IMG/VR virus record: IMGVR_UViG_3300042866_000344
Coordinates: 1 to 39,346 of that record
Length of the DNA: 39,346 bases
Source of the DNA: a virus
Reading direction: 5' to 3' (one strand)
Positions 1 to 39,346 of the stretch are shown here, one piece after another. Position numbers and translations under genes: made by a program. The notes below the pieces were generated by a model, which had not been told where the DNA came from, made no database searches, and saw only the letters and a list, made by a program, of their open reading frames with translations. Every line of letters starts with the position of its first letter. Position 1 is the first letter of the stretch.

Positions 1-1161
1 TGTGATGGTTGCGGTTGCGTTGGTCCCATTACGCGCAATAGGCAAAAACACACTCGTCCCCAGCGTCGGGGTCCGCATAGGCCCGCGACGGATGGCGATG
101 TAGATGTATGTTTGTGATGGACTAAGTTGCCCGTTCTGCCCAACGAACCCATTTGCCGTTGGGATTACAATAGGAGTGTTGCCAAATTCTGCGCCAGACG
201 TATTAGCAAATAGCCCCTGAGTTGAACTATAGGACCATCCGCGCATGTTGTCAGCGAGTATCCATCCTTCTGTTGAAGACGATGTTTTTAGCAAAATCCA
301 CTGCGGTTCCCAGCCAAGATTTTGATTGGTAACATTCCCGCTGCCATCAGCCGTAAACGACCCACACTGAATAAGCCCAGTGGACGCTGTGTCGTGGGCG
401 TAGAGGTAGGCAACGTAGGTGCCGCCCGATGCGTTGACCGTTGTATCCGTACCGACAGTGAACTCAGTCGCGGTCGGCGTTGTGCTGTTCCAGCGGGTCG
501 TGCCAGTGGCCACAGCAGCCGTGCTATTAAGCACCTGATACTGCGTGTTAGCGTTGCTGCGGTGGTAGACTTGCCAGTCGGAAAAGCCATTTAGCCGCTT
601 AACTATGATACACCCCGGAGCCACTCCGAGATTATGTGCAATGGTGCGATTAGCGCCATTCCCAGTCCACGTTACCAAGTCAAAAAACTTTGGTGACTTC
701 TTAAATGACCAAGTGGCAAAAGTACTGCCGCTTCCGTTAACAGCCGTATCGCTTCCGACAGTAAAACCGGAGGTTCCAATAGCCAGCGTTCTCCCCGAAA
801 AACTAGCCACATCGTTAGTCTGATTAGTTCTTAGATAGTCACTGTCGTTGCGGGTTGTGTCAAACAAGTAATGGGCGGACACGGCGCTGCGTCCCTTTTG
901 CCAAACAAGGCCGCCCCCGCTCGCGAGATTTACGTTTGTAGTAACTGTCTGCGAAGACGCTCCGTCGCCCGCGTAAAGATACGTTGAGAACACGTCTTCA
1001 ATAGCCGGAGGTAGATTACCCGCCAGCGGCCACAGACCCTGCTTCGTCCAGTACGCAGCGTCGGCCAGCGTCCACACGCCAGAGGCCGCGCCATTCTGGA
1101 GCGGGCCAGCGGGGGTTACAGGAGTTTTGCGGATTATTCCACCCGGCCAACGGTTGCTCAT
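1..1161 (-). CDS. Tail/fibre surface protein, 3' end cut by window edge
   Basis: The reading frame is open from an ATG at 1161 to the left edge (387 codons, no stop), so the C-terminus lies outside. AAGGA sits about 6 nt before the ATG. The visible product is rich in Gly, Ser, Thr and Asn. It carries beta-strand modules such as YVAYLYAHD, ending near residue 255, and GCIIVKRLNGFSDWQVY, both typical of phage tail or fibre surface domains that pair 'SFTADGSG' strands with 'WEPQWILLK' strands. It is the last visible gene of the late block, after the oxygenase pair. A receptor-binding or tail-decoration role is inferred from composition and position; I cannot assign a named family firmly. Confidence 0.8.
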   Translation of the reverse strand, partial: MSNRWPGGIIRKTPVTPAGPLQNGAASGVWTLADAAYWTKQGLWPLAGNLPPAIEDVFSTYLYAGDGASSQTVTTNVNLASGGGLVWQKGRSAVSAHYLFDTTRNDSDYLRTNQTNDVASFSGRTLAIGTSGFTVGSDTAVNGSGSTFATWSFKKSPKFFDLVTWTGNGANRTIAHNLGVAPGCIIVKRLNGFSDWQVYHRSNANTQYQVLNSTAAVATGTTRWNSTTPTATEFTVGTDTTVNASGGTYVAYLYAHDTASTGLIQCGSFTADGSGNVTNQNLGWEPQWILLKTSSSTEGWILADNMRGWSYSSTQGLFANTSGAEFGNTPIVIPTANGFVGQNGQLSPSQTYIYIAIRRGPMRTPTLGTSVFLPIARNGTNATATIT

Positions 1162-1171
1162 TTCTTGTTCC

Positions 1172-1396
1172 TTACGGGTTTATTATAGCAGTAGATGTCT
1201 CGCGATCCAAGTGCAGAGTGCCCTCGCAGACCATGCTGTAGTCCGCGCCAGTCTTCGTACCACGGCACGGCACGTTGATCTCGACGTTCTTCGTCAGATA
1301 CTCCTTGCCGTCCTCGAACACGCGCCAGACGTGATCCATCGTGCCGCGACCCGGCTGGCCACGAGTTTGATTGTAGCGTACATGCACGACCGACAT
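1172..1396 (-). CDS. Small conserved-looking phage protein
   Basis: A 74-residue protein starting at an ATG that overlaps the stop of the upstream oxygenase (TGATG). GGAGG lies 7 nt before the start, inside the oxygenase gene, so translation is probably coupled. The sequence is a mix of charged and beta-prone segments (DHVWRVFEDGKEYLTKNVEI) with two cysteines (CRG, VCEG) and no signal peptide or membrane segment. I do not recognise a family. Its position between the oxygenase and the tail protein suggests an accessory virion or modification role. Confidence 0.7.
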   Translation of the reverse strand: MSVVHVRYNQTRGQPGRGTMDHVWRVFEDGKEYLTKNVEINVPCRGTKTGADYSMVCEGTLHLDRETSTAIINP

Positions 1397-2013
1397 CAGA
1401 TGACCTCCGCTGCGGCAGCGGGTGCGTACTCGACGCCGATGTTAAAGTGGACGAAGCGGATGGGCTTGTCGGATGCGTGGCGGGTGAAGCCGTGCGGCAG
1501 CCACGCGTTGGCGAAGATCAGCGTGCCCGGCTTGGCCTCGATGCCCATAGCGTTGCTGGCGGGCGTCACCTGACCCATGTCGGCCTCGGGCAGGTTGACC
1601 TGCACCTTACCCGCACGCGGGTCGTAGAACAGCGCCTTGGAGCAGTCCTCGGGCGTCTCAAGGAAGTAGAAGCCGACGAGCTGCGCCCCGTTGCCGTGGA
1701 CGTGCTGCTCCATCTGCGAGTGCTTGTGATGCTCCTGCGTCCACATCTCAGTGAAGAAGGTGCTCGCGCCAGTCATGTCGCTGCCCTGATTGCTCAGTAT
1801 CTGCCACGCGGAGCTGCCGACATACTCGCAGAAGGCGTGCATGCGCGGGTCGTCAACGAGGTTGCCTGTCATCTTGACTGGGTAAATCTCGTTGATGTCC
1901 TGCGGCTCGAAGTTATCCTCCGACACCGCGCGAACGGCGTCGAGGAACTCAGGCTTGAAGGCCGTCACGACGACAGTCGGGAAGCAGTATAGAGGCGTCA
2001 GCTCATCGCTCAC
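1396..2013 (-). CDS. Putative 2OG-Fe(II) oxygenase
   Basis: A 205-residue protein with the layout of the phage and cyanophage 2OG-Fe(II) oxygenase family (2OG-FeII_Oxy_5 type). It has a proximal metal-binding stretch MEQHVHGNGAQLVGFYFL near residues 100-120, an FYDPRAG turn near residue 130, and a distal LPHGFTRH with a following basic residue (PIRFVHFN) near residues 168-192 for 2-oxoglutarate binding. The enzyme class uses Fe(II), O2 and 2-oxoglutarate to hydroxylate protein, nucleotide or small-molecule substrates; the substrate here is unknown. It starts at GTG overlapping the stop of the preceding gene (GTGA). Its neighbours are tail genes, so modification of a virion or host surface component is an inference. 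Confidence 0.8.
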   Translation of the reverse strand: MSDELTPLYCFPTVVVTAFKPEFLDAVRAVSEDNFEPQDINEIYPVKMTGNLVDDPRMHAFCEYVGSSAWQILSNQGSDMTGASTFFTEMWTQEHHKHSQMEQHVHGNGAQLVGFYFLETPEDCSKALFYDPRAGKVQVNLPEADMGQVTPASNAMGIEAKPGTLIFANAWLPHGFTRHASDKPIRFVHFNIGVEYAPAAAAEVI

Positions 2014-2627
2014 GACTTATCCTCAAGGAACAGCGGCTTCATGTTCGTCAGCACGCTAGTGCGGTCGCCTTGGCTATTGATCACCTTCAGGGTGATTGCC
2101 TCGATGTGCGGCACAATCTGCGCCTCGAAGTCAGGGTGGCAGCGCATGGTGTTGAGGTGATCGTGCGGGATTGTACCAGCCGTGAGCAGGAAGTTCTCAG
2201 CCCGCGTCTTCAGCTCGCCCAGCCACTCTTCGCGCTGCATGGCCTCGTTGGCTTCAAGGAACGGCAGGTCGCGGTATTTGCGGTTCGGCTCAAGCTCGTC
2301 CATCAGCTTGCAAATATATGCGTACTCATTGAGTGCGGCTTGGTGGTTCAACGCCCAGCCCTCGTTGACCGAGTTGCACTCAAGCAGGTCTGCCTCTGCC
2401 TTGAGCCGGTCGATTTCAGTTGAGTTGTCGTCAGCCAGCACGGCCTCTGCCGTGAGAACCTTAGCCTGACGGCGTAGGGCTTGTGCCTTCGAGTGCTCAA
2501 TCTTGACGCCGATGTCGATCTTCTGGTCGTGCAAGAGCGCCCAAGCACCGTCTGCTGTGTGGCAGCTTCCCGCCATGAAGTGCTTTAACTGAAAGTCGCA
2601 ATTATTGCGATGTGGCTTACTATTCAT
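2010..2627 (-). CDS. Conserved phage protein paired with the oxygenase
   Basis: A 205-residue, mostly helical protein. ATG at 2627 follows AGGAG by about 6 nt. The N-terminus (NCDFQLKHFMAGSCHTADGA) resembles a protein I recall from marine phages next to 2OG oxygenases. The middle (residues about 45-85) is a charged probable coiled coil, and the C-terminal third is helical. It overlaps the oxygenase by 4 nt, so the two are probably made together. I know no function; a partner or substrate-presenting role for the oxygenase is a guess from adjacency. Confidence 0.75.
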   Translation of the reverse strand: MNSKPHRNNCDFQLKHFMAGSCHTADGAWALLHDQKIDIGVKIEHSKAQALRRQAKVLTAEAVLADDNSTEIDRLKAEADLLECNSVNEGWALNHQAALNEYAYICKLMDELEPNRKYRDLPFLEANEAMQREEWLGELKTRAENFLLTAGTIPHDHLNTMRCHPDFEAQIVPHIEAITLKVINSQGDRTSVLTNMKPLFLEDKS

Positions 2628-2654
2628 CGTTGTGCTCCTACGATGTGGTGGAAA

Positions 2655-3611
2655 TTAAAGGGTGATACCTGCGATGCCGTTGGATGTGGCGGAACCGGCA
2701 CATGATGCCACTGTAGCCGCGCCGCCTGCGCTGACCACGCATCCTGAGTAGGTGTATTTGTTGCGGGTAGTAACACGACCGCAGCTTGTAAATCCTATTG
2801 CAAAAATGCCAACCGTACTGTTCCCAGCCGCCGAACCGCAAATTGATGCGACAGTAGCGGCCCCTCCTGCGCTGACTACACATCCTGAATAGGTGTATTT
2901 ATCGCGGGTGGTAACATAACCACTAGCCGTTTGCCCCAGTGCAAAAATACCAACAGTGCTGTTCCCACCCGCCGAATTATTGTTTGACGCTGCGGTAGCC
3001 GCGCCGCCTGCGCTGACTACATCACCTGAGTAGGTATATTTATTGCGGGTGGCAACACGACCACAGGGCGTAAAGCCCAGCGCAAAAATCCCAACCGTAC
3101 TATTACCGGCTGCGGACCCGCCGCCTGATGCCGTTGTCGCCGCTCCCCCTGCACTGACGACATCTCCTGAATATGTGTATTTATCGCGGGTGGTGACGCG
3201 GACGAAGCAAGGGTTTAGCCCGATTGCAAAGATGCCAACGGTGCTGTTTCCCGCAGCAGAGCCACCGAAGGTCCCCACTGTGGAGGCTGTTCCGGCGCTG
3301 ACTACGCACCCTACGTAGGTGTATTTATTGCGGGTTGTAGAGACGATGCAGGCTGCAATTCCCAACGCAAAGATACCGACCGTGCTGTTGCCATCCGCAG
3401 CGCCTGATCTATTAGCGGCTGTGGCGGCAGTACCGGCGCTGACAGCGTCACCTGAATATGTGTACTTATTACGGGTCGTAGAAGCGCAAGGCGCATTCCC
3501 CAACGCAAATATACCAAACGTGCCGTCCAGCACGAAGTTCGGTGGCCACAGCCCCTGACCGACTGCCTGAAACTGCTGGGAGAGGGACCAGACCCCGCTG
3601 TACGAGGGCAT
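2655..3611 (-). CDS. Six-repeat propeller-like tail protein
   Basis: 318 residues. After a 30-residue N-terminus (MPSYSGVWSLSQQ...) the protein is six repeats of about 47 residues. Each repeat contains GIFALG, a variable loop usually with a Cys, TTRNKYTYSG, a D/C switch, VVSAGGAAT, and then two hypervariable residues before GSAAGNSTV. A last partial strand (SNGIAGITL) could close a ring. The pattern resembles kelch-like beta-propeller blades of phage tail proteins. The repeats differ at many synonymous sites, so the protein pattern is maintained by selection. ATG 3611 overlaps the stop of the homing endonuclease (TGATG), whose 3' end supplies the AAGGAG ribosome site. It is a paralogue of the gene at 4231-5436. 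Confidence 0.85.
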   Translation of the reverse strand: MPSYSGVWSLSQQFQAVGQGLWPPNFVLDGTFGIFALGNAPCASTTRNKYTYSGDAVSAGTAATAANRSGAADGNSTVGIFALGIAACIVSTTRNKYTYVGCVVSAGTASTVGTFGGSAAGNSTVGIFAIGLNPCFVRVTTRDKYTYSGDVVSAGGAATTASGGGSAAGNSTVGIFALGFTPCGRVATRNKYTYSGDVVSAGGAATAASNNNSAGGNSTVGIFALGQTASGYVTTRDKYTYSGCVVSAGGAATVASICGSAAGNSTVGIFAIGFTSCGRVTTRNKYTYSGCVVSAGGAATVASCAGSATSNGIAGITL

Positions 3612-4198
3612 CAGATGTTCTCCTTCAGCATTTTCTTGCGGCGTCCCCAGAACACATAAGCGGCAGCGCTGAGTTTAGCACGCGTCTCATCGGAAATTGG
3701 CTTTTTATTTTTAGCTGCTATGCTCATTTTTTGTATCTCTTCCGGCGTCCGCTTGCGGCCTTTATTAGCAGCGCTAATTTTAGCTTTTGAAGCGTCTGTA
3801 TGCGGTGAGCCCTTTCTGCCCGTAAGCGTAGCAGAAATCTTAACACGCTGCTCTGGTGTCACAATCAACCCGCTGGGGCCGTGACCGCCATCAGTAAGAT
3901 TAACGAGGGCAACACCTGAGCGACGCAAGCACTTGATAAGACCCATTTCCAAATCGAACGCGGTGCTTTCGTCGGAGCAGTCCAGCTTCCCGATTAGAAT
4001 GTTGCGCCTGTCGTATTTCGCAACGACATTCTTGTGGTGCTGGTTCCGCTTATGGAACATGTTCAAGCGCCTGCCATTGCCCTTGCCAATGTAGAACGGC
4101 GTCCCATCAGGCTTGGCGTGAATGTACGCGTAGAACTGCTTGCCGTTCGCATCCGGCAGCACTGAAGGCTTTGCTAGGGAGCCGCTGTACGATGGCAT
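3611..4198 (-). CDS. GIY-YIG homing endonuclease with NUMOD3 repeats
   Basis: 195 residues. A GIY-YIG nuclease core starts near residue 22: FYAYIH, then PFYIGKGNGRR around residues 34-44, with an ALVNLTDGG turn near residue 105. The C-terminal half holds several NUMOD3-type DNA-binding motifs (ISATLTGRKGS, ISAANKGRKRT, KLSAAA). These enzymes cut DNA at a specific site and spread into it. It lies between two paralogous repeat genes and shares the first six residues (MPSYSG) with the gene downstream, so it seems to have inserted at that gene's 5' end while rebuilding its start. GGGAG before the ATG is the ribosome site. Catalytic Arg and Glu positions were not verified. Confidence 0.88.
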   Translation of the reverse strand: MPSYSGSLAKPSVLPDANGKQFYAYIHAKPDGTPFYIGKGNGRRLNMFHKRNQHHKNVVAKYDRRNILIGKLDCSDESTAFDLEMGLIKCLRRSGVALVNLTDGGHGPSGLIVTPEQRVKISATLTGRKGSPHTDASKAKISAANKGRKRTPEEIQKMSIAAKNKKPISDETRAKLSAAAYVFWGRRKKMLKENI

Positions 4199-4230
4199 GG
4201 ATTACGCTCCCTGCTTTGATGAGAAGTGTG

Positions 4231-5436
4231 TCATGTCGTGATGCCGATGATGCCGTTGGATGCGGCGGAACCCTCGAAGGAACCTGCGGTAGCCGCACCA
4301 CCAGCGCTGACAACGCAGCCTGAGTAGGTGTACTTATTGCGGGTAGCAACTCTGCCGCATGCAGTGCAGCTTAACGCAAAGATGCCAACGGTGCTGTTGC
4401 CTGCCGCAGAACCATTTTTAGATGCAGCCGTTGCCGCGCCCCCTGCGCTGACGACATCGCCTGAGTAGGTGTATTTGTCGCGGGTGGTTAATCTAGTGCC
4501 GCAACTATTCTGCCCTAACGCAAAAATACCAACCGTGCTATTTCCCGCAGCGGAGCCATAATACGAACCAACTGTTGCCGCTCCCCCCGCACTTACCGCG
4601 CAACCAGAATAAGTGTACTTATTGCGGGTTGTGTAAATGCCGTTGGTGGCGACCCCCAAAGCAAAAATGCCAACGGTGCTGTTGCCTGCCGCAGAGCCTA
4701 CTTCAGACCCCACCGTAGCAGCTCCACCTGCGCTTACAACGCAACCTGAGTAGGTATACTTATTGCGAGTGGTTGACCCTTGAAAAGTACAAACTAACCT
4801 ACCAAGTGCAAAGATGCCTACTGTGCTATTGCCTGCTGCGGAGCCATAAAAAGACGCCACAGTAGCTGCTCCGCCCGCGCTGACTACACAGCCTACGTAG
4901 GTGTATTTATTGCGAGTGGTGACGGGGCACGGTGCAATCCCTAACGCAAATATACCAACGGTGCTGTTACCCGTAGCGGAACCTCGGGATGAAGCCGCTG
5001 TGGCTGCTCCACCCGCGCTGACGGCATCGCCAGAGTAGGTGTATTTGTTGCGGGTGGTGACGCGGCCACAACTGGCGGTGCTACCCAACGCAAAGATACC
5101 AAATGTCCCGTCCGCTGACGGGGTAACGCTATTACTAAACGCGCTAATCGGTGACGGCCCATAGCTGTTCAGTGCAAAGACACCAAAGGTGTACGCGGTG
5201 CCGTTGGTCAGACCGGAGAACGTCAAAGGTGAAGCGGATGCAGTCGCGGCAACATCGCTCGGAGTAGACCGCCCGGTATAGCCGGTGATCGCAGAACCAC
5301 CCACATTGGTCGGCGCGGTGAAGCTCACCGTCGCGGACGCATTACCTTCCGCAGCCGTGCCAATAGTAGGCGCGTTCGGGGCTTGCAGCGGGTTAAACCC
5401 GACGCCGAGAATGCCGCCTTGAAACCGCTTTGACAT
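4231..5436 (-). CDS. Fn3 domain plus six-repeat propeller-like tail protein
   Basis: 401 residues. The N-terminus MSKRFQGGILGVGF is a common phage tail opening. Residues about 20-108 form a fibronectin type III-like domain (PNAPTIGTA ... YTFGVFALNSYG). Six blades of the same type as in the 2655-3611 protein follow (GIFALG-loop-TTRNKYTYSG-[DC]-VVSAGGAAT-S-xx-GSAAG), ending in SNGIIGITT. Variable pairs before GSAAG are SR, FY, EV, YY, KN and FE. Cysteines recur in the loop after GIFALG and at the D/C switch. A likely host-contact or decoration protein of the tail; this is inferred from architecture, not from a matched function. Confidence 0.87.
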   Translation of the reverse strand: MSKRFQGGILGVGFNPLQAPNAPTIGTAAEGNASATVSFTAPTNVGGSAITGYTGRSTPSDVAATASASPLTFSGLTNGTAYTFGVFALNSYGPSPISAFSNSVTPSADGTFGIFALGSTASCGRVTTRNKYTYSGDAVSAGGAATAASSRGSATGNSTVGIFALGIAPCPVTTRNKYTYVGCVVSAGGAATVASFYGSAAGNSTVGIFALGRLVCTFQGSTTRNKYTYSGCVVSAGGAATVGSEVGSAAGNSTVGIFALGVATNGIYTTRNKYTYSGCAVSAGGAATVGSYYGSAAGNSTVGIFALGQNSCGTRLTTRDKYTYSGDVVSAGGAATAASKNGSAAGNSTVGIFALSCTACGRVATRNKYTYSGCVVSAGGAATAGSFEGSAASNGIIGITT

Positions 5437-5442
5437 CCGCTT

Positions 5443-5814
5443 TTATCCCGCAAATTCTTGGTAAGTCACCGTCATTGTAATCGTATTGCTGGTGCCAGCC
5501 GTCGCGCCGAGTGACGTGTTGGCGGCCAGTACAACTGGCGTTGTCGCGTCGGAGACTATCAGCGATGCGTCGGCAGGCACTGAGATCGTCGACGCCATCG
5601 GGAAGGCCGTGCCACCCAGAGCGGCTGCGCTGTAGCGCGACACGCTAATGTCTGCGGCGTTCGTGCCATCGACGTTGGCTGCAACGATTGAGATGACCTT
5701 GAACACGCGGCCAGACGACGCGGCGTTTGACAGCAGCGACGTGGCACTCGTTGTGCTCAGGGCGACGTTGACGGTGAACTCACCGATCAGATTGTTGGGG
5801 GCTACATAGGCCAT
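5443..5814 (-). CDS. Small beta-rich virion protein, paralogue A
   Basis: 123 residues with no charged helices and many Val, Thr, Ser and Ala. It shares a long pattern with the 6173-6568 product: NAASS near residue 31, ANVDGTNA near residue 47, and GTA-P-ASTISVPADASLIV around residues 68-88. The two are clear duplicates. GAGGT lies 5 nt before ATG 5814, and the upstream gene stops at 5823. It is probably a small structural or decoration protein of the tail; the family has no function I can name. Confidence 0.82.
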   Translation of the reverse strand: MAYVAPNNLIGEFTVNVALSTTSATSLLSNAASSGRVFKVISIVAANVDGTNAADISVSRYSAAALGGTAFPMASTISVPADASLIVSDATTPVVLAANTSLGATAGTSNTITMTVTYQEFAG

Positions 5815-5822
5815 CAGTTACC

Positions 5823-6155
5823 TCACGAAATCTCAAGAATGGACATGACGGCATCCACAGAGGTCGCCGCAGAGGACTTAACCCGAAGGCTGTCGCCAGT
5901 GATCAGAACGACCTTCTCATCGCCGCCAATCGGGATAAAGGCGTTGCCCACGCCAACACCAGCGCCCTTGACCAGGTAGGCGTCGTTCGTGCCATCGTAG
6001 ACGGTCACGTCAACCGTGATCGGGGAAGTGGTCGTGTTGCAGACCGACAGGCCAATGACCGTCGTCTGCACGCCGCCACCGACAGTATAGCTGCCGACGG
6101 CTGTCAGCGATGCGCCGATGTTACGGCTTACTTTGCGAGTGAATGTATTGGCCAT
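5823..6155 (-). CDS. Small beta-rich virion protein
   Basis: 110 residues, starting at ATG 6155 with AGGAA 6 nt upstream. The sequence alternates short beta strands and turns (VIGLSVCNTT, VDVTVYDGTNDAYLV, VVLITGDSLRVKS). It is similar in size and strand pattern to the two paralogues on either side but lacks their SVPADAS motif, so it may be a diverged third copy. A structural role in the tail or fibre base is inferred from position. Confidence 0.78.
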   Translation of the reverse strand: MANTFTRKVSRNIGASLTAVGSYTVGGGVQTTVIGLSVCNTTTSPITVDVTVYDGTNDAYLVKGAGVGVGNAFIPIGGDEKVVLITGDSLRVKSSAATSVDAVMSILEIS

Positions 6156-6172
6156 GTCAGCTTCCTATCACA

Positions 6173-6568
6173 TTAAGACATGAGTTCATAGCTGACGCTA
6201 AACGTCAGCTTGCTTGCGGTCCCCGACGTGATCGAGATGGAGGTGCCCTCCTCAAGATAAATCGCCGTCGTCTTGTCCGTCACAATCAGCGATGCGTCGG
6301 CCGGAACCGAGATCGTCGAGGCGATCGGGTAGGCCGTGCCGCCGGATGGGGCAGACCCCTGAGCCACGCCGCCGTTGGTGTAGATCGACACGGTGCAATC
6401 AACCGCGTTCGTTCCATCGACGTTGGCGACAACGATCTGGTTGATCTTGAGAACCGTGTTCGATGACGCGGCGTTCTGGAGAAGCACGACAGCCGTCGTC
6501 CCCGACGGCGTAAAGTACGTCGTCTTGCCCGTGATCGTTGTCAGGGATGCAATATTTGGCGCTGCCAT
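6173..6568 (-). CDS. Small beta-rich virion protein, paralogue B
   Basis: 131 residues. TAAGGAG is 8 nt before ATG 6568, the best ribosome site in this cluster. It shares NAASS, VANVDGTNA, GGTAYPIASTISVPADASL and a closing VSYE with paralogue A. Its N-terminal 25 residues differ, and it has an insertion (VAQGSAPSGG) in the middle. It lies directly after the 941-residue fibre gene. Probably a small tail or decoration subunit. Confidence 0.82.
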   Translation of the reverse strand: MAAPNIASLTTITGKTTYFTPSGTTAVVLLQNAASSNTVLKINQIVVANVDGTNAVDCTVSIYTNGGVAQGSAPSGGTAYPIASTISVPADASLIVTDKTTAIYLEEGTSISITSGTASKLTFSVSYELMS

Positions 6569-6579
6569 CGTCTAACTCC

Positions 6580-9405
6580 TTAAAGCCCAAAGACCAACGC
6601 CAGTGCGGTAGCGCGTGCTTGCGATACCCCCGACGCGGCTGGTGCCTGTGAAACCCATGTCGTTCCGTTGCTTACTAATACATTACCTACGGTGCTTGGC
6701 GCAACCGTTTGAAGCGCGCTCGTCCCGTTGCCGAGAAGAACAGCGTTTGCAGAGAGCGTAGATGCCCCCGTACCACCATTGTCGACCGGCAGCGTGCCAG
6801 TGACGCCAGTGGTCAACGGCAAGCCTGTTGCGCTGGTGAGCGTGCCAGAGGACGGCGTGCCGAGTGCGCCGCCATTGACGACAACAGCGCCGGCAGAGCC
6901 TACGTTGGTGCCCAGCGCCGTTGCGACGTTTGTGCCCAAGCCGCTGACGCCTGTCGAGATCGGCAGGCCGCTGGCGTTGGTCAGCGTGGCCGCAGAAGGC
7001 GTGCCGAGGTTCGGCGTGGTGAATACAGGCGAGGTCGTCAAGGCCACGTCGCCCGTGCCGCTCACGGCGTAGCTCGTCGCCCACGCCGTGCCGGTGCTGT
7101 TCGCGATGCCCGCAGCCGGGTAGACCATGCTCGACGCGCCAGGCGACCACGAGGCCGTTGTGCCGTTCGAGGTCAGCACGTAGCCGTTAGCACCGATACC
7201 AAGACGGCCTGCCGTGCTCGATCCAGTTCCGAGGATAAGATCGCCGGTAGACGTGATTGGCGACAGCGCGTTGAACGCAGCCGAAGCGGTTGTCTGGCCG
7301 GTGCCGCCCGATGCGATCGGCAACGTGCCGGTCGTCAGGGCTGATGTGGATGTCGCATAAACCGCGCCGCCAGATGTGAAGCTGGTGAGACCCGTGCCGC
7401 CATTGGTGGTGACGACGGGGCTGATCAGGCTAAACTGCGTGCCGCTGGTGAGCTGGAGGCCGTTGCCCGCCGTGTAGAGCGTGCTGTCTGAGACCTGCAC
7501 GAAGGTGAGCGCCGTCACCCCGAAGGTGATGGTCCCGACGGTGTTCAGTACGTAGGTTTCGCCAGCGCCCGTGTCGCCGGCCGTCACGAAGAACGCGTCG
7601 CCCTGACCGAGGCCATTGGGGTCTTTTGATGCGTACGTGTCGGCGTCGGTCGTGCGTGTCAGCACCCAATTCGTGCTGCCGCTGCCGACCGTCGTAACCT
7701 CGTAGATGCCGTTCTCGAAGGCGTTGGTCTGGTTGTAGATTAGGATGCGGTCGCTAACCGAAGCTGTCGGGCCGTCAGGCGCAAATGCGGCTTGTGCCCC
7801 CGCATTGGTCAGTGTGGCGCCAACACCAACGCCCGCACCGCCCGGCTGGTTGTACGTTGCAGTCAGGTTGCCCGTCGTGTTTGGAACTTCGTACTTAACC
7901 GCCGTGTGATACGTGATGCCGGAGGACACCTGCGTGTCCACGTAGCTCTTGTTCGCAATTTCGGTAGCGGTTGTCGGCGTCGTGCTAATCGTACCCGTTG
8001 TCAGCGCAACAGACGTGAGCGTCGGCGTCATGCTGTAGCTCGGATTACCCCCAGCGTTAACCAGCACGCCGGTGCCCGAGCCCAAGAACGTCGTCGCGCC
8101 TGCGCCTGTCTGGTACGGAATAGAGCCAGCCGCGCCACCGCCGATGTTGGTAGCAGTGGTTGCGGTTGTCGCCGTTGTCGCTGTACCGACAGTGATTGTC
8201 GATGGGTTGACGTAGGCTGGCGCAGTGCCGTTGGACGCCAGCAGGAAGCCGTTGGAGCCAACTGGCAGCTTGTCGAGGGTCGTCGTCGTGTTAGCAAAGA
8301 GGATTTCGCCAACCGTGTAGCCCGTGATGCCCGTGCCGCCGTTGACCGCACCTAGCGTACCAGCCAGCGTCAGCGTGCCAGCCGACGTGATCGGCCCACC
8401 AGTAAACGACATGCCGGTCGTGCCGCCACTTGCGTTGATCGAGGTTACGGTACCAGCACCGGCGACGCTGATCCACTCAAGGTCAGTCGCGCCTGCATTG
8501 ATAGCCAGCACCTTGCCCGCGTTGCCCGTGTAGCTCGGCAGGAGGTTGATGCGGGCCGCCGTGACCGTTGTGGCGTTCGTGCCGCCGCTGCTAATGGCCA
8601 GTGTGCCAGACAACACATAGTCGCTACCAGAGAGGCCAAAGCTAAGACCAGTGGTGCCAGCAGTGACGTCGCGCCAAACCGGAGTGCCGCCGCCGGTTGA
8701 GAAGAAGACCTGGTTGTTGCTGCCTGCCGGCCCCATATCTACATTTGAGCCATCGCTATAAAGGATGGCACCGGCAACAGGGCTTAGACTGCTGCCGGTG
8801 CCGCCACGGGCCAAGGGGAGCACTCCTGAGGTTTCCGTGGTGTCTGAGAGGTCAACAGCCGGGTGAACGTGATCGTCACGCGCAGCAACCGAACTTGTAC
8901 CGGCAGAGGGTGTGCCGCCCGATTGAGGAAGGGCAGCGGAAAGGGTCAATGCAAACGTGCGGTTAGCCGAGAGGTCTCCGCCACCAGTTAAGCCAGCGCC
9001 AGCGGTAATTGTGCGGCTTGTCGGAACGTATCCGGTCAGGCTGATCGCCGTTGTGGACGCAATCTCTACGCGGCCCTTCGCATCAACCGTAAGAACCGGG
9101 ATCTCAGAAGACGAGCCGTAGGTGCCAGCAACGACACCGCTATCAGCGAGCTGGCTAAAGCCAACACCGCCAGCAGCAATAGAAATGACGCGGTCAGCAG
9201 ACAGATCGCCGCCGCCAGTGAGACCACCGCCGCCAGTAATCGTGCGGCTTGATGGTACAGCGCCGACAGACGCGATGTTACCGAAGCGGACCTTGTAGGT
9301 GACGCCGTTGAGGACATAAGGCAGGTATCCGTCTTGGCTCAGCCCATCGTACTCGGTGAGCTGCGAAATGCGTGTCGGAACCAGATTTGAGGGAACTGAT
9401 GTCAT
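6580..9405 (-). CDS. Large tail fibre protein
   Basis: 941 residues, almost free of Cys and Trp and very rich in Gly, Thr, Ser and Ala. The N-terminus (SNLVPTRISQLTEYDGL) looks like a fibre attachment segment. It is followed by repeats of the fibre type: RTITGGGGLTGGGDLSADR, RTITAGAGLTGGGDLSANR, LARGGTGSS, ISSGGTNATT, ADLPVDNGGTG-like and LASNGTAPAYV motifs. Around residues 500-640 sits a more compositionally normal module (YHTAVKYEVPN, ILIYNQTNAFENGIYEVT, GDTGAGETYVLN) that recurs in many phage fibres. Such proteins form beta-helical trimers that reach the host surface. TAA of the next upstream gene abuts its ATG (TAAATG). Confidence 0.88.
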   Translation of the reverse strand: MTSVPSNLVPTRISQLTEYDGLSQDGYLPYVLNGVTYKVRFGNIASVGAVPSSRTITGGGGLTGGGDLSADRVISIAAGGVGFSQLADSGVVAGTYGSSSEIPVLTVDAKGRVEIASTTAISLTGYVPTSRTITAGAGLTGGGDLSANRTFALTLSAALPQSGGTPSAGTSSVAARDDHVHPAVDLSDTTETSGVLPLARGGTGSSLSPVAGAILYSDGSNVDMGPAGSNNQVFFSTGGGTPVWRDVTAGTTGLSFGLSGSDYVLSGTLAISSGGTNATTVTAARINLLPSYTGNAGKVLAINAGATDLEWISVAGAGTVTSINASGGTTGMSFTGGPITSAGTLTLAGTLGAVNGGTGITGYTVGEILFANTTTTLDKLPVGSNGFLLASNGTAPAYVNPSTITVGTATTATTATTATNIGGGAAGSIPYQTGAGATTFLGSGTGVLVNAGGNPSYSMTPTLTSVALTTGTISTTPTTATEIANKSYVDTQVSSGITYHTAVKYEVPNTTGNLTATYNQPGGAGVGVGATLTNAGAQAAFAPDGPTASVSDRILIYNQTNAFENGIYEVTTVGSGSTNWVLTRTTDADTYASKDPNGLGQGDAFFVTAGDTGAGETYVLNTVGTITFGVTALTFVQVSDSTLYTAGNGLQLTSGTQFSLISPVVTTNGGTGLTSFTSGGAVYATSTSALTTGTLPIASGGTGQTTASAAFNALSPITSTGDLILGTGSSTAGRLGIGANGYVLTSNGTTASWSPGASSMVYPAAGIANSTGTAWATSYAVSGTGDVALTTSPVFTTPNLGTPSAATLTNASGLPISTGVSGLGTNVATALGTNVGSAGAVVVNGGALGTPSSGTLTSATGLPLTTGVTGTLPVDNGGTGASTLSANAVLLGNGTSALQTVAPSTVGNVLVSNGTTWVSQAPAASGVSQARATALALVFGL

Positions 9406-9708
9406 TTACGGCTCCAGATATTCTTCAAAGTCCTCGCTGACGAGGAAGTAGCTATCGTCTTCGGTCGGCAAGCCGAGCGGATCTGTACCAATCGGCGTGT
9501 CAGGTCGCGCAAACAAAAGCGCGATCTTCTCCGGCTGCCGGGCAGGCAAGCGGTAGGGATCATACTCGTCGCGATCTTCGAGGCACACCTTGAGGCCCGG
9601 ATAGTTCGGGTCGCTGTACAAGTCGTCCAGGCTAAACTTACGGCTGCATCGGCCACAAATGCCGATTGCCAGTGTCGAGCGCCCAAGAGTGTTGAGATAT
9701 ATGCCCAT
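9406..9708 (-). CDS. Small protein with a partial zinc-ribbon
   Basis: 100 residues. A CGRC knuckle near residue 18 and a single Cys near residue 43 (LKVCLEDRDEYDP) suggest half of a metal site, or a homomultimeric one. The C-terminal half is acidic (EDDSYFLVSEDFEEY). It sits between the adaptor/tail-tube gene and the fibre gene, with 1 nt to one and none to the other. I recall similar small proteins in phage tail modules but know no function. Confidence 0.75.
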   Translation of the reverse strand: MGIYLNTLGRSTLAIGICGRCSRKFSLDDLYSDPNYPGLKVCLEDRDEYDPYRLPARQPEKIALLFARPDTPIGTDPLGLPTEDDSYFLVSEDFEEYLEP

Positions 9709-9709
9709 A

Positions 9710-10696
9710 CTACCTCGTGTACATCGCTATGTTGGGCGCGATCGTCATCGGGCTGTTGTCGCGCTCTTCGGCCTGCGCCGTGTAAAGCGCCTGCTGCGCC
9801 TTGGCATCGAGCATGCCAATCATACCAACCTCGACCTCAACGATCTCCATAGCCATCTTAGCGGCCAGCATTGAGACAATCGCCTCATACCAGCGCTGCG
9901 GAACCTCGAGCTCCTGCGTCATGGTACCAACGTCCATGATGTAGCGCTGGATCCAAATCACGAGCTGGGAATAGTCTGCGCCGCTGTTGGGGACAGGCCA
10001 CAGATGCATGACAGGGTTAGGAATGACGCGATCGTACCAGTATTGCAGGGAGCGATTGCTCTGGAAATACTTGTTCGGCAGGTTCGTGTAGTCGTCGCGG
10101 TTCATGCGCGCCAACGGGATCTCGGTCGGCGTATTGCCGGTATAGATCTCTTCGAAGACGAGAGTGCCGGTTGTTGCCCGCACGCGGAAGTACGGCGTAG
10201 CAATAGAGCTTTCGAGGTCGAACCAAGTCCACTCACCTGATGTGGCCACTGGGTTCTCAGTCTGGATCGTCTCCCAGACAATGCTATCGGGCGAGCGCTC
10301 AAGCGCGATCGGCACTGATGCGGCCAGCCATTTAACACCGACTGTTGTCACGAACGTATCGCCACCAAACGCAATGGTGTGCGTGGTCGATGTGGTCGTA
10401 TTGACGCCAGAGACGGTTTGAAGCTGGCGGAAATTGCTGTTCAGGATGTCAACGACCTTAGTGTCGAGCACCACATCACCAACGCCGTCATAAAGCGGGA
10501 TGATCTGCTTCTCGATGCACCACAGTGGGGCGCCCATGTTAGCCAGGTCGGAGAGCAGCAGATAGAGCTGGTCGTTGGCAATATCGACGTATTCAGCCGT
10601 TATGCTTTCGGCAGGCAGCTTGCATCGACGGATGGCGTTTTCGATCACCTTCCGCGTGTTGAATACTGTTTGTGATACCGTGTTGCTGTAGGCCAT
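9710..10696 (-). CDS. Tail tubular / head-tail adaptor-like protein
   Basis: 328 residues from ATG 10696; a TTG one codon upstream is the alternative. The C-terminal half has the signature I associate with podovirus adaptor/tail-tube proteins: NLPNKYFQSNRSLQYWYD, NPVMHLWPVPN, YSQLVIWIQRYI and VPQRWYEAIVSMLA (about residues 205-290). The N-terminal part is helical (NTRKVIENAIRRC) and the middle is a beta domain (residues about 95-180). The protein would join the portal to the tail or build the tube. It is the first gene after a good promoter (10760-10788). Confidence 0.78.
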   Translation of the reverse strand: MAYSNTVSQTVFNTRKVIENAIRRCKLPAESITAEYVDIANDQLYLLLSDLANMGAPLWCIEKQIIPLYDGVGDVVLDTKVVDILNSNFRQLQTVSGVNTTTSTTHTIAFGGDTFVTTVGVKWLAASVPIALERSPDSIVWETIQTENPVATSGEWTWFDLESSIATPYFRVRATTGTLVFEEIYTGNTPTEIPLARMNRDDYTNLPNKYFQSNRSLQYWYDRVIPNPVMHLWPVPNSGADYSQLVIWIQRYIMDVGTMTQELEVPQRWYEAIVSMLAAKMAMEIVEVEVGMIGMLDAKAQQALYTAQAEERDNSPMTIAPNIAMYTR

Positions 10697-10759
10697 CAAT
10701 CCTGCTCGCTGGGTTCAGTCAGCAGCCTACTAGCTCGAGTAGACATTTCTGGCCTCGGG

Positions 10760-10788
10760 GTTATACAAGAAGTGGAGGCCGACGGCAA
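10760..10788 (-). promoter_or_regulatory. Sigma70-like promoter for the tail genes
   Basis: In the 115-bp gap before the tail-tube gene, read on the minus strand: TTGCCG (10783-10788), exactly 17 bp, then TATAAC (10760-10765), preceded by TTG. The element also contains the inverted repeat GGCCTC...GAGGCC. It would start transcription about 55 bp before the ATG of the tail-tube gene. Known: this is the host sigma70 pattern. Inferred: it drives the tail sub-block on its own. Confidence 0.55.
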
Positions 10789-10811
10789 GTCAACCTCCTC
10801 AATTCCCCATA

Positions 10812-11678
10812 TTAGCACTTACCGCCTTTAGGCATCACCGAAAGTCCGCCCATAGCGCGGCGGATCATTGGGCGATTGCTGTGTGCTGGTGCCATGCTTG
10901 GGCCGCGTGTCGGCGTATGCTTAGACGCCACTATATCACCTCGGTTCATACCGCCCATGAGCGGGTTGCCAGATGATGGCTTTTGCGGGCCACCCTTCGG
11001 CATCGTGTCTACAAAAGTAGACTTGGCGCGCGGTGCCGCAGCCATATTAGCTTTAGCTTGTGTAATCACGCTGCCGAGTTTTGAATTAACTCCACCGCCC
11101 ATATTCTTCTTCACCGCCTTCTTTGCCATACCATCGAGCACCTTTGATACAGCCACCGACGAGGGGCCAACAGGCTTTGCCTTCTTAGCTGGACTGGTCA
11201 TGCCAAGCTCTTCGTTCGTCATGCGGCGGCCAGAGGCGTCGGTTGGGCGTGAGGACACACCCTCGGATGGGCGGCCAGCCATGCGGCGATCTTCTGCCGC
11301 AAGCTCAGCCATCGTTGCGCGCTTGCCCTTCTCGTTAAATACGCCGCCGCCAAAGCCCTTTTTCATAGGCTTTTTCGCGCCAGCCTTGCGAGCTTCGCTC
11401 ATGGCAATCGCCACAGCCTGCTTCGGGTTCTTGACCTCTGGGCCTTTCTTTGAGCCGCTGTGCAGCTTGCCTGACGCAAACTCGCCCATGACTTTGGCCA
11501 TCTTCTGCTCGCCCTTGACACTGCCACCCTTGGCGTACTTAGCCACCAGAGCGGGCTTGTTCATTGGACCTTCCCCGCCTGGCATGTCGGCGCGGCTGAC
11601 AGTCATGCCGCCGTTGGCAAACTTGCGACCCGAGGTGGTGTCGTAGCTGGTCTTCGTGGTGTTCTTGAAACCGTCCAT
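10812..11678 (-). CDS. Basic glycine-rich late protein, DUF6496-like segment
   Basis: 288 residues from ATG 11678 (MDGFKNTTKTSYD), preferred over the upstream ATG 11717 because AAAGGT is correctly placed and the previous gene stops at 11680. It is rich in Lys, Gly, Ala and Met. The segment GEFASGKLHSGSKKGP...NPKQAVAIAMSEARKAG (about residues 65-100) matches the short DUF6496-type motif found in phage and bacterial small proteins. Low-complexity repeats follow, and the end is RRAMGGLSVMPKGGKC. Its NGGM and GGLS motifs resemble the GGLA motifs of its neighbours. A DNA-associated or internal virion protein is plausible. Confidence 0.75.
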   Translation of the reverse strand: MDGFKNTTKTSYDTTSGRKFANGGMTVSRADMPGGEGPMNKPALVAKYAKGGSVKGEQKMAKVMGEFASGKLHSGSKKGPEVKNPKQAVAIAMSEARKAGAKKPMKKGFGGGVFNEKGKRATMAELAAEDRRMAGRPSEGVSSRPTDASGRRMTNEELGMTSPAKKAKPVGPSSVAVSKVLDGMAKKAVKKNMGGGVNSKLGSVITQAKANMAAAPRAKSTFVDTMPKGGPQKPSSGNPLMGGMNRGDIVASKHTPTRGPSMAPAHSNRPMIRRAMGGLSVMPKGGKC

Positions 11679-11679
11679 G

Positions 11680-12162
11680 TTACTTACCTTTCTTGCGGGC
11701 CGCAGCCATGTTATCAATTAAATTCGGGTAGGGTCGGCCAGCCGCCTTGGCGCGTGCCTTAGCAGATTTCTTGCGCTTTACCGACAAGTCCTTGGGCTCG
11801 CCGAGATCCTTGGGGCGCTTCTTGTCCCAGACAGGTTTTACAGCCAAGCCGCCCTTTTTGAAACGCGTTGAGATTTTAACGCCATACCCCTTCGGTGCAG
11901 CGGTGCCAGTCAAAGTGCCCAGCGTAGACCGAGGTTGGCTGATAGCAGTAGGCATTATCTGGGGGCCCATAGAACGGGCCGGTGCGCGCATAGGAACGGG
12001 CACAATGCTACCACCGCCGTCAGAGCCGCCCCCGCCAAATCCACCACCAAGGGGGCCTCCGCTAAAATCGCCACCGACAAAGGCATTCTCGCGCATCATA
12101 CGATCTAACATAGCGGCATCCGCTGCGCGACGCCCGCTTACAACGATTTCTTCCGAGGGCAT
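11680..12162 (-). CDS. Basic late protein with GGLA motif
   Basis: 160 residues. Residues 1-60 include a glycine-rich hinge (GGPLGGGFGGGGSDGGG). A short conserved stretch, STRFKKGGLAVKPVWDKKR, lies near residues 97-115, and a strongly basic tail (VKRKKSAKARAKAAGR) ends in MAAARKKGK. AAAGGT precedes the ATG. The gene is in a run of three such basic proteins between the small virion genes and the tail tube. No family recognised; packaging with the DNA or a tail-completion role are both possible. Confidence 0.72.
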   Translation of the reverse strand: MPSEEIVVSGRRAADAAMLDRMMRENAFVGGDFSGGPLGGGFGGGGSDGGGSIVPVPMRAPARSMGPQIMPTAISQPRSTLGTLTGTAAPKGYGVKISTRFKKGGLAVKPVWDKKRPKDLGEPKDLSVKRKKSAKARAKAAGRPYPNLIDNMAAARKKGK

Positions 12163-12199
12163 ACTACTTACCTTTCTCCGCGCTTACGGCACGCTTGGT

Positions 12200-12841
12200 T
12201 CAACAGTCCCATTTGCGCCTCGCTTTATTGAGCCTGCTCTCAGGGTCCCGCGCGGCATTAGGAAACATTTTCGCCTGTCCAGCAGACCGTGCGCAGAAGC
12301 TCTTGCGGCGTGCGGCTGCCTTGGGTGACTTCTTGGCCTGCTTGGCCGAAACTGGGGGCTTGATGTCTTGGCCCTGCGCCTTCAGAGAGGCGCGGCCGAC
12401 CGCATTTAAGCCGCCTTTGGGGTTCTGGCCCTCTTTACGGGTCCAGGCGCCGCCGCCTTCAGCCATCGCCAAACCGCCCTTTCGGAACGGAACGCGCAAA
12501 TTGGCGCCAACCGCCTTTTGCTGCGGTGAGTAGGACAGGCCGGCGCCAAAACCACTCGGTGCGTTGTAGTTTACGCCCACGTTTTGCATACCGTAGGGCA
12601 TGTTCTGACCGCCGCCGAACTGAGCATTAGCCGAAACACCACCGCCCATAGGCATATTTACGCCCATTTGCTGCATGCGCTGATCAGCCTGCATGCTCAT
12701 CGAGGGCGTTGGGCCCTGCGGCTGCGGCTGGTAGTTCACGCCTGGCATATCCATGCGCTGGTTCTGCATGACGCCGAGGGCGTCGTTAATCTCGTCCCGC
12801 GCCCGAAGTGCTTTTAGGTCGAAGGCGAAATTTTCAAGCAT
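12200..12841 (-). CDS. Late protein with DUF6321 domain
   Basis: 213 residues. The N-terminal part is helical. Residues 30-110 are a Met/Gln/Gly/Pro-rich low-complexity segment. Residues about 115-213 form a basic, Cys-containing domain (KGGLNAVGRASLKAQG, PPVSAKQAKKSPKAAARRKS, FCARSAGQAKMFP, LNKARRKWDC) of the DUF6321 type found in phages. It also carries FRKGGLAMAEGG at its start. Its ATG overlaps the stop of the upstream gene (TAATG). The domain has no established function. Confidence 0.78.
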   Translation of the reverse strand: MLENFAFDLKALRARDEINDALGVMQNQRMDMPGVNYQPQPQGPTPSMSMQADQRMQQMGVNMPMGGGVSANAQFGGGQNMPYGMQNVGVNYNAPSGFGAGLSYSPQQKAVGANLRVPFRKGGLAMAEGGGAWTRKEGQNPKGGLNAVGRASLKAQGQDIKPPVSAKQAKKSPKAAARRKSFCARSAGQAKMFPNAARDPESRLNKARRKWDC

Positions 12842-13464
12842 TAGGCAATCCGCTCAGCAGCGAGGATGACAGACGGGACTGCCGGAGCAATCGCCCCGGC
12901 GGCGATGAAGTCGAGTGTCACAGCCGCGTTCTCAGGCAGCCACATGATCTCGATGTACTGCGCCGCCGTCACGGTTTCGTATAAGACGATCTGGGCAAAC
13001 ACCGCCCCGCCATCGGCAGCCTTGGGGATGTTCACAACGCTGGCAGAGTTCGCAATGTCTGTGCCGTTCTTGCGGAACCAGAACGTCGCGTCGTGATCGT
13101 TGGTGTCCGTGTTTTTGAACTGGATGCTCGGCGCGAGGGCGTAGGTGCCAGCCGCCGCGAAGGTGATGCGCGTCGGGTTGCCGCTGCCGTCATTGGCAAT
13201 GGTGATGCCAACGGTCGGGGACGTTACGGTGTTCTCGAGCTTGACCGCCGTAGCCGCCGACACACTGCCAGTCTGGTCAGTCGTGCTGTTGGCCGAAATG
13301 TACGCGCGGCCGGCGAGCGACAGGAACGGCACCGCATTGGCGCTGTTGCCAATGTCGCTCGCCGCCACTTTCTTGCTGGTGCCGCCTTGCACCGTCTCGA
13401 ACAGCTCCGTCCCCGCAAGGGGTGTGGTGGCTGCTGTGAGATCCGTGATTTTGACGTTAGCCAT
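12841..13464 (-). CDS. Virion surface/fibre-like protein
   Basis: 207 residues. The N-terminus MANVKITDLTAATTPLAGTELFETVQGG is a common opening of phage fibre or head-decoration proteins. The rest is beta-rich (VGITIANDG, TRITFAAAGTYALAPSIQF, DHDATFWFRKNGTDI, YIEIMWLPE) and resembles a C1q/TNF-like jelly roll by strand order. A trimeric decoration or fibre protein is likely. It is followed by the GGLA-type genes with a 1-nt overlap. Confidence 0.78.
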   Translation of the reverse strand: MANVKITDLTAATTPLAGTELFETVQGGTSKKVAASDIGNSANAVPFLSLAGRAYISANSTTDQTGSVSAATAVKLENTVTSPTVGITIANDGSGNPTRITFAAAGTYALAPSIQFKNTDTNDHDATFWFRKNGTDIANSASVVNIPKAADGGAVFAQIVLYETVTAAQYIEIMWLPENAAVTLDFIAAGAIAPAVPSVILAAERIA

Positions 13465-13479
13465 TATTCTTCGCCTTGG

Positions 13480-13746
13480 TTAGGTGTACAACACCACAAC
13501 GGTGCCCGTAGAGATTACAGTCAAGCCGTTGTTTGCAGCAATCCCATTGCTACCAAAACTAACAGTGTCGCCAGCAGTGGCGCCAGTCTTGGTGTACAGG
13601 ATTACGCCACTTGCGGCAGATGCGTTGTCGTAGACAGTCACGTTACCAGCGCCAGTCACAGACAAGCCAAAGAAACCAGCCGGTGTGGGCTTGATAACTA
13701 CGGTGGTGTTGTTGACCACCTGATAGCCTAGTTTATCACCTATCAT
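13480..13746 (-). CDS. Small virion protein
   Basis: 88 residues from ATG 13746 (MIGDKLGYQ), chosen over 13788 because GAAGGAGAG lies 6 nt before it. Beta-rich: VVIKPTPAGFFGLSVTGAG, VTVYDNASAASGVILYTKTG, then NNGLTVISTGTVVVLYT. This layout is common in small phage structural proteins. A strong hairpin (13771-13810) lies just before the ribosome site. Decoration or tail-related role inferred. Confidence 0.77.
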   Translation of the reverse strand: MIGDKLGYQVVNNTTVVIKPTPAGFFGLSVTGAGNVTVYDNASAASGVILYTKTGATAGDTVSFGSNGIAANNGLTVISTGTVVVLYT

Positions 13747-13770
13747 GTTGAACTCTCCTTCAGCTAGAAG

Positions 13771-13810
13771 GTGGCCGCTCAGACCCAAGGGGTAGGAACT
13801 GAGCGACCAC
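13771..13810 (-). other. Strong hairpin in the intergenic leader
   Basis: GTGGCCGCTCAG (13771-13782) and CTGAGCGACCAC (13799-13810) are 12-bp arms with one mismatch and a 16-nt loop, between two late genes. On the minus strand there is no T-run after it, so it is not a classic terminator. It could be a processing site, a weak terminator or an mRNA stabiliser for the small virion genes downstream. Confidence 0.5.
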
Positions 13811-13848
13811 GCAACTTATATCACGTCGTTTGCAAAAAGCGATATGCC

Positions 13849-14256
13849 CTAAGCGAGGGTGCAACCGTAGTTGCTGACGATCATCCAGCCGAGGGTGGTC
13901 AGGTACTGAAGGACAATCGTGTCGCCCACGTCGTTGAACGCGATGGTGTTGTAGCCAGTCTTGGTGGTCGGTGTGAGCGTGCCTTCGCCGCCGTCAACAA
14001 CCATGATGATGGTCAGGATCTGGCCGTTCGCGCCGTTGGCCAGCGTCAAGGCGTCAGTGCCCGTGGTGGTCAGGCGGACAGTGCCAGAAGTGATTGGAAC
14101 AGCGCCAGCGCCCGAACGGGTCGTGACCGTGCCGAACACGCGGCCGGTGAGATCGCCAGTGACGTTACCAGTGATGTTGCCAGTGATGTTGCCGGTGACA
14201 GTACCGATGAAACCGTTGGTCGATGTGACTGGACCAGAGAAAGTTGTAGAACCCAT
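13849..14256 (-). CDS. Small virion protein with GNxTG repeats
   Basis: 135 residues from ATG 14256 (MGSTTFSGPVTST). AAAGGA lies 7 nt before it, which makes the ATGs at 14262 and 14274 less likely. Residues 18-46 are a run of six-residue-spaced repeats (TVTGNITGNITGNVTG) that would suit a triple beta-helix shaft. The rest is a beta domain (TDALTLANGANGQILTIIMV ... DTIVLQYLTTLGWMIV). This opening is frequent in phage head or tail decoration proteins. Possibly a trimeric spike or decoration protein. Confidence 0.78.
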   Translation of the reverse strand: MGSTTFSGPVTSTNGFIGTVTGNITGNITGNVTGDLTGRVFGTVTTRSGAGAVPITSGTVRLTTTGTDALTLANGANGQILTIIMVVDGGEGTLTPTTKTGYNTIAFNDVGDTIVLQYLTTLGWMIVSNYGCTLA

Positions 14257-14325
14257 GTTCATATCCTTTTGCACAAGTCGCTCACCAGTCTGTGCATCGT
14301 CCTCTGGGAAGGTCTGGCAAGCTAA

Positions 14326-14928
14326 TTAACCCAGTGGCTTGTGATATAGCACATACTCACGTGCCTTGGCTAGTAGCTCTATGCTGTCGTTAAAAAGACC
14401 TAAACCACGATTGCAGTTGGAGCAAAGCAGGGCGCGAATTGCGCCTGTCGCGTGGTCATGATCGATGGCAAGATCCTTGGTTTTGCCAGAAGCTTTGTCA
14501 GGCGAGGTCTCAGGTTGGTGGCAGATGGCGCAGACGCCGCCTTGGGTGTGCAGCATCTCTTGGTAGCGCTGAGCGTCAACGCCAGCGTGCTTCCATTTGC
14601 GCTGCTTGATGTAATGCGCATGGCATAGGTCTTTGGCGTAAAGGTGATTGTCGCAACCATCTATCGTGCAAATGCGCGCAGGCTTTTTGCGGTCTCTGTA
14701 CATCGTATGGCCATACCGCAAGAAGCGCTGGTAGTGCATCTTGCACAGGCCCTTGGCCTTTACGGGATCTGCGCACCCATCTTCGGCGCACTCAGGAAGC
14801 TTGACCCGCTCCCGTGATTTGATGGGCGAGAACTCGGACCCGCGCATCCACTGTGAGTAATGCGTTTGGCAATAACCGCGCGCCTTGTGAGGCCGCGTAC
14901 AACCATCGAACTGGCAAATTGTAGACAT
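14326..14928 (-). CDS. Endonuclease VII-type HNH protein with three zinc knuckles
   Basis: 200 residues. The C-terminal part (about 120-195) is a recombination endonuclease VII-type HNH fold: CAIC (133-136), IDHDHATG (155-162), CSNCNRGLG (169-177), then FNDSIELLAKAREYV. The N-terminal part is three regular knuckles of the form C-x4-C-x9-C-x2-H (C5/C10/C20/H23, C47/C52/C62/H65, C87/C92/C102/H105), probably DNA- or target-binding. Endonuclease VII resolves branched DNA; free-standing homing relatives also exist. It sits directly after a terminator that follows the major capsid gene, with no ordinary ribosome site (AGGGGGG lies in the terminator stem), so it looks like a mobile insertion. Confidence 0.88.
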   Translation of the reverse strand: MSTICQFDGCTRPHKARGYCQTHYSQWMRGSEFSPIKSRERVKLPECAEDGCADPVKAKGLCKMHYQRFLRYGHTMYRDRKKPARICTIDGCDNHLYAKDLCHAHYIKQRKWKHAGVDAQRYQEMLHTQGGVCAICHQPETSPDKASGKTKDLAIDHDHATGAIRALLCSNCNRGLGLFNDSIELLAKAREYVLYHKPLG

Positions 14929-14974
14929 AAAAAAAACCCCCCTCGGCTTAGGATGCTGTATCCTTATACCGAGG
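14929..14974 (-). terminator. Rho-independent terminator after the major capsid gene
   Basis: On the minus strand CCTCGG (rc of 14969-14974) pairs with CCGAGG (rc of 14941-14946), with an inner GGAT/ATCC pairing. It is followed by a G run and eight T (14929-14936). This is a textbook intrinsic terminator about 45 nt after the capsid stop. The T-run ends exactly at the ATG of the HNH gene. A second small hairpin (GGCGG-TTTT-CCGCC) lies just after the capsid stop at about 15001-15014. Confidence 0.8.
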
Positions 14975-15020
14975 AGAGTTCTTTTTCAAGCACTAATTAA
15001 TGGCGGAAAACCGCCAATAA

Positions 15021-15938
15021 TCACACGCCCGGAGTACCATAAATACCGCGGGGGTCCGTCCATCCGAACGCATAACGTTCTGTCGCTTTATAGCGCATGC
15101 TGTCGGTTTCGAAGTCGCCTTCCATGGACTTTTCAAGACCACGACGCATGGCGAGCTTCAGGCCTTCAGGCGCATCGGTCTCAACCCACCAAGCGGTGGA
15201 CGAAGTGATACGCGAGAGGTTGGCCTGACCTTCCGCCAATAAACCCATAGATTTCACAGGGTTAATATCGTTGTCAGCAGTACCAGTGCGGAGAACCGAC
15301 TTCAGCAGAACCTCAGCCTGGAAGACGTTGCTAGGACCAGCGACAATCTTCTTTGGCGTCAAACGGATGCGCTTGCCGTTGTTGTCAACAGCGTTGCGGA
15401 TCTGAATGAGGATTTGCTCAAGCGACGTTTGCGACAGAGCCGCAGCCGTGTTGAGCTGGTTGCTGAAGGTAGCACCGTTAGCAAGCGGGTGGTTGGTTGC
15501 CACAAGCGAAACGCCATCGCCGCCGACATACGAACCGTTGAATGCACGGTTCAGAATGTTTGCGCCAAGTGTTTCTTTCGTTTCGATCAACGACTGTGCA
15601 AGGTGACGAGCATAGGTCTGACCGATACGGATGTGGTCGCCGTCTTCGACGAGCACCTTCGTCAGCGCGAATGCAAGGCCGTAGACCTTGTAGACATAAC
15701 GCTGAATGAAGAGCACGCCACCCGACTGATAGGTGACCGGCATGCCGTCTGGAAGTTCCGGTGCAGCACCGAAACCGTACAGGACGGGTTCTTCGTGGTA
15801 GTTACGAGCAATGCCTTGGAAGGTCTTGAAGACCTGCGCATACTCGTCAGCCCGCTGGTCGTAGATGCCATTGAACTCTTCGTTCAGAATGGGCTCTACA
15901 ATAGAGCGGAAGTCTGTACTTCTCATTGGGGTAGCCAT
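15021..15938 (-). CDS. Major capsid protein
   Basis: 305 residues. The sequence pattern (SIVEPILNEEFNGIYDQR; FKTFQGIARNYHEEP; ALTKVLVEDGDHIRIGQTYARHLAQS; NILNRAFNGSYVGGDG; ATNHPLANG; TPKKIVAGPSNVFQAEVLLKS) is that of HK97-fold major capsid proteins related to the Mu gpT group. Many copies form the icosahedral shell. It lies between the decoration-like gene and a strong terminator, the usual place for the most abundant late product. ATG 15938 is preceded by AAGGAGG. Confidence 0.85.
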   Translation of the reverse strand: MATPMRSTDFRSIVEPILNEEFNGIYDQRADEYAQVFKTFQGIARNYHEEPVLYGFGAAPELPDGMPVTYQSGGVLFIQRYVYKVYGLAFALTKVLVEDGDHIRIGQTYARHLAQSLIETKETLGANILNRAFNGSYVGGDGVSLVATNHPLANGATFSNQLNTAAALSQTSLEQILIQIRNAVDNNGKRIRLTPKKIVAGPSNVFQAEVLLKSVLRTGTADNDINPVKSMGLLAEGQANLSRITSSTAWWVETDAPEGLKLAMRRGLEKSMEGDFETDSMRYKATERYAFGWTDPRGIYGTPGV

Positions 15939-15952
15939 TGTTCAAGCCCTCC

Positions 15953-16528
15953 TTAGATAGCGGCCTTATCAGCGACGAACTGATGTTCGCTGATTTGGAC
16001 TTCAACAGTGAGAAACGCATCAGTCGCATCGTCCTGAACGGCATCGCTCAGACCAATTAGACGAACAGAAGCGTTGGCGGCAGCAGACGCAACATCAAGC
16101 GCAGCAGACGACAGACCCGTCGTGGCATTACCCACAAGCGTGTTTGCGAAGTCATACTGCTTACCGATGTCAGCAACAACGACGTTAGCGTTCGTCTGCA
16201 CTTGGTAGACGATTGCCGGGTCAGTCGTGACATAGGCAGTGATGGTGGTTGCTGAAGCGGACGCAGTCCACTTGTTGCTCACGCGATAGCGGCCGTCGCT
16301 ATCTGTGAACTCCACACCCTGGAACGTGCCAATGAAAGCTTCGCCCGTTGCAGCAGCAACGATTGTGCCTTCAGTTTGGCCGCCACCTGTAGATGGGGCA
16401 ATCCGAACCGGTTGGTTCTGGAAGATATTGACCGCGTACCCTGTCGCGATGGTGTAAGCCACCGGACGGATCACACCCGATGGGTGTGACGAGGGTCGCA
16501 GGCCAAACGGCTGAGCAGTCGTAGTCAT
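15953..16528 (-). CDS. Putative capsid decoration / head protein
   Basis: 191 residues. The opening PFGLRPSSHPSGVIRPVAYTIATGYAVNIFQ and the GTFQGVEFTDSDGRYRVSNKW segment match a widespread phage head protein encoded next to the major capsid gene. Beta-rich, with no catalytic signature. A decoration or capsid-stabilising role is a reasonable inference from position and abundance; not proven. Confidence 0.72.
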   Translation of the reverse strand: MTTTAQPFGLRPSSHPSGVIRPVAYTIATGYAVNIFQNQPVRIAPSTGGGQTEGTIVAAATGEAFIGTFQGVEFTDSDGRYRVSNKWTASASATTITAYVTTDPAIVYQVQTNANVVVADIGKQYDFANTLVGNATTGLSSAALDVASAAANASVRLIGLSDAVQDDATDAFLTVEVQISEHQFVADKAAI

Positions 16529-16563
16529 AGCCTTTTATCCTTTGATGGTTAAGAAACCGACCA

Positions 16564-17106
16564 TCAGTCAAAGATGCCTCTGGTCGGAGCGTAATCGCCC
16601 ACATCCCGCATCCCATCACTTTCCAGTAGTCTGCCACCAGCTCGTTCAGCTTGCTCACGCATGAGCGTGGCTGTTTCTTCGAGCTTTTCCTCTTCACGCA
16701 ACGGGGCGTCGTGGTGAGCTTCCTGCATGTACCTGTAATACAGGGACAGTGGTAGCTTAGCCGCGAGCATCTCGTTAACCGCAACGCAACCAGCGTACTC
16801 GCCAGTTTTTTGCGTGACTAGTTCCATGCCCGGTACATCTTCAGCGCGGATCAACTCGTAACCGAGCCGTGAGCGCTGTTGGATGGTGTCGGACTTGTTA
16901 GTCGTCGTGAGCCAGCAAACATGATAACCCGGAATGTCGGGGATATTCGGTAAATGGTCGTTGTATAGGTTCATTCGGAACATCTCGAGCCGCTCATCAT
17001 CTGTCATCTCGCGGTTTTCCGTAATGCTACGGTCCTCCGCTGCACGACTTTGCCGGCTATTCCCAAGTTCCTTCTTGAGACGGTCATCCATACGTTCTTC
17101 GGTCAT
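16564..17106 (-). CDS. Conserved head-module protein
   Basis: 180 residues. Charged helical ends (MDDRLKKELGNSR; REEEKLEETATLMREQAERAGG) flank a compact core (IPDIPGYHVCWLTTTNKSDTIQQRSRLGYELIRAEDVPG, about residues 57-95). Similar proteins occur between scaffold and capsid genes in phages with this portal type. No function known to me; a minor head or assembly factor is likely. Confidence 0.7.
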   Translation of the reverse strand: MTEERMDDRLKKELGNSRQSRAAEDRSITENREMTDDERLEMFRMNLYNDHLPNIPDIPGYHVCWLTTTNKSDTIQQRSRLGYELIRAEDVPGMELVTQKTGEYAGCVAVNEMLAAKLPLSLYYRYMQEAHHDAPLREEEKLEETATLMREQAERAGGRLLESDGMRDVGDYAPTRGIFD

Positions 17107-17121
17107 TAGCTCTCTCCTTTT

Positions 17122-18072
17122 CTAGCGAGCTGTGTTTTCACGATCATAGGCCTGATACGCCTTCAAGTAACGGGTGCGGGCGACAGGGTCATCCCACACT
17201 CCGGCGTCGATCATAGCCTGTTTTCTTTCCGCTGTCACTACCACTTCGTTTTTAGTCGAAACAGGTGCGTGTTCACGGGTTGTGCCTGTCGGCGGAGCCT
17301 TGCGGCGCGGTGCCGCTTGGTTACGCGCAGGGGCACCATCGTCGCCAATCCGCGAAGCAACGCGGCGTGTCAGCTCGTGCCAGTACTCTTCAGAGGACGG
17401 GTTCCAGCCTTCGGCCGCAAGCGAGTTGTCGATCGCTTTGGTAACCGCGCTGTCCTCGTCGCGGCCCTGTGGGTTGTACCACGGGTTCGCGTCAAGCCAC
17501 TGCTTGGCGTAGTCCACGACGCGAGGGTCGGCCTGCGGCTGTGCCGCCTGTTGCGCATACTGCTCAGCTTGCTGCTTGGCCATGCTAAGCTGCTGGGCGC
17601 GCTCCTTGGCCTCGTCACGCAGACGCAGAGCAACAGTCACGTCGTCGCCGTTGCCGGCTTCGACTGCGCGGGCAATGATAGTCTCAGCTTGCTGCGCTTC
17701 GTAAAGCGCCCGCTGATACTGCTGGTCGATCGTCTGAGCTTGCTGCGAGAGCGTGTTGCCCTCGACGGCGCGCAGACGTGCCTCCATTGCCGAGTTCTGT
17801 TGACGCAGGTATTCGAGCTCACGCTGCGAGCGCTCCTTAGCCTGCTTCTGAAGCTGCCGCCGCTTAGTGCGCTGATCGCGGACCTTCTTGTTCTTGTCGA
17901 CGATCTCGTCTTCGCTGTCATCTTCCGAGACGCCAGTGCGCTCGTCCTCGTCAGCGTCGTCATCATCATCGTCCAGCTCGTTAGCCGGAGCGTCGTCTTC
18001 CTGAGCTTCCGGCTCCGCGCCGGGCTCGACGATTACCAACTCTTCGTCGTCTTCATGTTTTACTTCAGCCAT
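17122..18072 (-). CDS. Scaffold-like acidic coiled-coil protein
   Basis: 316 residues. Residues 1-60 are extremely acidic (runs of D and E). Residues 65-175 form a long Arg/Gln/Glu-rich coiled coil (QLQKQAKERSQRELEYLRQQ), followed by a helical domain (YAKQWLDANPWYNPQGRDEDSAV) and a basic C-terminus ending DAGVWDDPVARTRYLKAYQAYD. Charged N-terminus, coiled coil and basic C-terminus are the hallmarks of phage scaffolding proteins, and the gene sits between portal and capsid, which is where they are encoded. Confidence 0.75.
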   Translation of the reverse strand: MAEVKHEDDEELVIVEPGAEPEAQEDDAPANELDDDDDDADEDERTGVSEDDSEDEIVDKNKKVRDQRTKRRQLQKQAKERSQRELEYLRQQNSAMEARLRAVEGNTLSQQAQTIDQQYQRALYEAQQAETIIARAVEAGNGDDVTVALRLRDEAKERAQQLSMAKQQAEQYAQQAAQPQADPRVVDYAKQWLDANPWYNPQGRDEDSAVTKAIDNSLAAEGWNPSSEEYWHELTRRVASRIGDDGAPARNQAAPRRKAPPTGTTREHAPVSTKNEVVVTAERKQAMIDAGVWDDPVARTRYLKAYQAYDRENTAR

Positions 18073-18100
18073 GACCGGCTCCTTTCGTTAGCCTTATGGA

Positions 18101-18529
18101 TCACACGAAGGCCTTCATCGCGAGCGGGTCGCCCGTGACTTTGCCGATGAGATCCAGATCGTTGAGGATTACGAAGATGATCTCCTGATCATCATCGATC
18201 TTAACTGTCCACTTATCGCCGCCGTATTTAGGGACGCGGACAAAGTCCCCTGGCAGTGCCCACGAACCCTCAGGCCAAGCCTCTTGGGTGTTGCGGTTCT
18301 TGTACGCCAAGTCGCCAACCGCCACCACCCTGGCAACCTGCGTGTTCCAAGTCTCAGTGTCCTTGGTGTCGCCGGTCAAGATGATGCCGCCAGCCGTCTT
18401 CCTCTTTGCCAGACGGATCTGACAAAGCACGCGGCTGCCGAAAGGTTGAACGCCGGGATCGACGGCCGGGAAGGCCTCATCGATATTGGCGTAATCAAAA
18501 TTTACTTTATTCAAAACATAGTCTTGCAT
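18101..18529 (-). CDS. GroES-like co-chaperonin
   Basis: 142 residues from ATG 18529 (MQDYVLNKVNFDY). AAGGAG lies 5 nt before it, and the upstream in-frame alternative is a TTG. The core matches the GroES fold: PFGSRVLCQIRLAKRKTAGGIIL (roof/mobile-loop region), VARVVAVGDLAY, GDFVRVPKYGGDKW and IIFVILNDLDLIGKV. GroES caps the GroEL cage; phage versions (gp31, CocO) let large capsid proteins fold with the host GroEL. Its place in the head block beside scaffold and portal supports a capsid-folding role. The mobile-loop tripeptide (GIIL) agrees with GroEL binding. Confidence 0.82.
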   Translation of the reverse strand: MQDYVLNKVNFDYANIDEAFPAVDPGVQPFGSRVLCQIRLAKRKTAGGIILTGDTKDTETWNTQVARVVAVGDLAYKNRNTQEAWPEGSWALPGDFVRVPKYGGDKWTVKIDDDQEIIFVILNDLDLIGKVTGDPLAMKAFV

Positions 18530-18548
18530 GGGTGCTCCTTCCTGCAAG

Positions 18549-18743
18549 TTAAAGGTCGAACTCCTTCCGCTCCTTCTCAGCCACCATGTCGATCAACGCG
18601 GTTTTGGCTAATTCCAGACCGGAATACATACCCACGACCCGTCCATACTCGAACGTGTCGCGGGATTGAGGCTGCGCCAGCGCCTCACGGGCAAGGTCTG
18701 CCTGTGATTGCTCCAGTCGCTGTAGCAGGGTCTCAATTCTCAC
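18549..18743 (-). CDS. Small helical phage protein
   Basis: 64 residues, helical (LLQRLEQSQADLAREALAQ; GLELAKTALIDMVAEKER). It starts at GTG 18743, which overlaps the stop of the 41-residue gene upstream (GTGA). Similar small helical proteins occur beside portal genes. No function known. Confidence 0.7.
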   Translation of the reverse strand: MRIETLLQRLEQSQADLAREALAQPQSRDTFEYGRVVGMYSGLELAKTALIDMVAEKERKEFDL

Positions 18744-18865
18744 GCAGGCGTCTTAGGCGTCGACGGGACCTTGGGCATCTCGCCCATGGCCATCCGCTTA
18801 TGCTGCTTTACGCCTTCGCCCATCTGGGCGACTTGGCTTGGTTTAGGTTTATCGCTCTTAGCCAT
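18740..18865 (-). CDS. 41-residue protein after the portal gene
   Basis: A short gene from ATG 18865 to TGA 18740, 41 residues (starts MAKSDKPKPSQVAQMGEG, then VKQHKRMAMGEMPK). TAAGGAGG lies 6 nt before the ATG and overlaps the portal stop; the gene ends in a GTGA overlap with the next gene. Ribosome site, coupling and compact placement support a real product. Basic and Met-rich; no family recognised. Confidence 0.65.
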   Translation of the reverse strand: MAKSDKPKPSQVAQMGEGVKQHKRMAMGEMPKVPSTPKTPA

Positions 18866-18875
18866 TGCGGCCTCC

Positions 18876-21458
18876 TTACGGTTGCGGGTTAATCCCGGTG
18901 CCCGTGGACACCGCGATGCGTTCGCCTGTCTCGACTTCGAGCTGTGCCAGCTCCATTGCCGTCAGGTTGTCTTGCGTGTTCATTGCCTGGCGCACTTGCA
19001 GCTCGGCCATCTTGCGCTGGGTCTCAGCCTCTTGGCGCTGCTGGTCAGAGGCCATGCGCGCCTGCATCTGCTGCGCGTCGAGCTGAAGCTTAGCCGCGTC
19101 CATCTGCGCCTTCTGCTGTGCGTCCTGCGCATCGAGTTGAAGCTTGGCTGCATCCATCTGCGCCTTCTGCTGCGCGTCCTGCGCCGTGAGCTGGAGCTTC
19201 TGCGCGTCGATTGCCGAACGCTGCTGATCGCGCTGCGCCTGCATCTGCATCTGCTGCTGTACGAGCTGCACGTTCGGGTCCATCGGAGGCTGCGGTGCAA
19301 GCTGCTGCATGATCTGCTGCGCCTGCGCAATGACAGGCGGCAGCGATGCGAACACGTTGGCCGCCTCGGCTGCCACGGTCTGGGACGCCTCGGCCAACAT
19401 GGCGTCGAACGCCCGCTTGGCTTCAGGGTCGCGGATCTCTTTGAGCATGTCGCCGATGTCGGTGCCGGTCGCCTCGGTGCCCAGGTCGAATACGCTGGTA
19501 GCGTACCAGAGCGCGATGTGCTCCTTGAGGTGGTTGAGGATCGCAGGGATGAACGTCGGTGCAATGAGCGGGTTCATGCCCAGCGCTGGGTTCATCAGAT
19601 ACGCAAGGTGCGTCTTGAGGTGGGCGATGTGGTCCTGCTCGGGGAACGCCACGATCGGCCGGGCCATAGTCGCGGCCACGTTCTCGTTCACCGCGTTCTG
19701 CTCCTTCGGCTCCAACGCCGGGTTGAGCAGATCCTTGGCGTTCGGGATCTTCAGCGTCTCGAGGATGCGCTCCTCGACCTTGCGCTGGTTGTAGAGTTGC
19801 GGCAGCGCCGCGCTGCGTTGTGCCACCGCCTGCACCTGAGCAAAGCGCTGAGCTTCGCTGAAGATGTTCGGGTCGGACACGGGCACCACATCAAGCGGGC
19901 CTTCGAAGTCTTGACGCGTTGCCAGTTCCTCGCCGACCTCGTCCTCAATGTCCTCGTCGTTGAGGTACATCGCGTTGAGGCGGTGCAGGATGCCGAGCAA
20001 CTTGGCCATGCTGTTGTGCATGCGCGCATGGATGGCGCTGAACACGACCATGCCCTGCTCGAGCTTAGCCAGCGTTGTGCCAACCGGCGCGTTCGGGTTA
20101 CCGTCGGCGATGTCCTCCATCGTCGTGCGGATCACGCCCTTGCCGGCGTCGACCAAGAAGCCAAGCAGGCTGAACAGCACTGGGTTGGGCGGCGAGTAAG
20201 GCAGAGGCATGATAAGCTTGCGGATGTCGTCCGCAGCCATGCCGCCCTCGATCTCCATGACCTGCGTCGGTTGGATCTCAAGCGACTGGCCGCCCTTCGA
20301 GCCGCCCTTCAGCTTGAGCATCGTCTGGCTGTTGCTGATGTGCGCCGCGTCGAGCAGCGCACGCAGCGCGCCAGTTGCGGCAGCAGATAGACCGCCGACC
20401 ATGTGCGGCAGGCCGATCGGGTACGCACCGCGCCATGGCACGAACGGGAACTCAACGAACCACTGAAGCTCTTCTTGCGCGTCGTCTAGCTCGTCCCAGT
20501 TGCGGTAGATGCTCAGCACCTTAGACGTCGTCTTGTCCACCGTGATGATGTAAGGCAGCGCCTCATCACCCTCGATGTCGGAGATGACGTAAATCTCATA
20601 GACGGTGCGCAGACCGTCCTCGTTGTAGCTGCTCTCGTCGCGGCCCTCGATCTTCATGTTGGCCTTCTCGGCCTTCGAGTAGTCGGGCTCCATGCTGACC
20701 GGCGCCAGATCGACGTCGCGGTACATGCCCTGCTTGACGCGGCGCTGATAGTCGAGCTGCGTCAGATACTGAACGTGCGTCTTGCGCTGCGCCGAATAGA
20801 AGTTGGTCGCGGCGAACGGTAAGTACATGTCGTCGATCGCGACGAACAGGAAGTCCGGCCGGTTGCGCGGTTCGTTCCACGTCACCTTCATGTACTGCGC
20901 GCCGCCGAGCGGCACCTGCGTCAAGAGCTGCTCGAGCTCTGCGCGGAACTCAGGCGACTGCGTCGTGAGCTGCCAGTTCATGAAGTCGGTCTTGCGCTTA
21001 GCCTTCTTGACCTTGTCGCCTGACGGCTCGCCGGGGATGAAGTCCTTGACCGGTCCCTGCGGTGGGAACAGTTCTTTGATGGCGCGGGCTGAGAAGTCAA
21101 CGCAAGCCTCGGTCAGCATCGGGTGCACAACCTTGGTCGCGCCCTGGAACTGCGCACCGCCTGGTGCGTCGTCGCCCAGGCCGGTGCGGCGGAGGCCCTC
21201 TTCGTACTGCTCGTCGCGCTTCTTGCGCGCCTGCTTGTCCTTGCCGACCACGTCGAGATAGGTGCGTGCGATCTCGGACAGCTCGCTCTCGGACATCGTC
21301 TCGGCCAGGTTGGCGTAGAAGTCATCGGAGCGTGCGTCGCCCTCGCCGTCGTCCATGCGCACGATCGCGCCGCCGTCTTCGGTGTCGATGACGCTATCGT
21401 CCTCGTCGTCGGGCAGCTCGATTATCTCGCCAGTAAGGATGTTCTCGTCTTCGTCCAT
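18876..21458 (-). CDS. Portal protein
   Basis: About 860 residues. I prefer ATG 21458 (MDEDENIL) because GAAGGA lies 7 nt before it; the ATG at 21473 overlaps the terminase stop (ATGA). After an acidic N-terminus, the body has portal-family features: VVHPMLTEACVDFSARAIKELFPPQGP, TDFMNWQLTTQSPEFRAELEQLL, PYIITVDKTTSKVLSIYRN, FVPWRGAYPIGLPHMVGGLSA and a stem/clip region. The size and motifs suit the long podovirus portals (SU10-like). The last 150 residues are a Gln/Ala/Lys coiled coil with two exact 18-residue repeats (19077-19184). Twelve copies form the DNA entry ring. Confidence 0.87.
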   Translation of the reverse strand: MDEDENILTGEIIELPDDEDDSVIDTEDGGAIVRMDDGEGDARSDDFYANLAETMSESELSEIARTYLDVVGKDKQARKKRDEQYEEGLRRTGLGDDAPGGAQFQGATKVVHPMLTEACVDFSARAIKELFPPQGPVKDFIPGEPSGDKVKKAKRKTDFMNWQLTTQSPEFRAELEQLLTQVPLGGAQYMKVTWNEPRNRPDFLFVAIDDMYLPFAATNFYSAQRKTHVQYLTQLDYQRRVKQGMYRDVDLAPVSMEPDYSKAEKANMKIEGRDESSYNEDGLRTVYEIYVISDIEGDEALPYIITVDKTTSKVLSIYRNWDELDDAQEELQWFVEFPFVPWRGAYPIGLPHMVGGLSAAATGALRALLDAAHISNSQTMLKLKGGSKGGQSLEIQPTQVMEIEGGMAADDIRKLIMPLPYSPPNPVLFSLLGFLVDAGKGVIRTTMEDIADGNPNAPVGTTLAKLEQGMVVFSAIHARMHNSMAKLLGILHRLNAMYLNDEDIEDEVGEELATRQDFEGPLDVVPVSDPNIFSEAQRFAQVQAVAQRSAALPQLYNQRKVEERILETLKIPNAKDLLNPALEPKEQNAVNENVAATMARPIVAFPEQDHIAHLKTHLAYLMNPALGMNPLIAPTFIPAILNHLKEHIALWYATSVFDLGTEATGTDIGDMLKEIRDPEAKRAFDAMLAEASQTVAAEAANVFASLPPVIAQAQQIMQQLAPQPPMDPNVQLVQQQMQMQAQRDQQRSAIDAQKLQLTAQDAQQKAQMDAAKLQLDAQDAQQKAQMDAAKLQLDAQQMQARMASDQQRQEAETQRKMAELQVRQAMNTQDNLTAMELAQLEVETGERIAVSTGTGINPQP

Positions 21459-21469
21459 GGCCTCGTCCT

Positions 21470-22942
21470 TCATACGGCGTAGGGATTTACCACCGGCTTA
21501 GGCGGCGGCGTTGTGATTTCGTCTTTGCGTGCTTGTACAGCATCAAGCAGTCGCTTGTCCATGCACAGTCGCAAGGCCTGCGTCGTGCTGTCCACAAAGT
21601 CGTCGTGCTTGATGCTGTTCGGCCCAGTGTAGCTGCACAGTTGGTGCAGCATCGGGTCGATCCAGTTGCGCGGCCGGCCGGGGTGCGACGCGCTCTCGGG
21701 CAGCCAGACCATCTTGCGTGCGAAGATCGGCGACACGATGTGCAGACGCGTCAGCTTATCAGCTCGCCCTGGGTTGTATGCGTAGGCCTCGAGGCCCTCG
21801 CGCTCTAGCATCTGGCGCAGGCTGATGCCGCTGCCCTTGTCTTCGATCAGCAGGATGTCAGGCTTGCGCCCGGACGTGAGCGGCTTGCTCGATCCGAACA
21901 TCGGCTTGATCAGCGCGTTGTCGTCGTCATCGCCGTACGCGATGTTCATCTCTTTCCTCACGCGCCGGATCAGGTCGGGCATGCCCAGATGCTCTTCCCA
22001 ACAGTCGAGCAGCATGATGTTGTTGCGCTTCTCGTGATGGAACACGCCCCAGACTGTGCACGCCGTCGGGTCAGGGTCGCCCTTCTTCTTGTCGTATGTC
22101 TGTTCGGTGAACGCCGTGTCGAGCGACAGGATAACCAGGTCGAAGCGCGGCATCGGCTTGTCGTGCGGCCACAAGCGGAACTGGCTGCGCTTCACAATGC
22201 CGCTCTCTTCAGGATCGATCAACTCGCCGTACAGCTCCTGCCGGCCGAGCGTTGTGCCCTCGTACTGTTGAAGCTGGTCGAAGAAGCTGTCGGGCAGGTT
22301 CGTCTTGTTGTCGTACGTTGAGCCGGCCACAATCAACCGGCCGGCGTTCGGCGCGGTGAGCTTGCGGATGATGTCCTTGGGCCTGGGCGTTGTGGTCCAC
22401 AGCACTTGCGGCTTGTCGCCCAGGCGCAGGCCCATCATGGCCATGTCCCACACGTCGTCGTACGGCCAGGCGGCCAGCTCGTCAGCCCAGATGCGCGTGT
22501 GCTGCGGGCCGCGTAAGCGCTCAGGCTTCTCAGCCGTGAAGCCACGTATCAACGATACACCGCCTGTGCAGTTGAACATCTCGATCGTCATGTCGGTCTT
22601 GTTATATGCTTTGATCAGCTCAGGCGGAATGATGTCGAGCAGCCCGTTCTCGAAGCAGGTGAACTTCACGTCCTGATAGGTAGGCGCGATCACCGCGCTG
22701 TCGAACCCTGATGGATCCAAAAATACTTTCCGTGCCAGCCACTCTGCTCCGACGCGCGTCTTACCGTAACCGCGCCCTGCCAGATAGCCGCACTCGGTAA
22801 ACTGCGGGTCTTTGCCTTGGAGCTTCGCCGCCACTTCAGGGACTTGATTAGGCCGCGCTGTCTTTCCCCAGCGCTTCTGCCAGACGAGGAAGCGTGCCTG
22901 CTTGTCATCGAGGCGCGACAGGACGGATGCATCAACGGTCAC
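21470..22942 (-). CDS. terL: Terminase large subunit
   Basis: 490 residues, the packaging motor and headful/cos nuclease. ATPase: Walker A AGRGYGKT (55-62), Walker B RIWADE (150-155) with the catalytic Glu, and a coupling LWTTTPRP motif. Nuclease: LSLDTAF (about 270), LIEDKGSG (about 365) and HDDFVDSTTQAL (about 450), which supply the acidic metal ligands of the RNase H-like fold. GTG start overlaps the small-subunit stop (GTGA). Full length for the family. Confidence 0.95.
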   Translation of the reverse strand: MTVDASVLSRLDDKQARFLVWQKRWGKTARPNQVPEVAAKLQGKDPQFTECGYLAGRGYGKTRVGAEWLARKVFLDPSGFDSAVIAPTYQDVKFTCFENGLLDIIPPELIKAYNKTDMTIEMFNCTGGVSLIRGFTAEKPERLRGPQHTRIWADELAAWPYDDVWDMAMMGLRLGDKPQVLWTTTPRPKDIIRKLTAPNAGRLIVAGSTYDNKTNLPDSFFDQLQQYEGTTLGRQELYGELIDPEESGIVKRSQFRLWPHDKPMPRFDLVILSLDTAFTEQTYDKKKGDPDPTACTVWGVFHHEKRNNIMLLDCWEEHLGMPDLIRRVRKEMNIAYGDDDDNALIKPMFGSSKPLTSGRKPDILLIEDKGSGISLRQMLEREGLEAYAYNPGRADKLTRLHIVSPIFARKMVWLPESASHPGRPRNWIDPMLHQLCSYTGPNSIKHDDFVDSTTQALRLCMDKRLLDAVQARKDEITTPPPKPVVNPYAV

Positions 22943-23433
22943 TTGCCTTCGGGTGTCTTGATCGCCAGGTCGGCCAGCTCTAGCATGAGCTCAGGCGACA
23001 CGAGTGACACTTCGGCCTTGATGGTCTCGCCCGGTTTGTTGCCGACGTCGACCGTCTGCTTGTCGCCGTACTTTCCCGGGTTCCACTTAGCCAGGAGCTT
23101 CAGTCGGATCTCTGCGCGGTTGCGCGCCCAGGCAACGCCTGCGCTGTCGATGCGGCTTGTTGTCTTGTTGCCTTCGCTGTCGAAATCGATCACGCGCTCA
23201 GGCTCTGCGTCGAGGATCTCCAACGCCTGCTCGGCTATGGCATCTGCACCCACGTCGCGCGCACGCGCATACGCGATGGCCAGACTTTCGTCTGCACGTA
23301 TCCAATCCAGCCACGCAGTCGGATGCGGAAACTTCTCGGCCGATCGGCAAATAGCAGCGAGCGGCTCGCCGTTCGACAAGCGATGCAAGATCTCTTCAAC
23401 CACTTCGGGTTTGCGTTTAGTCGGATATGGCAT
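22939..23433 (-). CDS. terS: Terminase small subunit (Sf6 type)
   Basis: 164 residues. The N-terminal helix-turn-helix (EEILHRLSNGEPLAAICRSAEKFPHPTAWLDWI) and the following helices (LAIAYARARDVGADAIAEQALEI) match the Sf6 gp1-type small terminase that binds pac DNA and loads the large subunit. The C-terminal part, with VAWARNRAEIRLKLLAKWNPGKYGDK, is typical of this family. It overlaps the large subunit by 4 nt. Confidence 0.88.
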   Translation of the reverse strand: MPYPTKRKPEVVEEILHRLSNGEPLAAICRSAEKFPHPTAWLDWIRADESLAIAYARARDVGADAIAEQALEILDAEPERVIDFDSEGNKTTSRIDSAGVAWARNRAEIRLKLLAKWNPGKYGDKQTVDVGNKPGETIKAEVSLVSPELMLELADLAIKTPEGK

Positions 23434-23501
23434 GTGCGTGCTCGCGATGCGTCCTCAAGCTTCCACTGAAGTTGCCTAGATAGCACCTCGAGCGACACAT
23501 C

Positions 23502-23903
23502 TCAAGCCCATCCCTCAATCGACCCTGAATAACCGTCCGCCCTGGCACGCGTGCGCTGCTCAGCCAACGTCAAGTTCGGCAGCAGCTTGTCATGCTTGAA
23601 CGCCCAGCGGCACATCGAAGCCAGCAGCATGGCACTGCCGATCTCTGACGACGTGTTCTTTGTGATCGGCACCTGGTCACGCTCAAGCGATCGCACCTCG
23701 GCAACCTTCTCCACCTTCAGCTCAGGCTTATCCACCGGCGTCGGTGGCAGCTCTCTTGCGATCACCTTGCGGTAGCCGCGCACAAGCAGCACCGACACGT
23801 GGACGCCATGCTTGCGACGCAGCGCCTTCACGATCGCCACATCATCAGCCACCGCCATCGTCAGCAGCTCAATATCGTTTCTCATCTCTTGCGTAAGTAC
23901 CAT
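23502..23903 (-). CDS. Unknown first gene of the late block
   Basis: 133 residues from ATG 23903 (MVLTQEMRND), with GAGGAG 6 nt upstream; a neighbouring ATG at 23906 is the alternative. The longer frame to 24089 is rejected because its start would lie in the repeat region. Helical N-terminal half (IELLTMAVADDVAIVKALRRKHGVHVSVLLVRGYRKVI), a basic-acidic linker, then SAMLLASMCRWAFKHDKLLPNLTLAEQRTRARADGYSG. No family recognised. Position suggests a late regulator or packaging accessory. Confidence 0.6.
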   Translation of the reverse strand: MVLTQEMRNDIELLTMAVADDVAIVKALRRKHGVHVSVLLVRGYRKVIARELPPTPVDKPELKVEKVAEVRSLERDQVPITKNTSSEIGSAMLLASMCRWAFKHDKLLPNLTLAEQRTRARADGYSGSIEGWA

Positions 23904-23980
23904 CATGTGCTCCTCTTCTAAACGAGATACACTACCTGCCACCAAGCAACAGATTGCGCAAGCATCTAATTGCGACGCAG

Positions 23981-24194
23981 CGTGCAGCATCTGCGCATCA
24001 TGCTGCACGAGGTGATCCCAACAAGTCTCAACACAGCGCAGCACATCGGCGCAGCGCAGCGTGACCCCAGCACGAGCAGCGTGCAGCATCGTGGGGTACC
24101 CCTAAAGGGGTAACCCCCACACGCTGCATGACACGCTGCGTCTCGCGCTTGCCTGCAGCATGCAGCAGCAGCATGCAGCATGACCAAATGCTGC
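23981..24194. repeat. GCAGCAT iterons with hairpins; candidate replication origin
   Basis: Seven exact copies of GCAGCAT or its complement: 23984, 24083, 24155, 24168 and 24175 direct, 24000 and 24188 inverted. CGTGCAGCAT (23981-23990) and ATGCTGCACG (24000-24009) form a perfect 10-bp inverted repeat with a 9-nt loop. The cluster lies in the divergent gap (23904-24327) between late and early blocks, next to an AT-rich stretch and a cruciform. This organisation is like an iteron-type origin or a regulatory array; the initiator could be the RepA-like fusion protein at 29640. No gene of more than 40 codons is supported in this gap. Confidence 0.4.
24091..24120. other. Strong cruciform hairpin
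   Basis: GTGGGG TACCCC (24091-24102), loop TAAA, GGGGTA, AC bulge, then CCCCAC (24107-24120). Twelve base pairs with only a 2-nt bulge. The flanks also pair imperfectly (CAGCGTGCAGCATC left, ACGCTGCATGAC right), so the whole unit is a long cruciform. It could be an origin structure or a bidirectional transcription barrier between the divergent blocks. No T-run on either strand. Confidence 0.55.
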
Positions 24195-24195
24195 T

Positions 24196-24313
24196 GCTGG
24201 CTAGTGATTGCTTGCATAGCTAAATGCTGGCTAGTGATTACTTGCATATTTATTTTCACGGGGGGCTTGCAAGCGTTTACTTGATATGCAATTATACTGA
24301 TATCAAGCAAGCA
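24196..24313 (+). promoter_or_regulatory. Tandem promoter/operator array for the early block
   Basis: Two 23-bp direct repeats (24196-24218 and 24226-24248, one mismatch) contain CTAGTGATT[GA]CTTGCATA. A third, diverged copy follows at 24267-24286 (TTGCAAGCGTTTACTTGATA). Each can be read as a -35 (TGGCTA, TGGCTA, TTGCAA) and 17 bp to an AT-rich -10 (TAAATG, TATTTT, AATTAT). CAAGCAAGCA follows at 24304-24313, near the expected start of transcription. A perfect TATAAT on the opposite strand (24291-24296 region) may serve the divergent late block. Activity is inferred. Confidence 0.55.
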
Positions 24314-24327
24314 AAGGAGACACTGAA

Positions 24328-24552
24328 ATGACTACACGCCGCCTCATCAACTGCCCAACATGTTCAGGTTCGGACAAGACGACCCGCAACATCTGGGACG
24401 TCGACTTCTACGAGCGTACCCGCACTTGCCGCTGCTGCGGTACGACGGTTAAGCTCAAGGCGCTGTCCCCCACCATCCGCGCCAAGCGCGACGCGCACAA
24501 CGCAAGGATGGAAGCTATCCTCCAATCCGTAATCGCAGGAGGCGTGACATGA
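24328..24552 (+). CDS. Zinc-ribbon protein
   Basis: 74 residues, first gene of the early block, with AAAGGAG about 8 nt before the ATG. CPTC (9-12) and CRCC (34-37) are the two knuckles of a zinc ribbon, followed by a basic helical tail (SPTIRAKRDAHNARMEAIL). Such small ribbons in phages bind DNA or RNA polymerase. A first-gene transcription regulator is plausible but unproven. Confidence 0.8.
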   Translation: MTTRRLINCPTCSGSDKTTRNIWDVDFYERTRTCRCCGTTVKLKALSPTIRAKRDAHNARMEAILQSVIAGGVT

Positions 24553-24617
24553 CACCGCGCCGCCTGACCGCGCTGCTCCGCCAGCTCGCCGATCAACTGG
24601 AGAAGACCAATGGCTAA
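24549..24617 (+). CDS. Possible 22-residue mini-gene
   Basis: ATGA overlap with the zinc-ribbon stop, then 22 codons (MTPRRLTALLRQLADQLEKTNG) ending within the next gene's start (ATGGCTAA). Its 3' end carries GGAGAAG, the ribosome site for the next gene. The sequence makes an amphipathic basic helix. It may be a coupling leader or a small peptide; below normal gene-calling size. Confidence 0.35.
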   Translation: MTPRRLTALLRQLADQLEKTNG

Positions 24618-24879
24618 GTACGGCAACGGCAACCCATGGCCAGAAGAGGACGTTGCGCGGATCGCGGGCATGTACCGCGCTGGCATACCCATCAAAGAAA
24701 TTGCGCGCCGGTTCGACACCACACCAAACGCGATACACCAGCTCATGGGGCGTAAGAAGGCGTACCGAACGCTCACCCGCAAAGTGGGTAAGGCGGCATA
24801 CGGAAAAACAACCCGCACAGTAGACCAAGGCGACAACGTCAGCGCGCTGTTTGGCAACGCCGAGAGCGAGGCAGAATAA
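24610..24879 (+). CDS. Helix-turn-helix protein, GcrA-like
   Basis: 89 residues. Residues 10-52 (WPEEDVARIAGMYRAGIPIKEIARRFDTTPNAIHQLMGRKKAY) form a homeodomain/GcrA-like three-helix DNA-binding unit: W-x5-V/A...L/MY-AG...IA..F....NAI....R. GcrA is a cell-cycle transcription factor of Alphaproteobacteria that recruits sigma70 at methylated sites. The C-terminus is short and acidic, unlike full GcrA, which has a sigma-binding region. The family call is tentative; DNA binding is likely. Ribosome site GGAGAAG. Confidence 0.7.
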   Translation: MAKYGNGNPWPEEDVARIAGMYRAGIPIKEIARRFDTTPNAIHQLMGRKKAYRTLTRKVGKAAYGKTTRTVDQGDNVSALFGNAESEAE

Positions 24880-25021
24880 ATGCACTGGCGCCAAGCTGAG
24901 ACGCATTGTCATCATGCGCAGGCAGGGCTCGACGTGGAAAGAGTGCGGCGAGGCTGTGGGTGTATCCGGCAGTGTTGCCCAAGATTGGGTAGAGTTCCTG
25001 CCCTTTGAATTATCAGTATAA
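24850..25021 (+). CDS. Possible small helix-turn-helix ORF
   Basis: The frame runs to TAA 25019-25021. ATG 24914 gives 35 residues; TTG 24850 would give 56 and overlap the previous gene. The sequence LRRIVIMRRQGSTWKECGEAVGVSGSVAQDWVEFL (split as a helix, then a GxSWxExGxAxGVS turn) has the rhythm of a helix-turn-helix. No clear ribosome site. This fills an otherwise empty 155-bp stretch; it could be a broken gene. Confidence 0.35.
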
Positions 25022-25034
25022 GGAGACTACTATT

Positions 25035-25220
25035 ATGACCGAAAAGACATGGACCGTCGAGGATCTCAAGGAGCGCGCCTTGCACTTCCAGAGGCTGCAC
25101 GAAAAGCATCTCGCCGCGACTGGCGCTGAGAACACGCCTTACCGCGAAGACTACAAGCATTACCTCGACCGATGGTACGCCGCCGCTGGGATGGGCGAAT
25201 ATGACAAAGGAGCACTATGA
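25035..25220 (+). CDS. Small early protein
   Basis: 61 residues from ATG 25035, with AAGGAG 9 nt upstream. Helical and charged (TVEDLKERALHFQRLHEKHLAA; YREDYKHYLDRWYAAAGMGEYD). It overlaps the next ORF by 4 nt (ATGA). No family recognised; typical of small phage host-takeover or accessory genes. Confidence 0.68.
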   Translation: MTEKTWTVEDLKERALHFQRLHEKHLAATGAENTPYREDYKHYLDRWYAAAGMGEYDKGAL

Positions 25221-25435
25221 CTATGACTAACAACTTTCCAAAAGGACCCCTCGCGTTCCCGAACGCCGTCCCCGATACCTTTTACGACTTTAACGACGGC
25301 ATGACCCTGCGCGATTACTTCGCAGCTAAAGCGATCAACGGGATGCTAGGCAATCCACGCTATGACAGCACTTCGTTTGCTACGCTCTCCACCTGGGCGT
25401 ACCAGCTCGCCGACGCAATGCTCGAAGAGCGCTAA
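25217..25435 (+). CDS. Small conserved phage protein
   Basis: 72 residues. The segment GMTLRDYFAAKAINGML (29-45) followed by YQLADAMLEER at the end matches a small protein I often see in phages and prophages of Proteobacteria. AAAGGAG is 4 nt before ATG 25217; a second ATG two codons later is better spaced. Function unknown. Confidence 0.72.
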   Translation: MTMTNNFPKGPLAFPNAVPDTFYDFNDGMTLRDYFAAKAINGMLGNPRYDSTSFATLSTWAYQLADAMLEER

Positions 25436-25450
25436 TAAACAAGGAGCACA

Positions 25451-25822
25451 ATGACTATGTCTGACAACTTAAGCTACGCCTGGCGCAACAAGCCTCTTGG
25501 CGACGTGATGCCAACAAGCCGCCTGCTCGACAACCTCGAGCGCGCCGGCTACCATACGGCAGGCGACATCCTCGACGCCAAGGCGGAGGCGCTGGCCGCT
25601 GACGTCCGTGGCGTCGGGCCGATACGCGCCGGCCGGATACGCCAGACGGTCTTCGACCACGCGAAGCGGTTCGGCTCGTCCGAGACGCCGAACTGGGTCA
25701 TGGTGCCGGGTCACGTTGAGTTCACTGAGACAACGCCGTCACTAGCCGACACGCTCATGACGCTGGGCGCGATGCTCGCTGTGGCGCTGCTGTTCTTCGT
25801 GACTGTGAGTATCTTGCTATGA
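25451..25822 (+). CDS. Helix-hairpin-helix (RNAP alpha-CTD-like) protein with membrane anchor
   Basis: 123 residues. Residues 22-75 (SRLLDNLERAGYHTAGDILDAKAEALAADVRGVGPIRAGRIRQTVFDHA) have the helix-hairpin-helix pattern of the RNA polymerase alpha C-terminal domain and related DNA-binding domains, with GVGPIRAGRI as the hairpin. Residues about 100-121 (TLMTLGAMLAVALLFFVTVS) form one transmembrane helix. A DNA- or polymerase-mimicking domain tethered to the membrane is unusual. AAGGAG precedes the start; ends in ATGA overlap with the next gene. Confidence 0.75.
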   Translation: MTMSDNLSYAWRNKPLGDVMPTSRLLDNLERAGYHTAGDILDAKAEALAADVRGVGPIRAGRIRQTVFDHAKRFGSSETPNWVMVPGHVEFTETTPSLADTLMTLGAMLAVALLFFVTVSILL

Positions 25823-26130
25823 GCATCGCACCGATCGTCAACGGGTTTCCCCTGCTGAGCCGCATGGCGCGATCTGCTCTTGACTGGTCGCAGCTCGAGA
25901 CATCGCGCCGCACAGGCATTCCCAAAACTACACTGGCACGGTTTGAAACGTGTTCCGGAGGGCTTAGCGCGACACAGTGCGCCACGCTAATAGAAGCTTA
26001 TGAAAGCGCGGGGCTGACCTTCTCTCAAGAGCTTGGCTCAATCGGTGTCTCGCTGCGCGACAGCGCGACAGTGCTGGCGCAGTTACAAGACCCTGACCGC
26101 CGACGCTCAGACTACAAAGGATCACAGTAA
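25819..26130 (+). CDS. HTH (XRE-like) regulator
   Basis: 103 residues. Residues 18-70 (ARSALDWSQLETSRRTGIPKTTLARFETCSGGLSATQCATLIEAYESAGLTF) match the XRE/Cro helix-turn-helix, including the IPKTTLARFE recognition helix and the 'EAAGLTF' ending typical of short regulators. Likely a repressor or modulator of phage promoters. It overlaps its neighbours by 4 and 1 nt. Confidence 0.82.
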   Translation: MSIAPIVNGFPLLSRMARSALDWSQLETSRRTGIPKTTLARFETCSGGLSATQCATLIEAYESAGLTFSQELGSIGVSLRDSATVLAQLQDPDRRRSDYKGSQ

Positions 26131-26366
26131 TGACAACCAAGCCTGACCTCATATGCCGGGACAACGTCCTGATGCCGGGCCAGCTCCAGTTCGTGCACCC
26201 TGAGACCGGCGCTCTGATCGCTACGGTCAACGCCAACACGCCTGAGGGCAAGTACACCGTCGCCGCCATGTTCATTGGCTTCGAGAAGGTGGGCTACAAG
26301 ATCAAGGACGAGACGCACCTTGTCACAACGTCTGAGGGCGACGAGCTGCCGCAGGTGACGACATGA
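26130..26366 (+). CDS. Hypothetical early protein
   Basis: 78 residues; TAATG overlap with the XRE gene, AAAGGAT 7 nt upstream. Beta-rich (NVLMPGQLQFVHPETGALIATV; YTVAAMFIGFEKVGYKI). No family recognised. Ends in an ATGA overlap. Confidence 0.65.
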   Translation: MTTKPDLICRDNVLMPGQLQFVHPETGALIATVNANTPEGKYTVAAMFIGFEKVGYKIKDETHLVTTSEGDELPQVTT

Positions 26367-26896
26367 GCAGCAGAAACCTACCGCACCACCTGTATGTCTA
26401 TGTGGACAGCTCGTTCATACGCAAGGAAGGCAAGGGCTTCGAGCCAGCCGTCTGGTTCGCGCTTCGATCTGAGCCTGACCGAGCGTGGGGATGTACCGTG
26501 CTAACCGAGGAGGGCGCGGTATACCGCAATCTGCCCCCACATTCGCTATCGTTCAGCAAGAACCCAGAGCCAGCCTGGACACTGCAACAAGCGCAAGTCT
26601 GGGACTGCTACGGCACCGAGTTTGACGTCATCAAATACGAGTATCTGGTAAATTTAGAAGCGCGTTACGACTACGGCGACGACCGGGCGACCTGCCTGTT
26701 CACCGCCTGCCCGCACAGCGACGGCTTCAGCGCCGCGCCAGAGCAGTCGAAAGAGTTCATGTTCATGCGAACGACAGGCGACCGTCTGCTTATTCGTCCC
26801 ACCAATATGGTGCTGTTCGAGGAGCGCAGCTTCACTGAAGACACAGGCTGGCCGACTGACATCATGACATCCACGCAAGTCTGGCGCGCAGAGTGA
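26363..26896 (+). CDS. Hypothetical early protein, beta-rich
   Basis: 177 residues. Opening HHLYVYVDSSFIRKEG and segments GFEPAVWFALRSEP, RAWGCTVLTEEGAVYRNLPPHSL, IKYEYLVNLEARYDYG. The aromatic-rich beta pattern suggests a single globular domain. No catalytic signature recognised. Translationally coupled to the upstream gene. Confidence 0.68.
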   Translation: MSSRNLPHHLYVYVDSSFIRKEGKGFEPAVWFALRSEPDRAWGCTVLTEEGAVYRNLPPHSLSFSKNPEPAWTLQQAQVWDCYGTEFDVIKYEYLVNLEARYDYGDDRATCLFTACPHSDGFSAAPEQSKEFMFMRTTGDRLLIRPTNMVLFEERSFTEDTGWPTDIMTSTQVWRAE

Positions 26897-26932
26897 GCCA
26901 TTCGTAAATTATAAAACCTAAGGAGAAGTAAA

Positions 26933-27130
26933 ATGATGACCCCAGAAGACGCAATGAGACAGGCCCACATGACGGCCAGCCTGTACGCATACGAGGCGTC
27001 AGTCGCCTATGAGAAGATCTTCGGCGCACGGCCAGAGGACGAGCCCGAAGCCGCCGCCGTATTCATCGGCCAGTACATGCGCACCGCAGCCCACGACTAC
27101 GATGTCGCCATGCGGGAGCGCGGCAAGTGA
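26933..27130 (+). CDS. Small helical early protein
   Basis: 65 residues; TAAGGAG about 7 nt before ATG 26933 (a second ATG follows directly). Helical, rich in Ala and Tyr (AHMTASLYAYEASVAYEKIF; FIGQYMRTAAHDYDVAM). Ends in GTGA overlap. No family recognised. Confidence 0.65.
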   Translation: MMTPEDAMRQAHMTASLYAYEASVAYEKIFGARPEDEPEAAAVFIGQYMRTAAHDYDVAMRERGK

Positions 27131-27336
27131 GCGATTTAGCAGAGCAACTTAGAGCCGCTGCGGACGACATGGGTGGTGAGCTTCTTCCATTTGCACGCAT
27201 GTACACGCAACTAGCTGACCGCATCGAAGCTTATGAAGTGGAGATCGTGCAGCTAGAGGCAGCACTAAAGCGCATCGCAGGCGGTTGGCCAAAGCCAATG
27301 CAACTGGCGCGCGAGACGCTCGAAAAGAAAAAGTGA
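27127..27336 (+). CDS. Small helical early protein
   Basis: 69 residues from GTG 27127. Two amphipathic helices (LAEQLRAAADDMGG; YTQLADRIEAYEVEIVQLEAALKRI) and a basic tail (ETLEKKK). Such coiled-coil-like small proteins are common in phage early regions. It is the last gene before the 27356 promoter. Confidence 0.65.
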   Translation: MSDLAEQLRAAADDMGGELLPFARMYTQLADRIEAYEVEIVQLEAALKRIAGGWPKPMQLARETLEKKK

Positions 27337-27355
27337 ATTATTTTGCACAAGGGGC

Positions 27356-27403
27356 TTGCAAGTGTTTGCTTGCACGTCTACAGGTTACCTCATCAAGCAA
27401 GCA
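27356..27403 (+). promoter_or_regulatory. Promoter/operator, second early unit
   Basis: TTGCAA (27356-27361), 17 bp, TACAGG (27379-27384). The -35 lies inside a palindrome TGCAAG-N6-CTTGCA (27357-27374). CAAGCAAGCA follows at 27394-27403, 38 bp from the first T. The same three parts at the same spacing recur at 24267 and 31750. Expected start near 27392. Confidence 0.6.
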
Positions 27404-27418
27404 CAAGAGGACACCGAC

Positions 27419-27673
27419 ATGATTGACTGGACCAAAGACGAACGCACCGCAGCACTGATGGCAGAAGCTGTAAGGCACTGCCTGGCTACCGACGAGTTCT
27501 CGCTCGAGCACGAGGAGCGGCTCGAGCTTATCCGCGACGAGTATCTTACCGACCGCTGGAACGACTATCGTAGCGAAGACACCGACGGCTTCGAAGATTG
27601 GCACGGCCAGCTAACGGTCGAGGAAGCCTTCCACGCTGCGTTCGACGCCGACAACGCTGTGCGCGTTGGGTGA
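27419..27673 (+). CDS. Small acidic early protein
   Basis: 84 residues from ATG 27419 (MIDWTKDERTAA), with AGAGG 7 nt upstream; the longer frame to 27356 overlaps the promoter and is rejected. Strongly acidic (DEFSLEHEERLELIRDEYLTDRWNDYRSEDTDGFEDW). Acidic small proteins in phage early regions often mimic DNA or bind host enzymes; that is a general observation, not evidence here. Confidence 0.68.
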   Translation: MIDWTKDERTAALMAEAVRHCLATDEFSLEHEERLELIRDEYLTDRWNDYRSEDTDGFEDWHGQLTVEEAFHAAFDADNAVRVG

Positions 27674-27678
27674 TCGAC

Positions 27679-27843
27679 ATGCACAGCATCCCTCTTATCA
27701 CCACACCCGTCCGCCAACTGGACGACAAGCTCTGGGCCATCTTCAGCAAGAAGGGCCCGCTAACCGCAGAGGAACAGGCTTACCTCGATCGCATCGAGGC
27801 TGAGTACGAAGAGACTATCTTTGACGAAGGGGAGTACAACTGA
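27679..27843 (+). CDS. Small early protein
   Basis: 54 residues from ATG 27679 (MHSIPLITTPVRQLDDKLWAIF), just after the stop of the acidic gene. A weak GGGTG lies upstream. Acidic C-terminus (LDRIEAEYEETIFDEGEYN). The frame extends to 27598 but this would overlap the upstream gene. TGATG overlap with the next gene. Confidence 0.6.
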   Translation: MHSIPLITTPVRQLDDKLWAIFSKKGPLTAEEQAYLDRIEAEYEETIFDEGEYN

Positions 27844-28394
27844 TGAGCATATTTAATCCATGGGCTGAGGTCCGCAAACTAAAGGCCCAGCTCGAAGCAG
27901 GCTATGAGACATACCGCGTCGAAGAGACGCAGCAGCAGGCCGAGTGGGCCAAGAAGGCCGTCCTGCTGGAAGAGCTGGAGCGCGACAACGCCGCTCTGCG
28001 CCGCGAGCTCAAACAAGCCGTCATCCGAGGTTCCAACAACAACTTTGAGCTCGAACGCAAGCTGGGCGAGATGACTGCGCAGCGTAACAAGGCGAACAAC
28101 GCCATCAAGCGCAAAGATCGCGTCATTCAGCGCCGCGAGGCCGACATCAAGGAGCTTGAGCTCGACGTGCGTGAGATAGAGCGCAAGATGTGCGCCGCCG
28201 TTCAGGAAATCGATCAGCTTAAGTCCATCAAGGTTAATTTCATAAACCAAAGTTTCGACATGGTCGCGCTCAAGCAGCAGGTCGAAGCTCTGACTGCACT
28301 GAAGGAAGAGAACCGCAAGCTCGAGGCTGACCTCGCCCAGGCTGTTGACCCGCGCGACGCTAAGACGGGCCGCTTTACCAAGAAGGCGAAGTGA
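27843..28394 (+). CDS. Long coiled-coil protein
   Basis: 183 residues, nearly all predicted coiled coil from residue 10 to 165 (LEELERDNAALRRELKQAVI; IKRKDRVIQRREADIKELELDVREIERKM; LKEENRKLEADLAQ), then PRDAKTGRFTKKAK. The ending GRFTKK is common in phage early coiled-coil proteins. Structural or host-interaction role; no family assigned. Confidence 0.75.
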   Translation: MSIFNPWAEVRKLKAQLEAGYETYRVEETQQQAEWAKKAVLLEELERDNAALRRELKQAVIRGSNNNFELERKLGEMTAQRNKANNAIKRKDRVIQRREADIKELELDVREIERKMCAAVQEIDQLKSIKVNFINQSFDMVALKQQVEALTALKEENRKLEADLAQAVDPRDAKTGRFTKKAK

Positions 28395-28690
28395 TCATGC
28401 TCTACGATTTCGACATCGAGTACGAGCTGTTCGAGGAGGGGCCGATCGACGTGATCGAGTATTACGTCACGGCGCACGACACCGACACCGGCCGCATCCT
28501 GCGCCACAACATTGGCTTCCGCACGCACGACCTGTTCATCAATCCCGTAACGGGCGACGAGCACATCTACCCGCGTGACCACAGCGACCCCCAGCGCGAG
28601 GTCGAGCTGCTCTTGTGCTCAGTGCGCAAGAAGGGCGCGATCAATCCGGTCTGGTGGTCGGAGCTCGTGCCCGCAGCGGTCTACCCGTGA
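28391..28690 (+). CDS. Hypothetical early protein
   Basis: 99 residues, start GTG 28391 overlapping the previous stop (an ATG two codons later is possible). Sequence MIMLYDFDIEYELFEEGP, YYVTAHDTDTGRIL and PVWWSELVPAAVYP suggests a small beta-alpha domain. No family recognised. Ends in a GTGA overlap. Confidence 0.65.
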   Translation: MIMLYDFDIEYELFEEGPIDVIEYYVTAHDTDTGRILRHNIGFRTHDLFINPVTGDEHIYPRDHSDPQREVELLLCSVRKKGAINPVWWSELVPAAVYP

Positions 28691-28968
28691 CAGCGAACGA
28701 CAACACGACGCCGGAAGACGATGACGATTATCTGTCCGAGGAAGAGTTGAGCGAGATGCTTGGCTCAGCCTCACACTTTGGCACCATTATCGAGCGGCGC
28801 CTGGTAGTCACTTGGCTGAACAAGAACGCCGCCGACTTCTTATTTGAGCCGGGGCTCGACCCCAAACTTCAAGAATACGGCACGACAGTGCTCGAGATGG
28901 TCGCCGACGCGATCAGAGAACAAGAGCACTGGACAGGTGCCCATAACACCAGGGAGACAATACAATGA
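28687..28968 (+). CDS. Hypothetical early protein, acidic N-terminus
   Basis: 93 residues from GTG 28687 (TANDNTTPEDDDDYLSEEELSEM), chosen because it overlaps the previous stop as its neighbours do. Acidic first 30 residues, then a helical body (LVVTWLNKNAADFLFEPGL; TTVLEMVADAIREQEHW). No family recognised. ATGA overlap with the next gene. Confidence 0.62.
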   Translation: MTANDNTTPEDDDDYLSEEELSEMLGSASHFGTIIERRLVVTWLNKNAADFLFEPGLDPKLQEYGTTVLEMVADAIREQEHWTGAHNTRETIQ

Positions 28969-29171
28969 CACGAAGCACCAACGAGATCATCAGGGAAGCA
29001 GCCCGCGTGCTGGCGAAGCAGGATAAGCTGCGCAAAGAGCAGCGGGTACTTGAGACGCGCGTGCGCGAGCTGTGCCGCGAGTTCGAGACGGCTGAACGCT
29101 GCTGGGCCCTCGCGCCTCACATGCTGCGCCAAGAAGTCGAGGCGCGCACCAACCGGAAGATCGCGGCATGA
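28965..29171 (+). CDS. Small helical early protein
   Basis: 68 residues, basic and helical (IIREAARVLAKQDKLRKEQRVLETRVRELCREFETAERC). Coiled-coil pattern. AGGGAGAC 6 nt before ATG 28965. Coupled on both sides. Confidence 0.65.
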   Translation: MTRSTNEIIREAARVLAKQDKLRKEQRVLETRVRELCREFETAERCWALAPHMLRQEVEARTNRKIAA

Positions 29172-29296
29172 GCAACGACACACCACTATTCTTTGTGGTC
29201 ATGGGGCTGCTGGCTCTTACCGCATACCTCATGGTGACAGCGCCGCCGCGCACCGCAGAGGAACGCAAAGAGATGGAAGAGGACTGGTGGGAATGA
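29168..29296 (+). CDS. 42-residue membrane protein
   Basis: A small gene from ATG 29168 to TGA 29296 with ATGA overlap at its start. The protein begins MSNDTPLFFVVMGLLALTAY, has one transmembrane helix (residues about 6-26), then a charged tail (TAEERKEMEEDWWE). N-in/N-out not decided. A host-membrane-acting phage peptide is plausible; it is not an obvious holin. Confidence 0.6.
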   Translation: MSNDTPLFFVVMGLLALTAYLMVTAPPRTAEERKEMEEDWWE

Positions 29297-29324
29297 TGGC
29301 TAAATGCGTCGCCGACCGTTTATG

Positions 29325-29367
29325 ACTTGTATCAAGCAATCACTTTAATGTAGGCTACTCGGCCTAT
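29325..29367 (+). promoter_or_regulatory. Inverted operator copy before the Cro-like gene
   Basis: The minus strand of 29330-29345 reads AAGTGATTGCTTGATA, the shared operator core in reverse orientation, in the 86-bp gap before the HTH gene. On the plus strand TTGTAT (29327-29332), 18 bp and TAGGCT (29351-29356) can serve as promoter, so the operator would lie in its spacer. CTTG-TAT-CAAG is a short palindrome in it. This fits autoregulation by the downstream HTH; inference. Confidence 0.5.
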
Positions 29368-29382
29368 CCAAAGGAGCACATA

Positions 29383-29625
29383 GTGGAACAATCAGGACTA
29401 GCGCGCGCCGTTAAGTTCGCAGGAAGCGTTTCGGCTTTCTCGAAAGCGGTCGGCGTGACCCACCAGGCGGTATACCAGTGGCTGCAACGCGGCTGGCTGA
29501 CGCCGAAACGCGCAGAGCAAGTGAGCGAACTGTACGGGGTGCCTGCGGCCGAGCTGCTCGACCCAGAGATCACCAAGCTCGTGCGCGTCACCGATGTGGC
29601 CGATGTAGCTCAAGACCTCCTCTAA
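29383..29625 (+). CDS. Cro/YdaS-like HTH regulator
   Basis: 80 residues from GTG 29383, AAAGGAG 7 nt upstream. Residues 14-60 (GSVSAFSKAVGVTHQAVYQWLQRGWLTPKRAEQVSELYGVPAAELL) match the YdaS/Cro-type helix-turn-helix, with VTHQAVYQWL as recognition helix and the GVPAxEL ending. Small size fits Cro-like repressors. The operator copy upstream makes it the best candidate for the regulator of the shared element. Confidence 0.85.
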   Translation: MEQSGLARAVKFAGSVSAFSKAVGVTHQAVYQWLQRGWLTPKRAEQVSELYGVPAAELLDPEITKLVRVTDVADVAQDLL

Positions 29626-29639
29626 TTGGAGGGCCACAC

Positions 29640-31742
29640 ATGCCGGGTGAAAGGGACACATCCATGCCTAACGTCGCGACTATTGCGCCGCAACACCGCT
29701 CTATTGAGGTGCCGGATGAGCTGCAAGCTCTGCCTGGCTGGCTTGTGTGGCGGTATGAGCAGCACCCAGGCGAGCCTAAACCTCGTAAGGTGCCATACTA
29801 TGTAGACGGCGGCCGGCGCTATGGCGTCCAGGGCTCGCCCCAAGATCGCGGCAAGCTGACCACGTTTGCAATGGCGCGCGACGAGGCCATGAAGCGCGGC
29901 TTCGACGGCATCGGCCTGGCGCTCATGCCAGACTGGGGCGTCACTGCCTTGGACTTCGACAAGTGCGTCGGCCCGAACGGCGCGATGCCGCATGAGATCG
30001 TCGAGATCATCGGCGACACCTACAGCGAGTACTCGCCCAGCGGCGAGGGCGTGCGCGCCTTTGTGCGTGGCAATCTGGGCAACAACAAGAGCTATGCGGA
30101 GGGCGACCGCTACGGCTTCGAGACGTTCAACACCAACGGCTTCGTCACCATCACAGGGCGGCACACGCCGTACTGCGAGATCATGGGACTTGAGAACACG
30201 ATTGCGCCGGCCTCTGATCATGTGATCGAGCTGGCAGGGCGCCGCTTCGTGCGCACATCGTCTGCCGTTGCGGACGACCCCGACGACTTCATGATCGGCC
30301 ACGAGCCTAAGCTGAACCTGACGGTCGACCGCATGCAAGAGCTGCTCGGCGCGTTAGACGCTGACATGGGCCGCGACGACTGGATCAGGGTCGGCATGGC
30401 GCTACACCATGAGTGCGAGGGCGACGACACTGGCTTTGAGCTCTGGGACGAGTGGTCGGCCGAGGGCTCGACCTATCCTGGCACCGAGGGGCTGCGCGGG
30501 CAGTGGGAGAGCTTCGACAGGCGCGTCGGCAACGGCCACAGGCAGGTCACGATGGCGACTGTCCTAAAGATGGTGAAGCAGGCCGGAGGATCCACAACCG
30601 TAAACCCTCCTAAGGCGGCGAGCGCCCAAGAGGTGTCGGCCAAGGTCGATGCGCTCGTCGCAAATCTGGTGCCCTCTGAGGGCGTGTATTCGCCTGTGGG
30701 CTACACTGGTAGGTTCCCTGTCCTGTCTGCCGATGAGATGAGCGAGCAGAAGACGGCTAAGTGGCTCATCAAGGGCGTCGTGCCTGCCGCCGACATCGTC
30801 ACGATCTTCGGCGCATCAGGCTCGGGCAAGAGCTTCGTCGTGCTTGAGATGGCGGCCTGCATCGCATTGGGCGTGCCGTGGCGCGGACACAAGGCCGAGA
30901 AGGGCCGCGTCGTGATCATCGCGGCGGAAGGCTCAGGCAGTTACGGCAAGCGTATCAAGGCGCTGGCGCAGTATCTGGGCATCTCGCCCAAGGATCTGGA
31001 CATTGGCGTGATCGTTGTGCCGCCCAACCTCATGGAGGAGGGCGACGTGACCGATCTCGCTGCGTCGATCAAGGCGGTCGGCGGCGTGTCGCTGATCATT
31101 ATCGACACCTTTGCGCAGGTGACACCCGGCGCGAACGAGAACGGCGCCGAGGACATGGGCCTCGCCCTGTCCAACGTGCGGGTGCTGCGGACCACGACCG
31201 GCGCAACGGTTGAGCTTGTGCATCACGCAGGCAAGGACGCCCACCGAGGCTCACGCGGCTGGTCAGGCATCCGTGCCGCCGTCGACGCCGAGCTGGAAGT
31301 GACGCGCGATGAGGACAGCGGCGCACGGCAGATCCGCACCACCAAGCAGAAGGACGGCGAGGACGGCCTGAAGTGGGGCTTCAAACTGGAGACTATCCTG
31401 CTGGGCCTCGACGACGACGGTGACGAGATCACGAGCTGCGTTGCGGTTGAGGCTGATCTGGCCAAGGGCGGCGCGGAGGACATGCCGCGCAAGGGCGTCA
31501 AGAAGCTGGGCCGTGTGGCCACGCACATCCTCGAGACGATCGAGACGCAGATTGATCCGTTCGTGGCTGACATGGCGATCAATGACTTCATACAGCTCTG
31601 CGCGGACGGCATGCCGGCGCCTGAGATTGGTAAGCGTGACATCCGGCGCCAGGACGTGCAGCGCTCGCTCAAGAGCCTGACGACTGGGGCCGACGCGCCT
31701 ATCTTGATCGAGCATGGCAGAATTATTTTCATGACAGGCTAG
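29640..31742 (+). CDS. PrimPol-PriCT-RepA-like primase/helicase fusion
   Basis: About 700 residues from ATG 29640 (GGAGG 7 nt upstream; ATG 29664 is the alternative). Residues about 30-160: a PrimPol (NrS-1-type) domain with ALDFDKC carrying D105-x-D107 and the SEYSPSGEGVRAFVRG sheet. Residues about 231-310: PriCT-like helical domain (MGRDDWIRVGMALHHE ... TMATVL). Residues about 375-620: RepA/AAA_25-type ATPase with Walker A GASGSGKS (391-398), Walker B LIIIDTF (485) and HHAGKDAHRGSRG. Expected job: primer synthesis and helicase loading at the origin. It heads the replication genes. Confidence 0.88.
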   Translation: MPGERDTSMPNVATIAPQHRSIEVPDELQALPGWLVWRYEQHPGEPKPRKVPYYVDGGRRYGVQGSPQDRGKLTTFAMARDEAMKRGFDGIGLALMPDWGVTALDFDKCVGPNGAMPHEIVEIIGDTYSEYSPSGEGVRAFVRGNLGNNKSYAEGDRYGFETFNTNGFVTITGRHTPYCEIMGLENTIAPASDHVIELAGRRFVRTSSAVADDPDDFMIGHEPKLNLTVDRMQELLGALDADMGRDDWIRVGMALHHECEGDDTGFELWDEWSAEGSTYPGTEGLRGQWESFDRRVGNGHRQVTMATVLKMVKQAGGSTTVNPPKAASAQEVSAKVDALVANLVPSEGVYSPVGYTGRFPVLSADEMSEQKTAKWLIKGVVPAADIVTIFGASGSGKSFVVLEMAACIALGVPWRGHKAEKGRVVIIAAEGSGSYGKRIKALAQYLGISPKDLDIGVIVVPPNLMEEGDVTDLAASIKAVGGVSLIIIDTFAQVTPGANENGAEDMGLALSNVRVLRTTTGATVELVHHAGKDAHRGSRGWSGIRAAVDAELEVTRDEDSGARQIRTTKQKDGEDGLKWGFKLETILLGLDDDGDEITSCVAVEADLAKGGAEDMPRKGVKKLGRVATHILETIETQIDPFVADMAINDFIQLCADGMPAPEIGKRDIRRQDVQRSLKSLTTGADAPILIEHGRIIFMTG

Positions 31743-31749
31743 ACAGGGG

Positions 31750-31793
31750 TTGCAAGTGATTGCTTGCATCGCTATGGGTTACATTCCAAGCAA
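31750..31793 (+). promoter_or_regulatory. Promoter/operator of the replication unit
   Basis: TTGCAA (31750-31755), 17 bp, TATGGG (31773-31778). Palindrome TGCAAG-N6-CTTGCA at 31751-31768. CCAAGCAA at 31786-31793, 37 bp from the first T to the first C of CAAGCAA. It is the third copy of the bipartite element, in the 71-bp gap after the primase/helicase stop. Confidence 0.6.
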
Positions 31794-31813
31794 CGAAAAA
31801 GGGAAACTACGAC

Positions 31814-32062
31814 ATGGAAAAAGACCGTAACTACTATCGCCAGTGCGACAACGCCACGATACTCGTGTTAGCCAAGGAGGGCGGCGACGAGCTGTCTATG
31901 GTGCTGGCCGAGCGTCTGGCTGACGCACTCTTCGACCTCGAGCACGCAGACCGCAACGAGATCGCCGACCTGAAGGCCGAGGTCAACGACCTTAAGGAAG
32001 AGATCGCCGAGGCGAACCAAACCATCCGCTACCTTGAAAGTGAACTGGAGAACGTAAAGTGA
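31814..32062 (+). CDS. Small coiled-coil early protein
   Basis: 82 residues from ATG 31814 (MEKDRNYYRQCDNAT), with AAAGGG upstream; the longer frame begins in the promoter and is rejected. The C-terminal half is a coiled coil (IADLKAEVNDLKEEIAEANQTIRYLESELE). First gene of the replication unit after the promoter; GTGA overlap with the next gene. Confidence 0.68.
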   Translation: MEKDRNYYRQCDNATILVLAKEGGDELSMVLAERLADALFDLEHADRNEIADLKAEVNDLKEEIAEANQTIRYLESELENVK

Positions 32063-32550
32063 GCATCACCATTGAAGTGACAGGCAACAGCATCCCCGAA
32101 GTGGCCGACAAGCTGCTGGCCATCGGCGCGAGCTTGCAGAACCCTAAAGCCACTCAGCCTGCATTTAGTTGGTTCGACGCCGAGCCGGAACACGACCGCG
32201 TTACCCCCAACGAACATGCTCGGGACTTCATACGGAAACTGTCGGCCCAAATTGCTGCGGAGGAAGCCAAAGCGGCACCCGTGGACCCTACGCCGGCCCC
32301 CAAGAGTGCGCCCGCTGCGGAAGCTACCGAGAGCCAGCCGACGACGGAGGAACCCTCTTCTACCCCTGCGCCTGCAACCCTGGACTATAAGACCGAGGTT
32401 GCGCCTTTCGTGCTCAAGCTGGTCGAGGTCTCCGGCAAGCCGGCAGCTCAACACGTGCTAGATCAGTTCGGCGTTATTAAAGCATCGCACATCTCGCCCG
32501 AGCGCTGGCCCGAGCTGGTCGCCATGATCAAGGCGGAGATGGGACAGTGA
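32059..32550 (+). CDS. Protein with acidic-Pro linker before DUF2800 gene
   Basis: 163 residues from GTG 32059. An N-terminal domain (SITIEVTGNSIPEVADKLLAIGASL ... WFDAEPEHD), a Pro/Ala/Glu linker (residues about 70-105) and a C-terminal helical domain (VLKLVEVSGKPAAQHVLDQFGVI ... WPELVAMIKAEMG). The last domain looks like a small interaction module. Coupled to the nuclease gene (GTGA), so a recombination partner is plausible. No family assigned. Confidence 0.68.
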   Translation: MSITIEVTGNSIPEVADKLLAIGASLQNPKATQPAFSWFDAEPEHDRVTPNEHARDFIRKLSAQIAAEEAKAAPVDPTPAPKSAPAAEATESQPTTEEPSSTPAPATLDYKTEVAPFVLKLVEVSGKPAAQHVLDQFGVIKASHISPERWPELVAMIKAEMGQ

Positions 32551-33710
32551 GCGGCCTGCACGCCAAGCTATCGCCGTCGGGCGCGCATCGCTGGATGCGC
32601 TGCCCTGGCAGCATCGCGCTCGAGGCACCCTTCCCAAACGACAGCAGCGTCTACGCCGCCGAAGGCACGCTGGCTCACCTGCTCGCGTCTGAGGAGCTGG
32701 ACGGCACTAAGCCTGCCGCTGAGCGTATCGGAGAGCAGCACACGGTCGATGGATTTGACTTCACAGTCGACAAGGTCATGGTCGCGTACGTCGAGGACTA
32801 TGTGAAGCTCGTGCGTGAGTATGCCGAGGGTGGCGTCTTGCTTGTCGAGCAGCGCGTGCCGATCGGTCACCTGACCGGCGAGACCGATGCCACTGGCACC
32901 AGCGACGCTGTCGTCGTGCACGCCGATGAGGGGCGTCTCACGGTTATCGACCTCAAGTACGGCATGGGCGTCAGGGTCATGGCTGACGGCAACGAGCAGG
33001 CCATGATGTACGCGCTCGGCGCTCTGGAGAGTTACGAGCAGCTCGCCGACTTCGTTAACATCTGCATGGTCATCCACCAGCCGCGCCTCAACAGCGTGTC
33101 TGAGCACTGGATCAGGGTAGACGACCTAATGAAGTTTGCAGCCAAGGTTACCGAGGCCGCCGACATAGTGCGCAGCCCTGACGCCTTCACCGCGCCAGGC
33201 GAGAAACAGTGCAGGTTCTGCAAGGCCAAGTCTGTCTGCCCGGCGCTTAAAGAGATCGTCGACGAGACGGTGCAGGAAGAGGCTACAGCCGATGACTTCG
33301 CCGATATGGGCGACAACTCGCTGGCCGTTGCTATGGGCCGCGTCGAGCTGATTGAGCAGTGGTGCAAGAGCATCCGCGCCGAAGTCGAGCGTCGCTTGAC
33401 TAAAGGCCTCGACGTGCCTGGCTACAAGCTCGTAGAAGGCCGAAAGGGCAATCGGGCATGGTCTGACGCCAAAGACGCTGAAACGCGCCTGAGCGCCGTC
33501 CTGAAGCGCGATGAGATGTATGAGGAGAAGTTCATCTCGCCGGCAACGGCGGAGAAGCTGCTCAAGAAAGATCCCGAAGGGATGTCGTTGCTTGAAGAGC
33601 TGACGCACCGCCCCGAAGGTAAGCTGTCTGTGGCACCCGCCACCGATAAGCGTCCAGCGATGGACGTAAAACCAATCTTGGACGATTTCCGAGATTTAAT
33701 TGCAAACTGA
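32547..33710 (+). CDS. DUF2800 RecB/Cas4-like exonuclease
   Basis: 387 residues. HAKLSPSGAHRWMRCPGS at the N-terminus, GTSDAVVVHADEGRLTVIDLKYG (about residues 117-138: the D...(D/E)-x-K nuclease core) and a YALGAL helix are the DUF2800 pattern of the PD-(D/E)XK nuclease superfamily. Cysteines at CPG and in CRFCKAKSVCPAL near residue 230 can hold an iron-sulphur cluster as in Cas4/AddB. Works with the ssDNA-binding protein next door in phage recombination. GTG start. Confidence 0.87.
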   Translation: MSGLHAKLSPSGAHRWMRCPGSIALEAPFPNDSSVYAAEGTLAHLLASEELDGTKPAAERIGEQHTVDGFDFTVDKVMVAYVEDYVKLVREYAEGGVLLVEQRVPIGHLTGETDATGTSDAVVVHADEGRLTVIDLKYGMGVRVMADGNEQAMMYALGALESYEQLADFVNICMVIHQPRLNSVSEHWIRVDDLMKFAAKVTEAADIVRSPDAFTAPGEKQCRFCKAKSVCPALKEIVDETVQEEATADDFADMGDNSLAVAMGRVELIEQWCKSIRAEVERRLTKGLDVPGYKLVEGRKGNRAWSDAKDAETRLSAVLKRDEMYEEKFISPATAEKLLKKDPEGMSLLEELTHRPEGKLSVAPATDKRPAMDVKPILDDFRDLIAN

Positions 33711-33736
33711 GAAACTGAGAAACTGGAGATAAGAAT

Positions 33737-34354
33737 ATGACTACTGAAACACGCCGCGCCGTCACGTTGATGTTGAAAAACAAGCGCCTCGGCTTCGTCA
33801 ACCTCGCCGAACCCCGTTCGGTCGGCAAGGACAAAAACGGCAACCCTAGTGCGCCCAGCTATGGCCTCCGCGTCATCATTGACCCGAAAGACCCCGACGT
33901 AAAGGCGATCAAGGACGCCATTAAAGAGGTAGCCGCCACGCAATGGAAAGACAAGGCGCAGACCCAGCTCGACATGTTGGCAGCTAAGGATAAGGTTGCC
34001 TTCCTCGAACGCGAGTATCGTAGCGCGTCAACTGGTGAAGTGCATAAGGGTTTTGAGGGGTCGTTCAGCCTTAACGCCAGCGCGGGTCAGAATAAGCAGC
34101 CCAAGTGCTTCGACGAATTTGGCCAAGAGCTGGACAACGAGGGCATCAAACGCAAGCTCTACAGCGGTGCCTACGGCCACGTTAAGGTTGAGATTTATCC
34201 GCTGCTGCGTGACGATGGCAACCGCATCAACTGCGGGGTCATGGGCGTTATGTTTGCCGGCGACGGTGAAGCCTTTGGCGGCGGCACGGTCACGACTGCG
34301 GACGATTTCGTCGGTCTGACGAAAGCTCCGATTGACGCGGAAGACCTTCTGTAA
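33737..34354 (+). CDS. DUF2815 ssDNA-binding protein
   Basis: 205 residues. Opening [31 protein letters not shown], a [32 protein letters not shown] strand region and an acidic tail ([17 protein letters not shown]) match DUF2815, the T7 gp2.5/Enc34-like single-strand DNA-binding family. It protects DNA during replication and recombination; the acidic C-terminus is the usual partner-binding element. Adjacent to DUF2800 as expected. GGAG upstream; three AAACTGAG-like repeats (33704-33727) precede it. Confidence 0.87.
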
Positions 34355-34611
34355 TGTCTGATTTAGGACACAACAGCGTTGCCGGTGATCAGCTCCGCCT
34401 GATCATCGAGCGCATAGAGAAGCTCGAGGACGAGAAGCAGGACATCATGGAGTTCATCAAGAGCGTCTATGGTGAGGCTAAGGCCGTCGGCTTTGACACC
34501 AAGATCATCAGAAAGCTGGTTGCCCTGCGCAAGAAGGACGACGACACACGCCGCGAAGAAGCGACGTTGTTGGACCTTTATGCCAGCGCTATTGGCTTGG
34601 ACCTGATCTAA
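34354..34611 (+). CDS. GapR-like DUF2312 protein
   Basis: 85 residues. [22 protein letters not shown] ... [42 protein letters not shown] is the DUF2312 pattern of GapR, an alphaproteobacterial nucleoid protein that binds overtwisted DNA ahead of forks and polymerases. Length fits the family (about 80-90). A phage copy between the ssDNA-binding and polymerase genes suggests help with torsional stress during phage replication. TAATG overlap. Confidence 0.88.
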
Positions 34612-34622
34612 GCGTATAAGAG

Positions 34623-34729
34623 GGACGCTGCGGCGGGGTTGGAAGTCACCCGCCGCAGCGTCCTCCCTTCTGGCGAGGCGCGCGGTGTGCGGATGTCCCT
34701 CCGTTTGCTTGATAACTGCTGCGCGCCTC
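34623..34729 (+). promoter_or_regulatory. Structured leader of the DNA polymerase gene
   Basis: In the 141-bp gap: GGACGCTGCGGCGGG (34623-34637) and CCCGCCGCAGCGTCC (34649-34663), a perfect 15-bp stem with an 11-nt loop. Then GAGGCGCGC (34675-34683) and GCGCGCCTC (34721-34729), a 9-bp pair. Between them is GTTTGCTTGATA (34703-34714), an operator half-site. Ribosome site GGAGG follows. The first stem has no T-run, so attenuation, processing or translation control is more likely than simple termination. Confidence 0.6.
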
Positions 34730-34752
34730 ACCTGAATGGAGGACACTACGAT

Positions 34753-36705
34753 ATGACGACGCTCTGGCTCGACCTCGAAACATACTCAGAAACGCCAATC
34801 ACGCACGGGACGCACAAGTACGCAGAGAACGCCGAAGTGCTGCTCGTGGCGTATGCGTTCGACGACGAAGAGGTCAAGGTCATGGACCTGACCGAGCGCG
34901 GCTCGCTGGACAGCGTCCAGATGATGGTCGACACGGCTGACATGATCGTGATCCACAACAGCGCATTCGATCGCACAGTGCTGCGTCATCAGAACGTGCA
35001 TATCCCAACGGAGAAGGTCGAGGACACGATGGTTCTCGCTTTGGCGCATGGCTTGCCTGGCAGTCTGGGAGCGCTCTGCGACGTCATGGGCGTGCCGCAG
35101 GATAAAGCTAAAGACAAATCGGGTAAGAAGCTGATACACTTGTTCACCAAGCCTCGGCCAAAAAACGTCAAGCTCAGGAGGGCTAACCGTGACACACACC
35201 CCGAAGAGTGGGCAGCCTTCATCGAGTACGCCCGCCTCGACGTGGACGCAATGCGCGTCCTACATGGACTGCTTCCAAGTTGGAACAATCGTGGAAGTGA
35301 ACGCGCTCTCTGGCTCCTCGACCAGAAAATTAACGACCGTGGTATCGCCATCGATGTTGAGCTCGCCGACGCTGCACTACGAGCTTTTCAAAGAAGCTCG
35401 CGATCTCTGGCTGAGCGAACCCGAATTCTAACCAACGGCGCGGTCGGCTCGCTGACCCAACGCAGCAAGTTTCTTCAGCACCTCGAGCAGACGCTGGCGT
35501 TCACGACGCCGGACCTCAAGAAGGGCACCGTCAGCACGTTGCTGCAAGGCACCTTGACGCCAGAGGTGCGAGAGCTGCTAGAGATCAGACAGCAGGCCTC
35601 GGCAACGTCTCCTGCCAAATACAGTGTGTTGTTGAAGGCGACTAGCGCCGACGGGCGCTTGCGCGGCACGCTCCAGTTCTGCGGTGCATCACGCACCGGG
35701 CGCTGGGGCGGCCGTCTGTTCCAGCCTCAGAACCTGCCCAGACCGACGCTCAAGCAGGAGCAGATCGACATGGGCATCGACGCCATGAAGTTAGACTGCG
35801 AGGATCTGATGTTCGACAACGTGGCCGAGCTATGCTCGAGCGCGGTCGAGCTATGCTCGAGCGCGGTGCGTGGCGCCCTGGTCGCGCCGGAAGGGCGCAA
35901 GCTGGTCGTCTCTGACTTGTCCAACATCGAGGGGCGCGTGCTCGCGTGGCTCGCCGGCGAGAACTGGAAGACCGAAGCGTTTAGACAGTTCGACTATGGC
36001 GTCGGGCCTGACCTGTACAAGCTGGCCTACGCCAAGTCCTTTAACAAGAAGGCTGAAGACGTCACGAAGGACGAGCGCCAGATCGGCAAGGTGCAGGAGC
36101 TGGCCCTGGGCTACCAAGGCAGCGTCGGGGCGTTCAGCAGCATGGCTGCGCTCTACGGCGTGTTCCTGCCTGAAAAGGAGGTGCGCGACATCGTGGACGC
36201 ATGGCGCAAAGCGCACAAGCACGTCGTCAAGTTCTGGTATATGCTGGAAAGCGCCGTCAAGGACGCAATCCGAGAGCCCGGTAAGCGGCACGTTGTGCGC
36301 GACCTGGGCATCACATACGCCGACACTTGGCTGCGCATTAAGCTGCCGAGCGGGCGCTACCTCTGCTATCCGAACGCGGGCATTAGTGAGGGCTCGATCG
36401 TCTATGATGGCGTCAACCAATACACCAAGAAGTGGGAGGTCATTGAGACCTATGGCGGCAAGCTGGTCGAGAACGTCGTCCAGGCAGTGGCGCGTGACGT
36501 GCTAGCATCCGGCATGTTCAAGGCCGAAGAGGCTGGGTACGCCGTCTGCCTGCATGTGCATGACGAGCTGATCACTGAGACGCCTGACGATCCGGCATAT
36601 AGCCCTGACGGTCTGGCGGCGCTTATGTCCGCTAACCCGAGCTGGTCAATGGAGCTGCCGCTTGCTGCGGCCGGCTTCGAGACCCACCGCTACAAGAAGG
36701 ACTGA
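34753..36705 (+). CDS. Family A DNA polymerase
   Basis: 650 residues from ATG 34753 (MTTLWLDLETYSETPIT); the longer frame to 34639 would translate the leader and is rejected. 3'-5' exonuclease: LDLETYSE (5-12), HNSAFDR (near 72) and YARLDVDAM (near 160). Polymerase: SDLSNIEGR motif A (near 386), KVQELALGYQG motif B (near 445), HVHDEL motif C (near 600). Replicates phage DNA with PrimPol and SNF2-type partners. An exact 21-bp tandem duplication (35826-35867) adds seven residues. Confidence 0.93.
   Translation: MTTLWLDLETYSETPITHGTHKYAENAEVLLVAYAFDDEEVKVMDLTERGSLDSVQMMVDTADMIVIHNSAFDRTVLRHQNVHIPTEKVEDTMVLALAHGLPGSLGALCDVMGVPQDKAKDKSGKKLIHLFTKPRPKNVKLRRANRDTHPEEWAAFIEYARLDVDAMRVLHGLLPSWNNRGSERALWLLDQKINDRGIAIDVELADAALRAFQRSSRSLAERTRILTNGAVGSLTQRSKFLQHLEQTLAFTTPDLKKGTVSTLLQGTLTPEVRELLEIRQQASATSPAKYSVLLKATSADGRLRGTLQFCGASRTGRWGGRLFQPQNLPRPTLKQEQIDMGIDAMKLDCEDLMFDNVAELCSSAVELCSSAVRGALVAPEGRKLVVSDLSNIEGRVLAWLAGENWKTEAFRQFDYGVGPDLYKLAYAKSFNKKAEDVTKDERQIGKVQELALGYQGSVGAFSSMAALYGVFLPEKEVRDIVDAWRKAHKHVVKFWYMLESAVKDAIREPGKRHVVRDLGITYADTWLRIKLPSGRYLCYPNAGISEGSIVYDGVNQYTKKWEVIETYGGKLVENVVQAVARDVLASGMFKAEEAGYAVCLHVHDELITETPDDPAYSPDGLAALMSANPSWSMELPLAAAGFETHRYKKD
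35826..35867 (+). repeat. 21-bp tandem duplication inside the polymerase gene
   Basis: CGAGCTATGCTCGAGCGCGGT occurs twice in a row with no difference (35826-35846, 35847-35867), giving ELCSSAV twice in the protein, just before motif A. In frame, so the polymerase stays open. Recent in origin or an assembly artefact; the unit contains a CTCGAG palindrome. Confidence 0.9.
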
Positions 36706-36708
36706 GCC

Positions 36709-36987
36709 GTGACGCCCGCAGGCAAGCTACAGGCGCATCTCAAGCACGTTGTGCAGCAAAGTGGCGGTCAGTACCGCAAGGTGCGCTGGGAGGGCCGTAG
36801 GGGCTGCCCAGACTGCTTTGTGTGGTGGACGTGGCCTCGTGCCGCCTTCATCGAGATTAAGGCTCCAGGCGACCGCTACAGCAAGCTTCAGGAGCGCGAG
36901 ATCGCGCGCATGAAGGACGCCGGCATCCCGGTCTATACTGTGTCGACGATCGAGGGCATCGACTTTGTGGTGGCGGAGATCCGCTGA
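36709..36987 (+). CDS. VRR-NUC nuclease
   Basis: 92 residues from GTG 36709. VRWEGRRGCPDCFVWW, AAFIEIKAPGDRYSKLQ and GIPVYTVSTIEGIDFVV (about residues 23-85) give the PD-(D/E)XK core (D28, E-x-K with E/K near 46-48) of the VRR-NUC family, standalone in phages. Cleaves structured or branched DNA. TGATG overlap with the helicase, a common pair. Confidence 0.88.
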   Translation: MTPAGKLQAHLKHVVQQSGGQYRKVRWEGRRGCPDCFVWWTWPRAAFIEIKAPGDRYSKLQEREIARMKDAGIPVYTVSTIEGIDFVVAEIR

Positions 36988-38357
36988 TGGCTAACTTTAC
37001 GCCTCACAGCTATCAACGCCCGGCCATGCAGTGGCTGTACGAGAAGCCGCGCTGCGCCCTGTGGATGCCTATGGGCGGCGGCAAGACGGTCACGACGCTG
37101 ACGAGCCTGGACAACCTGTCTATAGTCGAGGACGTGTACCCAGTGCTCGTTCTGGCGCCTCTGCGGGTCGCTAAGACCACTTGGCCTGATGAGATTGGCA
37201 AGTGGGAGCATCTCAAGCATCTGCGCGTCTCGCCGATCATCGGCAACGTCAAAGAGCGCCAGGCGGCGCTTGACGTCGATGCTGACATTTACACTATGAA
37301 CTACGACAACCTTGTGTGGCTGCAAGCCGCCCTGGGCGCCAACTGGCCGTTCAAGACGGTCGTTGCGGATGAGTTCACACGCCTGAAGAGCTTCCGGCTG
37401 CGCCAGGGCAGCAAGCGCGCGGCCGCCCTGGCACGCGTGGCGCACACGAAGGTAAGCCGCTTCATCGGTCTGACCGGCACACCGAACCCGAACGGCCTGC
37501 AAGATCTCTGGGGCCAGACCTGGTTCTTGGATGGCGGCGAGCGCCTGGGCAGGACGTTCAGCGCCTTTAGCGACCGCTGGTTCGCAAAGGGCTGGGACGG
37601 CTACAGCCTCAAGCCCCTGGCATCGGCGCAGAAGGAGATCGAGGACCGCCTGCGCGACGTCTGCCTCACGGTCGAGGGGCTGCCGGTGCATGAGCCTGTG
37701 CGCAATTACATCAGCGTCGACCTGCCTGCAAAGGCGCGCAGGGCTTACGACAGCATGGAAAATGATATGTTCGCGGAGCTTGAAGAAGCTGGTATAGAAG
37801 CATTCAACGCCGCCGCTAAGACTATCAAGTGTTTGCAGCTCGCCAACGGGGCTGTGTATACTGACCACGACGGCAACTGGGAGGAGGTGCATGATGCTAA
37901 ACTGGATGCACTCGACAGTGTTATCGAAGAAGCCAACGGCGCGCCCGTCCTGGTGGCCTACCATTTCAAGAGCGACTTGGCCCGCCTACAAAGCCGTTAC
38001 CCTAAGGGCCGGGTGTTGGACGCTAAGTCTGACACGATCAGGGACTGGAACGCCGGACGGGTGCCATTACTATTCGCTCACCCTGCGTCGGCGGGGCACG
38101 GGCTTAACCTCGCAGAAGGCGGCAACATCCTCGTCTTCTTCTCGCTCAACTGGAACTTAGAAGAGCATTTGCAAATCATCGAGCGCATCGGGCCCATGAG
38201 GCAAGCGCAGGCAGGGCTGAAGCGTCCTGTGTTCGTGCATTACATCATGGCACGCAACACGGTGGACAACATGGTCCTCGGGCGCTTGCAGTCCAAGAAG
38301 TCGGTTCAAGAGATCATGCTCGAGGCACTAAAAAGGAAAAAACATGAAAGCGATTAA
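36987..38357 (+). CDS. SNF2-type DEAD/DEAH-box helicase
   Basis: 456 residues. PHSYQRPAMQWL, Walker A MPMGGGKT (27-34), LVLAPLRVAKTTWPDEI, DExx box VADEFTRLK (126-134), IGLTGTPNPNGLQDLWGQ motif III, and in the C-lobe LLFAHPASAGHGLNL and IERIGPMRQAQAG (motif VI-like; usually GPTRQ) are SNF2 features. Moves DNA using ATP. Follows the VRR-NUC gene as in many phages. Confidence 0.92.
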   Translation: MANFTPHSYQRPAMQWLYEKPRCALWMPMGGGKTVTTLTSLDNLSIVEDVYPVLVLAPLRVAKTTWPDEIGKWEHLKHLRVSPIIGNVKERQAALDVDADIYTMNYDNLVWLQAALGANWPFKTVVADEFTRLKSFRLRQGSKRAAALARVAHTKVSRFIGLTGTPNPNGLQDLWGQTWFLDGGERLGRTFSAFSDRWFAKGWDGYSLKPLASAQKEIEDRLRDVCLTVEGLPVHEPVRNYISVDLPAKARRAYDSMENDMFAELEEAGIEAFNAAAKTIKCLQLANGAVYTDHDGNWEEVHDAKLDALDSVIEEANGAPVLVAYHFKSDLARLQSRYPKGRVLDAKSDTIRDWNAGRVPLLFAHPASAGHGLNLAEGGNILVFFSLNWNLEEHLQIIERIGPMRQAQAGLKRPVFVHYIMARNTVDNMVLGRLQSKKSVQEIMLEALKRKKHESD

Positions 38358-38676
38358 AGATGCTAATGAAGAGCTCAACGAGATGGCTAAGATGCCAGAG
38401 CCAAAGGCCGCCGAGCTGCTGGGCCGCGCTGCGGCGCACATGCACGAACGATCGGCAACCTATGACGATCTGGACGGCGAGAGGTCAATGAGCAAGATCG
38501 TGACGGCCTTCAACGCCATCACAGGCCGCGACCTGACCGAGAGCGAGGGTTGGATGTTCATGCAGCAAGTCAAGCTGGTGCGCCTGTTCACGCGCAGCGA
38601 GTATCATGCCGACAGCGCCGAGGATAATATCGCCTATGCCGCGTTGCTGGCCGAAGCTAAGGGAGACGGACGTTGA
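38344..38676 (+). CDS. DUF6378 protein
   Basis: 110 residues overlapping the helicase end by 14 nt; AAGGA before ATG. ERSATYDDLDGERSMSKIVTAFNAITG ... MFMQQVKLVRLFTRSEYHADSAEDNIAYAALLAE matches DUF6378, a common small phage and prophage domain resembling MazG-like nucleotide-pool proteins by helical pattern. Function unproven. TTGA overlap with the next ORF. Confidence 0.8.
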   Translation: MKAIKDANEELNEMAKMPEPKAAELLGRAAAHMHERSATYDDLDGERSMSKIVTAFNAITGRDLTESEGWMFMQQVKLVRLFTRSEYHADSAEDNIAYAALLAEAKGDGR

Positions 38677-38843
38677 CGCGGCTGAATAAGTACTTCTGCC
38701 CCCATGACGCGCCTTGGGAAATGCCGTGCGCGTTGTGTGAGGCGGAAGATATTACCTACGTACCGCGAAGCCCGAAGAGGAAACTTGCTCAGGGCGAACC
38801 GCAAGACCACCTTCCGCAAACCCATCTGGACCAAACTTCTTGA
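38673..38843 (+). CDS. Small zinc-finger ORF, antisense overlap at 3' end
   Basis: 56 residues from TTG 38673, which overlaps the DUF6378 stop (TTGA). FCPHDAPWEMPCALC (8-22) carries a C-x2-H and C-x2-C set that could hold zinc. The second half, after position 38752, overlaps the convergent late gene on the other strand and is basic and Gln-rich. The N-terminal part is likely real; the C-terminal tail may be incidental. Confidence 0.5.
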   Translation: MTRLNKYFCPHDAPWEMPCALCEAEDITYVPRSPKRKLAQGEPQDHLPQTHLDQTS

Positions 38844-39346
38844 CGGCATTGATGTACTCGGACACGCTGTCTACCCACTCTTGATCAAGCGGTTGTATGA
38901 GCGGGTTGTAGCCGAGGTCTTGGCGGATGGCTTTGGGCGCGCGCCCAAACAGGTAGCTTAATTGCCTAAACGGCTCGTACTGCTTCATCTCAGGGCGGTT
39001 ATAAAGCTGCGACCAGACAAGTTCGCGGGGAACACCTACTTCAAAGCCGCCGAGGTACGTGCCTCCGAGCTTGTGTGAATAGTTCGGGTGCTGCATCGAA
39101 ACATCTTCTGGCGCGAGTGGGCCTTTGCCGGGTTCCAAAGCTGAGATCGAAAATCCTGAAGTACCTTCTGGTGCGTACAATAGTTCTGGCGTGCTGATCC
39201 CTGCGCGATTTGCCCCAATGTCGGGGAAACCAGCGTTAAGAAACGGCGCGGAGTTCATGAGCTGCGTCACAGTGCGCCGCTGACCCATAGTTGTACGACC
39301 GATGTCGTTTAGTTGGTCGATAGCAGCGAGGGGGTTGGTCCCAAAG
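38752..39346 (-). CDS. C-terminal part of a large late protein (5' end outside window)
   Basis: Frame open at the right edge; at least 197 codons to the stop at 38752, which lies in the end of the early block. The sequence (GQRRTVTQLMNSAPFLNAGFPD; SHKLGGTYLGGFEVGVPREL; FRQLSYLFGRAPKAIRQDLG) looks like the tail of a long internal virion or tail protein. Near the end FAEGGLAVRPEQ repeats the GGLA motif of other late proteins. The ATG at 39288 is probably internal. If the genome is circular, it is the last gene of the late block. Confidence 0.75.
   Translation of the reverse strand, partial: FGTNPLAAIDQLNDIGRTTMGQRRTVTQLMNSAPFLNAGFPDIGANRAGISTPELLYAPEGTSGFSISALEPGKGPLAPEDVSMQHPNYSHKLGGTYLGGFEVGVPRELVWSQLYNRPEMKQYEPFRQLSYLFGRAPKAIRQDLGYNPLIQPLDQEWVDSVSEYINAVKKFGPDGFAEGGLAVRPEQVSSSGFAVRR

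Follow-up and report, generated by a model that had tools for sequence, protein, structure and literature searches.

Putative palindromic operators overlap several early promoters of the 39,346-nucleotide viral record analysed here in full (IMGVR_UViG_3300042866_000344, hereafter the window), and they probably belong to a Cro-without-CI circuit in which the protein encoded at 29383 is a dimeric repressor that turns the early operons off. This reading builds on features seen in the sequences of the window and its relatives: the sites, their positions and conservation, their co-occurrence with the protein and its predicted Cro fold. In the circuit that we infer, host sigma-70 RNA polymerase would start transcription of these operons at TTGCAA (or TTGAC)-N17-TANNNN promoters, each with a 17-18 bp palindrome over the -35 and spacer. 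After early gene expression, the Cro-like 29383 protein would bind the palindromes and cover the -35 and -10, and several early operons, including the replication operon at 31750, would be repressed simultaneously. In several relatives it would repress its own operon too, and tandem operators at 24198-24285, between divergent late and early blocks, may provide graded or cooperative control.

Putative operators and early promoters of the window

The preliminary description pointed to a three-part signal at three early transcription units, and the positions bear this out. TTGCAA at 24267, 27356 and 31750 is followed each time by a 17-bp spacer and a -10-like hexamer, and CAAGCAA starts 37, 38 and 37 bp past its first T, respectively. 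The full TGCAAG-N6-CTTGCA palindrome is present in two of the three, at 27356 and 31750, as had been noted, and the 24267 copy is half-broken. The pattern TTGCAAG-N30/31-CAAGCAA occurs three times on the + strand, never on the - strand and in none of 400 dinucleotide shuffles. The operators, previously counted as three, number five with two further copies, TGGCTAGTGATTRCTTGCA, at 24198 and 24228. A 14-base core, AGTGATTRCTTGCA, occurs three times in the window and is absent from the shuffles.

Three operators, all on the + strand and spaced 30 and 39 bp apart, form a tandem trio in the divergent intergenic region between the late and early blocks. O1 (TGGCTAGTGATTGCTTGCA, 24198..24216) and O2 (TGGCTAGTGATTACTTGCA, 24228..24246) share a 24-bp direct repeat, and the left half of each is degenerate. 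The left half of O3 (TTGCAAGCGTTTACTTGAT, 24267..24285) forms the -35 of the predicted promoter of the 24328 operon, with the hexamer AATTAT (24290..24295) 17 bp after TTGCAA; at the O3 position, relative L197 has a perfect palindrome. The leader CAAGCAAGCAA (24304..24314) precedes the ribosome-binding site of the 24328 gene. A generic sigma-70 scan of this divergent region gave no match, the scan consensus being unfit for alphaproteobacterial promoters.

The other two of the five operators, also on the + strand, are perfect, and their left halves coincide with a -35. The first (TTGCAAGTGTTTGCTTGCA, 27356..27374) is followed by the hexamer TACAGG (27379..27384), in a promoter conserved in L197, and by a CAAGCAA leader (27394..27400) before the gene starting at 27419. 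The second (TTGCAAGTGATTGCTTGCA, 31750..31768) lies 8 bp past the stop of the primase-helicase gene (PriCT_2 and AAA_25; 29640..31742, +), the syntenic anchor for finding relatives, most of which carry an operator at the same position. Its hexamer TATGGG (31773..31778), within GCTATGGG, is comparable to the Caulobacter GCTANAWC, and its CAAGCAA leader (31787..31793) precedes the gene starting at 31814. A weak operator-like site (ATCAAGCAATCACTTTAAT, 29331..29349, +) upstream of the regulator gene scores 11.9 in the window alone, inside the shuffle range; it is conserved in L197 and could possibly mediate autoregulation of that gene.

Conservation and divergence of the sites in relatives

We compared the window with roughly 80 records of related viruses and with Caulobacter phage RW, which is in culture. 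The module is kept at gene starts with near-constant spacing, which supports the earlier proposal of an operator that overlaps the promoter, is repeated at early units and most likely answers to a phage regulator. Of the 93 TTGCAA-N7-TTGCA palindromes in the main clade, 87 stand just before a gene start, while each of the other spacings gave 0-18 sites with 0-7 before genes, and the spacing spectra peak only in regulator-bearing phages. A search of whole records found exact operators in 15 of 16 with the regulator and in none of four without it (control matches, 0); the 62 kb of RW contain 12 sites, mostly in the early region (control, 1). In a scan of viral contigs for TTGCAAG-N3-TT-N-CTTGCA, only L115 (= L003) was informative among the matches listed.

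The operator centre keeps a constant offset from the -35, and the -35 that the palindrome overlaps belongs, on the sequence profile, to a promoter of the alphaproteobacterial sigma-70 type. The Caulobacter RpoD consensus is TTGACGS - spacer - GCTANAWC (PMC8144410). In class A, the profile reads TTGCAA...GC(C/T)ANA (93% have A at position 24) and agrees with this consensus in its -10 columns; the other operator classes have an exact TTGAC -35. Between lineages, the palindrome centre lies at +9.5/+10 from the -35, at +15.5 to +18, or upstream (RW). The earlier suggestion that the three parts form one unit is not supported: the palindrome shifts in sequence and position between lineages while promoter and leader stay.

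These positions bear on whether the same protein and sites might serve mainly for activation, or dual regulation, of early and middle promoters, which we consider improbable. The -35 TTGCAA deviates from the consensus TTGAC, so the promoters could need help, and in RW the palindrome covers the -35 and the DNA upstream of it, where some proteins activate. However, the window clade and class A have a palindrome that takes up the -35 and spacer, a position from which only activators of the distortion type work, and their spacer already measures 17 bp. In other lineages a perfect TTGAC -35 goes with an operator that covers the spacer and -10, and such variation in position is tolerated by repression but usually not by activation.

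It is very unlikely that the palindrome is a site for a host regulator or a mere by-product of constraint on the -35, even though TTGCAA resembles a -35, is self-complementary and stands in promoters of host type. The promoter does not need the second half-site, yet its spacing is constant across many genes; half-site sequence and spacing vary among phages of one family, and relatives lacking the regulator also lack the sites.

The third element, CAAGCAA in the window and CAGCAAC in relatives, is separable from the operator and most likely a translation leader. CAAGCAA alone is enriched only about twofold. Since the element also precedes genes without a promoter, it is probably neither an operator part nor a transcription-start element. 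We rejected CAAGCAA as a third operator half, as the palindrome changes without it and intercistronic copies occur without a promoter. A leader hairpin, TTGCTTG...CAAGCAA, was likewise rejected: it is not retained in relatives, where CAGCAAC stands beside ATTGCA, and it is present in the window because its two elements share letters.

A Cro-like candidate regulator

The 29383 gene (29383..29625, +) encodes the proposed regulator, an 80-aa helix-turn-helix protein of the Cro/YdaS family with its recognition helix at about residues 27-36. By sequence and predicted fold, it is a relative of Xfaso 1 Cro, N15 Cro and YdaS. A profile search against PDB sequences gave Xfaso 1 Cro at E=3.9e-10 and N15 Cro at 4e-4. 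In Pfam, the window protein matches YdaS_toxin above the cut-off and P22_Cro slightly below; at E<=0.001, YdaS_toxin matches 34/34 members and P22_Cro 31/34. The predicted model has five helices (pLDDT 88), a small all-helical helix-turn-helix fold. Its best PDB matches by Foldseek are Xfaso 1 Cro, ranked first (TM 0.80 by target, rmsd 1.0-1.5), and N15 Cro, with E-values >0.01, as expected for such a small protein.

This protein is likely to be the regulator that binds the palindromes. An ortholog is found in nearly all clade relatives with enough upstream sequence, near the primase gene and most often about 250 bp before it, and is missing from relatives without sites. By inspection, L202 and L220/L228/L230 carry operators at the regulator's own promoter. 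The preliminary description listed helix-turn-helix proteins at 24610, 25819 and 29383 as candidates, of which 29383 alone is both conserved and found together with the sites. There is only a slight chance, the smallest among the alternatives, that 24610 (with an HTH_7 match) or 25819 is the regulator instead, as neither has a homologue in site-bearing relatives beyond near-identical contigs.

Operator class agrees with residue 2 of the recognition helix in 45/45 genomes: H accompanies GCAA-type half-sites, and V or Q accompanies AAGC- or GGGCC-type. On the primase tree we count two independent helix/operator changes, a third listed change being a parsing miss for L006; with only two, the agreement is not statistically significant alone.

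Relation to known systems and implications

The 29383 protein resembles lambdoid Cro (Xfaso 1, N15 and P22 Cro, and YdaS of E. coli prophages) in fold and sequence family, and in both systems palindromic operators, here putative, overlap early promoters. Hall et al. (2005), as cited in PMC4997575, described linked changes of recognition helix and half-site for Cro, a pattern also seen in this phage group. Unlike in lambdoid phages, the regulator gene belongs to an early operon and adjoins the primase gene, no divergent CI-type gene with an S24 domain was found, and the operators are spread across several separate early operons rather than one switch region. No tyrosine integrase was found in 33 records, and no serine recombinase (resolvase), ParA or Peptidase_S24 (CI-type) repressor in 25, some of these records being fragments; a CI without S24 would escape this search. 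A scan of GTDB genomes for prophage relatives returned few regulator-bearing loci, all on MAG contigs, which therefore give no firm host or prophage evidence.

As described in PMC6550527 and PMC9283540, mycobacteriophages of cluster A carry many repressor sites over the early genome, and repressor specificities diverge among related phages, as here. However, their stoperators are asymmetric, act partly on elongation and belong to temperate phages, whereas the present sites have two-fold symmetry and are located within promoters of phages in which we found no lysogeny genes.

The cultured relatives are the Riverwalk cluster Caulobacter phages RW, RLK, KcrB and GB2A, which share the gene order regulator, primase, DUF2800, DUF2815 and DNA polymerase and carry TGCAAC-N6-STTGCA sites before early genes. 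Unlike in the window, their right half-site forms the -35, which places the operator 13 bp further upstream, and the CAGCAAC leader is absent. The regulator is annotated as a hypothetical protein in RW (GP050) and as a transcriptional repressor in GB2A, and the cluster's regulon is without annotation.

Finding a Cro-type repressor but no lysogeny genes poses the testable question of why a phage would keep a repressor of its own early genes. One tentative answer, which we regard as possible though rather unlikely, is heteroimmunity without lysogeny, in a family whose Cro-type repressor would have diverged in operator specificity into at least six alleles. If so, an infected cell would silence early transcription of any newly arriving phage that shares its allele, driving allele divergence. 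The half-site series TGCAAT, TGCAAG, TGCAAC, GCAAAG, TAAAGC, GTAAGC and GGGCC, with matched recognition helices, forms a natural data set on DNA recognition by Cro-type proteins. For a large group of mostly uncultured phages with previously unknown gene control, our analysis provides a candidate regulator, its putative operators and a cultured test system, RW on the laboratory strain Caulobacter vibrioides CB15.

Operator–promoter modules in the window and its relatives

The three-part signal reported at 24267, 27356 and 31750 matched exactly on re-examination. At each site a 17-bp spacer separates TTGCAA from a -10-like hexamer, and the first T of TTGCAA is 37, 38 and 37 bp, respectively, ahead of the start of CAAGCAA. 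TTGCAAG-N30/31-CAAGCAA occurs three times on the plus strand of this 39,346-base virus record, never on the other strand, and in none of 400 dinucleotide shuffles. Two additional copies of the operator, the palindrome TGCAAG-N6-CTTGCA, had been overlooked, both with a degenerate left half: TGGCTAGTGATTGCTTGCA at 24198 and TGGCTAGTGATTACTTGCA at 24228, which with 24267 form a tandem triplet between the leftward structural and rightward early genes. A conserved hairpin-forming sequence, GGGGTACCCCTAAAGGGGTAACCCC, also lies where the late and early blocks diverge (24094-24120 in the window, 4686-4713 in the related locus L197).

Using the primase-helicase (29640-31742) as an anchor, we scanned viral contigs twice and bacterial genomes once. 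This yielded well over 100 loci, of which about 80 belong to the clade as full or near-full relatives. Nearly all clade relatives carry a promoter of like design directly after the primase stop, GGGG-TTGCAAT-N5-ATTGCA-...-CTATATG-...-TCAGCAAC-GGAG-ATG, and the module recurs before other early genes, frequently in three to five copies per genome. Leaving aside near-identical contigs, the closest relative is L197; it retains the three promoters of the window with their TGCAAG-N6-CTTGCA operator and has a second, upstream operator in its divergent region.

The spacing of the half-sites is specific. In the main clade, TGCAA/TTGCA pairs (one mismatch allowed) peak at a gap of 7, with 114 unique places versus roughly 4-38 at other gaps; in RW, a cultured Caulobacter phage, they peak at 8 (9 versus 0-2). 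In a third clade the preferred gap for AAAGC/GCTTT is 4 (13 versus 0-3), and L018 has a weak GGGCC/GGCCC peak at 3 (6 versus 0-4). Regulator-less phages of the wider group showed no such peak. A gap of 7 gives 93 unique TTGCAA-N7-TTGCA sites: in 87 a ribosome-binding site and start codon follow within 110 bp, and in 77 the leader is present. Other gaps gave 0-18 sites, 0-7 before genes and 0-2 with leader. Over whole records, exact operators of class A, the TTGCAA type of the main clade, were present in 15 of the 16 regulator-bearing records and in none of the four that lack the regulator, and a reversed control pattern had zero occurrences.

Elsewhere in the window, two minus-strand ORFs (2655-3611 and 4231-5436) are built from repeats roughly 40 residues long (GNSTVGIFALG...TTRNKYTYSG) in which some positions vary; the two are separated by a GIY-YIG-like ORF (3611-4198, minus strand); another minus-strand ORF (14326-14928), amid structural genes, resembles an HNH/endonuclease VII type homing endonuclease.

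Promoter, operator and leader

When 94 class A modules are aligned by their operators, the -10 reads G C (C/T) A N A, position 24 being A in 93%, in agreement with the published Caulobacter RpoD consensus, TTGaCgS and GCtANAWC (PMC8144410). Because of this profile, and because clades without TTGCAA in the operator mostly have an exact TTGAC -35, we read the promoter as host-type with the palindrome superimposed. Counted from the first T of the -35, the operator is centred at +9.5 or +10 in class A and the window clade, and at +15.5 to +18 in the clades with TTGAC; in RW, by inspection, the -35 is the right half-site. An operator that shifts over the core promoter yet always covers the -35 or -10 would speak for repression.

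The preliminary description treated all three parts as one unit, but the leader is separable. TCAGCAAC stands in 278 unique contexts, and in 188 a ribosome-binding site and start codon follow; for its reverse complement the figure is 30 of 279. Forty-two contexts have a start codon but lack a suitably spaced -35; among these, many come after a stop codon or a GGGGGCTTCGGCCCCC-type hairpin within an operon, and some are chance matches inside genes. Since the element is common before start codons, also without a -35, sequence context places it as a gene-start leader outside the operator, probably acting in translation. RW lacks it. Inside operons of L007, L016, L019, L022, L039, L042 and L048, a GGGGGCTTCGGCCCCC-type hairpin often precedes the leader, as though the latter marked processed or re-initiated transcripts.

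Some promoter modules also carry a second operator-like word, CCCTCAAA(C), after the -35 (L042:7178; L046:1821; L048:3564 and 7616; L207:4309; L208:6022; L211:2194; L215:1626; L229:6659), which suggests a second regulon.

A proposed Cro-family regulator and its probable operator alleles

Of the three HTH proteins proposed as regulators, only the 80-residue product of 29383 was sustained; 24610 and 25819 have homologues in near-identical contigs only. An ortholog of the 29383 protein stands upstream of the primase in nearly every clade relative with enough upstream sequence, most often at about 250 bp and in some genomes at 1.4-2.2 kb. Neither protein nor sites were found in L050, L054, L056 and L057, with 10 kb upstream covered. 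In L062 the regulator gene, about 2.1-2.2 kb before the primase, is apparently split in two frames (frameshift or sequencing error), and operators are still present. A profile of the family finds Xfaso 1 Cro (E=3.9e-10) and N15 Cro, with P22 Cro as a weak match; all 34 members hit YdaS_toxin, and 31 of them also P22_Cro. Structure prediction (pLDDT 88) gives a five-helix protein in which residues 27-36 form the helix at the recognition position; in the PDB it is matched best by Xfaso 1 Cro and the N15 Cro-operator complex.

Recognition helix and half-site vary together: (T/S)HQ(A/V)(V/I)(Y/C) accompanies GCAA-type half-sites, T(V/Q)QA(V/L)(C/Q/G) AAGC-type and SQQAVH the GGGCC half-site. Classes agree in 45 of 45 genomes, with operator classes assigned partly by hand and class E (TGCAAC...GTTTA) the least well defined. 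The tree holds only two independent helix/operator changes, so a sign test has no power; a third listed change was spurious, the regular expression having missed L006. Such joint change of helix and operator has been described among Cro proteins (Hall et al. 2005, cited in PMC4997575).

Inspection also revealed sites upstream of the regulator's own gene, which may point to autoregulation: TGCAA-N8-TTGCA in L202, and AAGC-N4-GCTT across a -35-like word in L220, L228 and L230. The window has only one weak site there, at 29331. In many members of class A the regulator gene overlaps or abuts the one before it and is therefore probably transcribed from an operator-bearing upstream promoter.

Life style and the probable early regulon

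With working controls, no tyrosine integrase was detected in 33 records, and 25 records yielded neither a serine recombinase nor ParA nor an S24 repressor. A 2024 paper on RW and its sister phages uses none of the terms repressor, lytic, temperate or integrase. Because lysogeny genes were not found in these 25-33 records, several of which are fragments, a virulent life style is likely. The signal is real, and its main reading, an early regulon under phage control, is well supported. Cro with its operators is a system of known kind; judging by the literature searched, its use as a stand-alone early regulon that spans several operons, with operator alleles that diverge among phages in which no lysogeny genes were found, would be a new form of it.
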